Shown piece after piece: positions 1 through 64,000 of a stretch of DNA of 64,000 nt. Origin of the DNA: Phycisphaerae bacterium (GTDB lineage Bacteria; Planctomycetota; Phycisphaerae; UBA1845; UTPLA1). The notes beneath the pieces were generated by a model, which searched no databases, was not told the origin of the DNA, and saw only the letters and a list, made by a program, of their open reading frames with translations. Each line of letters starts with the position of its first letter. Position 1 is the stretch's first letter. A program made the translations under genes and the position numbers. The stretch spans positions 310,001-374,000 of the forward strand of contig JAHBXN010000002.1 of the NCBI GenBank assembly GCA_019636475.1, given 5' to 3'.

Positions 1-1
1 C

Positions 2-739
2 GGCGATCTCGACCAGATCCAGTTCGCATGGGCGGATGCCGAAGGATCACCCGTGCTGCGCTTCGAGACGCTGACCTCGCAAGTGGATACAGGGACCGCC
101 ACCACCACATGGCGATCAATGATCTTCCCGTTTGTCGTCCTCATCCTCATGACTTCCATCCTGGTGATGCGCCGCGAACAGGTGATGCAGCCCGCCGTAC
201 TGCCGCAGGGGCTGGCGATCGCTCCGGTCTGGAAGCGCGTCGCGGCGACGTTTTTTGATTTCATGCCGGCGATGTTCGCGGGCAGCTTCGTCATGGCATC
301 GCTGCAACAGGAGCTGGGATTGCCGTCTGATCCATCGCTCATCCTCGAGTATCTTCAGAACAACCCCGAAGCGCTCGGAAGCACGATTCCAGTGTACCTC
401 GTCGTGACGCTCGTCTACAGCCTCTGGTGTCTGGGTTGGGAACTGGCGTCGGGCACTACACTCGGCAAGCGAGTCTTCGGCTGCCGTGTCATCAGCCTCA
501 GCGGCGGCGCTGCGAGCGCACGGCAGATCATCGTTCGAAACGTCATCCGCATGTTGATGGTGTCAATGGGAGAAACCGGCTGGCTCATCACCCTACTGAC
601 GATGATCATGCTGACTCGCAATCGTCAGCGTCTGGGCGATGTGCTTGCCGGAACGCTCGTCGTCCATCGCGGTCCGCCCGGCCCCATCCCGATCGCTCGT
701 ACGACAGACCAGCGCGACGACGAAACGCCGCGCGTCTGA
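2..739 (+). CDS. RDD family membrane protein (5' end missing)
   Basis: The reading frame is open from the left edge, so the start lies upstream and about 245 residues are visible. A hydrophobic segment near residue 45 (FPFVVLILMTSILVM) precedes an RDD domain. That domain carries the signature arginine and aspartates (RVAATFFDFMPAMF), a Gly-Lys-Arg turn (TLGKRVFGCRV) and a C-terminal RQRLGDVLAGTLVV block, all typical of RDD proteins. The family consists of small integral membrane proteins, some linked to ion or small-molecule transport; the substrate cannot be read here. The residues before the first membrane segment may belong to a separate soluble N-terminal region that is cut by the edge. 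The stop lies 9 bases from the convergent DUF2339 gene. Confidence 0.8.
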   Translation, partial: GDLDQIQFAWADAEGSPVLRFETLTSQVDTGTATTTWRSMIFPFVVLILMTSILVMRREQVMQPAVLPQGLAIAPVWKRVAATFFDFMPAMFAGSFVMASLQQELGLPSDPSLILEYLQNNPEALGSTIPVYLVVTLVYSLWCLGWELASGTTLGKRVFGCRVISLSGGAASARQIIVRNVIRMLMVSMGETGWLITLLTMIMLTRNRQRLGDVLAGTLVVHRGPPGPIPIARTTDQRDDETPRV

Positions 740-748
740 CATCCTGCG

Positions 749-3088
749 TCAGGCCGTTCTCTCCGATTCGGCTCCACGTGCGCCCATCCTCGCCGACCTT
801 CGCTGGTACAACAGCGATGCGCTGAGTAACAGGACGCCCAGGACGACGAACGAGACGATTCGAAAAACCATCTCCAGGTAGGAAAGGTCGACCAGCACGA
901 CCTTCAGCAGCGTCAGTCCGAAGCAGGTGATCGCCATGAAGCGGAGCGATGAATTCGTGCTGACAAATCCGACGATCAGAATCGCCGTCGCGCCGAGGCT
1001 CCAATACACCGACAGAATCATGTGCATCGTGCGGCGAGGATCCGCAAACGATCGACCCCAGTCTTCGTGCTCAAAAATGCGCACGATCTCGAATGAACCG
1101 CTGGCGAGTATCGTCAACGCGCAGAAAAGCGGCATCGCGTAAACCAATCTGCGACACGCCGCCCCACCCGGAGAAGCCGAATCATCACATCGAAGGAACC
1201 GACCGCAGACCAGCGTCGCCAGCGCCACAAGTAAGCCGGTGATGACCGCCCGATTCAGCACGATTCCGCTCAAATTCACGATCGAGCCGTCGTCCCACGG
1301 CGCGGCGAGATCGAAAAACAGGAACTTAAGGCAACTGGTCAGCACGATCGCAGCCGGTACAACCGACAGCGTCACATCGCGCTGGGTGATTCCCAGCCAG
1401 AATGCCGCCAGCCCCAGCCAATGACACGTCGCCAGATACCGATCGTAGTGTGACGCGGTGATCGTGAAGAATATCACACAGCCGACGAAGACAACCGATG
1501 CGGCCATTCGCCGATCCATGTCGCTCGACGGACGATTCAGTCGTAACAGGGCCCCCGATCCGAAGGCACAGGCAACAAGAAAATACGAAAGAACAATTGA
1601 CTTTGAAAGATACCAGTCACCGAATGTGACAAATGCCGCCCGCAACGATTCGTTCACCATCTCCAGGCCGATCAGATGCACGGCGGCAGCAACAAGAACG
1701 GCGAATCCCTTTACGCGAATCCAGGCAGTCGGGTAACGTCGGCAGAACGCGAATGTGATCACGCCCTGCATTCCCCACGCCGCCACCACCCACTCATGGT
1801 CAAACTGAATGGGAGCAAACAGCGCCAGAATCCACGCACCATCAAGCCAATGCGCAAGCCGGGCGGACTTCGCGGCCTCATTCGCGCCGGCCAGTCGCCA
1901 TCCCGCCATCCAATTCAAGCCCGCCAGCGCGAGACAAAGGCCCCCCATGTAGCGGGAGTAGCTCGGCTCAGCCAGAAGATAGAACACGGTGAAGTATGCG
2001 CCGTTGCAGAGGTGAACAATCGGCGAGTGCCCGAATGCTCGCATCCGACGATAAAACGGCGATCCAACTTCCGGCGCGCCGCCCCGGTAAGCACTCAGCC
2101 ACGTTTCGGACATGAAAAGGAAGTAAAACGCCGTGAGAAACAGAAGCGTGACATGCAGGGCGTCCAACGTGTAGTACTGAATCCCCCACCACGAAAACAG
2201 CAGGACCGTCCCCAGCCAGCAGATATAGCGTAGCAAGATCCACTGGCGCAGGATCCCGACGCAAAGGAATCCAGCATCGAGCACCAGCAAATAGGTTAAC
2301 AGCCCGATCTGTTCATTCCGGTCGATCGAAAACGCCAGCGGCGTGACGAATCCGCCGACAACACCCATGATCGCGACAGCTTGCGACCGAGCGTGAACGG
2401 CGATGCCCGCCGATGCCAAGGTGATGGCGCAATGAAGCGCAAAACCGGCCGTGGGTGAAATCAGGTGATAGAAAGACTGCGCGGCGAACGTCGAAAAATA
2501 AAGCGTAACGATTCCGGCGGCCAGCAGTCCGACTGCGAAATTCCGCATCGATCGCCACAAAGCGTATTCGCCGGCCGCGATCAGACCCAGGCCGGTGATC
2601 GACCCTGCGGCCACTCGCGCGGCGGGGCCCAGCCAGCCCTGCTCGAACGAGTACTTGATGAAGAATCCGATACCGCATAGCAACACCACGGCGCCGACAC
2701 GATTCAACCAGGTGCCGCCGATCTTCACTTCCAGCGCATCCGCAACTTTGGCGACTGGCGGCAAGGGAGCGATCCCTCGATCGGAAATCGGCGATCGAAT
2801 CACCGGCGGCGGCTGGACAGACGCTCCTTCTGCCGTCAACGAACTCGCTGATTCGAATTGATCCGGCCTCGTCTCGTGCGGAAATACTTCGCCCGGGGGT
2901 TCGATCGTGCCCCCTGCCGACGCAGTCGCCGACCCGTAATCCGCCGCAGCTCGGTTCGTGGACGTTGCCGTCAATTGAGCCTGCTCGATCGCTTCGATCC
3001 GCGATTGCAATCGCGCAAGGTCGGCCGACAACCTGAGCAGATCGCGACGAACTTCCCCAAGTTGCTGTTCGAATTGAGACCCTTCCAT
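749..3088 (-). CDS. DUF2339 multi-pass membrane protein
   Basis: A protein of 779 residues. The first 45 residues form a predicted coiled coil (QLGEVRRDLLRLSADLARLQ), a Pro/Ser-rich linker follows, and about twenty hydrophobic segments start at IGGTWLNRVGAVVLLCGIGF. That opening is the hallmark of DUF2339, a family of large bacterial inner-membrane proteins of unknown function. I chose the ATG at 3088 because GAGG lies 8 bases upstream and the coiled coil begins there; a longer frame to 3148 has no ribosome site. It is divergent from lysA. No catalytic residues are recognisable, so no function is assigned. Confidence 0.85.
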   Translation of the reverse strand: MEGSQFEQQLGEVRRDLLRLSADLARLQSRIEAIEQAQLTATSTNRAAADYGSATASAGGTIEPPGEVFPHETRPDQFESASSLTAEGASVQPPPVIRSPISDRGIAPLPPVAKVADALEVKIGGTWLNRVGAVVLLCGIGFFIKYSFEQGWLGPAARVAAGSITGLGLIAAGEYALWRSMRNFAVGLLAAGIVTLYFSTFAAQSFYHLISPTAGFALHCAITLASAGIAVHARSQAVAIMGVVGGFVTPLAFSIDRNEQIGLLTYLLVLDAGFLCVGILRQWILLRYICWLGTVLLFSWWGIQYYTLDALHVTLLFLTAFYFLFMSETWLSAYRGGAPEVGSPFYRRMRAFGHSPIVHLCNGAYFTVFYLLAEPSYSRYMGGLCLALAGLNWMAGWRLAGANEAAKSARLAHWLDGAWILALFAPIQFDHEWVVAAWGMQGVITFAFCRRYPTAWIRVKGFAVLVAAAVHLIGLEMVNESLRAAFVTFGDWYLSKSIVLSYFLVACAFGSGALLRLNRPSSDMDRRMAASVVFVGCVIFFTITASHYDRYLATCHWLGLAAFWLGITQRDVTLSVVPAAIVLTSCLKFLFFDLAAPWDDGSIVNLSGIVLNRAVITGLLVALATLVCGRFLRCDDSASPGGAACRRLVYAMPLFCALTILASGSFEIVRIFEHEDWGRSFADPRRTMHMILSVYWSLGATAILIVGFVSTNSSLRFMAITCFGLTLLKVVLVDLSYLEMVFRIVSFVVLGVLLLSASLLYQRRSARMGARGAESERTA

Positions 3089-3306
3089 GTCACTGACCTC
3101 GCCCGCCCCGATCATATTGCAATCGGATGGATGCGGCCGGTCAATCATTCGAAATCAAGCGGATTTCGACGGCATCTCGCGGCCCGGGTTGAAATAGAGC
3201 GCGGAGGCGAGTAAGAACATCGCCGGACGACACGACGCGCGCCGGCAGCATACGGAATCACAAACGAGGCGGCGCCGCCAACAACGAACATTCAGCGAAC
3301 CGAACG

Positions 3307-4617
3307 ATGGACCACTTCCGCTACCAATCAGGCGAACTCTACTGCGAGGATGTGCCTGTCGCGCAAATCGCCGGGCAAATTGGCACACCCGCTTACATTT
3401 ATTCAACCGCAACGTTTCTCCACCATTACAACGCCGTCGCGTCGGCGTTTGCACCGGTTGACCCGATCATCTGTTATTCGATCAAAAGCTGCGGGAATCT
3501 TCACATCTGTCGATTGCTTCGCGAAGCCGGCGCGGGCTTCGATGTCGTTTCAGGCGGCGAGCTGCGCCGCGCAATCGAAGCGGGTGCCGATCCATCCAGA
3601 ATCGTTTTTGCCGGCGTCGGAAAGACGGACGAGGAGATCAACCAGGGCATCGACGCAGAAATCGGCTGGTTCAATGTCGAATCGGAGGCCGAACTGGAAA
3701 ACCTCATCGCCATTGCGACGAGCCGCCGCGCGACCGTTCGTGCCGCGCTTCGCGTCAATCCCGATGTCGATCCGAAGACGCACCGATACACCTCGACCGG
3801 AAAAAAGGAATCGAAATTCGGAGTCGATCTTGAACGTGCAAGACGCGTCTTCGATACCTATGGCCGCCAGTCGGGCGTTCGGCTCTGCGGCATCCATCTG
3901 CATATCGGCTCGCCGGTCAACAGCGTCGATCCGTATGTTCAGGCCATTCAGAAAGGCATCGCCCTCATCGACGAACTTCGCGCCGCAAAGTTCGAGATCG
4001 ATACACTGGACATCGGAGGTGGATTTGGCGCGCATTACCGCTCGGAGGAAGCCCCGCCGGCAGTCGCCTATGCCGACGCCATCCTGCCGCTGCTGAGGGG
4101 ACGCAACCTCCGGATCATTCTGGAACCCGGCCGCTCAATCGCAGCCAATGCAGGCATCCTGCTTGCCCGAACGCTATACCTGAAAAAATCCGGCGACCGC
4201 GATTTCCTCATCGTCGACGCCGGAATGAATGATCTGATCCGACCCGCGCTGTATGAGGCATATCATTTCGCCTGGCCGGTTCACCCCGGCGAGCAATTCA
4301 CCCCCACACAGCGCGGAGAGGCGATTCACATGTCCGGACTTCGCCCGATGGATGTGGTCGGACCTGTCTGCGAAAGCGGCGATTTTCTCGCAAAGAACCG
4401 CATGCTCCCACCGATGAATCGCGGCGATCTGCTCGCTGTGTTTTCGGCCGGCGCGTACGGCTTTGTCATGGCCGGTCATTACAACTCGCGCCCGAGTCCG
4501 CCCGAAGTGCTCGTGAGCGGAAACACCTTTCGCGTGATACGCCGCCGCGAAACCTATGACGATCTTGTCGCCGCCGAGCGCGAGTTGCCATCACCGCGCG
4601 ACCCATCGGCGCAATAG
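3307..4617 (+). CDS. lysA: Diaminopimelate decarboxylase
   Basis: PLP-dependent fold-type III enzyme that makes L-lysine from meso-diaminopimelate, the last step of lysine synthesis, in the cytosol. The 436 residues match the usual LysA length. Visible motifs are the PLP lysine K60 in CYSIKSCGN, the HIGS phosphate-site strand, the glycine-rich DIGGGFG loop, EPGRS, and the C-terminal CESGDF and GAYGFVMAGHYNSRP active-site segments that come from the second subunit. This set separates it from ornithine or arginine decarboxylases and favours LysA. It is a single gene divergent from the DUF2339 gene and is followed by a hairpin at 4620-4649. Confidence 0.95.
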   Translation: MDHFRYQSGELYCEDVPVAQIAGQIGTPAYIYSTATFLHHYNAVASAFAPVDPIICYSIKSCGNLHICRLLREAGAGFDVVSGGELRRAIEAGADPSRIVFAGVGKTDEEINQGIDAEIGWFNVESEAELENLIAIATSRRATVRAALRVNPDVDPKTHRYTSTGKKESKFGVDLERARRVFDTYGRQSGVRLCGIHLHIGSPVNSVDPYVQAIQKGIALIDELRAAKFEIDTLDIGGGFGAHYRSEEAPPAVAYADAILPLLRGRNLRIILEPGRSIAANAGILLARTLYLKKSGDRDFLIVDAGMNDLIRPALYEAYHFAWPVHPGEQFTPTQRGEAIHMSGLRPMDVVGPVCESGDFLAKNRMLPPMNRGDLLAVFSAGAYGFVMAGHYNSRPSPPEVLVSGNTFRVIRRRETYDDLVAAERELPSPRDPSAQ

Positions 4618-4619
4618 AC

Positions 4620-4649
4620 AAGGCCCGATCACACGCGCGACCGGGCCTT
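4620..4649 (+). terminator. Hairpin after lysA
   Basis: AAGGCCCG and CGGGCCTT form a perfect 8-bp stem around a 14-base loop, starting 3 bases after the lysA stop. A T-rich stretch follows but no clean U-run, so termination may be partial. It also lies between two convergent genes and may serve both strands. Confidence 0.6.
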
Positions 4650-4728
4650 GCGTCGATTTCCTTCTTCAAGCACCGGCTGGCGTCAGGCGTCAACCGCATG
4701 ACATCGCACCAGCCGATTCTGTCGCCGC

Positions 4729-5115
4729 TCAATCGTTTCGATGCGACTGGAAGCAATCCCGACAATAGACCGGGCGCCCCTGGGCGGGCTTGAACGGAAC
4801 AGTGGTCTGCTGGCCGCAAGCGGCGCACACCGCATCAAACATCTGCTTGGGACCGCCGCCGCCGAAGCCGCCGCGGCCACCCCGACCGCCTCCACCGCCA
4901 TAGCCGCCGCCACCACCGCCGCCGCCTCGCGAGAAGGACCGGCCGCCGCCGCCACCACCTCCGCCACCAGAAGCCTTTCGCTTATCGCGGCAATCCCGAC
5001 AGCGCTTGGGCTCGTTGGTGAAGCCGCGTTCGGCATACCGCGCCTGGTCTTCCGCGGAATGGACGAACTCGGTACCGCAGTCCGCGCAAACAATTGTTTT
5101 ATCGTCGAACGACAT
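4729..5115 (-). CDS. CxxC zinc-ribbon protein with Gly-rich linker
   Basis: A 128-residue protein with two zinc-ribbon-like halves. The N-terminal half has CADCGTEFVHSAEDQ and a later CRDCRDK pair, spaced as in the CxxC-x17-CxxC family; the C-terminal half has CAACGQQTTVPF and the GRPVYCRDCF ending. They are joined by a low-complexity linker of about 45 residues, mostly Gly with Arg, Ser, Tyr and Phe, resembling an RGG box. The ATG at 5115 has GAGGAG 6 bases upstream. RGG tracts in other proteins bind RNA, so a nucleic-acid-associated role is possible, but that is inference. The gene stands alone, convergent with lysA. Confidence 0.85.
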   Translation of the reverse strand: MSFDDKTIVCADCGTEFVHSAEDQARYAERGFTNEPKRCRDCRDKRKASGGGGGGGGGRSFSRGGGGGGGGYGGGGGRGGRGGFGGGGPKQMFDAVCAACGQQTTVPFKPAQGRPVYCRDCFQSHRND

Positions 5116-5633
5116 GAGAGACTCCTCTACGTTTGGCGACGCGCAATCACGCATCACGCGTGCCGAACCTTGAATGTGCGGGAATGGCCCAACCTGAGGA
5201 AGGACGAGAGGAGGTCGAATGCCCTGGAGGGAAGTATATCGGCCTGGACTACTGCGCCTGTATCTGGTGTGGGAAGAACCCGCGGACTTTGGGCGGCTTC
5301 ACAGGGTGCCGCCGGGATTTACATCCTCCGGTCATTTTCGGCAATACAATCCTGACGATCCATAACGCAGATGCGCCAAGACCGTCGGCCGACATCGACT
5401 TACACTTGGAAAGTATGGCTTATGTTGCCCCAATGTTCAAATCAATTCCGAATCAACTTCCAGCAAAATGCCCAGGGGATTGATTCGCGTTGACAACTCC
5501 TTGGGCCGCACCTATATACGTTTGCAGAGCCGCTTGACCACAGTCGGGGAATTTACCCTGCTTTCGCCCCGAGTGAAACGTTCCAGCAGCGTCCGCCAAG
5601 CCACCTCCTCGCCTGAATGTCGGAGTGATACCC
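5116..5633. other. Intergenic region with one promoter
   Basis: No convincing gene lies in these 518 bases; the open frames here have no homology and no ribosome site. The right part carries the promoter listed at 5490-5518. The left part presumably holds the promoter of the minus-strand zinc-ribbon gene, but I could not single out its boxes. Confidence 0.6.
5490..5518 (+). promoter_or_regulatory. Sigma70-type promoter for the putative-Ig gene
   Basis: TTGACA at 5490-5495, a spacer of exactly 17 bases, and TATATA at 5513-5518. Transcription would start near 5525, leaving a leader of about 110 bases before the ATG at 5634. It is the closest match to the sigma70 consensus that I found in the window. 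Confidence 0.75.
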
Positions 5634-6509
5634 ATGACCAGACGGCCCGAATTCTCGCTCTTGGCCCTCGTTCTGTTCGCGACGGGCGGCGCGACCTGCG
5701 ACGGCGAAGCGCTCACGATTCTGCCTTCCGCCCTCCCCGACGCCGTCGTTGATTCGCTTTACAACCAGGTCCTCTCCGCCCAGGGTTCCAATGGCGGTCG
5801 GTGGACAGTTGAAGGAACGCTTCCCCCAGGCATGTCGCTCGATGCAGACACCGGAAAGATCGCTGGCCGCCCAACGACCGCCGGCTCCTTCGAATTCACG
5901 ATTCGCCTGCTGCGCCTCTTCGTCGGCTCCGGAGAAAAGTCCTACCAACTGACCGTGCATCCCAAGCTGATGGTAAACCTGAACCTCGCTGTGGCCAGAC
6001 AGGGGGAAGCCTACTCGTCGATTGTCGACGTAACCGGCGGCACACCCCCTTATGAGTTTGAGTACATCGGACTACCCGCCGGCCTCACCGGAAACGCCGA
6101 TACCGGCGTGGTCAGCGGCACACCGGTCGAACCCGAAATCGGCCGAACCATCCAGGTTACCGTCACCGACAGCGGTGATCCCGCACAGGTCATCAGTGAT
6201 GTCGATGAACTCGTCATCAAGCCGCGTGCGGTTCAGATCACAACCGACGCGACATTGATGCCCGGAAGGATCAATACGCCCTATCAAACAAACATCTCCG
6301 TCACAGACGGACTGCCGCCTTATCGATTCGAGATCACCGACGGCGTGCTGCCGCCCGGACTTTCTCTACCGGCTAATCTGGCAAGCGGCGTCATTTCCGG
6401 TGTCCCGACCCAGGCAGGCACCTTTCAATTCACGCTGACCGTAACAGACGACGACGACCCGGCGAGCAGCAACTCCCGCGAGTTTACGCTCGTCATCACG
6501 GCAACCTGA
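5634..6509 (+). CDS. Exported protein with putative Ig (He_PIG-like) repeats
   Basis: A 291-residue protein with a signal peptide (SLLALVLFATGGATC). The cysteine sits in a weak lipobox-like context, so lipidation is uncertain. Three repeats of about 90 residues follow. Each has the He_PIG pattern, LPPGMSLDADTGKIAGRPT and two similar copies, in which Pro-Pro-Gly-Leu is followed by Gly-x-Ile-x-Gly-x-Pro. Such domains are beta-sandwiches common in cell-surface proteins. The ATG at 5634 is preceded by GGAG, whereas the in-frame GTG at 5625 overlaps that site. The next gene starts 62 bases downstream in the same direction, and the two probably share the promoter at 5490. Confidence 0.8.
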   Translation: MTRRPEFSLLALVLFATGGATCDGEALTILPSALPDAVVDSLYNQVLSAQGSNGGRWTVEGTLPPGMSLDADTGKIAGRPTTAGSFEFTIRLLRLFVGSGEKSYQLTVHPKLMVNLNLAVARQGEAYSSIVDVTGGTPPYEFEYIGLPAGLTGNADTGVVSGTPVEPEIGRTIQVTVTDSGDPAQVISDVDELVIKPRAVQITTDATLMPGRINTPYQTNISVTDGLPPYRFEITDGVLPPGLSLPANLASGVISGVPTQAGTFQFTLTVTDDDDPASSNSREFTLVITAT

Positions 6510-6571
6510 CTTGCGGCGAATCACTGATTTCGATTCCTCGAGCCACCGTCCTCGCTCCTGGAGAATCATCC

Positions 6572-7249
6572 ATGTTGAAGAAATTCTCGATTCTTGCGTG
6601 CAGTCTGCTCTGTGCGTCGGGGCAGACCTGCCGAATAAATGTCAATCCTGTGACCAGTACTCCGCTGAGCCAGGCGGATGCGACCATCGTCATCTCCCGG
6701 TCCGCCAACGAATCCCAGGCGAAGGTTGACGCTGAAATCACCCGAGGATTCGCAGGCGTCCGTCTCGAGGACGGCCAGCGCGTACGAGTGAACGGCGAGG
6801 TTCTCGAGGGAACGCGCGGCGACTACGCGGCAATCGTCAATGCCGCCGACAGTTACACGATCGCCGTCACCGATCCGCGTCGTGGCACCGATCAAACCAC
6901 AATCGAGGAGCCGGACGCTTTCGAGATCACGTCGCCCAACGCGAACGAAGACGCATCACTCTCGGGCTTCATGATCGAATGGACCGCGGCGAACGCGCAG
7001 CAACAGGTCGAAATCGAAATCAGTCAGCGCTTGTTTGGTGACGAACTACTGCTGCAGATCGGCCCCACCGAAGACGATGGAAACGCGAGCATCACGTCAG
7101 GACAACTTGCCTCAACCGGATTCGGGCAAGGCCAGCCCATGACCATTCGACTGACGAAGATTCGCCGGGTCGGGAGCGTTTCGGGCTTTGCCAGTGCGAC
7201 GACCGAATGCCGAGTCACCGAATCGGTCATCGTCAATCCGGCGCCTTGA
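6572..7249 (+). CDS. Exported hypothetical protein
   Basis: A 225-residue protein that starts with a short signal peptide (LKKFSILACSLLCASGQTC). A cysteine at the cleavage region follows Gln-Thr, so it is at best an atypical lipobox, the same pattern as in the gene before it. The mature part is rich in Thr, Val, Asp and Glu, with alternating hydrophobic residues (DAFEITSPNANEDASLSGFMIEW not quoted in full) that suggest beta-sandwich modules. I do not recognise a family. It is probably co-transcribed with the putative-Ig gene 62 bases upstream and may be its partner at the cell surface. Confidence 0.7.
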   Translation: MLKKFSILACSLLCASGQTCRINVNPVTSTPLSQADATIVISRSANESQAKVDAEITRGFAGVRLEDGQRVRVNGEVLEGTRGDYAAIVNAADSYTIAVTDPRRGTDQTTIEEPDAFEITSPNANEDASLSGFMIEWTAANAQQQVEIEISQRLFGDELLLQIGPTEDDGNASITSGQLASTGFGQGQPMTIRLTKIRRVGSVSGFASATTECRVTESVIVNPAP

Positions 7250-7419
7250 TGGTAAAAATAGAAAGAGCCTGCTGCAAAACTTTTGTTCGGGCCGTGGCGC
7301 TGGTTACCGAACTCGGTTGTGCAGCAAGCTCAATACAGACAGCGGAACCTGCTTCCGTCGCAGATCGTCCCTGAAAGGTTCCGCTGTCGGCGCTCATCCA
7401 CCCGCGCCAATATGCCACT

Positions 7420-8031
7420 TCACTTCGGATCGATCGGGTTCGGCAGCGGGATCGAATCGCTCGCACGCGTCGAACGCTTCACCAGCAGTGCGTTTGGCAG
7501 AAGGCCCCATGCCATCAACTCGCACTGCGTGAGGCTCTCCACGAATTCCGAAGTCACGACCTTCAGGCCGCAGTTAAATACCAATTGCTCTACTCGCCCG
7601 GCGATCACCCGCGCCGCAGGCGTATCAAGTTCATAATTTGAAGTCAGCAGTTGAACGATACGGGCTTTGTCCCATTGCTTCTGAGTCAGACCCACACCGC
7701 GCGGCCGGGCGTACGCGACTTTCACCCATCGACGCATCTTCTCGCGCAACTGATGGTGATGCCGAATCGCCATACCCGCGGCGCTGTAACCCGTCTGAAC
7801 CAGCACCAGCTCGACCAGCTCCGCCAGATGATCCGATGGCACCGCCGAATTCGGACGGCTCTTGCGGAGATAGGTCTGCACCGCCTCGGCGAGTCCACGC
7901 GACGTCGGGCTGTTTCGCTCGTGCGGCTCTCCGCTCGACACAAAACCGTTCCCGATGCTGCAGTTCAGTTTCGCCAGTACAAAATTCTCGATCGACCCAT
8001 CACGCTTCAACACGCTGATTTCGCCATCCAT
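7420..8031 (-). CDS. ATP-cone-like protein linked to nrdR
   Basis: A 203-residue protein whose start lies 9 bases after the nrdR stop, so the two are surely one operon. The N-terminal 100 residues read like a diverged ATP-cone: VLKRDGSIENFVLAKL corresponds to the lysine/Asp-Gly strand and the following helix, and later helices resemble the ILE-lve-vL pattern. A second segment from about residue 120 (WDKARIVQLLTSNYEL, then helices) repeats the helical part. ATP-cones bind ATP or dATP in NrdR and in ribonucleotide reductases. The protein has no zinc ribbon and no DNA-binding part. A role as nucleotide sensor or NrdR partner is inference from context. Confidence 0.75.
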   Translation of the reverse strand: MDGEISVLKRDGSIENFVLAKLNCSIGNGFVSSGEPHERNSPTSRGLAEAVQTYLRKSRPNSAVPSDHLAELVELVLVQTGYSAAGMAIRHHHQLREKMRRWVKVAYARPRGVGLTQKQWDKARIVQLLTSNYELDTPAARVIAGRVEQLVFNCGLKVVTSEFVESLTQCELMAWGLLPNALLVKRSTRASDSIPLPNPIDPK

Positions 8032-8040
8032 GGCATTCGC

Positions 8041-8541
8041 TCACTGTTCGTCCTGAAACAAGGACTGTTGGCCGGCTACGTCGCTTTCATCCTCGAGCAC
8101 CTCCTGTGCTTCCTGGATGAACTCGCCTACTTCCTGGAACTCATAATACAGACTTGCGAACCGAAGATAAGCGATCTTGTCCAATTTTCTTAGTCGCGAC
8201 GAGATCGCCTTGCCCAGGTACTCGCTTGGTACTTCGCGATCGAATTTTCGAAATACCTCCTCTTCTACGTCATCAACCAGCGTTTCGATCTGTTCGGCCT
8301 TCAGTGAGAGTTTCCAGCACGCCCTTGTTACGCTGCCGATCAGTTTTTCTCGTTCGTAAGGCTGCCGCGCGCCATCCTTTTTGACTACCAGCAGCTTGTT
8401 CGTCGTATCGATGCGCTCATACGTCGTGAAGCGACGGTGACAACCGAGACACTCACGCCGACGCCGAATCACCGCGCCGCCATCCGCAGCACGCGAATCA
8501 ATGACTTTGTCGTCCTGTTCTTTGCAATACGGACATCGCAT
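8041..8541 (-). CDS. nrdR: Transcriptional repressor NrdR
   Basis: A 166-residue regulator of ribonucleotide reductase genes. An N-terminal zinc ribbon (MRCPYCKEQDDKVIDSR, then RRRECLGCHRRFTTYER) binds DNA. An ATP-cone (LLVVKKDGARQPYEREKL through RFASLYYEF) senses ATP and dATP, and NrdR binds paired NrdR boxes in promoters. The C-terminus has an acidic tail of about 25 residues (VLEDESDVAGQQSLFQDEQ). The likely target in this window is nrdJ, which has two matching boxes at 47376-47422. It is the first gene of a two-gene operon with the ATP-cone-like gene. Confidence 0.95.
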   Translation of the reverse strand: MRCPYCKEQDDKVIDSRAADGGAVIRRRRECLGCHRRFTTYERIDTTNKLLVVKKDGARQPYEREKLIGSVTRACWKLSLKAEQIETLVDDVEEEVFRKFDREVPSEYLGKAISSRLRKLDKIAYLRFASLYYEFQEVGEFIQEAQEVLEDESDVAGQQSLFQDEQ

Positions 8542-8598
8542 TCCGACGCCACATCATGCGGGATCCATCGCTGAACCCCAATATGTTGTATAGGCTGG

Positions 8599-8627
8599 AA
8601 CTTACGACTACCAAATCAGCGTGTCAA
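8599..8627 (-). promoter_or_regulatory. nrdR: Possible nrdR promoter
   Basis: On the minus strand TTGACA (8622-8627) is followed after 17 bases by TAAGTT (8599-8604). An alternative -10 is TATACA (8587-8592) with TTTGGT 17 bases upstream of it. Either would give a leader of roughly 40-55 bases before the nrdR ATG. The -35 box is perfect and the -10 is weak. Confidence 0.45.
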
Positions 8628-8790
8628 GGAAAAAACTGCGCTTCCCTATAGAACAACCCGGCTTTCCAGTACACTCCCTACCCCGCGCCGTCGGCGAAGC
8701 GGGAAGCAACCTGTGAATTGTTACGCCGACAACCGCGCGGCACTCATCCACGCACCAGACATCCTGACTTAAAATGTCTTCGGGAGAATC

Positions 8791-9705
8791 GTGAGCGCCA
8801 GACTCGTCGAACATCTTGTCGGGGACATTCGAATTCTCGGGTACAGCGTCGCCGGCGAAGAAACCGTGGTCGCATGCCCTGAACTCAACGTCTGCTTTGA
8901 CGTCGGCAGAGCGCCAGCCGAAATACTGCCGATTGATTACGTACTGCTCTCCCACGGCCACATGGATCATGCCGCCGGACTGGCTTACTACTTCAGCCAG
9001 CGCAACTTCATTGGGAACGCCCCGGGATGTGTGCTCGCCCCGAAATCCCTCGTCGATCCGATCAAAGCCCTGATGCAGGTCTGGGGGCGCATCGAAGGCC
9101 ATGTCACGCCAACGCGCATCGTCGGACTTGCGCCAGGCGACGAATTCCAGATTCGACGCGGACTGATCGTCCGCACGTTTGAAATCAACCACGGCGTGCA
9201 ATCACTCGGTTTCGCCGTGATCGAGATGCGACACAAACTCAAGCCCGAATTCACGGACCGCACCGGACCGCAACTCGTCGAATTGAAGAAACAGGGCATC
9301 GAAATTCAGCAGAATGTCGAAATTCCGCTCGTGGCGTACTGCGGAGACACGGCCGAGGGTGCCTGGGTCGACAACCCGCTGGTTCGTGACGCCAGGGTGC
9401 TGATCATTGAGTGCACGTTCTTCGAGCCGGACCATGCCTCCCGCGCGCGGGCGGGATACCACATGCACGTCCGCGATGTGGCTCGTCTACTGTCCCGGAT
9501 GCCGAACGAACATTTTGTTCTGTCCCATCTGACGCGCCGCACAAGCCTGCGCGATGCAAAACGGACGCTGGCAAAGATGCTTCCCGCGGAAGTCATGGCA
9601 CGAGTGCGCTTCCTGATGGACTACAAGCTCGCCCGCGCCGAACGCGAAGCCCGCGAAAGAGAGTCTCCTGCGGTGAACCCCTCCGACGGCCCGCAGGATG
9701 AATAG
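8791..9705 (+). CDS. Metallo-beta-lactamase-fold hydrolase, RNase Z-like
   Basis: A 304-residue protein with the metal-binding motif SHGHMDHAAG (HxHxDH) near residue 52. Later come a histidine (INHGVQS), an aspartate in CGDTAE, and a final histidine in FVLSHLTRRTS. The order and the small size resemble the short form of tRNase Z (zinc phosphodiesterase) and its relatives. The extended residues between the strands differ from classical RNase Z, so another phosphodiesterase substrate is possible. The start is GTG with GGGAG 5 bases upstream. The last 20 residues are charged and look disordered. It is divergent from nrdR. Confidence 0.8.
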   Translation: MSARLVEHLVGDIRILGYSVAGEETVVACPELNVCFDVGRAPAEILPIDYVLLSHGHMDHAAGLAYYFSQRNFIGNAPGCVLAPKSLVDPIKALMQVWGRIEGHVTPTRIVGLAPGDEFQIRRGLIVRTFEINHGVQSLGFAVIEMRHKLKPEFTDRTGPQLVELKKQGIEIQQNVEIPLVAYCGDTAEGAWVDNPLVRDARVLIIECTFFEPDHASRARAGYHMHVRDVARLLSRMPNEHFVLSHLTRRTSLRDAKRTLAKMLPAEVMARVRFLMDYKLARAEREARERESPAVNPSDGPQDE

Positions 9706-9707
9706 CA

Positions 9708-11177
9708 TCAGACGATGAACAGGAAGGTCAGCAGCACAAACAGCGGTATCAGAACCATGCCACTGAACACCATATAGCCGAAGAAGCTCGGCATCTTGAC
9801 ACCCTCGTGCTCCGCGATCGACTTGACCATGAAGTTCGGCCCGTTCCCGATGTAGGTGTTCGCGCCCATGAACACCGCGCCCACCGAAATCGCGACAAGA
9901 TGATCCATTCGGATGATCTGCCCCGTAACCAGCCTGATCGTCTCGCCGTCGACGTGCGTGTGTGTCAGTGCGTTGGCAGTTTCAAAGAAAACCACATAGG
10001 TCGGCGCGTTGTCCAGAACGCTGCTCAGCAGCCCCGTGGCCCAGAAGAACTTCCACGGCGCATCGATGCCCAGCTTGGCCCCCTCCGCATTCAGAATCTC
10101 GATCGGGACCTGCATGCAGATGAAGATGCCGATGAAGAGGCACGCCACCTCCAGAATCGCGGCGTAGTTGAAGTTCAGTTCCTTGCGAATCGCTTTCGAT
10201 GTGATCATCAATGAAACGAGCACCAGCGCGACCTGCACGAGTTCGCGACAGAAGGGGAACGGCTCCCACGCGCCTTCAATGCCAAGAAACGGCTTGCCCG
10301 GCGACAATGTCCCGGTCGCAAAGACAACACCGCCCAGAAGAGCGAAATTCAATTTGCCCGCGATCGAAATCGGCTCGACCCGAACCTCGTCCAGATTGAT
10401 GTTCGGCTTTGATTCATGTCGATAGGCGAGTGTATCCCAGATGTAATAGACGATCAGCAGGACGACCATCATGAACGCCCACTCCTTCCACAGATGGAGC
10501 GTCCACAGAAACGGCACGCCTTTCAGATAACCAAGGAACAACGGAGGATCGCCGATCGGCAGCAGAGTGCCGCCGATGTTGCTCACAATGAAGATGAAGA
10601 AAATGACGGTGTGAACGACGTGCCTGCGCTCGCTGTTCGTCCGCAGCATCGGCCGAATCAGAAGCATCGATGCCCCGGTCGTCCCGATCACGCTGGCGAG
10701 AACGCCGCCGATCGTGAGAAACGCCGTATTCGTCAACGGATGCGCTGGAATATCGCCTCGTATGGCAATGCCGCCTGAAATCACGTACAGGCTGAAGAGC
10801 AGCGAAATGAATGGAAGGTACTCCATCAACGCATTTGCCAGTACGCCCACTGCCGTCGCGGCGCCCCTCGCCGCGATGTGGTGGCCATCATGCTCCTCGA
10901 TGTGAAAGCCGGCGCTCTCCATCACCTGCACCGCGAACGGATCATGCACCGCCGACCCGAAATCACGCATCGAGTAATAAGCGAGCGTCACCAATCCCAA
11001 TGCAACAGCCACCATCAACTTACTGCTGTTGTGGTGCCACCAGTGCTCCAGCTTCTTCACAAGCGGAAAAACGGCGATACACAAAAGCAGGATCGCAAAA
11101 GGAGTCACCCACACGATGCTCGGGACGTGGTGGGCGGACTGCGTCGCGGCATGTGAGGAAGCGTCTGCGAGTATCAT
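9708..11177 (-). CDS. Sodium/proton antiporter-like membrane protein (CitMHS/ArsB clan)
   Basis: A 489-residue inner-membrane protein with about 11-12 hydrophobic segments. The pattern SNIGGTLLPIGDPPLFLGY is the conserved re-entrant loop of the citrate-transporter/ArsB/NhaD clan. Its mirror copy near the C-terminus contains NAPTYVVFFETANAL and MGANTYIGNGPNFMVKSI. Such proteins exchange Na+ (or carry anions) against protons; the substrate is not certain. The ATG at 11177 has AAAGGA just upstream, and the frame before it reads as non-coding. The stop is 2 bases from the convergent hydrolase gene. Confidence 0.85.
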   Translation of the reverse strand: MILADASSHAATQSAHHVPSIVWVTPFAILLLCIAVFPLVKKLEHWWHHNSSKLMVAVALGLVTLAYYSMRDFGSAVHDPFAVQVMESAGFHIEEHDGHHIAARGAATAVGVLANALMEYLPFISLLFSLYVISGGIAIRGDIPAHPLTNTAFLTIGGVLASVIGTTGASMLLIRPMLRTNSERRHVVHTVIFFIFIVSNIGGTLLPIGDPPLFLGYLKGVPFLWTLHLWKEWAFMMVVLLIVYYIWDTLAYRHESKPNINLDEVRVEPISIAGKLNFALLGGVVFATGTLSPGKPFLGIEGAWEPFPFCRELVQVALVLVSLMITSKAIRKELNFNYAAILEVACLFIGIFICMQVPIEILNAEGAKLGIDAPWKFFWATGLLSSVLDNAPTYVVFFETANALTHTHVDGETIRLVTGQIIRMDHLVAISVGAVFMGANTYIGNGPNFMVKSIAEHEGVKMPSFFGYMVFSGMVLIPLFVLLTFLFIV

Positions 11178-11743
11178 GAGGTCCTTTCGGTGCAGTGAAG
11201 CGGCGCGCAATTCATCCCGCGCGGCGTTCAATAAATCACTTATACATCGGCAGAAACCGCCTCTGGCTGAGATATCAGCCAGCCCGGGAAGCCCGTCGGA
11301 GTAGTTGTTTCTCAACGACTTCAGGCCGATCGGACCCAATCGGGTCCAACCCCAAAACCCCGAACGAATGGCGAAAGTCAGACAACCGCGCAATTTCGGC
11401 CTGCAAGGCATCGGCAATCCGCCGTGTTTCCGGCTGCGAGATGGCTTCCGCCGCGATGAAAGACGACGCGTCGCAACGTGCAGCGAACGATGTGGCATTT
11501 CCGGACACAGGCCTGGCAGCAGGCTGATTGCTCCGAGTCGATTGAAGGGGTATCATGCCGTTCCGCTTCGAGGGCAAGTCATGGGCCCTTCTAACCTTAT
11601 TCTTGCCGCAGGAAGTTCAACGACCGTTCATGGAATTAATGCGGCCGGGGGGGAGCCGGAGCATTCCCGCGGCCATGTTCGCTGGTGTCCGCGTTTTGGA
11701 CATTTTGATACCCAAACCTCGTCAACCCACCAGGTGTTCTAAG
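11178..11743. other. Gap of about 570 bases, possibly one small gene
   Basis: This stretch separates the antiporter from the DUF6265 gene. Apart from the doubtful minus-strand frame listed at 11275-11556, I see no gene, no clear terminator and no strong promoter. A plus-strand frame that runs through it into the DUF6265 gene has no ribosome site and no recognisable product. Confidence 0.5.
11275..11556 (-). CDS. Doubtful small hypothetical protein
   Basis: A frame of 93 residues with an ATG at 11556. The middle part (RRIADALQAEIARLSDF) could form an amphipathic helix and the composition is protein-like, but there is no strong ribosome site and no recognised family. It lies upstream of the antiporter gene on the same strand. 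It may be a chance frame in high-GC DNA. Confidence 0.3.
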   Translation of the reverse strand: MIPLQSTRSNQPAARPVSGNATSFAARCDASSFIAAEAISQPETRRIADALQAEIARLSDFRHSFGVLGLDPIGSDRPEVVEKQLLRRASRAG

Positions 11744-12370
11744 ATGCGAATTTCAAGATCAAACCGTGTTTTGCCTTTCATGATCTCTTGCGGACTGCTG
11801 ATCATCGCGCTGACCGCTGCGGTCGGCCACACAAGAGCGGCGTTTGATCATCATTCTCCGGACGAGCCGGTTTTGCCGACTCGAATTTGCGCGGCCGACG
11901 AGATCACAAGCCCGAATCCCGCGGATCAGGAGAAAAACCCGGACGCTACGATCGATGATCTCGCCTGGATGTCGGGGGGATGGCACGGAGAGATTTTCGG
12001 CGGCCCGATCCAGGAACACTGGCACGCACCGAAAGACGGTGTCATTCTCGGAACATCGCGGATGGGCGCCGATCGAGCACGCTCTGTGTATGAATTTATG
12101 TTGATCGAGGAGAAAAACGGCGTGCCGACGATGTTTCTGCGCCACTTCAGGCAATACCTCAGCTCGGACGAAAAAGCGCCGATGGAATACGCACTAACGC
12201 AGATCGAAAACAAGAAAGCCACCTTCGAAACGAGCGACAAGAGCCTCACATTCACCCGGATCACCTATCAGGCCGAAGGGCGCAAAACACTCGTGGTCAC
12301 ACTCGAGAGCGAGCGCAACGACAAACCAATGCGAGTGGTGTGTCGGATGTCACGAAAAACCGGAAAATAG
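11744..12370 (+). CDS. Exported DUF6265 protein
   Basis: A 208-residue protein with an N-terminal signal sequence (LPFMISCGLLIIALTAAVGH). The domain starting DDLAWMSGGWHGE and continuing EEHW-like (IQEHWHAPKDGVILGTSR) and YEFMLIEEKNGVPTM is the DUF6265 pattern: a lipocalin-like beta-barrel with a WMxGxW opening and a central histidine. The family has no known function. The ATG at 11744 precedes the signal peptide, and a longer frame upstream is rejected. It stands before another exported protein of the same general fold class (DUF1579), 280 bases downstream. Confidence 0.8.
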   Translation: MRISRSNRVLPFMISCGLLIIALTAAVGHTRAAFDHHSPDEPVLPTRICAADEITSPNPADQEKNPDATIDDLAWMSGGWHGEIFGGPIQEHWHAPKDGVILGTSRMGADRARSVYEFMLIEEKNGVPTMFLRHFRQYLSSDEKAPMEYALTQIENKKATFETSDKSLTFTRITYQAEGRKTLVVTLESERNDKPMRVVCRMSRKTGK

Positions 12371-12445
12371 AGCGCCGTCAACTCGTTCTTGGAACTGAAG
12401 TTACGTAATCGCCGAAGATTTCAGACACTTCTTGCCGAAAACCAC

Positions 12446-12474
12446 TTGATTTCTCTCATATGTTCGGCTATTGT
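12446..12474 (+). promoter_or_regulatory. Possible promoter of the DUF1579 gene
   Basis: TTGATT at 12446-12451, a 17-base spacer and TATTGT at 12469-12474. Transcription from here would give a leader of about 170 bases before the ATG at 12651. Confidence 0.45.
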
Positions 12475-12650
12475 TTGGATCTTTGTTCGGTAACCTGACC
12501 CGGGAGACGCGGCCCCTGCCTCCAACTGCCGCGATTGGAAGTTCGATGCAGCCAGATTCATGTCATCAAAGCCCGGCCGCGCGTCTGCGGCACGGTCATC
12601 GTCGAGTGTACGGTGATGAGCTTGTTCTCAATCGTAGAGGAGATTCTCCC

Positions 12651-13310
12651 ATGTTGAATCGCAAGTACCTGTCGTTGGGCGTCGCGTTGCGCACGTTCGT
12701 TCTTTGTATTGTGCTCGTCGGGGTCTCGGCATTTGTCACCTCGCGCGTCATTTCGGATGACACCGCCGCCAAGGCCGGCGACCCGAAACAGCCGCAGATG
12801 CCGCCTGAGATGGCGGAAATGATGAAGAAGATGCAGGAGCTCGGCACGCCCGGCCCGCATCATCGCCACATGGACGCCTTTGTCGGCGAGTGGAATGCGT
12901 CGGGCAAATTTTGGATGGGTCCCGGCGAGCCGACGACGACCGAAGGCACCGCCACTTTCAAGTGGATCCTCGACGGCCGGTACATCCAGGAGGATTACCG
13001 ATCCGAATGGGACGGCCAACCCTTCAACGGCCTGTCGATTTTCGGTTATGACAACTTCGCCAAGCAGTACACCTCGCTCTGGATGGATAACATGAGCACC
13101 AGTGTCTTCAGCAGTACGGGCGAATGCGACAGCTCCGGAAAGAGCTTCACTTTCTCGGGCGAATCTCCGGATTGCATGACGGGCAAGCTCAAAAAGCACC
13201 GCATGGAATGGCGCGTCATCAGCAAGGACAAGCATGTCTTCGAGATGCACGAGGCCGACAAGGACGGGAAGATGATGAAGATGATGGAAATCGTCTATAC
13301 GCGCAAGTGA
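12651..13310 (+). CDS. Exported DUF1579 protein
   Basis: A 219-residue protein with a hydrophobic export segment (FVLCIVLVGVSAFVTSRVI). A Pro/Met-rich helix region (MPPEMAEMMKKMQELG) comes next, then a DUF1579 domain starting HRHMDAFVGEWNASGKF and continuing through TATFKWILDGRYIQEDY and FNGLSIFGYDNFAKQYTSLW. The family is a secreted lipocalin-like barrel, frequent in Planctomycetota, of unknown function. The ATG at 12651 has GAGGAG upstream at good distance; a longer upstream frame has none. The gene is followed by a strong terminator at 13393-13427. Confidence 0.85.
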   Translation: MLNRKYLSLGVALRTFVLCIVLVGVSAFVTSRVISDDTAAKAGDPKQPQMPPEMAEMMKKMQELGTPGPHHRHMDAFVGEWNASGKFWMGPGEPTTTEGTATFKWILDGRYIQEDYRSEWDGQPFNGLSIFGYDNFAKQYTSLWMDNMSTSVFSSTGECDSSGKSFTFSGESPDCMTGKLKKHRMEWRVISKDKHVFEMHEADKDGKMMKMMEIVYTRK

Positions 13311-13392
13311 GTGCGAACCGGCTTCGGCACGCCGGTTTTGATCAAGCCGCACGCCGGGAATAAATCAGGCACATAAAGGGCTTACGAATAGG

Positions 13393-13427
13393 CAGCCTCG
13401 CGGTGTGCAGCGCGCACCGCGAGGCTG
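13393..13427 (+). terminator. Intrinsic terminator after the DUF1579 gene
   Basis: CAGCCTCGCGGTG pairs perfectly with CACCGCGAGGCTG, and the stem can be extended inwards by three more pairs. TTT follows. The hairpin ends 55 bases before the next ATG, separating the DUF1579 gene from the pseudopilin operon. Confidence 0.8.
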
Positions 13428-13481
13428 TTTGCTGTCGTGACGATCGCGCATAGAATTCGTTCAATCACCTCAGGAGTCCCC

Positions 13482-14405
13482 ATGTATGCCTCGCAACCTC
13501 ACCGCACGGGCCGGAACAACGCATCACCAGCTTTCACGCTCATCGAACTGCTAATCGTGATCTCAATCATCGCCTTGATACTCGCCCTGCTGTTGCCGGC
13601 TCTTTCCGCCTCGCGCGAGAAGGGCCGGAGCGCACTTTGCCTGACTCGTCTGCGTTCGCTCGCGTTCGGGTGGCACATGTATGCGGATGACAACTCCGAA
13701 AGCATCGTGCCCGGCCGGATGTTTAATGCCCCCGGCGGCACTACCAATCCGGCAAACTATTACGACGTCGGCAATGGGGAGAAATACCGTCCGCGCTGGG
13801 CGGCAACAATGGGCAAGTACGTCGGCATATTCGCCTTCAATCCGCCCATTCCCGATGATGATCGGCAGGATTATGACAGCGCAGTCTATCAGTGCCCGAC
13901 CGCGCCCGATCGGATGGACGCGCGAAATCACGCCTACGGCTACAACTATCAGTTTCTCGGAAACGCTCGGCAAAGCGGCGGCGTCTTTCGTAATTTCCCG
14001 GTCAATCGATCGAGCATCTCAAGTTTCGCAAGCACGGTGATGGCAGCGGATTGTCTCGGCACGGCCGCCGGAATCGCAACCGAACAGCGGAAGCCTCACA
14101 ACAACAATGGGACGGATTTCGCCGAACTGGGCAACCACGGCTGGACGCTTGATCCGCCGCGGCTGCTCCCGGAATCCGACCATGGCAGCGGAGATCCCGG
14201 CAGCCCGAGAACCGGCGTCGACCCGCGGCATCTCGGCAAGGCCGTGATTGCCTTCTGCGACGGCCATGCCGATACATTGACACCTCAGTCGGTTGGCTAT
14301 CGTCAATCGCCGGACGGGGCGTACCTCGACGGCGGCGCGGCCGGCGAGGGACAACCGACCAACAGCTGGTTTTCAGGCACTGGCCGGGATTCGGATCCAC
14401 CATGA
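13482..14405 (+). CDS. Pseudopilin-type protein with FTLIELL prepilin signal
   Basis: A 307-residue protein with a prepilin peptidase site, [20 protein letters not shown], after a basic leader of about 16 residues, followed by a long globular part. It resembles the planctomycete DUF1559/H-X9-DG group: near the end it has AVIAFCDGHADTL, the hallmark DGH/DG element. These proteins are processed by PilD-like peptidase and belong to type IV pilus or type II secretion-like assemblies, but most have no known role. The ATG at 13482 has AGGAG 6 bases upstream. The stop overlaps the ATG of the HupE/UreJ gene by 4 bases, so translation is coupled. Confidence 0.85.
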   Translation: MYASQPHRTGRNNASPAFTLIELLIVISIIALILALLLPALSASREKGRSALCLTRLRSLAFGWHMYADDNSESIVPGRMFNAPGGTTNPANYYDVGNGEKYRPRWAATMGKYVGIFAFNPPIPDDDRQDYDSAVYQCPTAPDRMDARNHAYGYNYQFLGNARQSGGVFRNFPVNRSSISSFASTVMAADCLGTAAGIATEQRKPHNNNGTDFAELGNHGWTLDPPRLLPESDHGSGDPGSPRTGVDPRHLGKAVIAFCDGHADTLTPQSVGYRQSPDGAYLDGGAAGEGQPTNSWFSGTGRDSDPP

Positions 14406-15577
14406 AGCAATGGTTTGATCATAGAATGATGTCGCGCACTTTGCTGGTGTTCATGTTGACCATGGCCAGTGCTTCGCGCGTGTCGGCGCATGACGTTGAA
14501 CTGACGCACATCAACGCACAATTCCACGCCGACGGGACCTATGAGATTGACATTTTCTATGATGCGGATGCGTGGCTTGCCGGCGTTCGGCCGGAGCACA
14601 TCTTGCCGGCTGACCTTGAGGCCTACCTCGCGAAGAGCGATGCCGAACGGTCGGCCCGGGAGGCGGAGTTGGACGACTTCATCCGCCGCCGAATCAAGCT
14701 GCGCTTCGACGACGTGCCGGACCAATACGATCTGATGCTGATTCGGAACGAAACGAAGGCAGCCGAGAATCCTCACGGAGCGGTGGCCGCGAATCGTCGG
14801 ATCCGACTTTTCGGAAGCGCTCCCGAAGGTGCCCGGACGTTTTCGATTTCCTGCTCCAAGACCTTCGGAAATGTGATATTGTTCCAACGGTGCGGATCAG
14901 CCGCCCCCGTCGTGAAGCGAATGGATGCAGGCGGGCGCAGCGATGCGTTCGAGCTTGACTTCTCAAAATCGGCGGACCTGAACGGTGAGGCGTCCACGAG
15001 GCCGGGGTTCCTCGCCGTCGGCCGCCAGTTCGTGGAACTCGGATTCGCGCATATCCTCCCGTTGGGTCTGGACCATGTCGCCTTCGTGATCGGGCTTTTT
15101 CTGCTGAGCACACGATGGAGCGCGCTACTCTGGCAGGTGACGGCCTTCACTGTCGCACACAGCATCACGCTCTCTCTGGCCGTGCTGGGTGTCGTTACGT
15201 TGTCCCATGCCACGATCGCGCGCGTTATTGAACCGCTCATTGCGCTTTCGATCGCTTTTGTTGCATTTGAGAATGTCGTCACGAGCAAGCTGAATGTCTG
15301 GCGGCCGTTCGTGGTATTCGCCTTCGGCCTGCTTCACGGGCTTGGTTTTGCAAGCATGCTGCTGGAGCTGGGAATACCACAGGGCACACAGGTCGCGGCA
15401 CTGGCAGGGTTCAACATCGGCGTCGAGATTGGCCAGATCGTGGTCATCGGGCTTGCCTTCGCGGCCGTCGGGTGGTGGCGAAAGGCGGCATGGTATCGTC
15501 GTCGCGTGGTGATTCCTGCGTCACTGGTCATCGGCCTGATTGGTTCATATTGGGCGGTTGAGCGGGTCTTCGCTTAA
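14402..15577 (+). CDS. HupE/UreJ family membrane protein
   Basis: A 391-residue protein whose start overlaps the pseudopilin stop (ATGA). A signal peptide comes first, then about 150 extracytoplasmic residues with the beta pattern seen in the HupE/UreJ_2 family. Five to seven membrane segments follow with the signature GFAHILPLGLDHVAFVIGLF, TAFTVAHSITLSLAVLGV and FGLLHGLGFASML. HupE and UreJ proteins are putative nickel or metal permeases, and the histidines in these segments are conserved. No urease or hydrogenase genes are near, so the substrate is open. It is the last gene before a gap of 310 bases and then a convergent gene. Confidence 0.85.
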   Translation: MKQWFDHRMMSRTLLVFMLTMASASRVSAHDVELTHINAQFHADGTYEIDIFYDADAWLAGVRPEHILPADLEAYLAKSDAERSAREAELDDFIRRRIKLRFDDVPDQYDLMLIRNETKAAENPHGAVAANRRIRLFGSAPEGARTFSISCSKTFGNVILFQRCGSAAPVVKRMDAGGRSDAFELDFSKSADLNGEASTRPGFLAVGRQFVELGFAHILPLGLDHVAFVIGLFLLSTRWSALLWQVTAFTVAHSITLSLAVLGVVTLSHATIARVIEPLIALSIAFVAFENVVTSKLNVWRPFVVFAFGLLHGLGFASMLLELGIPQGTQVAALAGFNIGVEIGQIVVIGLAFAAVGWWRKAAWYRRRVVIPASLVIGLIGSYWAVERVFA

Positions 15578-15887
15578 CAGCCTGTCCTGGACACACCGTG
15601 TCTTGCTTCTTCCGTAATCCGGTCGTGTGTTTCCATCGCCGGCTTGAATTCGTCGGCGTGCGCCCCGGTGCCGCGATGGCTGCAGACAGTGGTTCCATCG
15701 TCGTGTAGCGGACTGCAAATTCATCGTCAATGAGATTACCGACAGCGTCTGGGCCGATGCGGGCGGCGCGGCGTGAACGAGCTTTTCGGTGATGCATCTG
15801 ACGTGGCGCCACCACTCCGGCAAATGGGCAATCAACGACCGCGGCACCCAGGCTGGTGGACTTTTTCCACGGACGTGGTATTTCCCG
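15578..15887. other. Intergenic region with no gene seen
   Basis: This 310-base stretch lies between the convergent HupE/UreJ and rlmI genes. Several open frames cross it in antisense directions but none has a start with a ribosome site or a recognisable product. No clear hairpin with a U-run was found. Confidence 0.5.
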
Positions 15888-17132
15888 TCAAAGCACGCGG
15901 AACCACATGGCCTTGAGGTATTCCGACTCCGGGCAATTCATCATGACGGGATGATCCGGCCCCGCGCCGGTTTGATCGAATCGCTGCAGCCGGCGACCTG
16001 ATTTCCGAGCGCCGTGGTGGACGGCCTCGCCAAATCGCTCGGCGGAGACAAGCCCGCTGCAACTGCACGTGAGCATGATTCCACCGGGACGAACGACCTG
16101 GGCAACGAGACCGTTGAGGTCGTGGTACTTTCGCAGGGCGTCGTCAATTTCGTCTCGCTGCCGCGCGAATTTCGGCGGATCGCAGACGACGACATCGTAC
16201 TGGCGTTTGTTGGCGATCATCTGACGCAAGTAGTGAAAGGCGTCGGCATGGGTGAAGCTCACCCTCGCCTGGTTCAGATTCGCGTTCTTCCTGGCGACGG
16301 CAATGGCCGCTTCGTCGAGGTCGACGCTGGTGACCTCCCGCGCGCCGCCGAGCACCCTGGCGGCGATGCCGAATCCGCCCGTGTAGCAGCACAGATCGAG
16401 GACATCCGCATCGGTGCACAGCGCGGCCAGCCGCCGGCGGTTTTCGCGCTGATCACAGAAGAATCCTGTTTTGTGCCCTTCGGCGGCATCGACGCGAAAT
16501 CGCATGCCGTTTTCGCGAATCGTTACGGTGCCATCATACTGACGCTCCGACCTGTCAACGCGAAAGCCCTCCAGTTCCTCGATGCGCTCATCGGCGCGCA
16601 TCACGACGGTCCATTGGTCGCTCACCGCCCCTCCTCGATCAAGCACCGTGGGGGGACCGAGCGCTTTGATGAGACATTTCGCGATCAGCTCGCGCCGCTG
16701 ATACATGCCCAGCGAGAAAAATTCGAACACGAGATGATCCGCATATCGCTCCGCAATCAGGCCGCTGAGACCGTCGCCTTCGGCATGCACCAGTCGATAG
16801 GCATCGCTCGCGGCATCGACACCGAGGGCCCTGCGCAATGCGACGGCCTGTTGCAGCCGCGCAGGCCAGAACGCCTCATCGACGGGGGTCTCGTCGAAAG
16901 TAAGCATGCGCAGCGCGAGCATGGAATTCGGATTGTAAATTGCGCGTCCGCAGAATGAGCCGAGCCTCGCATAGACCTGAACAACCGCGCCGGGCCTGGC
17001 ATCGGGCGAAGCGCGCAACACCATGCGCTTGTAGACAAAGGGGTGAAGCGTGGGCGATCGGATGATGACCCACGGTGCAACCGCCTTCGATGGCGGCTCG
17101 ACGCGTGCGTCGGATGTTGGCGGTCTGTTCAT
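15888..17132 (-). CDS. rlmI: RlmI-type 23S rRNA m5C methyltransferase
   Basis: A 414-residue protein with an N-terminal PUA RNA-binding domain (WVIIRSPTLHPFVYKR to about residue 90). A linker region holds YADHLVFEF, and a Rossmann methyltransferase domain has VLDLCCYTGGFGIAA as motif I, SVDLDEAAIAVARKN, VVCDPPKFAR as motif IV and LTCSCSG with the catalytic cysteine as motif VI. This is the RlmI/PUA-methyltransferase architecture, which methylates C1962 of 23S rRNA in E. coli. Some homologues have other targets, so the exact site is inference. The gene is the last of the minus-strand run starting at lon, 81 bases after the MFS stop. Confidence 0.85.
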   Translation of the reverse strand: MNRPPTSDARVEPPSKAVAPWVIIRSPTLHPFVYKRMVLRASPDARPGAVVQVYARLGSFCGRAIYNPNSMLALRMLTFDETPVDEAFWPARLQQAVALRRALGVDAASDAYRLVHAEGDGLSGLIAERYADHLVFEFFSLGMYQRRELIAKCLIKALGPPTVLDRGGAVSDQWTVVMRADERIEELEGFRVDRSERQYDGTVTIRENGMRFRVDAAEGHKTGFFCDQRENRRRLAALCTDADVLDLCCYTGGFGIAARVLGGAREVTSVDLDEAAIAVARKNANLNQARVSFTHADAFHYLRQMIANKRQYDVVVCDPPKFARQRDEIDDALRKYHDLNGLVAQVVRPGGIMLTCSCSGLVSAERFGEAVHHGARKSGRRLQRFDQTGAGPDHPVMMNCPESEYLKAMWFRVL

Positions 17133-17213
17133 GCGCGTCCCATCGTCGGTGCAAGTCTCGCAGAAGGCAAGTGCGGGGATTGTTCGAGCGGCGCAAGCCT
17201 CGTCGCCCGCGGC

Positions 17214-18533
17214 TCAGACTCGGGCGGTTCCGGGTTCTGCGATGTGTCTTGGTGCGCGAATGCCCGGCATGACCAGTACGAAAATCGCAGCCGCCACGAT
17301 TGACGCGTAAAAACAAGAGAACCACAGCGTTTGGCCGCCAAACTTATCCAGCATGTAGCCGCCCGCCGGGGCGCCGAACATCATGGCGGCCGACCAGGAC
17401 ATCGTGAAAACACCCATGTATCGCGCCCGCATCGACACCGGCGCGAGATCGGCAATGACTGCCTGCGTGAACGGGGCCTGCATGAGTTCGGCTGCCGTCC
17501 AGATCACGACGGTAGCGGCGAAATGAATGCCTGTTTTCGCGAAAGCCGTCAGTCCGAAGCCAATTCCGAGAATCACCGCGCCGATGGCGATCACCTTCAT
17601 TCGCTCGAACCGTGAGAAAAGGGAGGTCATCGGCAACTGGAAGATGACGATCAAGATGCCGTTCATTCCAACGAGCCAACCGTACTCATCCGGTCCGAAT
17701 CCCAGCGACTTCAGGTGCAGCGGCAGGGTTGACATGCTTTGCATGAAGATCACCGCGCCGATGAATGAGCCCAGACAATATCCGAGGAACGCCCAATCGC
17801 GCGCGATGTGCGCAGCCGCGACAGCCACGGAGACGCGGGGAATATCAGTCGGATCCGACACCGGCGGCGCCGGGGCGGATGCACTCCCTTCACTGGAACC
17901 CACCTGAGCTTCGCCCGGGCATCCGGCTATGCGAGCGATGCCGCCCCCCGCGATCGTCTCGCGCTTCGGCATGCTCTCGCGAATCAGAATCAGGATGATC
18001 AAGCCGTAGGTCAGCGTCGTTGCGGCGTCGCCCAGAAACAGGAGCACAAACGAGTGCTTCGCGAGCGTACCACCGATGGCCGCGCCGCAGGCAAACCCGA
18101 GATTGATGGCGATATAAAGCAATCCGAACGCCAGTCCGCGCTGATCGGGACGTGTGATATCACTGATCATCGCGGACGTGGCAGGACGGTACATGTCCAT
18201 GATCATGGCATACATGAGAATCGCGACGACCATGACGACGCGACTGGAGATCAGGGGAAACGCGGCGAGGATCAGTGAGCCGGTGATCAGACTGAACACC
18301 ATCACCCGCTTCCGGCCGAATTGATCGGCGAATTGCCCGCCAAACAGCGCGCCGCAAAGTGATCCGAATCCGAAAACGCCGATGCAGAAGGTGGCGAATC
18401 TCGGGCCGAATCCAAGCCGGTCCCCGACATAAATCGTCAGAAACATCAGCAGGAACGACCCGGCACGATTGATGAGCGTTCCGAGGCAGAGGATGTGAAC
18501 GGTTCGCGGCAGTTCCAGGTAAGGACCAAGCAT
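17214..18533 (-). CDS. MFS transporter
   Basis: A 439-residue protein with about 12 membrane segments and a central cytoplasmic loop rich in Ala, Pro and Ser. Loop motif A-like sequence is present after TM2 (GGQFADQFGRKRVMVFSL), which identifies the major facilitator superfamily. It is a multidrug-type or DHA1-like transporter by appearance; the substrate is unknown. It sits 45 bases downstream of selD and upstream of rlmI, so it may be co-transcribed with them. Export of a small metabolite linked to the neighbours is possible but not shown. Confidence 0.8.
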   Translation of the reverse strand: MLGPYLELPRTVHILCLGTLINRAGSFLLMFLTIYVGDRLGFGPRFATFCIGVFGFGSLCGALFGGQFADQFGRKRVMVFSLITGSLILAAFPLISSRVVMVVAILMYAMIMDMYRPATSAMISDITRPDQRGLAFGLLYIAINLGFACGAAIGGTLAKHSFVLLFLGDAATTLTYGLIILILIRESMPKRETIAGGGIARIAGCPGEAQVGSSEGSASAPAPPVSDPTDIPRVSVAVAAAHIARDWAFLGYCLGSFIGAVIFMQSMSTLPLHLKSLGFGPDEYGWLVGMNGILIVIFQLPMTSLFSRFERMKVIAIGAVILGIGFGLTAFAKTGIHFAATVVIWTAAELMQAPFTQAVIADLAPVSMRARYMGVFTMSWSAAMMFGAPAGGYMLDKFGGQTLWFSCFYASIVAAAIFVLVMPGIRAPRHIAEPGTARV

Positions 18534-18578
18534 CGGGCGGGATTGTATCGGTCGCGAATGGAACGGAAAGTGCCGTCC

Positions 18579-19628
18579 TTAGGCACGCAGCACAACGGCC
18601 GCATCCGATCGAGAAAGCACACGACCAATCGGCATCGCGACCGGCGTCCGACGGCGCTGGAGAGCTTCCACCAGTGCGTCGGCCTTTTCCTCCGGGACGG
18701 CGATGAGCAGGCCGCCAGAGGTCTGTGCGTCGCAAAGCAGCTTGGCCAGCCATGGCGCGACGTCCTCAATGCGAAGTCGATCGGCGAGGTGAGCAATCGT
18801 TCCCTTGTGTGCGCGAGTCAGCACCCCGGCCTCGGCAAGCTCCGCGGCGCGCTGCAGGAGTGGCACGCTGCCGGCATCGATCTCGATGGTGACATTGCCA
18901 GCCTCGGCGATTTCAAATGCGTGACCCACGAGGCCGAAGCCCGTGATGTCAGTCGCCGCATGAGCTCCGATTTCGACCATTGCATCGCGAGCTCCGGCAT
19001 TCAATTCGATCATGACGGAAACGGCTTCGACGAGATCCTCATCCGCAATGCGATCATCCTTTCGAGCGGTGGTCAACGTTCCGCTGCCGATCGGCTTGGT
19101 GAGGATCAGCACATCGCCCGGCCTGGCACCGGCGTTCGTGAAGATGCAACGGGGATCGACCCAGCCTGTCACCGATATGCCGAATTTCACTTCCGCATCG
19201 CGCACGCTGTGGCCACCGACAATGACCGCGCCGGCCTCGGCGCACCGTTCGCCGCCGCCTCGCAGAATCTCCATCAGCATCTCAAGCGGCAGTTCCTTGT
19301 CGGGGAAGCAGACGATGTTCATGGCCGTGAGCGGCAGGCCGCCCATTGCATAGACATCGGACAGCGCGTTGGCCGCGGCAATCCGGCCAAAAGTGAACGG
19401 GTCGTCGACCAGAGGCGGAAAGAAATCGAGGGTCTGAACGAGCGCGTAATCCTCCCGTATGCGGAACACGCCCGCATCATCGAAGTGCTCATGCCCGACA
19501 AGCAGGTCAGGATGAGCGGACCGCGGCAACTGACGCAGCACGTGCGCCATGGCCTCCACCGGGAGCTTGCCGGCTCAACCCGCGCAGTTGGCGTAGGCGG
19601 TCAGTCGTTTTTTTCGAGAAGGCGTCAT
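18579..19628 (-). CDS. selD: Selenide, water dikinase with catalytic selenocysteine (UGA)
   Basis: Makes selenophosphate from selenide and ATP, the selenium donor for selenocysteine. With UGA at 19575-19577 read as selenocysteine the protein has 349 residues. It begins at the ATG at 19628 and contains LTAYANCAGUAGK. E. coli SelD has LTQYSHGAGCGCK at the same place, so Sec18 falls on the catalytic Cys17. Downstream are the normal SelD motifs: TLDFFPPLVDDPFTFGRIAA, NALSDVYAMGG, GGHSVRDAE, TKPIGSGTLTTA, ATDITGFGLVGHA and DAQTSGGLL. A reading that starts after the UGA (GTG at 19559) loses the active residue. A hairpin follows the UGA directly (19546-19574). The gene lies 71 bases after the BNR-repeat gene and 45 before the MFS gene. 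Confidence 0.9.
19546..19574 (-). promoter_or_regulatory. selD: Possible bacterial SECIS hairpin in selD
   Basis: Immediately after the UGA codon, CTCC (19562-19565) pairs with GGAG (19554-19557) around a CGGT loop, GGC pairs with GCC below, and GCC with GGC below that. There is a 3-base bulge on one side and a 2-base bulge on the other. A guanine-containing apical loop near the UGA is what SelB recognises. The loop starts about 13 bases from the UGA, slightly close for a typical bSECIS, so the exact fold needs a computed prediction. Confidence 0.5.
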
Positions 19629-19699
19629 GCCTGAATTGTATCGGGCTTCGGGGATTTTGCGAAACGAATGACGAGCCGGCGCAGGCTGCGCACCGCGAT

Positions 19700-20812
19700 T
19701 CACGCCATTCGCACGGAGTGAACCGGCGCGAGATGGGCTGACAGCATCCGCCAATGGTCGCCCACGTCATCGCTGACAAAAAGCGAGCCGGTGGTGGTGC
19801 CAAAGCTTAGGCACCTACCGGTAGCGTCCACGTCCAGGGCGTGGCGATAGACGATGTCGTACGCATGTTCGGACGGCAGGCCGGCTGAGAGCACATCGAA
19901 GGTTCGACCGCCATCTCGAGTCCGCGTTACAACGAGCCTGCCATCGACGGGAATTCGCTTTTCGTCACTCATGGCCGGCACGAACCACGCCGTATCCCCG
20001 TGGGCCGGGTGCACCGCACAGGCAAATCCAAACCCGCTGACGCCCGGCGAGACTTCATGCCACGAGGCGGCACCGTCAGTCGAACGAAAGATCCCATTGT
20101 GATGCTGGGTCCACATGTAATCCGGAGCGGCCGGACACCCGACCACAATGTGAGGATCCTGCGTGTTGGGGTCATTTGCCAGTTCGGGCGGCATGTAGGC
20201 CGCCCTCATGCCGGTCGCGCGGCACTCCCACGTCTCGCCGCCATCGGTTGTCTGCCACACGCCTCCGCAGGAGATGCCGACCGTGACGCGGCGCGAGTCT
20301 CTCGGATCGACCAGGATCGAATGAATTCCGGGAAAATCGTAGCCGCCGCCAAACCAGTGCTTTCTCGCGGGATTTTCCCAGAGCGACTGCACAAGTTGCC
20401 ACGTCGCTCCGCGGTCGGTCGAGCGGAATAGCCCGCCCGGAATCGTGCCGCACCAGAGCAGTCTCGGCTGATCCATGCCGCCGGGCGCGAGCACCCAGAT
20501 CAGGTCGAGCTTCCAGGGAATCTCTATTTGGCGAGCCGGACAGACATCCGGCGATTTGCCGCCGGGTGGCTCGGGATACTGTGGGACGCCGATTTCCTCC
20601 CACGACGCGCCACGGTCGTCGGATCGGTGCATTTTCCCGCCGAAGTGGCCATGTTTCAGTGCGGCATAGAGCGCGCCGTCCCGCGGATCGACCATCGCGA
20701 ACACAACGTTGTCGCCGAGAAACGCCGTCTTCGAAATCTGAAATGCCCCGCCCGCGGCACGTTCGTAAATCATGAGCCCTTTTCGGGTTGCGACAAGAAT
20801 TCGACCACTCAT
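19700..20812 (-). CDS. BNR/sialidase-like repeat protein
   Basis: A 370-residue protein starting GRILVATRKGLMIYER and made of repeated blades with Asp-box (BNR) motifs: HRSDDRGASWEEI, FRSTDRGATWQLV, WQTTDGGETWECR, FRSTDGAASWHEV and TRTRDGGRTFDVL. This is the beta-propeller fold of exo-sialidases and photosystem-assembly/VPS10-like proteins. The catalytic residues of true sialidases (Arg triad) are not evident, and no signal peptide is visible, so it is probably cytoplasmic and may not be a glycosidase. The ATG at 20812 has GGAG upstream, and a longer frame to 20920 overlaps the preceding gene. It lies 77 bases after the MoaD-like gene. Confidence 0.8.
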   Translation of the reverse strand: MSGRILVATRKGLMIYERAAGGAFQISKTAFLGDNVVFAMVDPRDGALYAALKHGHFGGKMHRSDDRGASWEEIGVPQYPEPPGGKSPDVCPARQIEIPWKLDLIWVLAPGGMDQPRLLWCGTIPGGLFRSTDRGATWQLVQSLWENPARKHWFGGGYDFPGIHSILVDPRDSRRVTVGISCGGVWQTTDGGETWECRATGMRAAYMPPELANDPNTQDPHIVVGCPAAPDYMWTQHHNGIFRSTDGAASWHEVSPGVSGFGFACAVHPAHGDTAWFVPAMSDEKRIPVDGRLVVTRTRDGGRTFDVLSAGLPSEHAYDIVYRHALDVDATGRCLSFGTTTGSLFVSDDVGDHWRMLSAHLAPVHSVRMA

Positions 20813-20889
20813 CTGATTCGCTCCGGTTGAATCTCCCCACGCCACCGGCACGGCAAGCAGATTGCCGATGCCATGAATCGCACCCGATG

Positions 20890-21159
20890 TCACCCGCCCG
20901 ACAGCGCCTGCATCACGCACACCGCACTATCCGGCCCGACGGGATCGCTCAACGATCTTCGATCCTTCACAGTTCTGCCATCCACAAAGATGACCATGTG
21001 ACTGCGCAAATCGCCATGCTCGTCAAGCACATAGCCGCGTGCACGCTCGTTTTCGATGAACACCCGATCGAGCACTTCGCGGACGGTCCGCCCCTCCACA
21101 TCGCAAGGCGGACAGTTCACATGCCTCTGAATGTTCTGCGTAAAGCTGACTCGGGCCAT
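20890..21159 (-). CDS. MoaD/ThiS-like ubiquitin-fold sulfur carrier
   Basis: An 89-residue protein of the beta-grasp family. It shows the spaced pattern VSFTQNIQRHV, EGRTVREVLDRVF, HMVIFVDGRTV and PDSAVCVMQALSGG. The C-terminal Gly-Gly is intact, as needed for adenylation by a MoeB/ThiF-type enzyme and thiocarboxylate formation. It lacks the pathway partners moaE or thiG in this window, so its sulfur acceptor cannot be named. It lies between lon (71 bases upstream) and the BNR-repeat gene. Similar proteins often sit next to a BNR propeller gene in Planctomycetota and actinobacteria, to my recollection. Confidence 0.8.
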   Translation of the reverse strand: MARVSFTQNIQRHVNCPPCDVEGRTVREVLDRVFIENERARGYVLDEHGDLRSHMVIFVDGRTVKDRRSLSDPVGPDSAVCVMQALSGG

Positions 21160-21229
21160 TGGGTGTTCATGGTCAATCCGCGACGGCCGCCGATCGCCGC
21201 AGGAGCTCTAACAATCCACGAATCCATCG

Positions 21230-23809
21230 CTATCGGGCCGCGGCTTTCTTCTTCCGTTTCGACGCGGTGCGCTTCGAGCCAGACTTTCGTTCACGCTTGC
21301 CGGCGGTCCGCTTCGGTGTCGATTCCCGAAGCGCGGCCGCAAGCACGTCGTCGACGTTCTTCACGGCGACAAATTGAATCTGGTCGCGAATCTCAGCGGG
21401 AATATCGACGAGGTCCTTCAAATTACGGTCCGGGATAATGACCGTTTTGATGCCTGCATAGTGCGCCGCGAGCGCCTTCTCCTTCAGACCGCCGATGGGC
21501 AGGACAAGCCCGCGCAGCGTCACCTCGCCGGTCATCGCGACGTCGCTTCGGCATGGCCGACTCGTCAGTAAAGAAACAAGTGCCGTGAACATGGCAATAC
21601 CGGCAGACGGACCGTCCTTCGGGATCGCTCCCGCAGGCACGTGCACATGGATGTCCTGCTTGAGCAAAGCGTGCGGATCCACGCCGTATTTCGCGGCATT
21701 CGTGCGCAGCAGGCTTAGCGCCGCGTGAACGCTCTCGCGCATGACTTCACCGAGCTGGCCGGTCAACTGGAGATTCCCGCGGCCTTCCATGGCCGTGGCT
21801 TCGACGAAAAGCAGCACACCGCCGACCGGCGTCCACGCCAGGCCGGTCACGACGCCGGGCGTGCTTGTTCGAAGGGCGATTTCGTGTTCGAATTTCGTCG
21901 GACCGAGAAATTTCTCCACGTCCGCCCGCCCGATCTTCGTCGGCGGTTTTTTGTCCTGCGCGATCATCGCTGCCACGGCGCGGCAGATGGAGCCGATCTC
22001 GCGCTCAAGATTGCGCACACCCGCCTCGGTCGTGTAGGAGTCGATGATCAACTCCAGCGCGCCGTCGTCAAACTTCAGTTGACCCGGCTTGAGGCCGCTG
22101 TCCTTCAAGCGCCGCGGCACGAGGTACTTCTTCGCAATCCAGCTCTTATCAAGCTTGGTGTAGCCCGCAATCTCGATGACCTCCATGCGATCCTTCAGCG
22201 CGGGCGGCACCATCTCCATGTAGTTCGCCGTGCAGATGAACATCACGTTCGACAGATCGAACGGAACGCCCAGGTAGTGGTCCTGGAAACTGTTGTTCTG
22301 CGCGGGGTCAAGCACCTCGAGCAGTGCGCTGGCAGGATCGCCACGGGCCGCATCGCTGCCGATCTTGTCAACCTCGTCGATCATGAACACTGGATTGTTC
22401 GATCCCGCCTTGCGAATCTCCTGAACGATTCGGCCGGGAATCGAGCCGATGTAGGTGCGCCGATGGCCGCGAAGCTCCGCTTCGTCCCGAACACCACCGA
22501 CGGACATGCGGATGAAGTTTCGCCCCATTGCGCGGGCAATCGACTGACCAAGTGACGTCTTCCCGACACCAGGCGGACCGGCAAAACAGAGAATCGAACC
22601 GCGACCGGTCGGATTCAGCTTTCGCACGGCGAGAAACTCGAGAATGCGCTTCTTGACTTTATCGAGGTCGTAATGATCCTCGTTCAGGATGCCCTCGGCG
22701 CGAGGAAGATCAAGATTGTCCTCGGTCGCGACCGACCAGGGCAACTCGCTGAGCCACTCCAGATAATCCACGATGCCGCTGAATTCAGGCGAAGCCTGGT
22801 TCATCCGCGCGAGGCGATCCAGTTCCCGCGTGGCCTCCTTCTGAACCGCTTCGGGAAGCTTGGCATTCTCAAGCGCCTCCCGAATACGCTGAACCTCGGC
22901 CTCGCGCCCGTCGACATATCCCAGTTCCTTCTGAATCGCCTGCAATTGCTCGTGCAGATAATATTCTTTCTGCGATTTGTCGATCTGGGATTTGACCTGA
23001 TTGTGAATCTTGTTCGACAACTCAAGAATCTGAAGCTGGCTCGCCAGCGCGGTATTGATCTTCTCCAGTCGATCGCTGACATCAAAGGTCTCGAGAAGTT
23101 CCTGTTTCTGGATCAGACCGAGCGACAGGTTTGCTGCGAGGAAGTCGGCGAGCGCGCCGGGCTTCGATATGTTATTGAGAATCGTCAACGCCTCTTCCGG
23201 CACACCCGGTGTCAAGGCAATGACGCGCTCGGCCAGCCGCTTAGCGGTCTCGACGAGCGCCTCGATTCGGGTTGATTCAACGTGAACATCGTCCCGCGGA
23301 TTGGCCTTTGCGATCAGATACGGCTCAGTCTGTACCAGGTCCTCAATGCCGAACCGCGTCAGGCCATGGACGATGATTGACTGGCTGCCGTCCGCCAGTT
23401 CAAGGCGTTTGAGGATCGCGACGACCGTCCCGACACGATACAGGTCGTCCAGCGCGGGATCCTCCACCTCGCCGCGCTGTTGCGCGACCGCCCCGAGAAT
23501 TTTCGTTCCTTTACTGACCTCCGCGACCAGCCGCTTCGATTTCTCGCGCCCAACGGTGAGCGGAACAATCGTTCCCGGAAACACGACCGTGTCGCGAATC
23601 GGCAGAATCGGCAGCAGCCTGGGGATGCGCGGGCGCTTCGCCGGATCGGATGCGGACTCATCCATCGACGTGGAGATCGTTCCGGAGAGCGGAAGACTGT
23701 CGGGCTGCACATCGTTGTCTTCGTCCACCCCGACCGCGTCGCTGCTCGAGTCGGTGTCGTTCTCGTCGCTCTCGTCGAGATACTTCAGATCGTCTTCGCT
23801 GACGCTCAT
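21230..23809 (-). CDS. lon: ATP-dependent protease Lon
   Basis: An 859-residue cytoplasmic serine protease that degrades misfolded and regulatory proteins. An acidic, Ser/Asp-rich N-terminal extension of about 65 residues is followed by the LAN substrate-binding domain (LLPILPIRDTVVFPGTIVPL), a helical region, and the AAA+ module with Walker A GPPGVGKTS near residue 411. The protease domain has catalytic S735 in DGPSAGIAMF and K778, 43 residues apart as in E. coli Lon. The C-terminus ends in a basic, Lys/Arg/Ser-rich tail of about 35 residues. The ATG at 23809 has GGAG upstream. It is the first gene of the minus-strand run that continues through selD. Confidence 0.95.
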   Translation of the reverse strand: MSVSEDDLKYLDESDENDTDSSSDAVGVDEDNDVQPDSLPLSGTISTSMDESASDPAKRPRIPRLLPILPIRDTVVFPGTIVPLTVGREKSKRLVAEVSKGTKILGAVAQQRGEVEDPALDDLYRVGTVVAILKRLELADGSQSIIVHGLTRFGIEDLVQTEPYLIAKANPRDDVHVESTRIEALVETAKRLAERVIALTPGVPEEALTILNNISKPGALADFLAANLSLGLIQKQELLETFDVSDRLEKINTALASQLQILELSNKIHNQVKSQIDKSQKEYYLHEQLQAIQKELGYVDGREAEVQRIREALENAKLPEAVQKEATRELDRLARMNQASPEFSGIVDYLEWLSELPWSVATEDNLDLPRAEGILNEDHYDLDKVKKRILEFLAVRKLNPTGRGSILCFAGPPGVGKTSLGQSIARAMGRNFIRMSVGGVRDEAELRGHRRTYIGSIPGRIVQEIRKAGSNNPVFMIDEVDKIGSDAARGDPASALLEVLDPAQNNSFQDHYLGVPFDLSNVMFICTANYMEMVPPALKDRMEVIEIAGYTKLDKSWIAKKYLVPRRLKDSGLKPGQLKFDDGALELIIDSYTTEAGVRNLEREIGSICRAVAAMIAQDKKPPTKIGRADVEKFLGPTKFEHEIALRTSTPGVVTGLAWTPVGGVLLFVEATAMEGRGNLQLTGQLGEVMRESVHAALSLLRTNAAKYGVDPHALLKQDIHVHVPAGAIPKDGPSAGIAMFTALVSLLTSRPCRSDVAMTGEVTLRGLVLPIGGLKEKALAAHYAGIKTVIIPDRNLKDLVDIPAEIRDQIQFVAVKNVDDVLAAALRESTPKRTAGKRERKSGSKRTASKRKKKAAAR

Positions 23810-24003
23810 GAGTCACTCCATGTGAAATCCAGCGTGACACCGAAACGGCCGATCTTGTCGATGGCGAACTGCCCTTCGCTCTGCCAGGTGCGGAATTGTA
23901 GCCACGCTTGACAGCCTCGAATAGCGCATTCCGGCAATTGCCGCCGAAAAGCCCGAAGTCGCGCCACGTCAGCATCGTCCGGCATTCGCGGGGCGCTGGT
24001 GAA

Positions 24004-24729
24004 TCAGATCCACTCATTCAGGTCGTCGAGAAGCGCGTCGCTCCGCACAGAAATCACAAATTCGTCCGATGGCGCTACAAGCCGGCGAATTGTCCGAAGC
24101 GCGTCGCGCTGGGCCGGGGTTATGCCGCCGACGATACGGATTGCAAAAAGCCGGCGTCCGAGGGAATTCACCCAATCGGTCGGGCGCGATGTAACGGACG
24201 GATCATTCAGGCACACGCAGCCACCAACCCACGCTGAGTTGCAGTCATCAATGAACTCACGCGCCATGGCGGGCGTGCCCAGCATCTCATGGCCGACTGA
24301 CACCGCGATCCGCAAGCCAAGCATTTCGGCGTCGAATCGAATCGCCTGCAATACGCGCAGCAGATTCGCATGCTCGTCCTCGATCCGCCGACCCCCGTCG
24401 CTCGCGGCATCCAGTCGCGGCTCGCGAACTATCAGCATTCGAAAGCCCGCTTCGGCCGCCGTTCGCACCCATTCGATCGCGTGGGTCGCCTGCGGTGGAA
24501 ATGGATGCGGCGCGGCAGTGCCCCGCGGCATCGCCAGATGAGTCGGCATCACGATCGCGGCTCCGGGCATAACCGACGCCGCCCGCAAACGCTGCGACGC
24601 CTGTCGTAGTCGATCGACCACCCGGGCCGTGGATGCTTCATCAAATCGAACCGATGCGCCGGCCGATGTGAAGCGACCCACCTGCACGGATTCGGATTCG
24701 CTGAATTCAATGAACGCCTGGCTCGACAT
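24004..24729 (-). CDS. Hypothetical protein, TIM-barrel-like
   Basis: A 241-residue cytoplasmic protein of unrecognised family. Alternating strands and helices (AAIVMPTHLAMP, FRMLIVREPRLD, LRIAVSVGHEMLG, WVGGCVCLNDPSV, FAIRIVGGITP, DEFVISVRS) and the residues on strand ends suggest a sugar-isomerase-like barrel, but no metal-binding set is clear. The ATG at 24729 was chosen because a purine-rich site lies before it; a longer frame to 24858 runs into the region upstream of mnmA. It is divergent from mnmA. The role is unknown. Confidence 0.6.
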   Translation of the reverse strand: MSSQAFIEFSESESVQVGRFTSAGASVRFDEASTARVVDRLRQASQRLRAASVMPGAAIVMPTHLAMPRGTAAPHPFPPQATHAIEWVRTAAEAGFRMLIVREPRLDAASDGGRRIEDEHANLLRVLQAIRFDAEMLGLRIAVSVGHEMLGTPAMAREFIDDCNSAWVGGCVCLNDPSVTSRPTDWVNSLGRRLFAIRIVGGITPAQRDALRTIRRLVAPSDEFVISVRSDALLDDLNEWI

Positions 24730-24882
24730 CACACCCCGAGAACCCTGCTCCGCATGGCATGTTCGGACCGGAACCGCCCCGCTCCGACAAAACGGGGCGT
24801 TTGCATTCACGAGCGGCCGAAAAACAGCGGCCATTCGCGCTTCGCATTGCCCCGCCACTTCTCGCTAACTAAACTAAAACCC

Positions 24883-26055
24883 ATGGAATCACGCCGAAGG
24901 ATTCTCGTCGCCATGAGCGGCGGTGTCGATAGCAGCGTAGCCGCGTGCCTGCTCCGCGAGCGAGGCTTCGATGTCGTCGGTGTTTTCATGCGCCTCGGCG
25001 CGGAAAATCAGGTGGCAGGCAGCCCGGCGACCGTTGGGGCGAATTGTGCAACGGGCAACGACCGGACCATCTCACTTCCGATCGCCAGTGGACAGAGCGA
25101 CGATTCCGGCGGTCACGCAAAGTCCAAGGGCTGCTGCTCCGCCGCTGACGCAACCGATGCCCGAGCCGTCGCCGGCCGACTGGGCATTCCATTCTACGCA
25201 CTGAATTTCGAAAAGGACTTCGGACGGCTCGTCGACTATTTCGTCGAGGAATATGCCAACGCCCGCACGCCGAACCCCTGCGTGCGATGCAATCAATGGC
25301 TCAAATTCGGCAAACTCGTGGAATACGCCCGGGTGGTGGATGCATCAATGATTGCCACGGGTCATTACGCGCGGATCGATCATGACGGTCCGCGCTCGCG
25401 GCTGCGGCGGGCCGCATTTCGAGAGAAGGACCAGTCCTACGTCCTGTTCGGCATCGGAGCGGAGACGCTTCGGCAGACGCTCTTCCCGCTGGGTGAAATG
25501 ACCAAGATGGAAGTGCGCGACCACGCCCGCCGCTTCGGGCTCGCGCTGCACGATAAACCGGAATCGCAGGACATCTGCTTTGTCCCCGACGGCGATTACG
25601 CGCGACTTGTCCGATCACGCCGGAGGTCCGCCTTCGTGCCGGGGGAAATTCGGCATGTGGACGGCCGCCTTCTCGGCACGCATGATGGACTCGCAAATTT
25701 CACGATCGGCCAGCGGCGAGGATTGCGGGTCGCGACCGGTTCGCCGATCTATGTCACAGGGCTGGACGCCTCGACCCAGACGGTTTTTGTTGGATCACGT
25801 GACGCCGTCATGTCACCCACTGTGAGCGTTAGCGGTGTCAACTGGCTGATGGAGCCGCCGAAATCGCCGATACGAGCCGATGTTCAGATTCGATACCACC
25901 ATGTCGCCGCGCCGGCCGTGATCCATCCGTGTGCGGAGCCGGGCGCTGTACGGATCGAATTCGACGAACCCCAGGCCGCGGTGACGCCGGGCCAGGCGGC
26001 GGTGTTCTACGCGGGGGATGAGGTCATCGGCGGCGGCTGGATCGAGAGCCGTTGA
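24883..26055 (+). CDS. mnmA: tRNA-specific 2-thiouridylase MnmA
   Basis: A 390-residue cytoplasmic enzyme that forms s2U34 in tRNA for Lys, Glu and Gln. The PP-loop AMSGGVDSSVAACLL lies at the N-terminus. The nucleophilic cysteine is in NPCVRCNQWLKFG, and the second catalytic cysteine is in SQDICFVPDG. The C-terminal beta-barrel includes FTIGQRRGL and VTPGQAAVFY. Between the first and second strands there is an insert of about 45 residues, mostly small and polar with several cysteines, that E. coli MnmA lacks; the usual adenylation segment resumes at CCSAADATDARAVA. The ATG at 24883 is directly before the first strand. It is divergent from the barrel-like gene. Confidence 0.93.
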   Translation: MESRRRILVAMSGGVDSSVAACLLRERGFDVVGVFMRLGAENQVAGSPATVGANCATGNDRTISLPIASGQSDDSGGHAKSKGCCSAADATDARAVAGRLGIPFYALNFEKDFGRLVDYFVEEYANARTPNPCVRCNQWLKFGKLVEYARVVDASMIATGHYARIDHDGPRSRLRRAAFREKDQSYVLFGIGAETLRQTLFPLGEMTKMEVRDHARRFGLALHDKPESQDICFVPDGDYARLVRSRRRSAFVPGEIRHVDGRLLGTHDGLANFTIGQRRGLRVATGSPIYVTGLDASTQTVFVGSRDAVMSPTVSVSGVNWLMEPPKSPIRADVQIRYHHVAAPAVIHPCAEPGAVRIEFDEPQAAVTPGQAAVFYAGDEVIGGGWIESR

Positions 26056-26138
26056 CTCCCGGCGGATTCCGCCTCGCGCCGAGCCATGTCTTTCCAGCTT
26101 CGTCAATGCGAAACGATCGCACGAGTTGACCATGCGTT

Positions 26139-26654
26139 TTAATGACGTGGATCGGCTCGATTCGCAAGTAGCGCCAGCGCGGCCGCCTCGGACTCTGACA
26201 CCCATTTCACCGTCAGGCCGTCTTTCGTGCGATAGAGAACGTTCCGGCCATTTCTGAACAGCGTCGAGTGCGAGTATTCGCAAACAGCCAGCGGGATCGG
26301 CTTATCCGTGCAAGGCCTGGCCCAGTTCGCGTTAAAAAGCAGGTAATGCTGCGGATACCGTCGCGACTCTGTGGCATCGAACCCGCGCCAGATGACGCCG
26401 ACCAGCTCAGGCGCGAGCGTATCAAGTCCCTGATCCTTCGCCATCGAAGCATAGCGGGTCAGGGCCTCCGCACATTCAATGCGCGAAGTCTCACCCCGCT
26501 GCCACGCAACCAGCAGCACCAACAAGGCCAGCCCGAACAGCAGAAGCGAGGCCCGCCGCCAGAAATTCAGTTTCCGCCGAAGCGCAATGGCATGACCCAC
26601 TCGCTGATCCCGGTTGACTTCCGACGCACTGTCCTGACTGGATTCCGGCGGCAT
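26139..26654 (-). CDS. Membrane-anchored hypothetical protein
   Basis: A 171-residue protein with a hydrophilic N-terminus of about 32 residues, one transmembrane helix (ASLLLFGLALLVLLVAW) and a soluble part of about 120 residues that probably faces out. The soluble part has cysteine pairs (IECAEAL, RPCTDK, AVCEYS) and strands such as HYLLFNANWARP and NVLYRTKDGL. I do not recognise the family. It is convergent with mnmA and divergent from the RHH/zinc gene. A single-pass exported domain of unknown role is all that can be said. Confidence 0.6.
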   Translation of the reverse strand: MPPESSQDSASEVNRDQRVGHAIALRRKLNFWRRASLLLFGLALLVLLVAWQRGETSRIECAEALTRYASMAKDQGLDTLAPELVGVIWRGFDATESRRYPQHYLLFNANWARPCTDKPIPLAVCEYSHSTLFRNGRNVLYRTKDGLTVKWVSESEAAALALLANRADPRH

Positions 26655-26855
26655 TCCGGCGCCTCCCTGAATGAAGACAGCGGGCCTGATCGTTTGGATT
26701 GCGGACGGCCCTGCGCGAGACTATACATCGTTGATGTGTCGTTTGACAGGAGGCGGCAAAATCGCGGGGATGCATGCGGGCGGAAACAGCCCCGAACCAA
26801 CCGCTCCCCAGAGGCCGCCGCCGGCCGACAGACTGCAAACCGAGGTGAATGAGAG

Positions 26856-27185
26856 ATGGGCAAGGACAAGGGCGTAGTCGTCTCATTTCGCGTGGATCGT
26901 CATCTCGCGAAAGTGCTGCGCAAGGTGCCGGACAAATCGTCATTCATCCGCGACGTGATACTCCGCAGCTTCTACGAGACGTGCCCCATGTGCAGAGGCC
27001 GCGGCGTGCTCCCGGCAGAGTTGGCGCGCTGGGCCGCCCGGATCCTGAAGCAGGAAAAGACGGTCGATTGCGTCTGCTGCAACTACCGTTATCCCCCCGC
27101 GTCATTGCCTGGCAAAAAAAGCGGCACGAAGACGAGCCGGCCGTTCACCTGCCCCCATTGCCAGTCGCATGAGCACGCACACTAG
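26856..27185 (+). CDS. Ribbon-helix-helix-like protein with zinc-binding cysteines
   Basis: A 109-residue basic protein. The first 45 residues resemble a ribbon-helix-helix: a strand VVVSFRVD, a helix HLAKVLRKV, a Ser turn and a second helix SSFIRDVILRSF. Three cysteine clusters follow, a CPMCRGRG motif like that of DnaJ, CVCC and CPHC, plus a His-rich tail (HEHAH). A zinc-ribbon with a DNA-binding ribbon would suggest a transcription regulator or nucleic-acid-binding adaptor. No partner gene in a toxin-antitoxin arrangement is next to it. Function is inference from motifs. Confidence 0.65.
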   Translation: MGKDKGVVVSFRVDRHLAKVLRKVPDKSSFIRDVILRSFYETCPMCRGRGVLPAELARWAARILKQEKTVDCVCCNYRYPPASLPGKKSGTKTSRPFTCPHCQSHEHAH

Positions 27186-27315
27186 GCCCGCCATTCTGGA
27201 CCCGCAGCCCAGACACGATGTTGTCGCGGCGGCGGCCCGATGCTATTCTCGGCCCGCCGAATGACCGCGCGAAGCCGCTCTCGCGATCTTCGCTTTTCGC
27301 CAGGACAACAGACGC

Positions 27316-29274
27316 ATGAGCGACCATTCCAAGCCGGCTGCGGTCAACGACGACCAGTCGTTCCCATCGCTGCTGATACGAAACCGCAATTTCGTGCTCT
27401 TGTGGCTGGCTTACGGCATCTCAGCGCTTGGCGATCACCTATCCGAAATGGGCCTGCTGAAGCTCCAGGACGCACTCAGTCCGGACCGCGAAGACTCAAT
27501 ACGCATTCAAGCGCTCATGCTGCTGACGTTTATGTCGCCATTCGTGCTGTTCGGCCCGGTCTTCGGCTGGCTGGCCGATCGCCTCCCGCGCCGGGCGCTC
27601 ATGTTGACAGCCGATCTGCTTCGCGCGGCGATCATGGTTGAAATGCTCTGGTTGCTGAAGTACTTCGACTCGGAATTCGCGGCCGGCAGCAAACCCCTCG
27701 CGCTGCATTTGGCCGTCATGCCGCTCGTGTTGATGGGAATTTTCGCGGCAATGTTTTCCCCCGCGCGACTTTCCATGCTGCCAACGATCATCCGCTCGGA
27801 TCAGCTTGTCCGCGCCAATGCAATGACCGCCGGCCTGGGCATGATCGGAACGATCTTCGCGGCATACATCGGCGGCCTGATTATTCAGCACCATCACGGC
27901 GCCGAGGCCGGCGTGCTGACGATCTTCCGACTGAACAGCGTCACGTTCTTCCTGAGCGCGGTGTGCATTTTCTTCATCCGCCCGCCGCGGCACATTCCGT
28001 CGAGCGAGTCGCACGATTTCAAGGCGATTTCCAAGGGATTTCGCTACATCACCCGGCACCGTCGCGTCGCGGAGCTGATTCTCATTTCCACCATTCTCTG
28101 GACCGCCGCCGCAACCATTCGCAGCCTCATTCCGGCCATCGTGAAGAACGTCTTCGGCGGGAGCTACGGGGACCTCGGGTTCTACCAGGGGCTTCTGGGA
28201 ATCGGACTGCTTGCCGGCTCAATCGTCCTGACGATGTTTGGCGGCGCGCTCAGGAGCGAGCTCGCCATGTCGTGGTCGCTGAAGCTCGCGGGCCTCTCCG
28301 GTGGACTGCTCACGTTGTCGGCATGGCTGGGCTGGGGCCGCATGGTATGCGGCGTCGGTCTGTTTCTAATCGGTGTGTTCGGCGCCGGAATTCAAGTCAG
28401 CGTCAATGCCCTGATACAGCGTATCGTGCCGAATTCCATGCGCGGCCGCGTTTTTGGTGTCCACGACCTCTGCACCATGTCCGGCCTATGCATCGTAACC
28501 GGAATCATCGGCCTGCCCGAATGGCCGAACATCGACAGGCATCTGGCATGGATCACGGCCATCGCGTCCGGCTCGCTGATCCTGGCTGGATTGATCACCA
28601 CGATCATTCGACTCAAGCGCGGCCGGTTCGGCGTCGTGCTGACGTTTTGGAAGAACCTGAACGACTTCTACTGCTGGTTCTGGCCCCGAGCCAAACGCGA
28701 CGGGATTTGCACGATTCCGTCGACCGGTGGCGCGATCGTGGTCGCGAACCATTCATCGACGCTCGACCCATTCGTGCTGACCTCCGGGTCACCCAACCGC
28801 GTCATCGGATTCATGATCGCCGTGGAGTACGCGAAGATTCCATTCTTCAGCAAGCTGGTTCGCGCCATTGAATGCGTTCCGGTCACTCGCAGCGGCGTCG
28901 ATACGGCCTCCGTCAAGGCGGCGCTTCGACATCTTCAGGAAGGCAAGCTCCTTGGGATTTTTCCGCAGGGTCGAATCCAGAATCCGGCGGATCCGGTCGT
29001 TACCAGGGAAGGTGTTGGAATGCTGGCACTTCGCAGTGGTGTACCGGTGATTCCCGCCTACATCGGCGGCCTGCACTATAGCGACAGCGTTGTCGCCCCG
29101 TTTTTCCGGCGGCACAACGCCTTCGTTCGATTTGGCAGGCAGATCGATCTTTCGGCGTGGAAGGGACGCGAAAAGGACCGGGAGGCGTTCCGCGAGGTTT
29201 CAGACTACGTCATGGCCGAAATCATGAAACTCAGGGACCAGCCACCGGCAAAAACGGCTGAAAACGTCGAATAA
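27316..29274 (+). CDS. MFS transporter fused to 1-acylglycerol-3-phosphate acyltransferase-like domain
   Basis: A 652-residue fusion. Residues about 20-450 form a 12-segment major facilitator domain with a loop A-like motif (FGWLADRLPRRALML). The C-terminal 210 residues are a PlsC-type acyltransferase: NHSSTLDPFVL carries the HX4D catalytic motif, followed by FFSKLVRAIECVPVTR, and IFPQGRIQN takes the place of the usual FPEGTR motif III. An LplT-like flippase fused to an acyltransferase is known from Aas-LplT proteins, which import and re-acylate lysophospholipids; here the acyl-ACP synthetase part is absent. A role in lysophospholipid recycling is likely but not certain. The start has no strong ribosome site. 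Confidence 0.85.
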   Translation: MSDHSKPAAVNDDQSFPSLLIRNRNFVLLWLAYGISALGDHLSEMGLLKLQDALSPDREDSIRIQALMLLTFMSPFVLFGPVFGWLADRLPRRALMLTADLLRAAIMVEMLWLLKYFDSEFAAGSKPLALHLAVMPLVLMGIFAAMFSPARLSMLPTIIRSDQLVRANAMTAGLGMIGTIFAAYIGGLIIQHHHGAEAGVLTIFRLNSVTFFLSAVCIFFIRPPRHIPSSESHDFKAISKGFRYITRHRRVAELILISTILWTAAATIRSLIPAIVKNVFGGSYGDLGFYQGLLGIGLLAGSIVLTMFGGALRSELAMSWSLKLAGLSGGLLTLSAWLGWGRMVCGVGLFLIGVFGAGIQVSVNALIQRIVPNSMRGRVFGVHDLCTMSGLCIVTGIIGLPEWPNIDRHLAWITAIASGSLILAGLITTIIRLKRGRFGVVLTFWKNLNDFYCWFWPRAKRDGICTIPSTGGAIVVANHSSTLDPFVLTSGSPNRVIGFMIAVEYAKIPFFSKLVRAIECVPVTRSGVDTASVKAALRHLQEGKLLGIFPQGRIQNPADPVVTREGVGMLALRSGVPVIPAYIGGLHYSDSVVAPFFRRHNAFVRFGRQIDLSAWKGREKDREAFREVSDYVMAEIMKLRDQPPAKTAENVE

Positions 29275-29287
29275 CAGCGAGAGCTCG

Positions 29288-29306
29288 CACCGGCCCGATG
29301 CCGGTG
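29288..29306 (+). terminator. Hairpin after the MFS-acyltransferase gene
   Basis: CACCGGC and GCCGGTG form a perfect 7-bp stem around CCGAT, 13 bases after the stop. Only TT follows, so it is a weak candidate terminator. Confidence 0.4.
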
Positions 29307-29403
29307 TTAGCCGGGGTTATTGACGCCACGCCACGCCGTCTCTACGCTAGAATCCTCGGATTACCAGCAAATTCGTCCCTGAACGATCGAGGGTGAAACA
29401 CAC

Positions 29404-30186
29404 TTGGCCACGTCATCCCCCACTCCGTCACAGACCTTCGAACAACGGAATCACTTTCTGCTTCGCAAGCTCCACTCCCTGTCCGGAATCGTCCCGGTCG
29501 GTGTATTCCTCATCGAGCACCTCGTGACCAACTCGATGGCCGCGTTTGGTACCGAAGCAGACCCCGGCGCCAAGTTCAACAAATCGGTGCAGTTCATCGC
29601 TGATCTGCCCTTTCTGTTTTTCTTGGAGTTTTTCGGAATCTTCCTGCCGCTGGCCTTCCACGCCATCTACGGTATTCGCATCGCCATGACGGCGAATTAC
29701 AACTCCGCCCAGTATCCGTACATGGCCAATCGGAGATACAGCCTCCAGCGCGTCTCCGGCTATGTCGCATTCGTGTTTCTCATCGTGCACCTCCTGAAGT
29801 TCCGGTTCGCCCACTGGATCGGCCTCGCCGAGAAGCACTTCCTGCACACCGGAAATTACTTCCAGACCACCTACAACGGCCTGATGGATTGGCATCCCTG
29901 GGGCCTCTACATGCCGCCATCCGTCGTCATGACCTTCTATGTCATCGGTCTCGCGGCGGCGAGTTTCCACTTCGCAAACGGCCTTTGGACATTCTGCATC
30001 AGTTGGGGCATTACGATCGGCGAGCGGGCACAGAAGCGCGTCGGCATGGCTGCCGCGGTGTTTGGAATCGGACTTTTCTCGCTCGGACTCCTCTCGCTGT
30101 GGGGTTTTGCCACCAAGGGATCACCCGATCACAACAGCGACCGACGAGGCTCAACGGCGGTCGTGGAGGGTGCCTCCGCAGAGTAA
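29404..30186 (+). CDS. sdhC: Succinate dehydrogenase cytochrome b558 subunit
   Basis: A 260-residue membrane subunit of the succinate dehydrogenase/fumarate reductase b558 type, which anchors the complex and binds heme and quinone. About five hydrophobic segments carry the conserved histidines: LLRKLHSLSGIVPVGVFLIEH, PLAFHAIYGI, FLIVHLLKF, and SFHFANGLWTFCISWGIT. The start is a TTG at 29404 with GAGG upstream. In most bacteria sdhC is followed directly by sdhA and sdhB, but here neither is in the window on this strand; the next gene is on the other strand. The other subunits must be encoded elsewhere. Confidence 0.85.
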   Translation: MATSSPTPSQTFEQRNHFLLRKLHSLSGIVPVGVFLIEHLVTNSMAAFGTEADPGAKFNKSVQFIADLPFLFFLEFFGIFLPLAFHAIYGIRIAMTANYNSAQYPYMANRRYSLQRVSGYVAFVFLIVHLLKFRFAHWIGLAEKHFLHTGNYFQTTYNGLMDWHPWGLYMPPSVVMTFYVIGLAAASFHFANGLWTFCISWGITIGERAQKRVGMAAAVFGIGLFSLGLLSLWGFATKGSPDHNSDRRGSTAVVEGASAE

Positions 30187-30285
30187 CTGATCGCGCGACC
30201 CACCGTGCGATCGCTCGTCGCCATCGACTCATTTGCGGCCAAGCCAGGCGTCGGCCCCGTCTGCTGATCCGTGGGAACTCACTAT

Positions 30286-30717
30286 TCAAACGATACGCTT
30301 CAGGTGATGTGCGGCATGGACTTCGTGAAAACGAACCCAGCCTGACTTCGTCATGTTGCCGAAGAACGGATGCGTGCGGTAAGGCCCATCGCTAACGAAC
30401 ATGGACGCGATGGCCGAACGAAGCCGGTCAAGCGAAGCCTCAAGATCGACATCCGATTGCGGCACGATGGAACTCACCGCGGGGACGCCTCGAGGCAATC
30501 GCCCTAATCCGAGAAAGATCACGCGAAAGATGCGCCGCAGCCACATGGGCGGAAGACGATCAGGAAGCTTGCCAACGGGAAGGCGATCCAACTGCCACTC
30601 AATGGTCATGGCGAGGTGATCGGCAATCTGGGCGAGCGACCAGCTCACCGATCGCGATTTGCCTTCCGACGCGAGGCATTGAATCTGTTCAGGCACGCGA
30701 GCCAGCGGTATCTGCAT
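30286..30717 (-). CDS. DUF1569 (DinB-like) protein
   Basis: A 143-residue protein with the DUF1569 pattern: SWSLAQIADHLAMTIEW near the N-terminus and HPFFGNMTKSGWVRFHEVHAAHHL near the C-terminus. These carry three conserved histidines that could bind a divalent metal, as in DinB-like four-helix proteins. The N-terminus is slightly short for the family, so the start may be different. It begins 12 bases after the methyltransferase stop, and the two probably share a transcript. No substrate is known. Confidence 0.75.
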   Translation of the reverse strand: MQIPLARVPEQIQCLASEGKSRSVSWSLAQIADHLAMTIEWQLDRLPVGKLPDRLPPMWLRRIFRVIFLGLGRLPRGVPAVSSIVPQSDVDLEASLDRLRSAIASMFVSDGPYRTHPFFGNMTKSGWVRFHEVHAAHHLKRIV

Positions 30718-30729
30718 AAGATCGATTCG

Positions 30730-31533
30730 TCAGAGCGCCCCCACGCGCATGTGGATCGGCCATTCCACGATGCGAGGCGACGCCGGTTCTCCCCACGCCG
30801 AACGCAGATCGGCTTCGATCTCGTCGAGCGGATTGTAGCCCCGGGCATCGACAAACCGCTGAACAGCCGACCACGAACCCAAGTATCCGACGTATTGCGC
30901 AAGATTCCATGATTCGCGACACGCAAACGTCGGCACCGCAGAATCGTCCCCGCTCGAGGCCTTGTTTCCTCGATCTCGAAAACGCGACTCGTGAAACGGA
31001 AACGGGATGGATCGATAGCCGTCATCAACCCAGCATCGGTCCGGCGGCCAGAAGGGGCCGACGATTTCGTGGTACAATTGGCCAACCACCGCGTCGATCG
31101 CGGATTCGACGCGCGAAATCCCGTAGCACCACGCGGCAACAATGCCATCCTCATGCAACGCACGTCGCACGTTGGCGAAAAATGCTTCTGTCGCGAACCA
31201 GTGCAGAGCCTGGGCGATTGTCACGAGATCGACCGAATGGTCCCTCAGTCCTTCGCGCGGGCCCGCGCCTTCGGCCAGCGCGACATGATATTTGACGCGC
31301 GGATTCGGCAAGGCGTTGGCAATCTGTTCCGAGCTGCCATCCGTCGCAATGACCGAATCAAAATGACCCGCAAGCCCGACAGCGGCCTGGCCATTGCCGG
31401 TACCGACATCCCACGCGAGCCCGCGGCGGGTCGCAATCCCCGCGAGGTAATCGATGAGCCCGCCCGGATAGGACGGTCGAAACCTTGCATAGAGCGCGGC
31501 CTGCTTCGAAAACAGATCCTGAAATTCGCTCAT
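30730..31533 (-). CDS. Class I SAM-dependent methyltransferase
   Basis: A 267-residue methyltransferase. Motif I is AWDVGTGNGQAAVGLA, VIATDGSSEQI is motif II, and DLVTIAQALHWF is the post-II/IV region; the rest follows the UbiE/trans-aconitate type of fold (PF08241). The C-terminal half has conserved aromatic residues (WNLAQYVGYLGSW), as in the group with yeast TMT1/Crg1. The substrate cannot be read. It is 64 bases after ppk1 on the same strand and 12 bases before the DUF1569 gene, so it may ride on the polyphosphate operon. Confidence 0.75.
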   Translation of the reverse strand: MSEFQDLFSKQAALYARFRPSYPGGLIDYLAGIATRRGLAWDVGTGNGQAAVGLAGHFDSVIATDGSSEQIANALPNPRVKYHVALAEGAGPREGLRDHSVDLVTIAQALHWFATEAFFANVRRALHEDGIVAAWCYGISRVESAIDAVVGQLYHEIVGPFWPPDRCWVDDGYRSIPFPFHESRFRDRGNKASSGDDSAVPTFACRESWNLAQYVGYLGSWSAVQRFVDARGYNPLDEIEADLRSAWGEPASPRIVEWPIHMRVGAL

Positions 31534-31597
31534 CGTGCTGAAGATCCGGCTGTCGATCCCGACCGGTCCTGGGCGTCGCTCAAATCGTCATGCAATG

Positions 31598-33742
31598 TCA
31601 TGCGCCGGAATCCCGTTGATTGTCCACCAGCGCGGCATCGCGTGCGATGTTCATCAGCGTGGTATGCGATCCGACTTGCACAGCCGGATCGGTCGGCGTG
31701 CGGCGAACGTACGAGCCATCGGACATCATGTCCCACGCAAGAACCTGATCATCAAGGCAAACTTGCAGAGTCTGCCAGAGGCGTTGCCTGCATCCCAGTT
31801 CCTCTACCGGCACGACGATCTCGACGCGCCGGTTGAGATTGCGGTACATCCAATCGGCCGACCCGATAAAGAAGCGACCGTCAATCTCCTGCTCCGCGCC
31901 CGATCGGAAGTAGAAAATACGCGAATGTTCAAGAAACCGCCCGATGATCGATACGACCTGGATGTTTTCACTCATACCCGGCACGCCGGGGCGCAGTGTG
32001 CAGAAGCCGCGCACAATGAGGCGAATCGGCACGCCCGCCTGCGACGCGCGATAAAGCGCCCGAATCACGCGACGATCTTCCAGTTGGTTCATCTTGGCGA
32101 TGATTCCGCAGGGCAACCCGGAATTGAGATTTGCAATCTCGCGGTCGATCATCTCGATGAATCGCGTCGCCATGGTAACCGGCGCAACCAGGATATGCTT
32201 GTAGTTGCCTTTCAGCGATCTGCCGGTCAGATAGTGAAACAGCTCAACCACTTCCTCGGTGATGTGCGGACGGCATGTGATCAGACCGATGTCCGTGTAA
32301 AGCCTCGCCGTTTGAAGGTTGTAGTTTCCGGTGCCGATGTGGACATAACTGCGGAGCTTGTCCCCCTCCTGCCGGACCGCCAGCGCGAGCTTGGTGTGCG
32401 TCTTGTACCCGACGATGCCATAAACGACGTGGACGCCCGCACGCTCCAACTGATGAGCCCATGCGATGTTTCGCTGTTCGTCGAAGCGAGCCTTCAGTTC
32501 GACAAGCACAACGACCTGTTTACCCTCTTCGGCCGCATGAATCAGACTGTCCATCAGCGACCGGCTGTCGCCCACGCGATATAGCGTGATCTTCAGCGCG
32601 AGCACGCGCGGATCCTCCGCGGCGCTTCGGATGAATCGCTCGACACTGTCTCCGAAACTCTCATAGGGATGATGAACCAGGAGATCGACACTGCGGACGA
32701 CGCTGAAAATATCAGCGATCTCGTCCGATAGACGCGGCGGAATGGTCGGCGTCCACTGCGGATATTTGTTTCCAGGCAGGTCCAGTTCACAAATCGGCCC
32801 GAGAGCCGTGAATTCCAGGCCCGCCGGCAGTTCGTATACGTCCTGCTCCGAAAGTTCCAGTTCACGCATCAGAAACTGGAGCGTCCACGGATCAGCGCTA
32901 GGATCGTGGCCGAGCCGCACGATTCGTTCAAAGCGGCGCTCCCGCAATTCCTGCTCCACAAGTTCCAGCAGGTCTTCGGCATCCTCTTCGTCGCGCTCGA
33001 CATCGGCATTGCGCGTCACGCGAAACGGCGTGACACTGAGTACCTGCATCCCGGGGAACAGCGAGCCCAGGTTGTGACGAATTACTTCGACCAGGCTGAT
33101 GAATCGGTGAACGTTTGTGTTCTCAGGAAGTTCGAGCCGAAGCCAGCTCGGCAGCACGTTCGGAACCTTCACCCGGGCAAAGAGCCGCTCCTCCTGTCTC
33201 GGATGGTAGAGCTTCACGCCCAAAGACAGCGACAGATTCGAAAGAAATGGGAACGGGTGCCCCGGATCAACGGCCATCGGCGTCAGCACGGGAAAGACGT
33301 TGTTGCGGAAGTAGTCGCGTGCGTAGGCCTTCTCCGCGTCATTGAGCTGGTTCCATTTCAACAGGAACACACCCTGTTGCTCGAGTGCCGGCCTGATGTC
33401 GTTCTGGATACAGTCCGCCTGTGACTGCAACATCGGCAAAACCGCCTGCCGAATCGCGGACAGCTGTTGCGCGGGGGTCATCCCGTCGAAGGACAGCGTA
33501 TTCACATTGGCGGAGACCTGCCGCTTCAGACCGCCGACGCGCTTCATGAAGAACTCATCCAGATTGGTCGTGAATATCTGGAGGAACTTCACGCGCTCAA
33601 GCAGCGGCACATCGCGATCGGCCGACTGCTGCAGCACGCGGCGGTTGAAATTCAGCCACCCCAGCTCGCGATTGAGGTAACGACCGCCGCCGATATCGCC
33701 GTCCAGGCTCTCAGATTCGATGGGAACGATGCCGGTGTCCAT
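31598..33742 (-). CDS. ppk1: Polyphosphate kinase
   Basis: A 714-residue enzyme that makes and uses inorganic polyphosphate with ATP, at the inner face of the membrane. Ordered regions are the N-domain (RYLNRELGWLNFNRRVLQQS, DEFFMKRVGGL), the head domain, and two PLD-like C-domains. The autophosphorylated histidine lies in YVHIGTGNYN (about H468), with a second conserved histidine nearby. An arginine/lysine cluster LKARFDEQRNIAWAHQLERAG shows the C1 domain. The start at 33742 is the first ATG before the N-domain. The gene follows a Ppx/GppA-HD gene by 120 bases and forms a polyphosphate cluster with it and the CHAD gene. Confidence 0.95.
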   Translation of the reverse strand: MDTGIVPIESESLDGDIGGGRYLNRELGWLNFNRRVLQQSADRDVPLLERVKFLQIFTTNLDEFFMKRVGGLKRQVSANVNTLSFDGMTPAQQLSAIRQAVLPMLQSQADCIQNDIRPALEQQGVFLLKWNQLNDAEKAYARDYFRNNVFPVLTPMAVDPGHPFPFLSNLSLSLGVKLYHPRQEERLFARVKVPNVLPSWLRLELPENTNVHRFISLVEVIRHNLGSLFPGMQVLSVTPFRVTRNADVERDEEDAEDLLELVEQELRERRFERIVRLGHDPSADPWTLQFLMRELELSEQDVYELPAGLEFTALGPICELDLPGNKYPQWTPTIPPRLSDEIADIFSVVRSVDLLVHHPYESFGDSVERFIRSAAEDPRVLALKITLYRVGDSRSLMDSLIHAAEEGKQVVVLVELKARFDEQRNIAWAHQLERAGVHVVYGIVGYKTHTKLALAVRQEGDKLRSYVHIGTGNYNLQTARLYTDIGLITCRPHITEEVVELFHYLTGRSLKGNYKHILVAPVTMATRFIEMIDREIANLNSGLPCGIIAKMNQLEDRRVIRALYRASQAGVPIRLIVRGFCTLRPGVPGMSENIQVVSIIGRFLEHSRIFYFRSGAEQEIDGRFFIGSADWMYRNLNRRVEIVVPVEELGCRQRLWQTLQVCLDDQVLAWDMMSDGSYVRRTPTDPAVQVGSHTTLMNIARDAALVDNQRDSGA

Positions 33743-33862
33743 ACTGCGATTCCGACCTGTTAATCGTCTGTTCGGCGACCCGGTGTGAGTCCCCGCGCAC
33801 AAGATGCTGTCGCAATAATGTGGAAATAATAGCGGTGAAACCACGAATCCGCGAGCAGGAAG

Positions 33863-35575
33863 CTAGTGGTCCTCGTCCGCCGCCGAATCCACCGACTGGA
33901 CCGGCTCCAGCCCGGCATCGACCTGGCCGGCGATGCGCACCTCCAGCCGCGCTCCGAATTCCCTCGAAAAAAGCCGCTCGTGACGACGGGTCGTGTATAG
34001 CTCGAGTTCGGCATCGAGCGTTGCCACTGCCTCGATCACGACAACGCCATCGCCGATGCGACAATCGATATCGCGAATGACCGAGTAATGCGTACGATCA
34101 AGCGCGTTGGCCACGCGAAGGATGACCGCCAGTTTTCTAACGGGTTTCCGGAATACCGGGTCGAGTTGCTGGTAGCTGAAGTGAGGCTTCTTCGGCCGCT
34201 CCTTTCGGTGATATCGGGCAATGTTCGCGATGATTTCGATTTCCTGGTCCGTGAAGCCCTTCAATTCGCCATTGCGGATGAGATAGTACGAATGCTTATG
34301 GTGCCCGCGCTGACTGATCATGTATCCGACATCATGCAGCAGCGCCGCATATACAAGCAACTCCTTGAAGCGGCCATCCATCTGATGAAGCGGCTGCAAC
34401 TGGTCAAAGAGCTGCCCTGCCAGCCGGGCAACCTGATCCGCATGTTCGCGGCGGTAGTTGCAGCGCTCCGCAAGCTGGACGACGCTCCGCATGCGCGGGT
34501 TCGGCCATGTGGCCCGGGCCTGGAGTTTCCGGCGATGGCTCCCGATGTAATCGACGATCACCCCCTCGCGCAACGCGAAGTCGCAGTATTCGATCCGCGG
34601 GATACGGAGGGACTTCATCACGAGATGCAGAAGCGTCGCCGCCGGCAGACAGGCATCGACCCGACGCGCATCCATGCCGGGTATTTCGAGCCGTTCCGCA
34701 CGGGTCGTGCCGGTGAGCACCGCCAGCAAAGGCTTCAGCTCTTCGTGTGAGATGCACAGCTGGGTCGATTCTTCGTCGTAGCTCGCGCCGCGAAGGTGGG
34801 CGCAAATCACCGCCAGGCTCTTGATCGCGCCGGACGTGCCGATGCAACGCAACGGTGCCGGAAATGTTCGAACATGATCGTAGAGCGGCGCGACCTGCCG
34901 CTGGATGTGCCGGCGAAGCGCCTTGATCTCCGCCGACCGCGGCGGATCCGATCGGATAAATAGCTCCGCCATGCGCGAACCACCCAGCTTCACGCTGTGG
35001 ATCAGCGACGCGCAGTTGGCACTGCCAACAATGAATTCCACGCTGCCGCCGCCGATATCGATGATCAGATTCTCCGCCCGGCCCAGGTCAACTGCGTGGC
35101 GGACCCCAAGGTAAATCAGTCGTCCCTCTTCCTCGCTCGTAATGACGCGAAGGTCAAGCCCCGTCTCAGCCGCGGCCCGATCGACGAACTCGCCGCCGTT
35201 GCGCGCTTCACGAACAGCGCTGGTCGCGACGGCCTTGATCTTTGTGACGCCCTTGAGTTCGGCCATCTTCAGAAACCGCTTAAGCGCTTCGATCCCCTTG
35301 TTGATCGCATCGTCGGTGAGAATATGATCCTGAAACCCCCCCTTACCTAGTTGCACCATGTCCTTGTCCGTGCCAAGAACATGGAAGTCTCCCTGCGGCG
35401 AAATTTCGGCCATGACGAGGTGGATACTGTTGGTGCCGACGTCGATCGCGCCGAGTTTCATTGGAGCCTTCGCGGCATCAGCCAACGGAGTATCGTCCGG
35501 AACCAGGTTATCAAGTGGCGTGAATGCCAGACCGGCATCTCCATCGGCTTCGATAATTCTGCGTAGTACATCCAT
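33863..35575 (-). CDS. Ppx/GppA phosphatase with C-terminal HD domain
   Basis: A protein of about 570 residues. The actin-like ATPase domain starts GAIDVGTNSIHLVMAEI, continues with IDIGGGSVEFIVG, and belongs to the exopolyphosphatase/ppGpp phosphohydrolase family, which shortens polyphosphate chains or cleaves pppGpp. The C-terminal third holds HD-type residues (LLHDVGYMISQRGHHKHSYYLI). The start is unsure: 35575 was taken, but a start at the ATG just before the phosphatase domain (35461) is also possible. It lies between the CHAD gene and ppk1, so polyphosphate turnover is the likely role. Confidence 0.9.
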   Translation of the reverse strand: MDVLRRIIEADGDAGLAFTPLDNLVPDDTPLADAAKAPMKLGAIDVGTNSIHLVMAEISPQGDFHVLGTDKDMVQLGKGGFQDHILTDDAINKGIEALKRFLKMAELKGVTKIKAVATSAVREARNGGEFVDRAAAETGLDLRVITSEEEGRLIYLGVRHAVDLGRAENLIIDIGGGSVEFIVGSANCASLIHSVKLGGSRMAELFIRSDPPRSAEIKALRRHIQRQVAPLYDHVRTFPAPLRCIGTSGAIKSLAVICAHLRGASYDEESTQLCISHEELKPLLAVLTGTTRAERLEIPGMDARRVDACLPAATLLHLVMKSLRIPRIEYCDFALREGVIVDYIGSHRRKLQARATWPNPRMRSVVQLAERCNYRREHADQVARLAGQLFDQLQPLHQMDGRFKELLVYAALLHDVGYMISQRGHHKHSYYLIRNGELKGFTDQEIEIIANIARYHRKERPKKPHFSYQQLDPVFRKPVRKLAVILRVANALDRTHYSVIRDIDCRIGDGVVVIEAVATLDAELELYTTRRHERLFSREFGARLEVRIAGQVDAGLEPVQSVDSAADEDH

Positions 35576-35723
35576 ATGTGGTTCGTGAAAACAGACGCTT
35601 CCAGTCCCGTGATTCCCGGAATGGGGCGGATCGTACATGGCGAAGGTTCGCGAAAGGCCCCGCGACGATTGCTGTGCAGCCTGCGAGCCGCGGCTCATCC
35701 GATATGGTAGAGCGGCGATCGGG

Positions 35724-36695
35724 TCATGCCGGCCCGCCCGCCATTCGCAAATCTCCCTCCGTTGCCCGCTCCAGCGAGGAGGCGACCTTGCCCTTCGCGG
35801 TCACAGAACTGCCGCTGCGGTCGGGGCGGCCGAACACATCGGCTTCGATCGCGCGACGAAGTCGCGGCCAGGAGATCATAATCTCGCCGAGTTCGTCCGT
35901 CATGGCTCGGGCTCGACGGGCAGCGAACTCAAGAACTGATGCGCACCACAGCGGACCGGCCGAAAGCGTCTGCTCATCCTGAGCGATCTGACCCAGCATT
36001 CGCGCGGCGCAAAAATGATCATTCCATGCCCCGAGCCGATCCTGCATTGACGCACTGGCCTTGAGCAAGTCATCACGCGTCTGGCCATCGAGCCGGCAAA
36101 CCAGCTCGGTTGAATATCGAAACGCCTTGAGACGGATTCGCGTCTTGTGAAGACCCGGACCGTGTTCACGGGTGGGCGGCCGATCAATCAGCCGCTTGGC
36201 CTTCTCCTGCCAGAGCCGACGCGCGGCGCGGAGCAGATCTTTCTCATCGCGGCGCGACTCCAGCCCGCGCAGCTTCTCGCAAAGGGCATCCATCACACGC
36301 AGCACCCGCGACGGATCCGCCCGCTCGATCTGATGCCGTGCCGCAATCAGATCGGATTCTCGCTCGATCGCCAGAACACCCTGCAACTTTGCAAGGTCTT
36401 CCGGATCGGACGCGAATCCGGATTGATCGCCCGCAATGGCAAGTCGAAGCACGTCAACATCTCGAACGCGTCGAAGTGCATCGCGAATGTCACCCAGTCC
36501 GGAACGCAGCCGCAGGCATCGCTTCCGGCCGAAAAATCCGGCCAGTAGCTCGAGCGGCTCGCTGAGTCGGCGGGACGAGACCCGCAGAATGTGAACGCTT
36601 TCGATGTCCCGTGTCGCCATGACGCGCGTCAGCGAGTCGTCCAATCTTTCGAGGTGTTTTGTGATGAACTTCAAGAGTCCGTCCGTGGGGGACAT
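35724..36695 (-). CDS. CHAD domain protein
   Basis: A 323-residue helical protein. Conserved histidine-containing helices mark the CHAD fold: ESVHILRVSSRRLSEPLELL and, in the second half, LHKTRIRLKAFRYSTEL. Arginines and lysines line the faces (RLRSGLGDIRDALRRVRDVD). CHAD domains bind inorganic polyphosphate with these basic residues and target proteins to granules. Genomic linkage to ppk1 and ppx just downstream fits this role. The ATG at 36695 has GGAG upstream. The gene is first in the polyphosphate operon, 148 bases before the Ppx gene. Confidence 0.88.
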   Translation of the reverse strand: MSPTDGLLKFITKHLERLDDSLTRVMATRDIESVHILRVSSRRLSEPLELLAGFFGRKRCLRLRSGLGDIRDALRRVRDVDVLRLAIAGDQSGFASDPEDLAKLQGVLAIERESDLIAARHQIERADPSRVLRVMDALCEKLRGLESRRDEKDLLRAARRLWQEKAKRLIDRPPTREHGPGLHKTRIRLKAFRYSTELVCRLDGQTRDDLLKASASMQDRLGAWNDHFCAARMLGQIAQDEQTLSAGPLWCASVLEFAARRARAMTDELGEIMISWPRLRRAIEADVFGRPDRSGSSVTAKGKVASSLERATEGDLRMAGGPA

Positions 36696-36958
36696 GTTGG
36701 CGGCTCCTGCGACATCGGCGATTGACAGACGTCTATTCCGGCATTCGCCGAATAGAACACCGCAATTCATCATAGCGGAAGATCGGATGTTGTCTAAATG
36801 GATATTGCGCGGAATCGCTGCGACGGATCACAAACGCCCGCCAATCATAAGTTTCGCATCCACTGCAAGTAAGAGCGGATTGTGAAATGTTCCGCGGCCG
36901 ATTCGAAAAACTTAATAAAGCGAACCCCCCCTGAGCGGGGTGCCTGCCCCCGCTGCTG

Positions 36959-38448
36959 CTACTCCGCCGCCTTGCGATGGACCTGTTTCGATTGCAGTAG
37001 GCCGTTCAGACGGCTCTTGAGCAGTTCGAACACCTTGCCAAGTTCCCGATCGAACCGGTCTTCCGATCGATCCACCGACGACGCGGTGCCATCGTCGTGG
37101 CGTAAATCTCCTGCTGGCGCGGTCGATGGCTGTGATATGGCGCTTGCGGCAGACTCGGCGCGCGCCGAGTCCGCTTTCGCCTTACGACGAAGCACCGGCT
37201 CCGCACGCTTGCGGCAGTCCTTCAGAATCGCCCACGCCGATTCGATCTGAGCGGCCGTCAGCGTGGTGGTCGGCAGCGCCGCCTTCAAATCGACCACGAC
37301 CTGATGTGAATGGCGCAGAATCCAGCGGCGGACATAGGCCTCCCACTGATCCGGATCCGACGCCACACGATCCAGACCCAGTGTCGAATCCGATGCTCCC
37401 CACCAGCGGGGATATTGACCGTGGCCATGAGCCGCAAGTTCAGCGTTCTTGAACTGACTCAGCGACTCCATGTCAAAACCCGGTGCTATCTGCTCGCGCC
37501 ACTCGGCCTCTGACACAATCACGCCGCCGCCCAGGTAACGCCCCATCGCATCCATGCCGTAAATTCCCTGAGCAGCCAGCCGAAAATCAGCCACCTGCAC
37601 ACCCGGCGGCATATTGAACGTTTCCACGCCCAGTGACTTCGGATGGTCAGGGCGGTCGAACTCGGCATGATGAAACGTGTGGACCTCGACAACGCCATGC
37701 GTGATCGACGTGTTCTCGCTTCGCTTCAGCCACCAGCGACCGTCGACCCGCATATAGTCGTTCTTGACAACGTTGAGGTTGCGCAGGGGGCCGTCACTCT
37801 TGATCTCGCGCAGGACAACCTCCACGACCGCATCGTCCTTCGCAGGATCGATCCACCAAACCATCTCACTGCGAGTAGAACTACTCTCGCCGAGGGGGCC
37901 TTCTTCAACGTCACCTCGACGAGACCGGCCGACTCCTTTACCAACCAGCGACCTCGCGTCGACTGAAACTTCTCAAGAAGTTGGGATGGAGAAACGTCCT
38001 GAAGCGACTGAGTCGTTAAGCCCAGTGTCCTGGGATCGGAGAGTATATACTTGTCGGGCGACCGATCGGCAAAGCCCACGTGAATGATCGTGTCACCATC
38101 ATATCGCCGCCACTCGTCGCCTTTCTCGCGACATCGGATAATGTGAATCGGAGTACAAGCGTGCCGGACGCCCAAAGTGGCCTGTCCGGTATTAAAATGC
38201 ACATTCCGAACGCCCTCATCGTTTCCCGAGTCATACCAGTAGGCGTCAGCTCCAGCCAGTCTTGTCTCGAAGCGAGACTTCTTCATGATTCGAGTGTCCA
38301 AGGCCAGCCGTTCGGAGTCATACTTCATGTAGGCGGTTTCGAAGGCGGTTCGTCGGCTGAACGCTCGACCTAGCACTTCGGGAACCGACTCGCCCGGTTC
38401 TCCTTCAAAAGGCAGAATCAGCACGGCTGTCAAGATAGCTGTCATCAA
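36959..38448 (-). pseudogene. Hypothetical exported protein, frameshifted
   Basis: Two overlapping frames join to one protein of about 496 residues. The first part (ATG at 38448, MMTAILTAV signal-like start) reads in frame to VEVTLKKAPS; the second continues ESSSTRSEMVWWIDPAKDD in the -1 frame. The break sits at a run of five G on the plus strand (37894-37898). One extra base in this run restores a single frame. The joined protein has alternating strands (GRWLVKESAGLVEVTL, VVEVVLREIKSDGPL, DYMRVDGRWWLKRSE), perhaps a LolA-like barrel, and a low-complexity Lys/Ala/Ser region near its end. Its start overlaps the stop of the small Cys-rich gene. Whether this is a real mutation or an assembly error cannot be told. 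Confidence 0.75.
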
Positions 38449-38738
38449 ACCGCCTCACATCGCAATCGAGTGAAACACGAATTCTCATGACGACAAGACT
38501 GCTTATATTCAGATCGTAAAGAATCTCCAACTCCACATTCACACGCCATCCAGCCGCCTATTGGAAATTGGCATTCAAATGGAATTTCCTGGACAGGATT
38601 CCAGAGGCACTCTGTTTCACCGTTACAAGGAATTCGATCGCACGCGTTCGACATCCCAGTGAGATTGAGTACCCAGGCCGCCGAAAGCACAGTTGTCAGT
38701 GCCATGGGTATATCTACCCACTTCGAACTGTTCATCAT
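38445..38738 (-). CDS. Small Cys-rich exported protein
   Basis: A 97-residue protein with GGAGGAG just before its ATG at 38738, one of the strongest ribosome sites in the window. After a hydrophobic segment (MALTTVLSAAWVLNL) the mature part holds nine cysteines in pairs (NACDRIPC, ETEC, FEC, MACEC, SC, SC, RC), which probably form disulfides outside the cell. The stop overlaps the ATG of the next gene by 4 bases, so the two are translated together. I do not know the family. Confidence 0.7.
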   Translation of the reverse strand: MMNSSKWVDIPMALTTVLSAAWVLNLTGMSNACDRIPCNGETECLWNPVQEIPFECQFPIGGWMACECGVGDSLRSEYKQSCRHENSCFTRLRCEAV

Positions 38739-39117
38739 TGAACTCCTCCGCGCCCATGATTCCCTACAGTCGACCGCCTGACACGATCGCTGCCCGACTC
38801 AACCAATATACACCCAAACCACGCAGTGGCAAAAAAAGGGAATTTTCAAAAAAAAACGAGGATCTACGACACAATGGTGTCACACCTCGGAAATCGCGGA
38901 CGACAGTAAAAACTTGAACTCAACGGCAGAACAGTGGTTGCGCCATGTCTCGCCGAGCCTCATTTCACTCCTGCGAAATATTCAATCCCGGCTGAACAGC
39001 CGGCAGCACCTGACAAACTTTGATTTCACACCCTCTGATGGGGTCTAAAATACAGTTGTCCGAGTCAAAATCACGGGGTGCCATCGCAAGGTACTCGGTA
39101 TCAGCGCGAATTGCGGC
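38739..39117. other. Intergenic region with a terminator
   Basis: About 380 bases without a gene, between rdgB (its 3' end) and the Cys-rich gene. It contains the minus-strand terminator listed at 38848-38889 and A-rich runs. The promoter of the Cys-rich gene should be in the left half; no clear boxes were identified. Confidence 0.5.
38848..38889 (-). terminator. Terminator of the thiL-rdgB operon
   Basis: Read on the minus strand, CGAGG pairs with CCTCG and inside it GACAC with GTGTC around a 4-base loop, followed by a run of nine U (A-run at 38848-38856 on the plus strand). It lies about 230 bases after the rdgB stop and before the Cys-rich gene. Confidence 0.65.
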
Positions 39118-39789
39118 CTACCCAGCCAACCCCAGCGCGGCAGGGAGCACTCCACAGAGAGAACGCAGCGCCCGGCCGCGATGACTGATGCGGTTCTTAT
39201 GCTCCGAATCGAGTTCGGCCGTCGTCCTGCCGAGCGATGGAATGTAGAAATGCGGGTCGTATCCAAACCCATTGAATCCGCGCGGTGTATCGATAATGAC
39301 ACCTTCCACCACGCCGTCGGCCTTTGCGATCACCCGGTCGGCCGTAGCAAGTGCCAGGGCGCATCGGAACCGCGCAGTTCGGCGCTCAGCCGGCACGCCA
39401 CCCAGCAAGGCGATCAGTTTGCGATTGTTTGCCGAATCGCGTGTTTCACGCGGGGCAGACTCGGGTACGTCCTCGGCGAAGCGCGCGGACCGCACGCCGG
39501 GGCGGCCGCCCAGCGCGTCCACTTCAAGTCCGGAATCATCGGCAAGCGTGATCATTCCCGTCGCGCGGGCATAGTACAGTGCCTTCAGCTTGGCATTCTC
39601 GGCGAAGGTCTCGCCATCCTCATGCGGCTCCGGGATCGGAGGCACATCGCGAAGTGTTTTCCATCGGAATCGGTCGCTCGCCGCTCCCGTCAAAGCGGTC
39701 CCATGCTCGAGCACTTGTTCAATCTCGCGGGCTTTGCCGGGATTACCCGTCGCGATCAAAATGACGATGGAAGGCATGTCGGTCGGCAC
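39118..39789 (-). CDS. rdgB: XTP/dITP diphosphatase (non-canonical purine NTP pyrophosphatase)
   Basis: A 223-residue cytosolic house-cleaning enzyme that hydrolyses dITP, XTP and ITP to monophosphates. Family signs are ILIATGNPGKAREIEQVL, ETFAENAKLKALYYA, LADDSGLEVDALGGRPGV, GVVEGVIIDTPRGFNGFGYDP and EKNRISHRGRA-like ELDSEHKNRISHRGRAL. I chose a GTG start at 39789 with GAGGAG 7 bases before it; the ATG at 39777 is the alternative and loses only four residues. The start lies 12 bases after the lipoprotein stop, in the thiL-tsaE-rph operon. Confidence 0.93.
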   Translation of the reverse strand: MPTDMPSIVILIATGNPGKAREIEQVLEHGTALTGAASDRFRWKTLRDVPPIPEPHEDGETFAENAKLKALYYARATGMITLADDSGLEVDALGGRPGVRSARFAEDVPESAPRETRDSANNRKLIALLGGVPAERRTARFRCALALATADRVIAKADGVVEGVIIDTPRGFNGFGYDPHFYIPSLGRTTAELDSEHKNRISHRGRALRSLCGVLPAALGLAG

Positions 39790-39800
39790 GAAGTCACTCC

Positions 39801-40760
39801 TCACTGCCGGCGCGGAGCGGGTTCGGGCCGGGGAATTCGCGCGAGAAACGAGTAATTCGGAATCTTCTCACGCCGATTCGTCTCGGGATTGCGAACGAGG
39901 TTGTAAACCGGGTGACCATTTTCGAGGTTGTACTTGAACTCTTCTCTGGCCTGAAGCGATTTGACTTTCGGCGAATAGCCGCGGCGGCCGGATGGATCAA
40001 TGACAAAGGCGTCCTCGCCAAATGTGCCCACACAGATCGACGCCTGCGACTTGTCTGTCGCGAAATAATAGTACGCCTCATAACCACGCTTGCGCAGGTC
40101 TTCGACCCAGAGATAGGCCGCCTGCTTGTAATCATGCAACGTGGCTGTCGGATATGTGACACCGACGTTCAGCGTATAGACCCCCTTGGCGTTCTTCAAA
40201 TCCCATTCCGGCTTGCCGACGAATGACTCCGGCTTCGGAATCATACGTGCACTGAAGAATGGATACTGCTCGCCGAATGCAAGTTCGCGAATGAACCGCA
40301 GATCACGCTTGATCTCATCGCTCAATTCAATGACCAGATCTCCCCGCGTCTTTTCCTTGCCGTCGGTCCTGGCTTCGACATACCGCAGCGGATATTCCCC
40401 ATAGAAGATCTTGCTGCTCTGCTCGCCATGTTCGACCGAAACGCGCCGTGCGTCGATTCGATCAACCTTCTTCAACATGGTCGCAAGTCGATCGGCCGTC
40501 TCGCGCCGACCCTTGCCCTCGAATGCATTGCATTCGATCGTCCAGATTTCCCGGGAGGATCGCGATCCACCGCCGAACAGTTCGGCAAGCGATCCGCCGC
40601 TCGTTCGATTCGTACCGCCCGATTCCGCGGTTCGGCTTGATCCGGATGACCGACCGCCGGAATCGGGATCGCACCCTGTCATGACGCAGGTCAGGACCAA
40701 ACCGCATACCCACACCACGATTCGATGCGCCTCGCGCTTGTCGCTCTGGTAGTTTTTCAT
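39801..40760 (-). CDS. Lipoprotein of unknown function
   Basis: A 319-residue protein with an N-terminal basic segment, a hydrophobic helix (IVVWVCGLVLTCVMTGC) and a lipobox cysteine, MTGC. The mature part begins with a Ser/Gly-rich linker of about 40 residues. It contains a domain with IWTIECNAFEGKGRRETADRL, mixed strands and RGYEAYYYFATDKSQASICVGTFG, which could be a SPOR-like fold, but no conserved peptidoglycan residues are clear. The ATG at 40760 has GGAAAG upstream. It stands between rph and rdgB, an odd place for an envelope protein. Confidence 0.8.
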   Translation of the reverse strand: MKNYQSDKREAHRIVVWVCGLVLTCVMTGCDPDSGGRSSGSSRTAESGGTNRTSGGSLAELFGGGSRSSREIWTIECNAFEGKGRRETADRLATMLKKVDRIDARRVSVEHGEQSSKIFYGEYPLRYVEARTDGKEKTRGDLVIELSDEIKRDLRFIRELAFGEQYPFFSARMIPKPESFVGKPEWDLKNAKGVYTLNVGVTYPTATLHDYKQAAYLWVEDLRKRGYEAYYYFATDKSQASICVGTFGEDAFVIDPSGRRGYSPKVKSLQAREEFKYNLENGHPVYNLVRNPETNRREKIPNYSFLARIPRPEPAPRRQ

Positions 40761-40851
40761 GTGCTTTCCGCGTTCGGAGTTTGTCGGATACCGTTCGATC
40801 CTCTTCGCGCCGCGACAACCACGAAGGCGGCGACGTCCTCCGCAGATCCAT

Positions 40852-41553
40852 TTATCTGCCGGGACGGCGCTTCTGCGCCAACGAATGCCGCTGCGCCGCA
40901 AAAAGTTCCGCCAGACCCTTCTCGGCAAGTGCCAGTATCTGGTTCATCTGGACCCGCGTGAATGTCCCCGCCTCCGCGCCGCCCTGCACTTCGACAAATC
41001 GGCCCCCGCCGGTCATCACGATGTTGAAATCGACCTCGGCATCCTTGTCTTCGTCATAACACAGATCGAGCAGCACCTTGCCGCCGACCAGCCCCACGCT
41101 CACGGCCGAAACGCTGTCGATGATCGGATCTTCCGAGATCAGCCCGCGCGCTTTCAGTGTCCGTACCGCATCAACCAGCGCGACGTACGCGCCCGTGATG
41201 CTCGCCGTTCGTGTGCCGCCATCGGCCTGGATGACGTCGCAGTCGATGAGAATAGCGCGCGGCCCGAGCTTCGCCATGTCCACAACCGCCCGAAGCGACC
41301 GGCCGATCAACCGCTGAATCTCCTGCGATCGCCCGTCGATTTTGCCGCCTCGATCGCGCTTGCGACGCGTGCTGGTCGCCGCGGGCAGCATATCGTACTC
41401 CGCAGTGACCCAGCCAAGGCCCGACTCCTTGCGCCATGGCGGCAGATCGTTATCGATGCTGGCAGTGCAGAGCACGCGCGTGTGACCCGATTCAATCAAA
41501 ACCGAGCCCGCCGGAGCATGTGTATAGCCCCGCGTGATTTTCACGGGCCGCAA
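40852..41553 (-). CDS. rph: Ribonuclease PH
   Basis: Phosphorolytic 3'-5' exonuclease that trims tRNA precursors. Family signs are KITRGYTHAPAGSVLI, RSQEIQRLIGRSLRAVVD, DCDVIQADGGTRTASITGA and CYDEDKDAEVDFNIVMTGGG. The coordinates give the shortest frame, from a TTG at 41553 (233 residues). However, the in-frame codons just upstream read RHDGRASDSLRPV, the conserved N-terminal residues of the family, and no ATG, GTG or TTG precedes them. An ATC at 41611-41613 lies 7 bases after a GAGGAG site and would give 253 residues. It follows tsaE by 118 bases (58 from the ATC). Confidence 0.92.
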   Translation of the reverse strand: MRPVKITRGYTHAPAGSVLIESGHTRVLCTASIDNDLPPWRKESGLGWVTAEYDMLPAATSTRRKRDRGGKIDGRSQEIQRLIGRSLRAVVDMAKLGPRAILIDCDVIQADGGTRTASITGAYVALVDAVRTLKARGLISEDPIIDSVSAVSVGLVGGKVLLDLCYDEDKDAEVDFNIVMTGGGRFVEVQGGAEAGTFTRVQMNQILALAEKGLAELFAAQRHSLAQKRRPGR

Positions 41554-41671
41554 TGAATCGGATGCTCGACCATCGTGGCGGATATTCGCATCTTTTCTTT
41601 TCTTGGTGGCGATTGCATCACTCCTCGATTGAATGCCGCCGAAACAGGCCGCGCGGTCGGGTTCCCATGCC

Positions 41672-42220
41672 TCAGGCTCCGCGCTGCGAGTCCGTTATCG
41701 CTTCCTCCGATGCGCCGGTCAAGCCCGCCGACAAAAGGCGGGTTGCAAGTTCCGACTCGGCGGCGCGCAGCGAGATTGATCGCGCCGTTTCACCTGGCGT
41801 ATCGAACTCAATCCAGAGCGCGTGCCGCGGCATTGCGTCCCCCACGCGGTCGGCCCACTCGATGATGACGATGGCCCCCTGCGTCAGCATCTCTTCAAAG
41901 CCGATTGCCGCCAACTCGTCCGATGAGGTCAGCCGATACGCGTCGATGTGATGGATCGGCAACCGACCTTCGTACTCATTGACCAGCACGAAGGTCGGAC
42001 TGTTCACCGCGCGCGGATCGCGGACGCCAAGCCCGAGCGCGAGGCCTTTCGCGAAGTGTGTCTTACCGGCCCCGAGGCGGCCAACCAGCGCGATGACATC
42101 GCCGGCGCGGAGCACCGCCCCCAGTCGACGGCCCAGCGCAATGGTTTCGTCCACGCTCGATGTCTCAATCCGAGCGATCAACGGGGCATCAAATCGTCCG
42201 ACCGGTTCATTTGCCATCAT
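41672..42220 (-). CDS. tsaE: tRNA threonylcarbamoyladenosine synthesis ATPase TsaE
   Basis: A 182-residue ATPase that works with TsaB and TsaD to make t6A37 in ANN-decoding tRNAs. The Walker A motif is LVGRLGAGKTHFAKGLA. Further family signs are VNSPTFVLVNEYEG, HHIDAYRL and VIIEWADRV. The ATG at 42220 overlaps the thiL stop by 4 bases (ATGA), so the pair is translationally coupled. The C-terminal 30 residues look like an unstructured tail. The rest of the t6A genes are not in the window. Confidence 0.93.
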   Translation of the reverse strand: MMANEPVGRFDAPLIARIETSSVDETIALGRRLGAVLRAGDVIALVGRLGAGKTHFAKGLALGLGVRDPRAVNSPTFVLVNEYEGRLPIHHIDAYRLTSSDELAAIGFEEMLTQGAIVIIEWADRVGDAMPRHALWIEFDTPGETARSISLRAAESELATRLLSAGLTGASEEAITDSQRGA

Positions 42221-43209
42221 GTGAAATGCTGCCACCCACCGCTGGTAATCCGCACTTTCGATCCATCCTTCTTCACCATATGAAGTCCCGACTCCTCGAT
42301 GACCACCCCGATCGGTCGAACCGGCGCGAGCTTCAATCCATGGGACATGGACAACGAATTCAGGGGATTGCGTTTCTCCTGATGAGCCACCTGATGGAAC
42401 CGAAGCACATCGACGACATGAAGCAATTCAAAGTCCTCGCCGTCGTTCAGCACATGATCGACGATGCTTCGGCCGTCGTTCCTCGATGCCACGATCGCGT
42501 CATCCGATGCAACCGACTCCAACGCATCCTCGCGAATCTCCATTCCGACGCCCGAGGACTCACACAGCCGCCGCCCATCGATCGACAGGCCGTCGCTCAG
42601 GTCCATCATCGCATGCAGTCCGTCGCCCAGCTCTTCCGCGAGCCATTTCGCCTCATTCACGCGAGGCTCGAACGCCAGATGCCGGCCCGACAGGCTGCCG
42701 CCCAGAGATCCCGTCACACACACCAGATCGCCCGGCCGCGCGCCCCTGCGCGTAACCGGCCTCAAACCCGGCCAAGGTTCAGCCATGATCGTCACATCCG
42801 CGACCAGCGGTCGATCCCAGCTGTTTGTATCGCCGCCGATGAGGCGGACCCCATACTGCAAGGCCAGTTCGTCCATTCCTTCGAACAACCGTCGAGCCTG
42901 CTCCATCGTCCACTCATTCGGAAGCGCAAGACTCACGATCGCAAAGCGCGGCTGTACAGCCATCGCGGCGCAGTCGGAAAGATTCACCGCCAGCGCCTTG
43001 CGGCCGATCTGCTCCGGCGAATGAAGACTCGCATCGAAGTCCACACCGTCCATGATCATGTCCGCCGCGACGAGCAGGGCGTCGGCATGCGGACGAATCA
43101 TCGCCATGTCATCGCCCAGACCGATGAGCACCGCGTCATCCGCGCCACCGGTCGACTGACCGAAACGACCGCTGATCCAGTCCACAAGGTTGTTTTCCGA
43201 TTTCTCCAT
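42217..43209 (-). CDS. thiL: Thiamine-monophosphate kinase
   Basis: A 330-residue kinase that phosphorylates TMP to the coenzyme thiamine diphosphate. Typical motifs are LIGLGDDMAMIRP, LVAADMIMDGVDFD, KALAVNLSDCAAM, GGDTNSWDRPLVADVTI and MMDLSDGLSIDGRRL. The frame is open far upstream but that part overlaps ispD on the other strand, so the ATG at 43209 just before EKSENNLVDWI is the true start. The gene opens a five-gene operon with tsaE, rph, the lipoprotein and rdgB. Confidence 0.93.
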   Translation of the reverse strand: MEKSENNLVDWISGRFGQSTGGADDAVLIGLGDDMAMIRPHADALLVAADMIMDGVDFDASLHSPEQIGRKALAVNLSDCAAMAVQPRFAIVSLALPNEWTMEQARRLFEGMDELALQYGVRLIGGDTNSWDRPLVADVTIMAEPWPGLRPVTRRGARPGDLVCVTGSLGGSLSGRHLAFEPRVNEAKWLAEELGDGLHAMMDLSDGLSIDGRRLCESSGVGMEIREDALESVASDDAIVASRNDGRSIVDHVLNDGEDFELLHVVDVLRFHQVAHQEKRNPLNSLSMSHGLKLAPVRPIGVVIEESGLHMVKKDGSKVRITSGGWQHFT

Positions 43210-43350
43210 TGGCACCAGACATTCTAAGCTCGAAAGCCGGGAGAACGCACGGGGGATAAAGCGGCTTGATGCGCGTGCGCCACGCAGTTGTAATAAGTGC
43301 GCGTCTCGGATTCGAGAGTACCCCGGTTGTACGGCATCGGAGTGATCAAC

Positions 43351-44097
43351 ATGGCCAGGTTCAGCGTCATCGTCGTCGCCGCAGGAAAAGGGGAGCGGTT
43401 CAGCGACAAGGAAAACAAGGTCTTCGCCAGGATCGGCGAGCAGCCCGTATTTCTCAAAGCGCTTCAACTCTTCTGCAATCGCGAGGATGTCTGCCAGACG
43501 ATTCTTGTCGTCTCGAAGGATGATACCGAGAAGGTGAAATCGCAGTTCGGCGCGAATCTCGGCTTTATGGGTATCCATCTCGTCGAAGGCGGGGCCGAAC
43601 GGCATGAATCCGTCGCCAATGGACTCGCCCGCGTCCTCGAGGACGCTGAGTTCGTGGCGATTCACGACGCCGTGCGCGTATGCCTCGCGGAGCAGTGGAT
43701 CGACGCGATCTTCGAGGCGGCAGTCAGATACGGCACCGCCGTCCCCGTGACGCCGATCACGTCCACCATCAAGCGGGTGGACGAGCAACGATTGATCGGA
43801 GAGACGGTTCCCCGCGACGGGCTTTACATCGCCCAGACCCCGCAGGTTTTTCGGCGGAAAGTGATTTTCGAGGCGTATCAGAAACTCGCGGCGGAGTCGA
43901 TCCTCGCGGGACAGTCGCCGACCGACGACGCGCAGGTCGTCAAAGCGGCGGATTTCGAGATCACTGCGATCGATGGCGACGCACGGAACATCAAGATCAC
44001 CACGCAGAGCGATCTCGTGCTTGCGGGTGCCATACTGAAGACACTACCCGCCAAACCGGTCTCGCGCTCCGGCGCATTTGAAGAAGCCCAGTGGTGA
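43351..44097 (+). CDS. ispD: 2-C-methyl-D-erythritol 4-phosphate cytidylyltransferase
   Basis: A 248-residue enzyme of the MEP isoprenoid pathway. The nucleotide-binding start is VIVVAAGKGERFSDKENKVF with the catalytic arginine and lysine. Further signs are HDAVRVCL, TIKRVD, PRDGLYIAQTPQVFRR and ITTQSDLVLA. ATG at 43351 has GGAGTG upstream. It is divergent from thiL and not next to ispF. A Cys replaces the usual third residue (HDAVRVC rather than HDAARP), a minor variation. Confidence 0.93.
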   Translation: MARFSVIVVAAGKGERFSDKENKVFARIGEQPVFLKALQLFCNREDVCQTILVVSKDDTEKVKSQFGANLGFMGIHLVEGGAERHESVANGLARVLEDAEFVAIHDAVRVCLAEQWIDAIFEAAVRYGTAVPVTPITSTIKRVDEQRLIGETVPRDGLYIAQTPQVFRRKVIFEAYQKLAAESILAGQSPTDDAQVVKAADFEITAIDGDARNIKITTQSDLVLAGAILKTLPAKPVSRSGAFEEAQW

Positions 44098-44177
44098 AAG
44101 GACGCACTCGGGCCGCGCTTCACGTTTCGAGCTTATGCGCTGGTCGGTTGGATGAGTGACTCACGATCGAGCGCCAC

Positions 44178-44222
44178 AAAAAAAGAAAGCGTCGAGGCCC
44201 TCTAGGGGATCCCGACGCTTTC
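44178..44222 (-). terminator. Terminator of nrdJ
   Basis: GAAAGCGTCG (44185-44194) pairs perfectly with CGACGCTTTC (44213-44222) around an 18-base loop. On the minus strand a U-run (A-run at 44178-44184 on plus) follows directly, so this is an intrinsic terminator for nrdJ, about 150 bases beyond its stop. It may also slow transcription from ispD. Confidence 0.75.
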
Positions 44223-44288
44223 CGGAGGGGAAAGAAGCCTGCTTCCCATGCTCCCTCGCTGTTCAAGTCAGTGACTGACAGCCCTCCG
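44223..44288. other. Structured segment closed by a 7-bp clamp
   Basis: CGGAGGG (44223-44229) pairs with CCCTCCG (44282-44288). Inside the loop are two hairpins, GAAGC-CT-GCTTC and GTCAG-TGA-CTGAC, so the segment could fold as a three-way junction on either strand. It lies between the 3' ends of ispD and nrdJ. It could be a structured 3' UTR, a small RNA or a remnant; I recognise no known RNA family. Confidence 0.4.
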
Positions 44289-44373
44289 AATTAATGACAC
44301 CAAATAACGCTATCGGCAAGGGCCCTGTTCGTCCATTAAAAAACGTCAGGGTTTTTCTGGCGGCCAGCCCGGC

Positions 44374-47106
44374 TTAACATTGGGCGTACCCGCATGCGTG
44401 ACACTTGGTGCATCCCTCTCCCATATCAAGGTCCCCGCCACACTCGGGGCATTTCAATCGATACGCCGAACGCGCCGCGAGCCGTGCCGGGGGGTCGAGC
44501 AGGCGGCTGACGCTCAGCGTGGTGTCCGTATCGGCATCGTCTTCGATATCCGAATAACCGTTGCCGTTGCCGCCCCTGTGAATATCGACCGGCGTCTTTT
44601 CAATCTCCGCGGGGTCAATCTCGCCCAGAAGCAGGGCACGCAGGCCGTGGCGTTCCTTCGCGCGGGTGAACCGCTTCAGTGCCTGGGCCAGACCGTCGCC
44701 GAGCGACATGATCTTCCCATCCCGTGTGGGAATCTGGAGGTGGGTTCCAATACCCGAAAGCTGCTTCACCACGTGGATCAGGCTGCCGCCGGCCCTCAAC
44801 CAGAGGCTGATCATCCGGCAAATGGCCTCCAGATCGCTGTTGGCGATGTCTCCGCCCTTGCCGAGCTGGGCAAACACTTCCAGTTCCCGCTCAGTCCGCG
44901 GATCGACCGTAATCTGGATGTGCATGTTGCCGAAGGGTGTCTGCTGGCGGACTCGAATCCCGCTGGTGATCGCCGGCAGTTCCTTCGGCTCGAGCGACGC
45001 GGGTTTCTTCACTTTCGTGATTCGTTCACCAAACAGGTTCGTTTCCGTCTCGATTCGCGGGCGGTCGTCTCGGGCATCCCGAGCGGCCGTTGAATCGACA
45101 TTCGTCGATGCAATCGGCGCGGCCTGGGCCGTCTTGCTCGTGCAGCACGCGCTGGGTGCGGCTGCGGCAGGGTCGGACTGTCCGGCGGACTTGTGCTTAT
45201 CCTCGGAGTTCGCGAGCGCCATCGGCTGGCTCGAACGACAGCCGTCGCGATAGACCGTGACACCCTTGCAGCGCAGTGCATAGGCATCGCGGTAGATCTT
45301 TTCGACGTCGTTCGAAGTCGCATCGTGAGCGAAGTTGATGGTTTTGCTGATCGAGGAATCGCAGTGCCGCTGAAACGCCGCCTGCATGCGGACGTGCCAC
45401 TCTGGTTGAATATCGTGAGCGCAAACGAACACGCGCTTCACGTCTTCGGGGATGCCGTCAATATGAGCGAGGGTGCCTTCCTTGGCAATCCGATCCATCA
45501 GACCCTCGCTGAAAAAGCCGCGCTCGCGCGCGACAATCTCAAATGTCTTGTTGATTTCAATCATCGGAGCCTTGCCTTCGTCCTGCCCTTTCAAAACGTT
45601 GCGGAAGAAGGCGAGGCTGAACATCGGCTCAATGCCGCCGCTGCAATCGGCGATGATGCTGATCGTGCCGGTCGGAGCAACGGTCGTCGAGCAACTGTTT
45701 CGCATCGGGCGATGGTACTTTGTATCCCAGTGGCTGTTGGCCCAGTTGGGAAAATTACCCCGCTCAATGGCGAGCTTTTCGGAGTAGTTGTGACTTTCGT
45801 CATTGACAAACTTCATCAGGCGTTCGCCCCACGCCACGCCCTCGTCTGAGTTGTATGCCACACCGAGTTTGTACAGCGCGTCGGCAAAACCCATGATGCC
45901 GAGGCCGATCTTGCGATTGGCCGTGCAGATGTCGTGAATCTGTTCCAGCGGGTAGTTGTTCGCATCGATGACGTTGTCCAGGAAGCGAATGCTCTCATGC
46001 ACCGTGTCACGAAGCGCTTCCCAGTCAATCTCCGCCGCCGGAGTACACTCGTTCTTCACGAACAAGCCAAGATTGATGCTGCCGAGATTGCACGCCTCGT
46101 ATGGCAGGAGCGGCTGCTCACCGCAGGGATTGGTCGCTTCGATGCGTCCGACATGGGGCGTCGGGTTGGACTCGTTGATCCGGTCGATGAAAACTACGCC
46201 CGGCTCGCCGGTCTGCCACGCATGTTTGACGATGATGTCCCAGAGGTCCTGCCTTGAATAGACCGGGGTTACGCCATCATAAGATTCCGCACGGATCAAA
46301 TCGCGTACACCATAGTCACGAATCACCACGTCACGGGGGATGTAGAATTCCTGGCCGTTGCGAGGGTTTCTCGTGAGGTGCGGACTGTTCGGGTCGCGGA
46401 GAAATGCCTCCATCCACTCGTCCGTTATCTTCACGGAGATGTTGTAATTCGTGAATTGGCTGAGGTCCTGTTTGGCGTGCAGGAATTTGAGAATATCAGG
46501 GTGATGAATGTACATCATGCCCATGTTCGCGCCGCGGCGAAACGCCCCCTGCTGAATGGCATTTGTCGCCTCGCTGAACGCCCGCCAGAAACTGATCGGT
46601 CCGCTCGTCGTCCCGCCGCTTGATTTGATGAAATCGCCCGTCGGCCGAAGCTGGTCAAACGCGAAGCCCGTGCCGCCGCCGGCCTTCTGAATCAGTGCCG
46701 TGTGCTTGATCGAATCGAAAATCCCGTCGATGGAATCCGGCACTGGAAGAACAAAGCACGCACTCAACATGCCCATGGACCGTCCGGCGTTCATCAACGT
46801 CGGACTGTTCGGCATGAACCTGCGCGAGGTCATCAGGCGCTGAAAGCGGGTCTTCCACTCGCTGCGACATGCCTGATTCGCGCCATACTTCGATTCCACG
46901 GCCGCCATCGTCTCCGCGACGCGTTCAAAAAGACTTTCCGGTCCTTCCGTGCAGGCGCCGGTTTCGTCTTTCTCCAGATAGCGCGCGCGCAGAACCCGAA
47001 CCGCGTTTTCCGTCAGGCCGGCGCATTCGCGTCCGCTCGCCCCGGCGACATCCGTGTCGCCCGCAACTCCTCGATCCGTCGAAATGGTCACCATCTTCGC
47101 CACCAT
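44374..47106 (-). CDS. nrdJ: Adenosylcobalamin-dependent (class II) ribonucleotide reductase
   Basis: A 910-residue enzyme that makes deoxyribonucleotides and needs coenzyme B12 rather than a diiron radical protein. Motifs are RRFMPNSPTLMNAG, ACFVLPVPDSIDGIF, AGGGTGFAFDQLRP, RRGANMGMM, and the catalytic NPCGEQPLLPYEACNLGSINL. The last part has the acidic/His-rich linker and the zinc-ribbon and redox end LKCPECGGDLD plus CHACGYAQC. The ATG at 47106 was used; an ATG four codons later is possible. Upstream lies a promoter with two NrdR-box-like sites (47370-47422), so it is the probable NrdR target. A terminator follows at 44178-44222. Confidence 0.95.
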   Translation of the reverse strand: MVAKMVTISTDRGVAGDTDVAGASGRECAGLTENAVRVLRARYLEKDETGACTEGPESLFERVAETMAAVESKYGANQACRSEWKTRFQRLMTSRRFMPNSPTLMNAGRSMGMLSACFVLPVPDSIDGIFDSIKHTALIQKAGGGTGFAFDQLRPTGDFIKSSGGTTSGPISFWRAFSEATNAIQQGAFRRGANMGMMYIHHPDILKFLHAKQDLSQFTNYNISVKITDEWMEAFLRDPNSPHLTRNPRNGQEFYIPRDVVIRDYGVRDLIRAESYDGVTPVYSRQDLWDIIVKHAWQTGEPGVVFIDRINESNPTPHVGRIEATNPCGEQPLLPYEACNLGSINLGLFVKNECTPAAEIDWEALRDTVHESIRFLDNVIDANNYPLEQIHDICTANRKIGLGIMGFADALYKLGVAYNSDEGVAWGERLMKFVNDESHNYSEKLAIERGNFPNWANSHWDTKYHRPMRNSCSTTVAPTGTISIIADCSGGIEPMFSLAFFRNVLKGQDEGKAPMIEINKTFEIVARERGFFSEGLMDRIAKEGTLAHIDGIPEDVKRVFVCAHDIQPEWHVRMQAAFQRHCDSSISKTINFAHDATSNDVEKIYRDAYALRCKGVTVYRDGCRSSQPMALANSEDKHKSAGQSDPAAAAPSACCTSKTAQAAPIASTNVDSTAARDARDDRPRIETETNLFGERITKVKKPASLEPKELPAITSGIRVRQQTPFGNMHIQITVDPRTERELEVFAQLGKGGDIANSDLEAICRMISLWLRAGGSLIHVVKQLSGIGTHLQIPTRDGKIMSLGDGLAQALKRFTRAKERHGLRALLLGEIDPAEIEKTPVDIHRGGNGNGYSDIEDDADTDTTLSVSRLLDPPARLAARSAYRLKCPECGGDLDMGEGCTKCHACGYAQC

Positions 47107-47369
47107 GATTAATCTTCAATCCGAAACCGCGCTGAAAAACCTTCAGGCAGCTCCTGAGCCAACAGTTATCACTGCCGCCCCGGCTTCGGTCGCCGAATCC
47201 GGGGAGCCACGGCATGCAGTTCGCTTCGTCCCACTCCATTGGACCCAGCAAAGTCGATGAGAAACCGAACGGATCGCCCCGACTTCGCCGGACTCAACCC
47301 ATTCCGAATCGGAAAGACGTCGGAAATTGTTTCGGTAACTCTTCGATGTGCCCTTGAGGGCAAATGGAA

Positions 47370-47398
47370 GGAATATCGCAATATGTTGTGGGTGTCAA
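47370..47398 (-). promoter_or_regulatory. nrdJ: nrdJ promoter
   Basis: On the minus strand TTGACA (47393-47398) is followed after 17 bases by TATTCC (47370-47375). Transcription would start near 47363, giving a leader of about 255 bases. The spacer is the first NrdR-box-like site, so binding would block the promoter. Confidence 0.7.
47376..47391. promoter_or_regulatory. nrdJ: NrdR-box-like site 1 (promoter spacer)
   Basis: The 16 bases match 12 of 16 positions of the NrdR box consensus acaCwAtATaTwGtgt as I remember it, including the central CAATAT and TTG. It lies exactly between the -35 and -10 boxes of the nrdJ promoter. Confidence 0.6.
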
Positions 47399-47406
47399 TC
47401 AAAACA

Positions 47407-47422
47407 TTACAAAATATAGTAG
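47407..47422. promoter_or_regulatory. nrdJ: NrdR-box-like site 2 (upstream of -35)
   Basis: About 11 of 16 positions match the consensus (CAAAATATAG core). Its centre is 31 bp from site 1, three helical turns, which is the spacing of paired NrdR boxes. The copy is weaker than site 1. Confidence 0.5.
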
Positions 47423-47603
47423 TTTGCTTAACACTCGAATTCCATGGAAGTTAGGCGCAGAATGGCATCAAATACACAAAAATGACGATCAAATAGCCAT
47501 CGCCCGGTCGCGGCGGGCGGCTTGGGGTATATACCCCAAGTCAAGGACCTATAAAGCGCGTCACCAGCCTGCCGGGGGGTGAAAACGGCGATTCGATTCA
47601 TCA

Positions 47604-48326
47604 ATGAGCACTGACCGCCAACATGCCGGATCGGCGGCACTACCACATCAGTGCCCTCTATGCGGCACCGATTCGGCGTCACGGGCGCAATCCCACGGAC
47701 GCGACTTTCACCACTGCCGTGAATGCGATCTGATCGCCGTCGCCGCCGAGCAACATCTGTCCGCCGGCGCGCAGCGTGAACGCTATGCCAATCATGAGAA
47801 TTCGCTGGCAAACGCCGGATATGTCCGCATGTTTGATGCGTTCGTCGAGCGGGTTCGTGAATACGCGCCGCCTCCCGCCAGAGCGATCGACATCGGCTGC
47901 GGGCCGCATCGGGTGCTGATCGAACTGATGCGACGCGCGGGTTATGACGCGGTCGGTTTCGATCCTGTCTACGGCATCGATGACACGATCGTTGCACCCT
48001 TCGATCTCATTGTTTCGACGGAGTCGTTCGAACATTTTTCACGACCGGGCGAGTCACTCACCTTCCTCCTCGGACTTCTGAATGAGGGCGGCGTACTCGC
48101 CGTGATGACGCGACTGCACCCGGGATTCGACGGGATCAGTGACTGGTGGTACGCGCGCGACCCGACGCACGTGTCGTTCTACTCGGCGGCCACCATGCGA
48201 TGGATCGCCAAGCGGCACGGCCTCGAGCTCCTGGCTTGCGACGGCGTACAGATCACGGTGATGCGGAAATTCCGCGGGCACGCCGGCGATGATTCTCCAT
48301 CAACCCAGCACGTCGGCCAACTGTGA
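47604..48326 (+). CDS. Class I methyltransferase with N-terminal zinc finger
   Basis: A 240-residue protein. The first 45 residues carry CPLCG and CRECD cysteine pairs, a zinc-ribbon as in methyltransferases of PF08421-like groups. The methyltransferase core starts RAIDIGCGPHRVLIELM (motif I), with GFDPVYG, DLIVSTESFEHF and GGVLAVMTR. The domain order resembles methyltransferases of sugar or methionine-derived pathways; the substrate is unknown. The 3' end overlaps the ugd 3' end by 27 bases tail to tail. Confidence 0.75.
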   Translation: MSTDRQHAGSAALPHQCPLCGTDSASRAQSHGRDFHHCRECDLIAVAAEQHLSAGAQRERYANHENSLANAGYVRMFDAFVERVREYAPPPARAIDIGCGPHRVLIELMRRAGYDAVGFDPVYGIDDTIVAPFDLIVSTESFEHFSRPGESLTFLLGLLNEGGVLAVMTRLHPGFDGISDWWYARDPTHVSFYSAATMRWIAKRHGLELLACDGVQITVMRKFRGHAGDDSPSTQHVGQL

Positions 48327-49661
48327 GGTGGACGCCGGGGTCTCTGTTTCGCAGTAGACGGGCGGGCGGCCGACTGAATGGTAGGTGAACCGATTGCGCT
48401 TCATCCAGTTGGCGTTGTAGAGATTGCGGCCATCAAAGATGATCGGCCGGCTGAGGGCGGCTCGGATCCGGTCGAAGTCGGGACTCCTGAACTCGTCCCA
48501 TTCGGTGAGCACAAGCAACGCATCGCAGGCGTTGAGCGCCGCATAGGCCTCATCGGCGTACTCGAGCCGCTTTCCGTAAGCCTCCCGCAGGTTGAACAGC
48601 CCCTGCGGATCGTATGCGCAGATTTTTGCTCCGGCCTCCAGCAGTCCGTCGATGATGGAGAGGGCCGGCGCCTCTCGTATGTCATCGGTTCGTGCCTTAA
48701 ATGTGACACCCCACACCGCAAATCGTCTCCCGGTGACGGAGCCATCGAACTGGCCCAGCACCCGATCGACGAACACACGTTTCTGACGCTCGTTCGTTTC
48801 GTGGACGGCCTTAAGAATGGCCGGCTCGTGTCCGACCTTTTCCGCCACGTTGGCAAGGGCCTGCACATCCTTGGGGAAGCAGCTTCCGCCATAGCCCACG
48901 CCGGGGTAGAGGAAGTGTGACCCGATGCGCCGGTCAGAGGCCATGCCCTTTCTCATTTCGTCGATATCCACGCCTGCTCGTTCGCAGATGTTCGCCATTT
49001 CGTTGATGAAACTGATTCGCATCGCGAGATAGCTGTTCGCCGCATACTTGCTCATCTCGGCCGCGCGACGGCTCATCAGAAGAATCGGCGTGTTGTTGGG
49101 CGTGGAGGGCAGATACAACTGTCGGACGAGTTCCGCGGCTTCCGGATTGCCCGCGCCGATCACAACGCGGTCCGGCTCGCGAAAGTCACTGACCGCCGCG
49201 CCTTCCTTCAGGAATTCGGGATTGCTGACCAGGTCCACGGGGTGTCGCGTCAACTGCCGCATTATCTTCTCGATGCGATCGCCGGTTCCGACGGGCACGG
49301 TCGACTTGATGACCACCACCTTGCCTTCGGTCATTCGCTCGGCGATGGCCCGAGCAGCGGCCTCGATGCCGCCGAGATCGGCACTGCCATCCTCCCGCGG
49401 CGGGGTACCGACGGAAATGAAGATGATCCGAGCATGCCTGACGGCTTCATCGGCATCGGTCGTGAATGTCAGCCGTCCTGCTCGCGCGTTCTGAACGATC
49501 AATTCCTCGAGGCCCGGCTCGTAGATGGTGCACTTGCCCGCCCGCAAGGAAAGGACCTTGCTCTCATCGATATCAAGGCAGCAGACATGGTTGCCGCAAT
49601 CGGCAAGACAGGTTCCGGTGACCAATCCAACATAGCCTGTGCCGATAATCGTGACCTTCAT
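48300..49661 (-). CDS. ugd: UDP-glucose 6-dehydrogenase family
   Basis: A 453-residue NAD-dependent enzyme that makes UDP-glucuronate from UDP-glucose, for polysaccharides. The NAD-binding GTGYVGLVTGTCLAD is at the N-terminus; later come STVPVGTGD and the catalytic C261 in GVGYGGSCFPKDV. The C-terminal domain includes VWGVTFKARTDDIREAPAL and FDGRNLYN. The UDP-glucose enzyme is the best fit, but GDP-mannose or UDP-N-acetyl variants are relatives. The gene is single; the 3' end overlaps the neighbouring methyltransferase. Confidence 0.92.
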   Translation of the reverse strand: MKVTIIGTGYVGLVTGTCLADCGNHVCCLDIDESKVLSLRAGKCTIYEPGLEELIVQNARAGRLTFTTDADEAVRHARIIFISVGTPPREDGSADLGGIEAAARAIAERMTEGKVVVIKSTVPVGTGDRIEKIMRQLTRHPVDLVSNPEFLKEGAAVSDFREPDRVVIGAGNPEAAELVRQLYLPSTPNNTPILLMSRRAAEMSKYAANSYLAMRISFINEMANICERAGVDIDEMRKGMASDRRIGSHFLYPGVGYGGSCFPKDVQALANVAEKVGHEPAILKAVHETNERQKRVFVDRVLGQFDGSVTGRRFAVWGVTFKARTDDIREAPALSIIDGLLEAGAKICAYDPQGLFNLREAYGKRLEYADEAYAALNACDALLVLTEWDEFRSPDFDRIRAALSRPIIFDGRNLYNANWMKRNRFTYHSVGRPPVYCETETPASTSQLADVLG

Positions 49662-50078
49662 GGGTCATTCCTTTCGCGCTGGGTTTCAACACAATCATAG
49701 GGTAATTCGGCTCAAAGGGGATGATGCTTGTGGATGCTCGCCTCGAATGGAATCCCGGACGGCCCGAGAATCGCGTCCCCGACGCCGGCCGACGTTCCAG
49801 TTCTGTATTGAACCGGGGGTAAAAATAACGAGGGCGGAACGAATCAGGCGATTCGCTCCGCCCTACAGGGTGGAGTGGGTATCAGCGTCCCAACCGGCCT
49901 TTTGCCGATTCGAGTTCAGTTGCGTTTGCACCGTTTCGCCCGAAACGGGCGGAATGCGGCTCGCCCTCCTTAAACGTACGAGCCTCGCTCGATTCACGCC
50001 GAAGAAAAAAGTTCGAAAAAGGGCGAACGGGGCGCCGAGGTCGATGCTCGACACCCCGATCGCGCAGTCTTCACAAAC
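49662..50078. other. Intergenic region with hairpin
   Basis: About 420 bases after the lamin-tail gene and before ugd. It holds the terminator at 49831-49864 and probably the ugd promoter at its left side. No other gene is seen. Confidence 0.5.
49831..49864 (-). terminator. Terminator after the lamin-tail protein gene
   Basis: AGGGCGGA pairs with TCCGCCCT and, inside a single mismatch, CGAATC with GATTCG around a 4-base loop. On the minus strand a T-rich tail (TTATTTTTA) follows, so the direction matches the gene that ends at 50079, about 215 bases upstream. Confidence 0.7.
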
Positions 50079-53000
50079 TTACGGGCAGTTTCCGGGGCTG
50101 CCGACCACCACGTCGGCGAAGGCCTGCATGTCGCGCCCGTCAATTTCGCCGTCCTCATTCATGTCGGCACAGCGACAGTCGTCGATCAGGGAATTGCCCA
50201 GCGCACAATCGACGAAAGCCGCGATGTCCGCTAAGGCAACCGAGCCGTTCCGATCGGCGTCGCCCAAGCAGGTCGAGCAAAGTGAGCACGGCACGCCGAC
50301 GTAGACACCCGGATTACCGCGATCGCCGGAGGCGGCGTTGTAGGAGCCTTGCTGATCTCCGACGAGCGACAACTGCCATCCGTACACGTTGTTTTCTCCG
50401 AGATTCTGGAGGCAGGTCCAGCCGCTGATACCGGCCGTCCGGATGGTGCCGGGGAAGTTCTGATCGCCATAGGTGAGTCGATCGACGAGAAGGCCGCCGG
50501 CATCATAAAGGTTGATCTCGTCGTTGCGACCGAGGTTGTTCGAGTGGGGTCCGACGACCGTCACGCCGGACAAACCCCAGTTCGCGATGAAAGTGGCGGG
50601 GGCGACTTCGGTCAGAATCACCGACTGACCCGGCGCCACAATTCCGAAACCCGAGAGGGAAACGCTTCCCGGCGTGCGGCTGTCGTCGTCGTAGCTCCAG
50701 CCGGTCATGTCGATCGGAGTATTTCCGATGTTGGTGAACTCGACGAATTCGCCGGAACCGGAGAGCGGATTGTACATCCACTCGGTGATTCGAATCTGCT
50801 GATCGGAGGGCGACGGGCAATCGGTCGTCGCGCACTGGGTTTCGGGGCCCTGCCAGGCGCCGTTGGTAGCGGTGCATGCTTCCTGCGTCAAACCATCGTC
50901 ACATTCTCCGGTGATGCGACAGCACGCGCCAACCGGATCACTGCCTGCACAGGCGTCGGATACGAACACGCCGGGACTTCCGATCGCGCCACCGGCGCTG
51001 ACCGAGTTCTGGGCATCGCCGACGGTGGAAAGAACCCAGTTCGCGATGTCGTTCTGACCGAGCGCGAAGCTGCATGGCCAACCGGATGCGTTCTGCGTCC
51101 GAATCGTGCCGGGGAACGTCTGATCGCCGTAGGTGAGCCGATCGACCAGGGTTCCCGACGAGTCGAATATATTGATCTCGTCTTCGCGACCGAGGTTGTT
51201 TCCAACTCCGTCGAGGCCGAGGTCGCCGAGGACCTTGACGGTGGGAGCAAGCCCCCAGTGCGTCCTAAATGCAGCGGCGGGTGATTCGGTGATGATGGCC
51301 GATTCGCCGACCGCAAGCGTGCCGATGGCGCTCAGATCGAAGGCGCCCTGAAGGCGGGCCGAGTCGTCAAAGCTCCAGCCGGTGAGGTCGACGGGACCGT
51401 CGTCCAGATTGGTGACTTCGATGAATTCCCCGCCGGGCCCGGAATACATGTATTCGGTGATTCGCACGACGGCGTTGCTGGGCTGGGGACAGGTCACGGT
51501 GGAGCAATTGACGCCATCGCCCTGATAGACACCGCCCGTCGCCTGGCAGTAGGCCTGTGTCACACCCGGAAGGGAGGAACAGATTCCGGCCGTGCAGCAG
51601 GCACCGTTGGGAATGGTCGTGGAACAATCGCTGACCGTGAATGAGCCCGGGCTGCCGACATCGCCTTTCGCGGAGAATCGAGAGTTCTGGGCATCGCCGC
51701 CAATGAGCGACAATCGCCAATCCGCAATCGCGTTCGCGCCGATGGCGACGTCGCAGGGCCAGCCGGAGAAATTCTGGGTGCGAATCGTGCCGGCGAAATT
51801 CTGGTCGCCGAAGGTGAGTCGATCCACCAAGACGCCGGCTGCGTTGTAGAGATTGATCTCGTCGTTCCGGCTGAGGTTCACATCGAGTCGGCCGATGATC
51901 TTTGAGCCGATGATGTTCCAGTCGATGGCAAACTGCGCGCGATCGGACTCGACAAGTATGACGGACTCGCCGGGCTGAACAATGCCGAACCCGGACAAAT
52001 CGACCTGCCCCGGCAGGTTCGCACTGTCGGAGTAACTCCAGCCGGTCATATCGACGGCGCCGCCCGAGAGATTGGTGAATTCGACAAATTCGCCACCGGC
52101 GCCGCTGTACATGTACTCGGTGATCCGAACGGCGGGCGGTGTTTCGGCGTTTCCGCAAGCCGGGCACTCAAGCAGAAACGCATCGACGTCCGCCTGGGTG
52201 ATCGCGGCGGCGTTCGTGCCTCCTGGACCGTCGGTGAGGTCCATTTCCCGCATCATTGCCGTGAGTTGAAATTCGACGCCTTGTCGGAGGTAGCGGTCGT
52301 AGGATACTTCATCGCCACTGTTCGGGCTGGCCGGCGTGGGATCGTAGACGTCCGGCTCGGTGTCGTCGAGTGTATTGCCGACGCGGTCTTCAATCAGTCG
52401 CCGATCGATCTGATTGACAACGCCGTCACAGTTGAAATCTCCGCGAGTGAACCGGAATTGCTTTCGATTCGCGTCCGTCGGATGATCGTTGAAGATTCCG
52501 GGCGTCAGCTTGAAGCCGACGATGTTGATATCCGTGAATTCGTAGGCCCCGCTCGCATTCGGCAGACAGCCTGGATTCGCGAAATCGTCCGGCTCGGGAT
52601 CGCAAAATCCGGTGAAGCGGATGGCGGTCGAATCGGTCGGTCCCTTCGTGAGGGGATGACCGGTCAGGAGATCCATCGCCGAGCTGTATTGCAGGAAAGT
52701 CGGGCCGGGGAAGACATTCGCGATTTCGCCGTAGATAAACGACTCGTCCGCGATGGTTGTCGGCTTGATCTCAAAGGGAGCAAGCGCGTTTCCAACGGAT
52801 CGATAGCCGCGATAGGGGTTTACGATGTAATATCGGTAGCGGCTGATGGCGTCGGGGTTCACCCCGGGCGTGTCGCTGATCTCCCACTGCGGATCCCGGA
52901 CATATTCCTTTCCGGCCTGGTTTGACCAGGCGAAGTCGTCCACCATCTGGTAGTGTTCGACGTTTGCCGCGGGTTCGCCGGTGTTGATCGTATTGACTTC

Positions 53001-53603
53001 GGTGCCGAAATCGACGTGGTCGTCGAAGTTGACATCGTGTCGCACGTCCTTGTGAAAAGCATAGCCGGGGCCATATACGCTCGCGCCAAATTCGTCGATG
53101 GAATGATGCGTCCGTTTGCGCACAAGCACATAGGTGGACGACCCGCTGTCGTCGAGGCCGCCGGCCGTGTCCGGACTTGTGGGGATGTGAGCGGCCGTGA
53201 AACTCACGACAGTAGTCGCGGGGGGAATGAGATTGAGGTCAATGAGATTGGAGAAACCGAGCGTGTCGTTATAAAGCACGAGGAAGCCGTTGGAGCCGAG
53301 CGTCAGCCCGTCGAGGGAGTATGCCTCGTCGATCTCCGGGACGACATCTCCCGGATCAATCACGCCGTTGCGATTGAAATCCTGTCCGCCCTTGAGTAAG
53401 CCGATGGCGTAACCCGTCAGGTCCATTCCGGGCCGACCGTAGAGTTCGATGTACTCCCATTCGGCGTCAGTACCGGGTGGGTTTTCGAACACCTCGTTAA
53501 TCACGACCTGGGCTGACAAGCCGGCCGGCATCGTGATGCCGACCGCCACAATGATGGTACAACCTAAGGCGAATACCGACCATCTTGACCGCTTCTTCAT
53601 CAA
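50079..53603 (-). CDS. Large exported lamin-tail-domain protein with dockerin-like end
   Basis: A 1174-residue secreted protein. A signal peptide (SVFALGCTIIVAVGITMPAGLSA) is followed by a first lamin-tail domain (VVINEVFENPPGTDAEWEYIELYG). After a long middle region come three similar lamin-tail domains starting near residues 492, 712 and 938 (IRITEYMYS...GEFVEFTN and ...DMTGWSY). Cys-rich modules (GACC...C, CPQ) lie between them. The end, from about residue 1111, has two DxDxNG-like calcium loops (DADRNGSVALADI, DMNEDGEIDGRDM), as in dockerins. It may display domains at the surface through a dockerin-cohesin pair, but the partner is unknown. GGGAG-like site lies before the ATG. Confidence 0.88.
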   Translation of the reverse strand: MMKKRSRWSVFALGCTIIVAVGITMPAGLSAQVVINEVFENPPGTDAEWEYIELYGRPGMDLTGYAIGLLKGGQDFNRNGVIDPGDVVPEIDEAYSLDGLTLGSNGFLVLYNDTLGFSNLIDLNLIPPATTVVSFTAAHIPTSPDTAGGLDDSGSSTYVLVRKRTHHSIDEFGASVYGPGYAFHKDVRHDVNFDDHVDFGTEVNTINTGEPAANVEHYQMVDDFAWSNQAGKEYVRDPQWEISDTPGVNPDAISRYRYYIVNPYRGYRSVGNALAPFEIKPTTIADESFIYGEIANVFPGPTFLQYSSAMDLLTGHPLTKGPTDSTAIRFTGFCDPEPDDFANPGCLPNASGAYEFTDINIVGFKLTPGIFNDHPTDANRKQFRFTRGDFNCDGVVNQIDRRLIEDRVGNTLDDTEPDVYDPTPASPNSGDEVSYDRYLRQGVEFQLTAMMREMDLTDGPGGTNAAAITQADVDAFLLECPACGNAETPPAVRITEYMYSGAGGEFVEFTNLSGGAVDMTGWSYSDSANLPGQVDLSGFGIVQPGESVILVESDRAQFAIDWNIIGSKIIGRLDVNLSRNDEINLYNAAGVLVDRLTFGDQNFAGTIRTQNFSGWPCDVAIGANAIADWRLSLIGGDAQNSRFSAKGDVGSPGSFTVSDCSTTIPNGACCTAGICSSLPGVTQAYCQATGGVYQGDGVNCSTVTCPQPSNAVVRITEYMYSGPGGEFIEVTNLDDGPVDLTGWSFDDSARLQGAFDLSAIGTLAVGESAIITESPAAAFRTHWGLAPTVKVLGDLGLDGVGNNLGREDEINIFDSSGTLVDRLTYGDQTFPGTIRTQNASGWPCSFALGQNDIANWVLSTVGDAQNSVSAGGAIGSPGVFVSDACAGSDPVGACCRITGECDDGLTQEACTATNGAWQGPETQCATTDCPSPSDQQIRITEWMYNPLSGSGEFVEFTNIGNTPIDMTGWSYDDDSRTPGSVSLSGFGIVAPGQSVILTEVAPATFIANWGLSGVTVVGPHSNNLGRNDEINLYDAGGLLVDRLTYGDQNFPGTIRTAGISGWTCLQNLGENNVYGWQLSLVGDQQGSYNAASGDRGNPGVYVGVPCSLCSTCLGDADRNGSVALADIAAFVDCALGNSLIDDCRCADMNEDGEIDGRDMQAFADVVVGSPGNCP

Positions 53604-53939
53604 TCCACTCCCTTCATTTGCTGATTTTGATTAATCCTGCACTCGGCGTTTTCACTTCGATATCGTTTAGCCGGTTCACTGCGCGGACGGCCGGACGCGG
53701 GGAGCCGTAAAACGGCGCGCACCGCGGGGCCGTCTTCGCGTGGTATCCGGACTCCGAATCCGCGGATTGATCAGCCGGGACAACGAGTGAGGCCGAATCG
53801 CAGGGGGCTGCCCCGCACGCGACGGCTTTCTCGTGATTCGGCGAATTCGCCATTACCCGGCCGGTCCCCCATCGAGTTATAGCGATGATGCCAAATCAAT
53901 GACACCCTCGGCGAACAGACCGCGCCCACGCGCGATCAA
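53604..53939. other. Gap between the pseudopilin and lamin-tail genes
   Basis: About 340 bases after the pseudopilin stop and before the lamin-tail start, both on the minus strand. A Shine-Dalgarno-like AAGGGAG lies before the lamin-tail ATG. I saw no clear promoter or terminator. Confidence 0.5.
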
Positions 53940-54863
53940 TCACTGCAACTCAAACCGGCTGTTTGAGCGGCGGCCGATGCTCAAGACGCCGTCGAATACT
54001 TCGTTATTCAGGTCCTTTTGACCGTGTGGCGTGGTCGTGGTCAGGATTCCGAATTCGCCATCGCGATCCCGGTCCGTAAAGCTGCCGACATGACCATCTG
54101 CAAAGAGGACATTGGCGCGAATCCGATTGTGCTGTTTGAGCGGATTGAAGGAACCCATTCCGTGAGCCGGGCCGAAATCCACGAAATTCTGGGTGCCGTA
54201 CGGTCCGGCGAAGGGACCGTCCGTCATGGTCTTTACGGCGCGTTCACCGAGTACGTAATCCGTTGGATCAGTGCGTCCGTCGCTGATGAGGGGGACTCGC
54301 GAGGACTGCGTATTCTTGAGGCTGCTGAGACTCAGCGCGCCGAATGTGACCTCAAGGCTTCGCAGGCTGCCGCCGCCGGAGGCGGGGTTATATTCTGTGC
54401 GGCCCATGTACCAGGACTGGGTGTAGTTCGTGTTGTAGCCTCGATCGATCAGATCGCGAGCCTGATCCGGACCGTAGGTGCCTCCGTTGGGACCGAGTTT
54501 CTGGTTGTAGCGTGCGGGATTGGACGGGCACAGCATCTTACCCGGGAAGCCGCTGTTTGAATTGACCAGGTCGGCAACCCATCCGACGGTATCGACGGGG
54601 CCGTCGCGGCCCGATGCGACCTCCGGATCGAACGATCCGCTGCAGAGAAACTCGTCATTCATGTTCGAGTAGCCGAGGAAAGCGCTGCCGAACTGCGCGA
54701 GAAACGCCTTGCACTGCGTCTCACGTCCGCGCTCCCTCGCGGCACCGAGAGCGGGCAGCAGAATGGAGATGAGAATCGCGATGATCGCGATGACGACCAG
54801 AAGCTCGATCAACGTGAAGGCCCGGCGATGCAACATGGAAACCTGCGATGACTTCGGCATCAT
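53940..54863 (-). CDS. Pseudopilin-type protein with FTLIELL prepilin signal
   Basis: A 307-residue protein with the prepilin cleavage site [20 protein letters not shown] after a basic leader, followed by [18 protein letters not shown]. Near the end it has [21 protein letters not shown], the DG-H element of the DUF1559-type group. It is the second member of the family in the window, similar in layout to the gene at 13482-14405. The start is MMPKSSQ at 54863, with GAGG 9 bases upstream. The function is a pilin-like or pseudopilin subunit; partners are not in the window. Confidence 0.85.
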
Positions 54864-55264
54864 CAATACGCACCTCGACAATGGAATCACACGATCTGCG
54901 TTGTGCCCGAGTTGGCCCGGGCACAGTCCATCACGCCTCATGCCCCAGCCGACCTTGCGGCCAGCCACGGGCACCGCAAGGCTCGATTCTTTCCCCTTCG
55001 AGCAAGCACGGCCTACTGGAGGGGGGAGACTAGACGTGGGCTGTGTGACGAACATGATCGAATTATTAAGTTTTCATGAATCGCGGGAGAGTTCGCGAGA
55101 TCGCCGGGGCTGTGGAATTCCGCGGGAGCTGCAAGTGAAGGAAGCCGGGTGACACATACCAGGCTCCGGCCTGGCGAATATTCGCCCGTCGATCATTCGT
55201 TCGGCCAGGGTTTAACGAAAACTTATTGTGAGCGGAATTACTCGCGGCAGACCGCGGCGGTAAG
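54864..55264. other. Divergent intergenic region
   Basis: About 400 bases between the pseudopilin and the DUF2252 gene, which point away from each other. It should hold both promoters, but no boxes stood out. No gene is seen. Confidence 0.5.
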
Positions 55265-56746
55265 ATGCCACCGATGACTTTCCGAAATCGCGACGCAACC
55301 CGGCTCGCCCGCCACGCCCTAAACTTGCGTGTCGCCTTGCTCGCGGCAATGATGGCATTTGCTGCGGTCTCGCAGCATGCCGACGCCGATGAGGTTCTCG
55401 GAACGCTTCAGCGGATGAATTCACATCTGTCGACGGACATCCCGAACGCCCTGCCGATCCGAATCAACAGTCTGCGCCGCGGACCGAACGACTTCTTTCG
55501 GGGCACCGCGGATCTATTTTATTCGTGGTGCCGTGAACATTGCACTGAATGGGCAGCAGACCGGGACGGCGTGGTTCAACTCCACGGAGATATTCACGCG
55601 GGGAACATCGGCACCTATCGAATCGGCGGCAATTCCGGCGAGTTGTGTTTTTCGCTTGTGGATCTCGACGAGACGTGCGCCGGTTATTTCGCGTTTGATC
55701 TCTTGCGGGCGGCGGTTTCGCTGCGATTCGCCGCAATCGAAAACGGCATCACGCTTTCCGATGAAAAGTGGGAAAGAGTCAGCGAGCAGTTGTGCGACGG
55801 CTATGCGAGCGGGCTGTGCGGCGATGTGCCGGACGAACGGCTTCGGTCTGAATTTCCGGTCGTCCGGGCGCTACTCGCGAAGGCCGAAGAAACCGACGCC
55901 GCCGAGTACTTCGGGAGATTCGTCGATCGTAGCGATGGTACACGGTTTAGAGACGTAGTCATTAAGAAGGGCCGAGTCGCCGACATCAACGAGACAGTCG
56001 ATTCCGACGCGCGGTCCGCCGTTGTTTCGTCGCTTCGGGGATTTTTTGACGGCGAGTCAGCAGCAGCCCGACGTCGGCAAATTGGCATCAAGGATGCCCG
56101 CGAGCTCGACTCGGCGGTGCTGGATGTGGTGCGTTGGACGCGGCTGGACAGCAGCGGCAGCCAGGGCGTTCGGAAGTTTCTCGTCCTGCTGAAGGCGAAC
56201 GGCGGTCCGGGCGCGGACATGATGATCCTGCAACTCAAAGAGGAGCCCGCACCGGCCGCGGAACGGGTCGGACTGGTCAAGCCAGCCTCGGGCGCCAATC
56301 GTGCGGAGGCGGTCGCCGCCGCTCACGTGCCACTTCAATGTCACCATTCGGAATGGGTTGGCGCGGTCGTGATGGGCGGCGTGCCTTGTCTCGTCAAACC
56401 CAAGAGCCCCTATTCCAAGGAGCCCTCAGCCAAGGATTTGAACAGGCCGCGGGAGATTGAAGAGATGGCTCGGCTGATGGGAACGCTGCTGGGTCGAGGT
56501 CATGCGAATTCGATCGGCAACGACCCGGGCCGAATTGATGCGATTCGCGAGCGCCTGCGAGCCGCTGCGCCGGTGCTGAACAATCGGTCAGCCGACGCGG
56601 CCGTTTTCCTGCGCGAGGCATACGAGTCATTGATAAGAAACCCGGATGCCGCCCGGCTCAGCCAGGTGGCTGAGTCATGGATCGCTGAACGAACCGGCAG
56701 ACACACGAAGTCGGCGGGCAAGAAGAAGCCGGGGCGTTCCGACTGA
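55265..56746 (+). CDS. Exported DUF2252 kinase-like protein
   Basis: A 493-residue protein with a clear signal peptide (VALLAAMMAFAAVSQHADA, then DEV). The rest is the DUF2252 fold, related to aminoglycoside phosphotransferase-like kinases. The catalytic motif VVQLHGDIHAGNIGTY and the metal-binding CFSLVDLDETCAGYFAFDL are intact. The C-terminal half has LVKPASGANRAEAVAAAHVP and PCLVKPKSPYSKEP, which could bind ATP. DUF2252 proteins are usually cytoplasmic, so export is unusual. It stands directly before the response regulator gene, 20 bases away. Confidence 0.85.
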   Translation: MPPMTFRNRDATRLARHALNLRVALLAAMMAFAAVSQHADADEVLGTLQRMNSHLSTDIPNALPIRINSLRRGPNDFFRGTADLFYSWCREHCTEWAADRDGVVQLHGDIHAGNIGTYRIGGNSGELCFSLVDLDETCAGYFAFDLLRAAVSLRFAAIENGITLSDEKWERVSEQLCDGYASGLCGDVPDERLRSEFPVVRALLAKAEETDAAEYFGRFVDRSDGTRFRDVVIKKGRVADINETVDSDARSAVVSSLRGFFDGESAAARRRQIGIKDARELDSAVLDVVRWTRLDSSGSQGVRKFLVLLKANGGPGADMMILQLKEEPAPAAERVGLVKPASGANRAEAVAAAHVPLQCHHSEWVGAVVMGGVPCLVKPKSPYSKEPSAKDLNRPREIEEMARLMGTLLGRGHANSIGNDPGRIDAIRERLRAAAPVLNNRSADAAVFLREAYESLIRNPDAARLSQVAESWIAERTGRHTKSAGKKKPGRSD

Positions 56747-56766
56747 ATGGAAGATGCAGAGAGATT

Positions 56767-57537
56767 ATGATTACCGCCCGACAATCAGTCATGGTTGAGC
56801 AAGCATATATGTCCAACAATGCGAGGCTGCGAAAGTCGATACTGGTCGTCGAGGATGAGGACGATCTGGCCAAGGCCGTCTGTTTTAATCTGGAGCGCGA
56901 AGGGTTTGACGTGCGCCGGGTCGATAACGGCAACAGCGCCCTCGTCGAAATCCGGCGCGATCCACCCGATCTGATCGTGCTGGATCGGATGCTGCCGGCA
57001 AAATCCGGGGACGAGGTCGCGCAGGAGATTCGCCGCGACCCCGCGACGGCTTCGATTCCCATCATCATGGTGACGGCGAAGGCGGAGGAGTCGGACGAGC
57101 TCGTGGGTTTTGCACTCGGCGCGGACGATTATGTCACGAAGCCCTTTTCGCCGAAGGTTCTGACCGCGCGCGTCGCGGCCATGCTGCGCCGCGGTGAAAT
57201 CCCGAGCAATGACCCGGAGATTCTCCGCGGAGGCCCGTTCTCGCTCGACCGCAACCGCCACGAACTGAAGCTGGAGGGAGTGTCGCTGGGCGTCACGGCG
57301 ACCGAACTTCGCCTCCTTGCCGCGTTGATGAGCGCGAGCGGCCGGGTGCTGGATCGTGGGACCCTGATCGACCGGGTGCTGGGGCAGGGCGCGGTCGTCC
57401 TTGATCGGACCATCGACGTACACATCACATCCCTTCGCAAGAAACTGTCGGCGGCAAACCCCCGAGCGGACTACGCCGGGTGGATCCAGACAGTACGCGG
57501 GGTCGGCTATTGCTTCCGATCGCCGACCGCGGAATGA
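56767..57537 (+). CDS. PhoB/OmpR-type response regulator
   Basis: A 256-residue transcription regulator. The receiver domain has EDEDD acidic residues, phospho-acceptor D73 in DLIVLDRMLPAKSGDEV and KPFSPKVL, and the C-terminal OmpR-type winged helix has LGVTATELRLLAALMSASGRVL and IDVHITSLRKKL with the usual GVGYCF end. Phosphorylation controls DNA binding. The ATG at 56767 is used; a shorter start at 56809 (MSNNARL) is possible. It lies 157 bases before the histidine kinase gene and probably works with it. Confidence 0.9.
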   Translation: MITARQSVMVEQAYMSNNARLRKSILVVEDEDDLAKAVCFNLEREGFDVRRVDNGNSALVEIRRDPPDLIVLDRMLPAKSGDEVAQEIRRDPATASIPIIMVTAKAEESDELVGFALGADDYVTKPFSPKVLTARVAAMLRRGEIPSNDPEILRGGPFSLDRNRHELKLEGVSLGVTATELRLLAALMSASGRVLDRGTLIDRVLGQGAVVLDRTIDVHITSLRKKLSAANPRADYAGWIQTVRGVGYCFRSPTAE

Positions 57538-57694
57538 GGACGGTCCACAGCGAACGGCGCGCCTGGTTTCGCAATCGAACGAATCTCGAATTCGACATTA
57601 CCGAATCGGGCCATGCCGCGCCGAAATCGCGGAATCGACGATTTGCGCTTTGACTCCTACACTATCGCCTGACATACATTGAGCGAGCCCCAAC

Positions 57695-59644
57695 TTGAAG
57701 CTACCCGGTCGATTCTTCTGGAGGCTGTTCCTCGGCAACGCCTTGCTCATCGCCGGCGTTCTCGGCGCATCGGTCGCCCTCATCGTTCGCGAAGTTGAAA
57801 GCACTTACCGGTCCAACCTTACACACCGGCTGTTCGAGCAGGCGGCCGCCCTGAAGGCGGAACTGGCTCCGCTCCTCGAACCGGCGAGGCATTCAGAACT
57901 GCAATCGGCGATTCGCCAGATCGACAGACTGAATCTCGCCGCGATTCGCGTGACCGTTGTCGCGCTGGACGGCCGGGTGCTCGCTGATACGGAGGGCGAC
58001 CCCCATTTGATGGAGTCTCATGGGACGCGGCCGGAGATCGTGTGCGCTCTGGAGCGCGGCCAGGGTGAGTCCGAACGCTGGTCCGCCACGGTGAAACACG
58101 ACATGAAGTATGTTGCAGCGCGCGTCGAGAGCCCGAACGGATCTCCGCTGGGCACGGTTCGCGTCTCGATGCCCGTTCGCGGCATCACCGCGCAGACAGC
58201 GACGATGACACGGCTGATCTGGCAGACCGGCGCGGTGGGCCTTGCCGCGGCGATCCTTCTGGCGCTGGGTTTGGCCTATATCTGGAGTAATCCATTGCAG
58301 CGCATCACGGAGACGGCCCGGACACTTTCGCGCGGGGATCTTTCAGCCCGGATCGATGTCGCGGGCAATGACGAGATTGCCCAGGTTGCCCGATCGCTTA
58401 ACCGGATGCGTGAGTCAATCGCGCGAAAAGTGAATACCATCGAGCGTCAGAGCAAGAACCTGGAGAATCTCATCCGCAGCCTGAGCGAGGGCGTCATTGT
58501 CGCAGGTCCCGACGGGCGAATCGTCCTCATGAATGACGCAGCGTGCCGGCTGCTTGGCAGCCCGCCGCCCCCGGGAGTTGATACAGCGGTCGCGGGCGGA
58601 CAACTGAATGCGACCAGCCGGCTGTATCCGGACCTGCTGGTCGGACGGCCAGTGGGTGAATGCGTTACGCAGACGGAACTGGTTGAGTTTCTGGTCGGCT
58701 CAAACGAGGTGCGCGACATTGCCGGCTCGGACGCGGCCGATGCCCGACATGATCGCGGTCCGACCGTCGAGCCGAATGTCAAGGAACTACGGCTCCAAAT
58801 TGAGCGAACCGCAGGCCCGGTTCATCTGCTGGCGCGCTGCTCTGAGATCGGCCTGCCCTCGACAGATCGTGACGATGTGGGAGAGATCTCCGGGCGGCTC
58901 GTGGTCCTGACGGACATCACGGAGCTTACGAAGACGATACGCATGAAGACTGACTTCGTTGCGAATGCATCGCATGAACTTCGCACGCCGCTCTCCACGA
59001 TCCGTGCGTCGATTGAGACACTGGAGCAGATGAGCCTGGCCGACGATCCAGCGTCCGCAACGAGCTTCATCCAAGTGATCGCGCGAAACACGCTTCGACT
59101 GGAAGAACTGGTCAACGACCTTCTGAATCTGTCGCGGCTGGAATCGGCCGCGACGGAGTTTCATCCGGAGGTCATTGAATTCGACGAATTCCTCGCCGAT
59201 CTTCAGACCCGCTTTCTGAGCGCAGTCAAATCGAAGGGGCTGCACTGGGACATGGTGTGTCCGGAGAATTGTCGCGATGTCGTTGTCAACGGCCGTCTGC
59301 TGCAACTCGTCCTGGACAATCTTGTGGGCAATGCGGTGAAGTTCACGGAGAAAGGCGGCCACATCTGGCTGAGCTGCGCGCGGCTGGGCGCTTCGGTGTC
59401 GATCGAGGTGCGCGACGACGGTTGCGGCATTCCGAAGGAGGATCAGGATCGCGTATTTGAACGATTTTATCAAGTTGAGCGTGCGCGTTCGGGCGTGAAG
59501 CGCGGCCTGCCCGGCGAGCGCGGCACGGGTCTCGGTCTTTCCATCGTGCGGCATGCCGTCGCCGCGATGCACGGCACGGTGCTGCTCAAGAGCCAGCCGG
59601 GTAAAGGCACAAGCGTCACGATCTTTCTACCTCAGCCTGCATAG
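57695..59644 (+). CDS. PhoR-like sensor histidine kinase
   Basis: A 649-residue inner-membrane kinase. It has two membrane helices (near residues 8-30 and 175-200) around a periplasmic sensor domain, HAMP (RSLNRMRESIARK), a PAS domain, HisKA with H427 in NASHELRTPLSTIRASI, and a HATPase domain with DNLVGNAVKFTEKGG, RDDGCGIPKEDQ and GLGLSIVRHAV. The start is TTG at 57695. The layout is that of PhoR-type phosphate sensors, but pst or phoU genes are not nearby, so the signal is inferred only by family. It is the partner of the preceding regulator. Confidence 0.9.
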   Translation: MKLPGRFFWRLFLGNALLIAGVLGASVALIVREVESTYRSNLTHRLFEQAAALKAELAPLLEPARHSELQSAIRQIDRLNLAAIRVTVVALDGRVLADTEGDPHLMESHGTRPEIVCALERGQGESERWSATVKHDMKYVAARVESPNGSPLGTVRVSMPVRGITAQTATMTRLIWQTGAVGLAAAILLALGLAYIWSNPLQRITETARTLSRGDLSARIDVAGNDEIAQVARSLNRMRESIARKVNTIERQSKNLENLIRSLSEGVIVAGPDGRIVLMNDAACRLLGSPPPPGVDTAVAGGQLNATSRLYPDLLVGRPVGECVTQTELVEFLVGSNEVRDIAGSDAADARHDRGPTVEPNVKELRLQIERTAGPVHLLARCSEIGLPSTDRDDVGEISGRLVVLTDITELTKTIRMKTDFVANASHELRTPLSTIRASIETLEQMSLADDPASATSFIQVIARNTLRLEELVNDLLNLSRLESAATEFHPEVIEFDEFLADLQTRFLSAVKSKGLHWDMVCPENCRDVVVNGRLLQLVLDNLVGNAVKFTEKGGHIWLSCARLGASVSIEVRDDGCGIPKEDQDRVFERFYQVERARSGVKRGLPGERGTGLGLSIVRHAVAAMHGTVLLKSQPGKGTSVTIFLPQPA

Positions 59645-59757
59645 CGGCCGCGAGATTCCCGGGGGGTAACCGGCTGACCGGCCGTAGTCACAACCTGGGA
59701 CGGCCTGATCGCGGCAACCCGCGACAAACCCGCGCCGGGTCGCGATAATCCCCGGCA

Positions 59758-61254
59758 ATGACGACGCAAATCCGCCCCATCATCGGTCTTGAAATTCATG
59801 TCCAGCTTCGCACGCGCACGAAGATGTTCTGCCCGTGTGAAGTCCGTTTCGCCGCCGAACCGAACAGCCTGGTGTGTCCGGTCTGCCTCGGCTTGCCGGG
59901 CGCTCTTCCCGTGATGAACCGCCACGCCGTTGATCTGGCCCGCCGGGCGGGTGTCGCGTTGAACTGCCGCATCGCGCCATTCAGCAAATGGGATCGCAAG
60001 AGCTACTATTACCCCGACATGCCGAAGAACTATCAGATCAGCCAGTATGATCTGCCCCTTTGCGCGGACGGATTTTTCGAGATTCCGCTCGCGGACGGTT
60101 CGCTCAAGCGCGTCGGCATTCTCCGTGCTCACCTCGAAGAAGACGCGGGCAAAAACATTCACGAGGGGCTCGATCACACGCGCGTTGATCTCAACCGAGC
60201 TGGGACGCCGCTGCTGGAAATCGTCACGCAGCCGGACATCGAAAACGCCGAGGAAGCCTACACGTTCTGCGTTGAATTGCAGCGACTCGTCCGGTTTCTT
60301 GGGATCAGCGATGCCGACATGCAGAAGGGCCACATGCGGTTTGAGCCGAACGTGAACGTGATTATTGATCACGATGGTCGCGAATACCGCACGCCGATCA
60401 GCGAGATCAAGAACCTGAACAGCTTTCGCTCGGTTCGGCACGCCATCGATTACGAGATCCGTCGGCAGGTCACCACGTGGCAGTCTGATGTCGACTACAC
60501 TCTTGAGAAGGTGGGCAAGCTCAATTTCGGCTGGGACGACGAACGAGAGCGCACCGAATTTCAGCGCGGCAAGGAGGAATCGCACGATTACCGGTATTTT
60601 CCGGACCCCGATCTGATTCCGGTCACGACGCAGGACGCCGACATCGAGACGCTGAGCCGTTCAATCGGCGAGCTGCCGGTCGCCAGGCAGCAACGATTCA
60701 TGGACCTGTACGGCCTGTCGGAGAAGGATTGTGAGATCGTCCTGGCAGATGCCATGACGGCGACACTTTATGAAGCGGCCGCCGGCTCGGGCGTCGATCC
60801 CCGGATCGTTACCAAGCAGTTCGTCGGCATCTGGAAGAATCTCGCCGCAGCGGTGGGAGAGACGATCGCCTCGCTAGGCATCACCGCCCAGACCGCCGCC
60901 GACCTGGCGCGACTGGTCGAGGAAGGCACGATCAGCGCGACAGCAGCCGCCCAGGTGGCGGAGCGCATCTACCAGGATCGCGCCGGCGGGTATCGGCCTG
61001 TGATAGAAGTTGCCCAGGAGTTGGGTGTGATTCAGGAACGCGACGCGAGCGCCACCCTGGCATGGGTGGATGAAGCGCTTGCCGCCCATCCGCAGGCCGT
61101 GGCTGACGCGCTCGGCGACAACGAGCGGAAGGCCAAAGCCGCTCCGGGCTTTCTGCGGGGACAGGTAATGAAGATCTCGCAGGGCAAGGCCGACCCGAAG
61201 CTTGTCGGCAAGCTCATCGAACACAAGCTCGCCGAGCTTCGGAATCAGGCCTGA
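59758..61254 (+). CDS. gatB: Aspartyl/glutamyl-tRNA(Asn/Gln) amidotransferase subunit B
   Basis: A 498-residue subunit of the GatCAB complex, which turns Glu-tRNA(Gln) or Asp-tRNA(Asn) into the amide form. It starts RPIIGLEIHVQLRTRTKMFC, with CPVCLGLPGALPVMN, IHLEEDAGK-like (AHLEEDAGKNIHEG) and RKEESHDYRYFPDPDL-like motifs. The C-terminal YqeY-like tail domain (TRLVEEGTISATAAAQVAERIY) is present. No gatA or gatC is in the window. The gene stands alone, 113 bases after the histidine kinase. Confidence 0.95.
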   Translation: MTTQIRPIIGLEIHVQLRTRTKMFCPCEVRFAAEPNSLVCPVCLGLPGALPVMNRHAVDLARRAGVALNCRIAPFSKWDRKSYYYPDMPKNYQISQYDLPLCADGFFEIPLADGSLKRVGILRAHLEEDAGKNIHEGLDHTRVDLNRAGTPLLEIVTQPDIENAEEAYTFCVELQRLVRFLGISDADMQKGHMRFEPNVNVIIDHDGREYRTPISEIKNLNSFRSVRHAIDYEIRRQVTTWQSDVDYTLEKVGKLNFGWDDERERTEFQRGKEESHDYRYFPDPDLIPVTTQDADIETLSRSIGELPVARQQRFMDLYGLSEKDCEIVLADAMTATLYEAAAGSGVDPRIVTKQFVGIWKNLAAAVGETIASLGITAQTAADLARLVEEGTISATAAAQVAERIYQDRAGGYRPVIEVAQELGVIQERDASATLAWVDEALAAHPQAVADALGDNERKAKAAPGFLRGQVMKISQGKADPKLVGKLIEHKLAELRNQA

Positions 61255-61309
61255 GCGCAGCAGGCCGCGCGCGTGCGGAAGCTTCTGGCCGCGGACGGAC
61301 GCGGCATCA

Positions 61310-64000
61310 TCACGGCACCGTCGTGAATGACCACACCGAGCCGGTTCGGACGCCGGCGGAGTTGATTGCATCTATCCGCCAGTAGTACGTCGTGTTATTC
61401 GCCAGTCCCGCGGGCTGATAGGAGCGGTCCGTCCGATTTCCCTGATACTCGGCGGATGCCGTCGTCGCATTCATCACGGCCGTCAGATCGGTGCCAAAGT
61501 AGACATCGTAGCTTTCGGCTCGTGCGGCCTCGCCCCAGTTGAGGCTGACATTGAGTGCGACGTTCGTCGCACCGGAGAAGGGAGTCGGCGGGCCGGCCTG
61601 CGCCGGGATGTCAATCGAGGTGAACCGCCAGAGATTCCCCTTTGTTCGCGTCGTGCCGTTGGAGGCGACGGAATCCACGCGCCAGTAATACACGGTGTTC
61701 GGACTGAGCGCGCCCGGGTCGATCTCCGTGACGTTAACATTCACAAGTGTTGTCGCACCCAGCAGCGTGCCGACTTCGGAGTCCGCGACATCGGACATGT
61801 TCGTACCGAAGTACACATCGTGCGAAACGGCTCCGACGCCGGCTGTCCACGAGATCGTCGTGTTTACCGACACGCCGGTCGCGAAATTCGCCGGCGTCGG
61901 CGACGTGGCACGACCCGGCCCGGTGCGGAACTGCCAGATCATGCCCTTGCGGACGCCCTGACTGGTGACCGTGTCCACGCGCCAGAAGTAGAATGTCAGG
62001 CCCTTCAGCACCATCGGCGGCTGGAACGGCGGCGCCGCGCCGAGGGCGAAATTACCCTGATATTCGGAGCTTGAGGTCGTCGCATCATTGACCGAAGCGA
62101 ATGATTCGCCGAAGTACAGGTCGTGCGATTCGGCGGCGGCATCGGCCGTCCAGCCTAATGCCGGGGTGAGTGCTATTCCACTGGCACCATTGGCCGGCGA
62201 CGGGTCGGTCGCCTGTCCGGCAATGGTCGAGAACATCCAGACATCGCCCCTGGTTTTGCCGTCGGCGTTGACTTCATCGACGCGCCAGAAGTATGTCGTT
62301 GCGCCGGCCAACTCCGTGTTGGGCGTGAAGGTTGTTCCGGCCTGATTGACCCGGAAGATGCCCGCGGACGCCGTTGTTGCCGCCGCAACCATCGCGGCAT
62401 CGGTCCCGAGATACACGTCGTGCGAGGTGGCACCATCACCCGCAGTCCAGGACAGCGACGTATCAGTCGCGATCTGCTCGGCGCTGTCAAACGGAGCGGG
62501 GAGCATGGCCTTTTCCGGTGCGGTCTTGAAACGCCAGACCACACCCTTGGTCGTGCCACCGGGTCCTCGAGCGTCGATTCTCCAGAAATACTGGGTATTG
62601 CCGACGAGCAGTCCCGGATTGAAATCGGGCGAATTTACCTGGCCCTGGAACGCGGCATCGTCGGTGCCGGCATTCGAGACGGCGCTTTGATCCGTGCCGA
62701 AATAGACTTCGTAGCGATTCGCGCCCGTGGCCACGGACCACGACAGTGTCTTGTCGAGTGCCACACCATTGGCGTTATTGGCCGGATTCGGGCCGGCCGC
62801 GATCTCGGGCTTCGTACCGGTCGTGAAGCTCAGCACCGGACCGTCGTTCCGGCCGCCCGGTCCGATCGCGACGACGCGCCAGAAGTAGAGTGTGTTCGGA
62901 GAAAGGCTGCTTGATTCCTCAATGCCGAGGGTCGTGAAGCCGACGTCCTGGGTCGACCGCAGCGCCCCGGCGTTGCGATTCACGACCGCGCTTTCGGTCG
63001 TGCTGAGATAAATCGAGAAGAGCGTCGTCGGTCCGCCGCCGCCCACATTCCAGGACAGCGTCGGATTGATATCCTGATTTGTCGCTCCGTTGGAGGGCGA
63101 GAAAGCCCCCACCACGGAACCGGGTGGATCGGCGGTCGTGAAGCTGAACACATCACCCTTGGTCAGACCGCCCTTGCCGAGGGAGTCCACGCGCCAGAAG
63201 TAGGTCATCGAACCAAGCAGGGAATCAGGATCGTAGGTCGTGATGCCGGTCTTCGTCCGGAAGAGCGGACTGGTTCGGTCCGCCTCGGCCACATCGACCG
63301 CATCCACTCCGAGGTAGACTTCGAATTCCTCGATGTCCGTCGTCGCCACCCAGGTCAGGACCTGCTGAATGTCGACGCCGGTCTCACCATCCATGGGCGC
63401 GGGCATGGAAACCTTCAATGGCATGGCGGCCGTGCGGAAGCTCCAGACGTCCCCTTTTGTCGTGCCGCCCGGGCCGACTTCGTCAATTCGCCAGAAATAC
63501 TCCTTGTCGGGCAACAATTCGCCGGGTACGTCCGCAGACTCATCCTCGGGGTCGAAGGAGGTTTCCGATTGATTTCCCTGGAACACGTCGTCGTCGGTTG
63601 TCGCGCCAGCGACGGCAGTCTGATTATCGCCGAAGTAAACGTCATGGTTCGTCGCGCGATTGCCGGCGCTCCACTTCAGCGAGCCGTTGACGCGCGCCGA
63701 ATTCGAGCCATTCGAGGGTGACGGATTTCGCGCCTTCTGAGGCGACCGCGCAGTCTTGAACGTCAGGACATCTCCGGTGGTGGTTCCCAGTTCGTTTACG
63801 CCGTCAATTCGCCAGAAATACGACGTATCGGGATCCAGCGTCGCGGGCGGCTGGAACTTCGATGCGAGTTGATTTCCCTGAAACTCCGGCGCCGCCTTGT
63901 TCGCCGCCTGAACGGCCGCCTTGTCCGTTCCGAAATACACATCGTGGCTGACCGTAAGAATTCCGGACTTCCACCGCAATTCGACATCGAGTGCCACTCC
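61310..64000 (-). CDS. Large FN3-like repeat protein (5' end missing)
   Basis: The frame is open to the right edge, so the N-terminus is missing; at least 896 residues are visible. It consists of nine repeats of about 95 residues, the first partly cut. Each reads as a strand-rich module: a GA(T/S)xVALxxxLxW segment, then (S)HDVYFGTDxxAV, a (F)QGNQ segment, and YFWRIDxVxxxGxTKGDVWxFxT. This is an Ig/FN3-like fold repeated in tandem, typical of exported planctomycete proteins. It ends at WSFTTVP with no anchor or sorting signal. It may be exported if a signal peptide lies beyond the edge. Confidence 0.8.
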   Translation of the reverse strand, partial: GVALDVELRWKSGILTVSHDVYFGTDKAAVQAANKAAPEFQGNQLASKFQPPATLDPDTSYFWRIDGVNELGTTTGDVLTFKTARSPQKARNPSPSNGSNSARVNGSLKWSAGNRATNHDVYFGDNQTAVAGATTDDDVFQGNQSETSFDPEDESADVPGELLPDKEYFWRIDEVGPGGTTKGDVWSFRTAAMPLKVSMPAPMDGETGVDIQQVLTWVATTDIEEFEVYLGVDAVDVAEADRTSPLFRTKTGITTYDPDSLLGSMTYFWRVDSLGKGGLTKGDVFSFTTADPPGSVVGAFSPSNGATNQDINPTLSWNVGGGGPTTLFSIYLSTTESAVVNRNAGALRSTQDVGFTTLGIEESSSLSPNTLYFWRVVAIGPGGRNDGPVLSFTTGTKPEIAAGPNPANNANGVALDKTLSWSVATGANRYEVYFGTDQSAVSNAGTDDAAFQGQVNSPDFNPGLLVGNTQYFWRIDARGPGGTTKGVVWRFKTAPEKAMLPAPFDSAEQIATDTSLSWTAGDGATSHDVYLGTDAAMVAAATTASAGIFRVNQAGTTFTPNTELAGATTYFWRVDEVNADGKTRGDVWMFSTIAGQATDPSPANGASGIALTPALGWTADAAAESHDLYFGESFASVNDATTSSSEYQGNFALGAAPPFQPPMVLKGLTFYFWRVDTVTSQGVRKGMIWQFRTGPGRATSPTPANFATGVSVNTTISWTAGVGAVSHDVYFGTNMSDVADSEVGTLLGATTLVNVNVTEIDPGALSPNTVYYWRVDSVASNGTTRTKGNLWRFTSIDIPAQAGPPTPFSGATNVALNVSLNWGEAARAESYDVYFGTDLTAVMNATTASAEYQGNRTDRSYQPAGLANNTTYYWRIDAINSAGVRTGSVWSFTTVP

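Follow-up and report, generated by a model that had tools for sequence, protein, structure and literature searches.

Genes and promoter elements at the nrdJ and nrdR loci

The window, a 64-kb stretch of DNA, comes from a Phycisphaerae bacterium (the target) whose nearest named relatives are Planctomycetota/Phycisphaerae metagenome-assembled genomes. It carries nrdJ, coding for a class II ribonucleotide reductase, and nrdR, coding for NrdR, a bacterial repressor sensing nucleotide levels. Both identities had been proposed in a first-pass annotation and were confirmed by profile matches (TIGR02504 and NF006417 for nrdJ, TIGR00244 for nrdR). The nrdR product exceeded the cut-offs of PF22811, PF03477 and TIGR00244, and its Zn-ribbon aligned ungapped to a solved NrdR. 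In the target genome (4.4 Mb, estimated 95% complete), NrdJ was the sole PF02867 protein, and the sole large reductase subunit, detected.

The nrdJ promoter was read directly from the sequence. On the minus strand, 5' to 3', it consists of CTACTATATTTTGTAA, 8 bp, TTGACA, CCCACAACATATTGCGA and TATTCC. The features of the two loci are listed below; ranks refer to the relatives-only matrix described in the next section.

8041..8541, minus strand: nrdR, coding for a transcriptional repressor that has a Zn-ribbon and an ATP-cone (TIGR00244, 164.4 bits, cut-off 124.65; matches to NrdR entries of the PDB)
8576..8591, minus strand: NrdR box ATACAACATATTGGGG before nrdR (rank 1 in 64 kb; conserved at the equivalent position in 12 other family members)
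44374..47106, minus strand: nrdJ, adenosylcobalamin-dependent (class II) ribonucleotide reductase, 910 aa (TIGR02504, 678.8 bits; NF006417, 975 bits)
47344..47359, minus strand: decayed downstream NrdR box, of which only the conserved half CCTCAAG persists; it lies 32 bp beyond the spacer box
47370..47375, minus strand: -10 hexamer TATTCC, weak (TA invariant in the family crown)
47376..47391, minus strand: proximal NrdR box CCACAACATATTGCGA (rank 3 in 64 kb; kept in the whole family)
47392-47376, minus strand: 17-bp spacer CCCACAACATATTGCGA, 16 of its 17 bases being the proximal box
47393..47398, minus strand: -35 hexamer TTGACA (TTGAC invariant in the family alignment)
47407..47422, minus strand: distal NrdR box CTACTATATTTTGTAA, core CTATATTTTG (rank 2 in 64 kb; kept in the family crown)

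This reading bore out the TTGACA-N17-TATTCC promoter proposed upstream of nrdJ (47398-47393 and 47375-47370), together with the placing of one 16-bp box in its spacer (47376-47391) and of a second 31 bp away, upstream of the -35 hexamer (47407-47422). One NrdR box sits within the -35/-10 spacer of the reductase promoter. The two boxes are 31 bp apart from start to start, with a gap of 15 bp, and each fits the core at 8/8 positions, including the conserved C4 and G13. The -10 hexamer agrees with the consensus at 3/6 positions only, and was absent from the list of a sigma-70 scan; several relatives have TATTAA or TATTTA as their -10. Transcription is predicted to start at about 47363, which, with the ATG at 47106, gives a leader of about 257 nt.

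The leader was also assayed for RNA elements. An Rfam scan of the 64-kb window at gathering scores gave no match to a cobalamin or other riboswitch, and relaxed scores over 47100-47610 yielded one weak, meaningless match, so that a leader riboswitch was discarded. The 'nrdJ RNA' motif of the literature was set aside as well: a search for that term gave Streptomyces papers only, and no Rfam match was obtained here.

Directly downstream of nrdR lies a gene for a 203-aa protein with an N-terminal ATP-cone (PF03477, 26.7 bits; 7420-8031, minus strand), which is kept at this place in 19 of 29 loci, the target's own included. The nrdJ product gave no ATP-cone match; therefore, this small protein could be a second nucleotide sensor.

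Detection and conservation of the paired boxes

From related nrdJ and nrdR promoters, excluding the target, 32 boxes were combined into a matrix that was then symmetrised. Its three best sites in the 64-kb window were 8576-8591 (18.7 bits), 47407-47422 (15.7) and 47376-47391 (15.5), the fourth scoring 10.4. A motif from relatives had been named in the first-pass annotation as a test of the site, and both nrdJ boxes match it, at ranks 2 and 3.

The boxes could be chance palindromes of an AT-rich intergenic stretch, in a genome where matches to the box pattern with 3 mismatches are frequent. However, the nrdJ pair scored 31.2 against a maximum of 23.4 among 3000 Markov-shuffled intergenic regions, none of which reached it, and a second box of such quality is expected at the six allowed offsets with P = 1.5e-4. 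Across the 4.4-Mb genome, only two sites differ from the textbook box by 1 mismatch, the proximal box being one of them. The exact paired core CWANATNTWG-N21-CWANATNTWG, a pattern worded after the sites were seen and for which the target-excluded matrix is the fairer test, occurred a single time in the 4.4 Mb, at the nrdJ promoter; its reversed control pattern had 0 matches in 150 genomes. Moreover, both boxes and spacing are kept in orthologous promoters. Conservation in relatives refutes a chance origin, to which we leave a negligible likelihood.

Alignment of 14 nrdJ promoters from the same family revealed an invariant TTGAC with the proximal box next to it in all 14. The distal box lies at 31-32 bp in most of them; L066 and L067 lack it, and that of L005 is poor. 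Column by column, conservation in the family crown falls on the two boxes and the two hexamers, the first two bases of the -10 (TA) being invariant. The same TTGAC-box-TAT layout was also found in nrdJ promoters outside the target family.

This pattern also bears on the divergent methyltransferase gene (PF13489; 47604-48326, plus strand), which has its intergenic region in common with nrdJ. The boxes might control this gene instead of or besides nrdJ: among the 7 family loci whose flanks are long enough, 6 have it in divergent orientation, and the NrdR boxes are overlapped by a promoter-like site on the plus strand. However, the conserved -35 and -10 face nrdJ, not the methyltransferase, and their layout is common to nrdJ promoters outside the family. 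We regard control of the methyltransferase as improbable and retain nrdJ as the regulated gene.

Two further conserved elements were noticed in the target family. TAA and TTA, about 20 bp apart (47428-47465), lie upstream of the distal box and possibly belong to another regulator or to the divergent promoter. CCGAA (47331-47335) lies downstream of CCTCAAG at a constant distance, and its conservation is confined to the family.

The nrdR promoter, whose own box was missing from the first-pass annotation as was the family's decayed downstream half box, showed a related organisation. In 12 family relatives besides the target, TTGACA is followed by a weak box-like spacer and, 31-32 bp further, by a strong box (consensus about ATACAANATGTTGGGG) overlying the predicted nrdR start. 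In the target, the strong box ATACAACATATTGGGG is intact and the spacer box is poor. This sequence arrangement indicates that nrdR is probably autoregulated through the box at 8576-8591.

Searching the 150 related genomes for the paired core at 31 or 32 bp gave 30 sites. Of these, 14 belong to nrdJ, nrdR or another class II reductase gene, and dCTP deaminase genes account for 4 more. The latter 4 come from four more distant genomes of the class (L123, L141, L142 and L143), where an exact paired core lies just upstream of the dCTP deaminase gene, around position 1501; this suggests that NrdR may also control dCTP deaminase there. As a second NrdR target in the target genome it was rejected, no PF22769 gene being detected. 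In G001 (L151:1501-1542), a 32-bp paired core was observed downstream of nrdJ, 26 bp before a Bro-N-domain gene.

Position of the partner box across the order

The spacer box does not have the same partner throughout the order. Among 51 non-redundant nrdJ promoters, partner cores numbered 12 at -31, 26 at +31 and 12 at +32, whereas the other offsets averaged 0.63 and reached at most 8 (at +17). As the spacer box and TTGAC served as anchors of this test, its independent evidence lies in the partner positions only. Outside the target family, most families of the order pair the spacer box with one 31-32 bp downstream (32 of 39 non-redundant promoters). Related families have a full second box at the position homologous to the decayed downstream box of the target. 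In the crown of the target family, the partner lies 31-32 bp upstream, and only the CCTCAAG half remains downstream, still conserved 31-33 bp from the spacer box. An RNA hairpin around CCTCAAG was considered and rejected, the alignment (n = 7, one sequence poorly aligned) giving no consensus structure; the inverted repeats nearby are better explained as remnants of the palindromic box.

The working site of the target could alternatively be formed by the spacer box and the downstream box (47344-47359), with the upstream box merely helping. Such is the arrangement in most other families, and the persistence of CCTCAAG in the target family favours it. Precedent exists in E. coli nrdAB, where the first-predicted pair is bound 40-50 times weaker than the sites of other operons and the real site is the next pair downstream (PMC12176259); hence, a predicted pair of NrdR boxes can be the wrong one. 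Like the target promoter, nrdAB has three box-like positions in one phase (boxes 0, 1 and 2), and three-box NrdR promoters are already known (PMC12051234, PMC12176259). However, the downstream site of the target retains 3/8 core positions and has lost the conserved G, whereas the upstream site has 8/8 and is kept in the family crown. While the downstream pair is the real one in E. coli, the comparative evidence here favours the upstream pair, and we consider a working downstream pair unlikely, if slightly less so than control of the methyltransferase.

A quick NrdJ tree placed L066 and L067, both still of the downstream form, as sister to the crown. The upstream form was also found in a separate second group (L032, L044 and L081), and L005, within the crown, leans towards the downstream form. 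A tentative interpretation, which we hold as possible rather than probable, is that the NrdR site slid by one box on at least two occasions in the order: the spacer box would have stayed fixed, and its partner, once 31 bp downstream, would have come to lie 31 bp upstream. The target family would then represent an intermediate stage with three positions in phase, where the half box may still serve NrdR in tuning repression or in selecting one of two tetramer positions.

Proposed control of nrdJ by NrdR

The analysis shows the sites with their spacing and conservation, as well as the gene of the repressor. We conclude with high confidence that the sequence forms an NrdR operator-promoter of nrdJ, with the distal and proximal boxes as the pair. 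The usual gap between NrdR boxes is 15-16 bp, about three helical turns (PMC12051234). Paired boxes had been put forward as a hallmark of NrdR control, and the 31-bp pair indeed has the geometry of the NrdR-DNA complex solved for Streptomyces coelicolor, in which one tetramer occupies two boxes about three helical turns apart and the bent DNA hinders RNA polymerase (PMC9110341). That complex requires dATP and ATP, and the conserved C and G of the box, both kept in the target, are important for binding (PMC9110341). The S. coelicolor protein contacts DNA through D15, R17 and arginines 12, 26-29 and 37 (PMC9110341). The target NrdR carries D15, R17, R26-R29 (RRRR motif) and R37 likewise, but differs by a lysine at 12. 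The proposed link from nrdR to nrdJ is therefore supported by the target-excluded motif, by conservation and by the NrdR contact residues.

Binding, repression and nucleotide response would follow those of characterised NrdR proteins. At high dATP, NrdR would carry both dATP and ATP and form tetramers. A single tetramer would grip both boxes, three helical turns apart on the same DNA face, and bend the DNA. With one box placed between the -35 and -10 hexamers, RNA polymerase would be shut out and nrdJ repressed. When dATP falls, ATP-loaded NrdR would form larger assemblies unable to bind, and nrdJ would be transcribed. Through the box at 8576-8591, NrdR would probably limit its own synthesis.

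Known systems offer close parallels. In S. coelicolor, NrdR binds nrdRJ, also a class II reductase target, with two palindromic boxes at a distance of 31 bp, GC pairs conserved at 9/18 and 40/49, and a similar association with the RNA polymerase site (PMC9110341). There, nrdR and nrdJ form one operon, whereas in the target about 38 kb separate the two genes, and each has a box-bearing promoter of its own. In Pseudomonas aeruginosa, NrdR represses nrdJ, as established in vivo in that species, from a stand-alone promoter with two NrdR boxes like that of the target (PMC4409342). NrdR also controls class I and III reductases in P. aeruginosa, whereas nrdJ encodes the only large subunit found in the target.

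Altogether, NrdR control of nrdJ is already known, and the target promoter is a further, ordinary example. The modest addition is comparative: pairing is upstream in the target family and downstream in most related nrdJ promoters. This provides a series in which the two sites of a repressor have to keep a distance of three helical turns, whereas the pair shifts as a unit along the promoter. For an uncultured Planctomycetota lineage, it also gives a well-supported regulatory link to the sole ribonucleotide reductase detected; therefore, control of DNA precursor supply in this lineage would run through NrdR.
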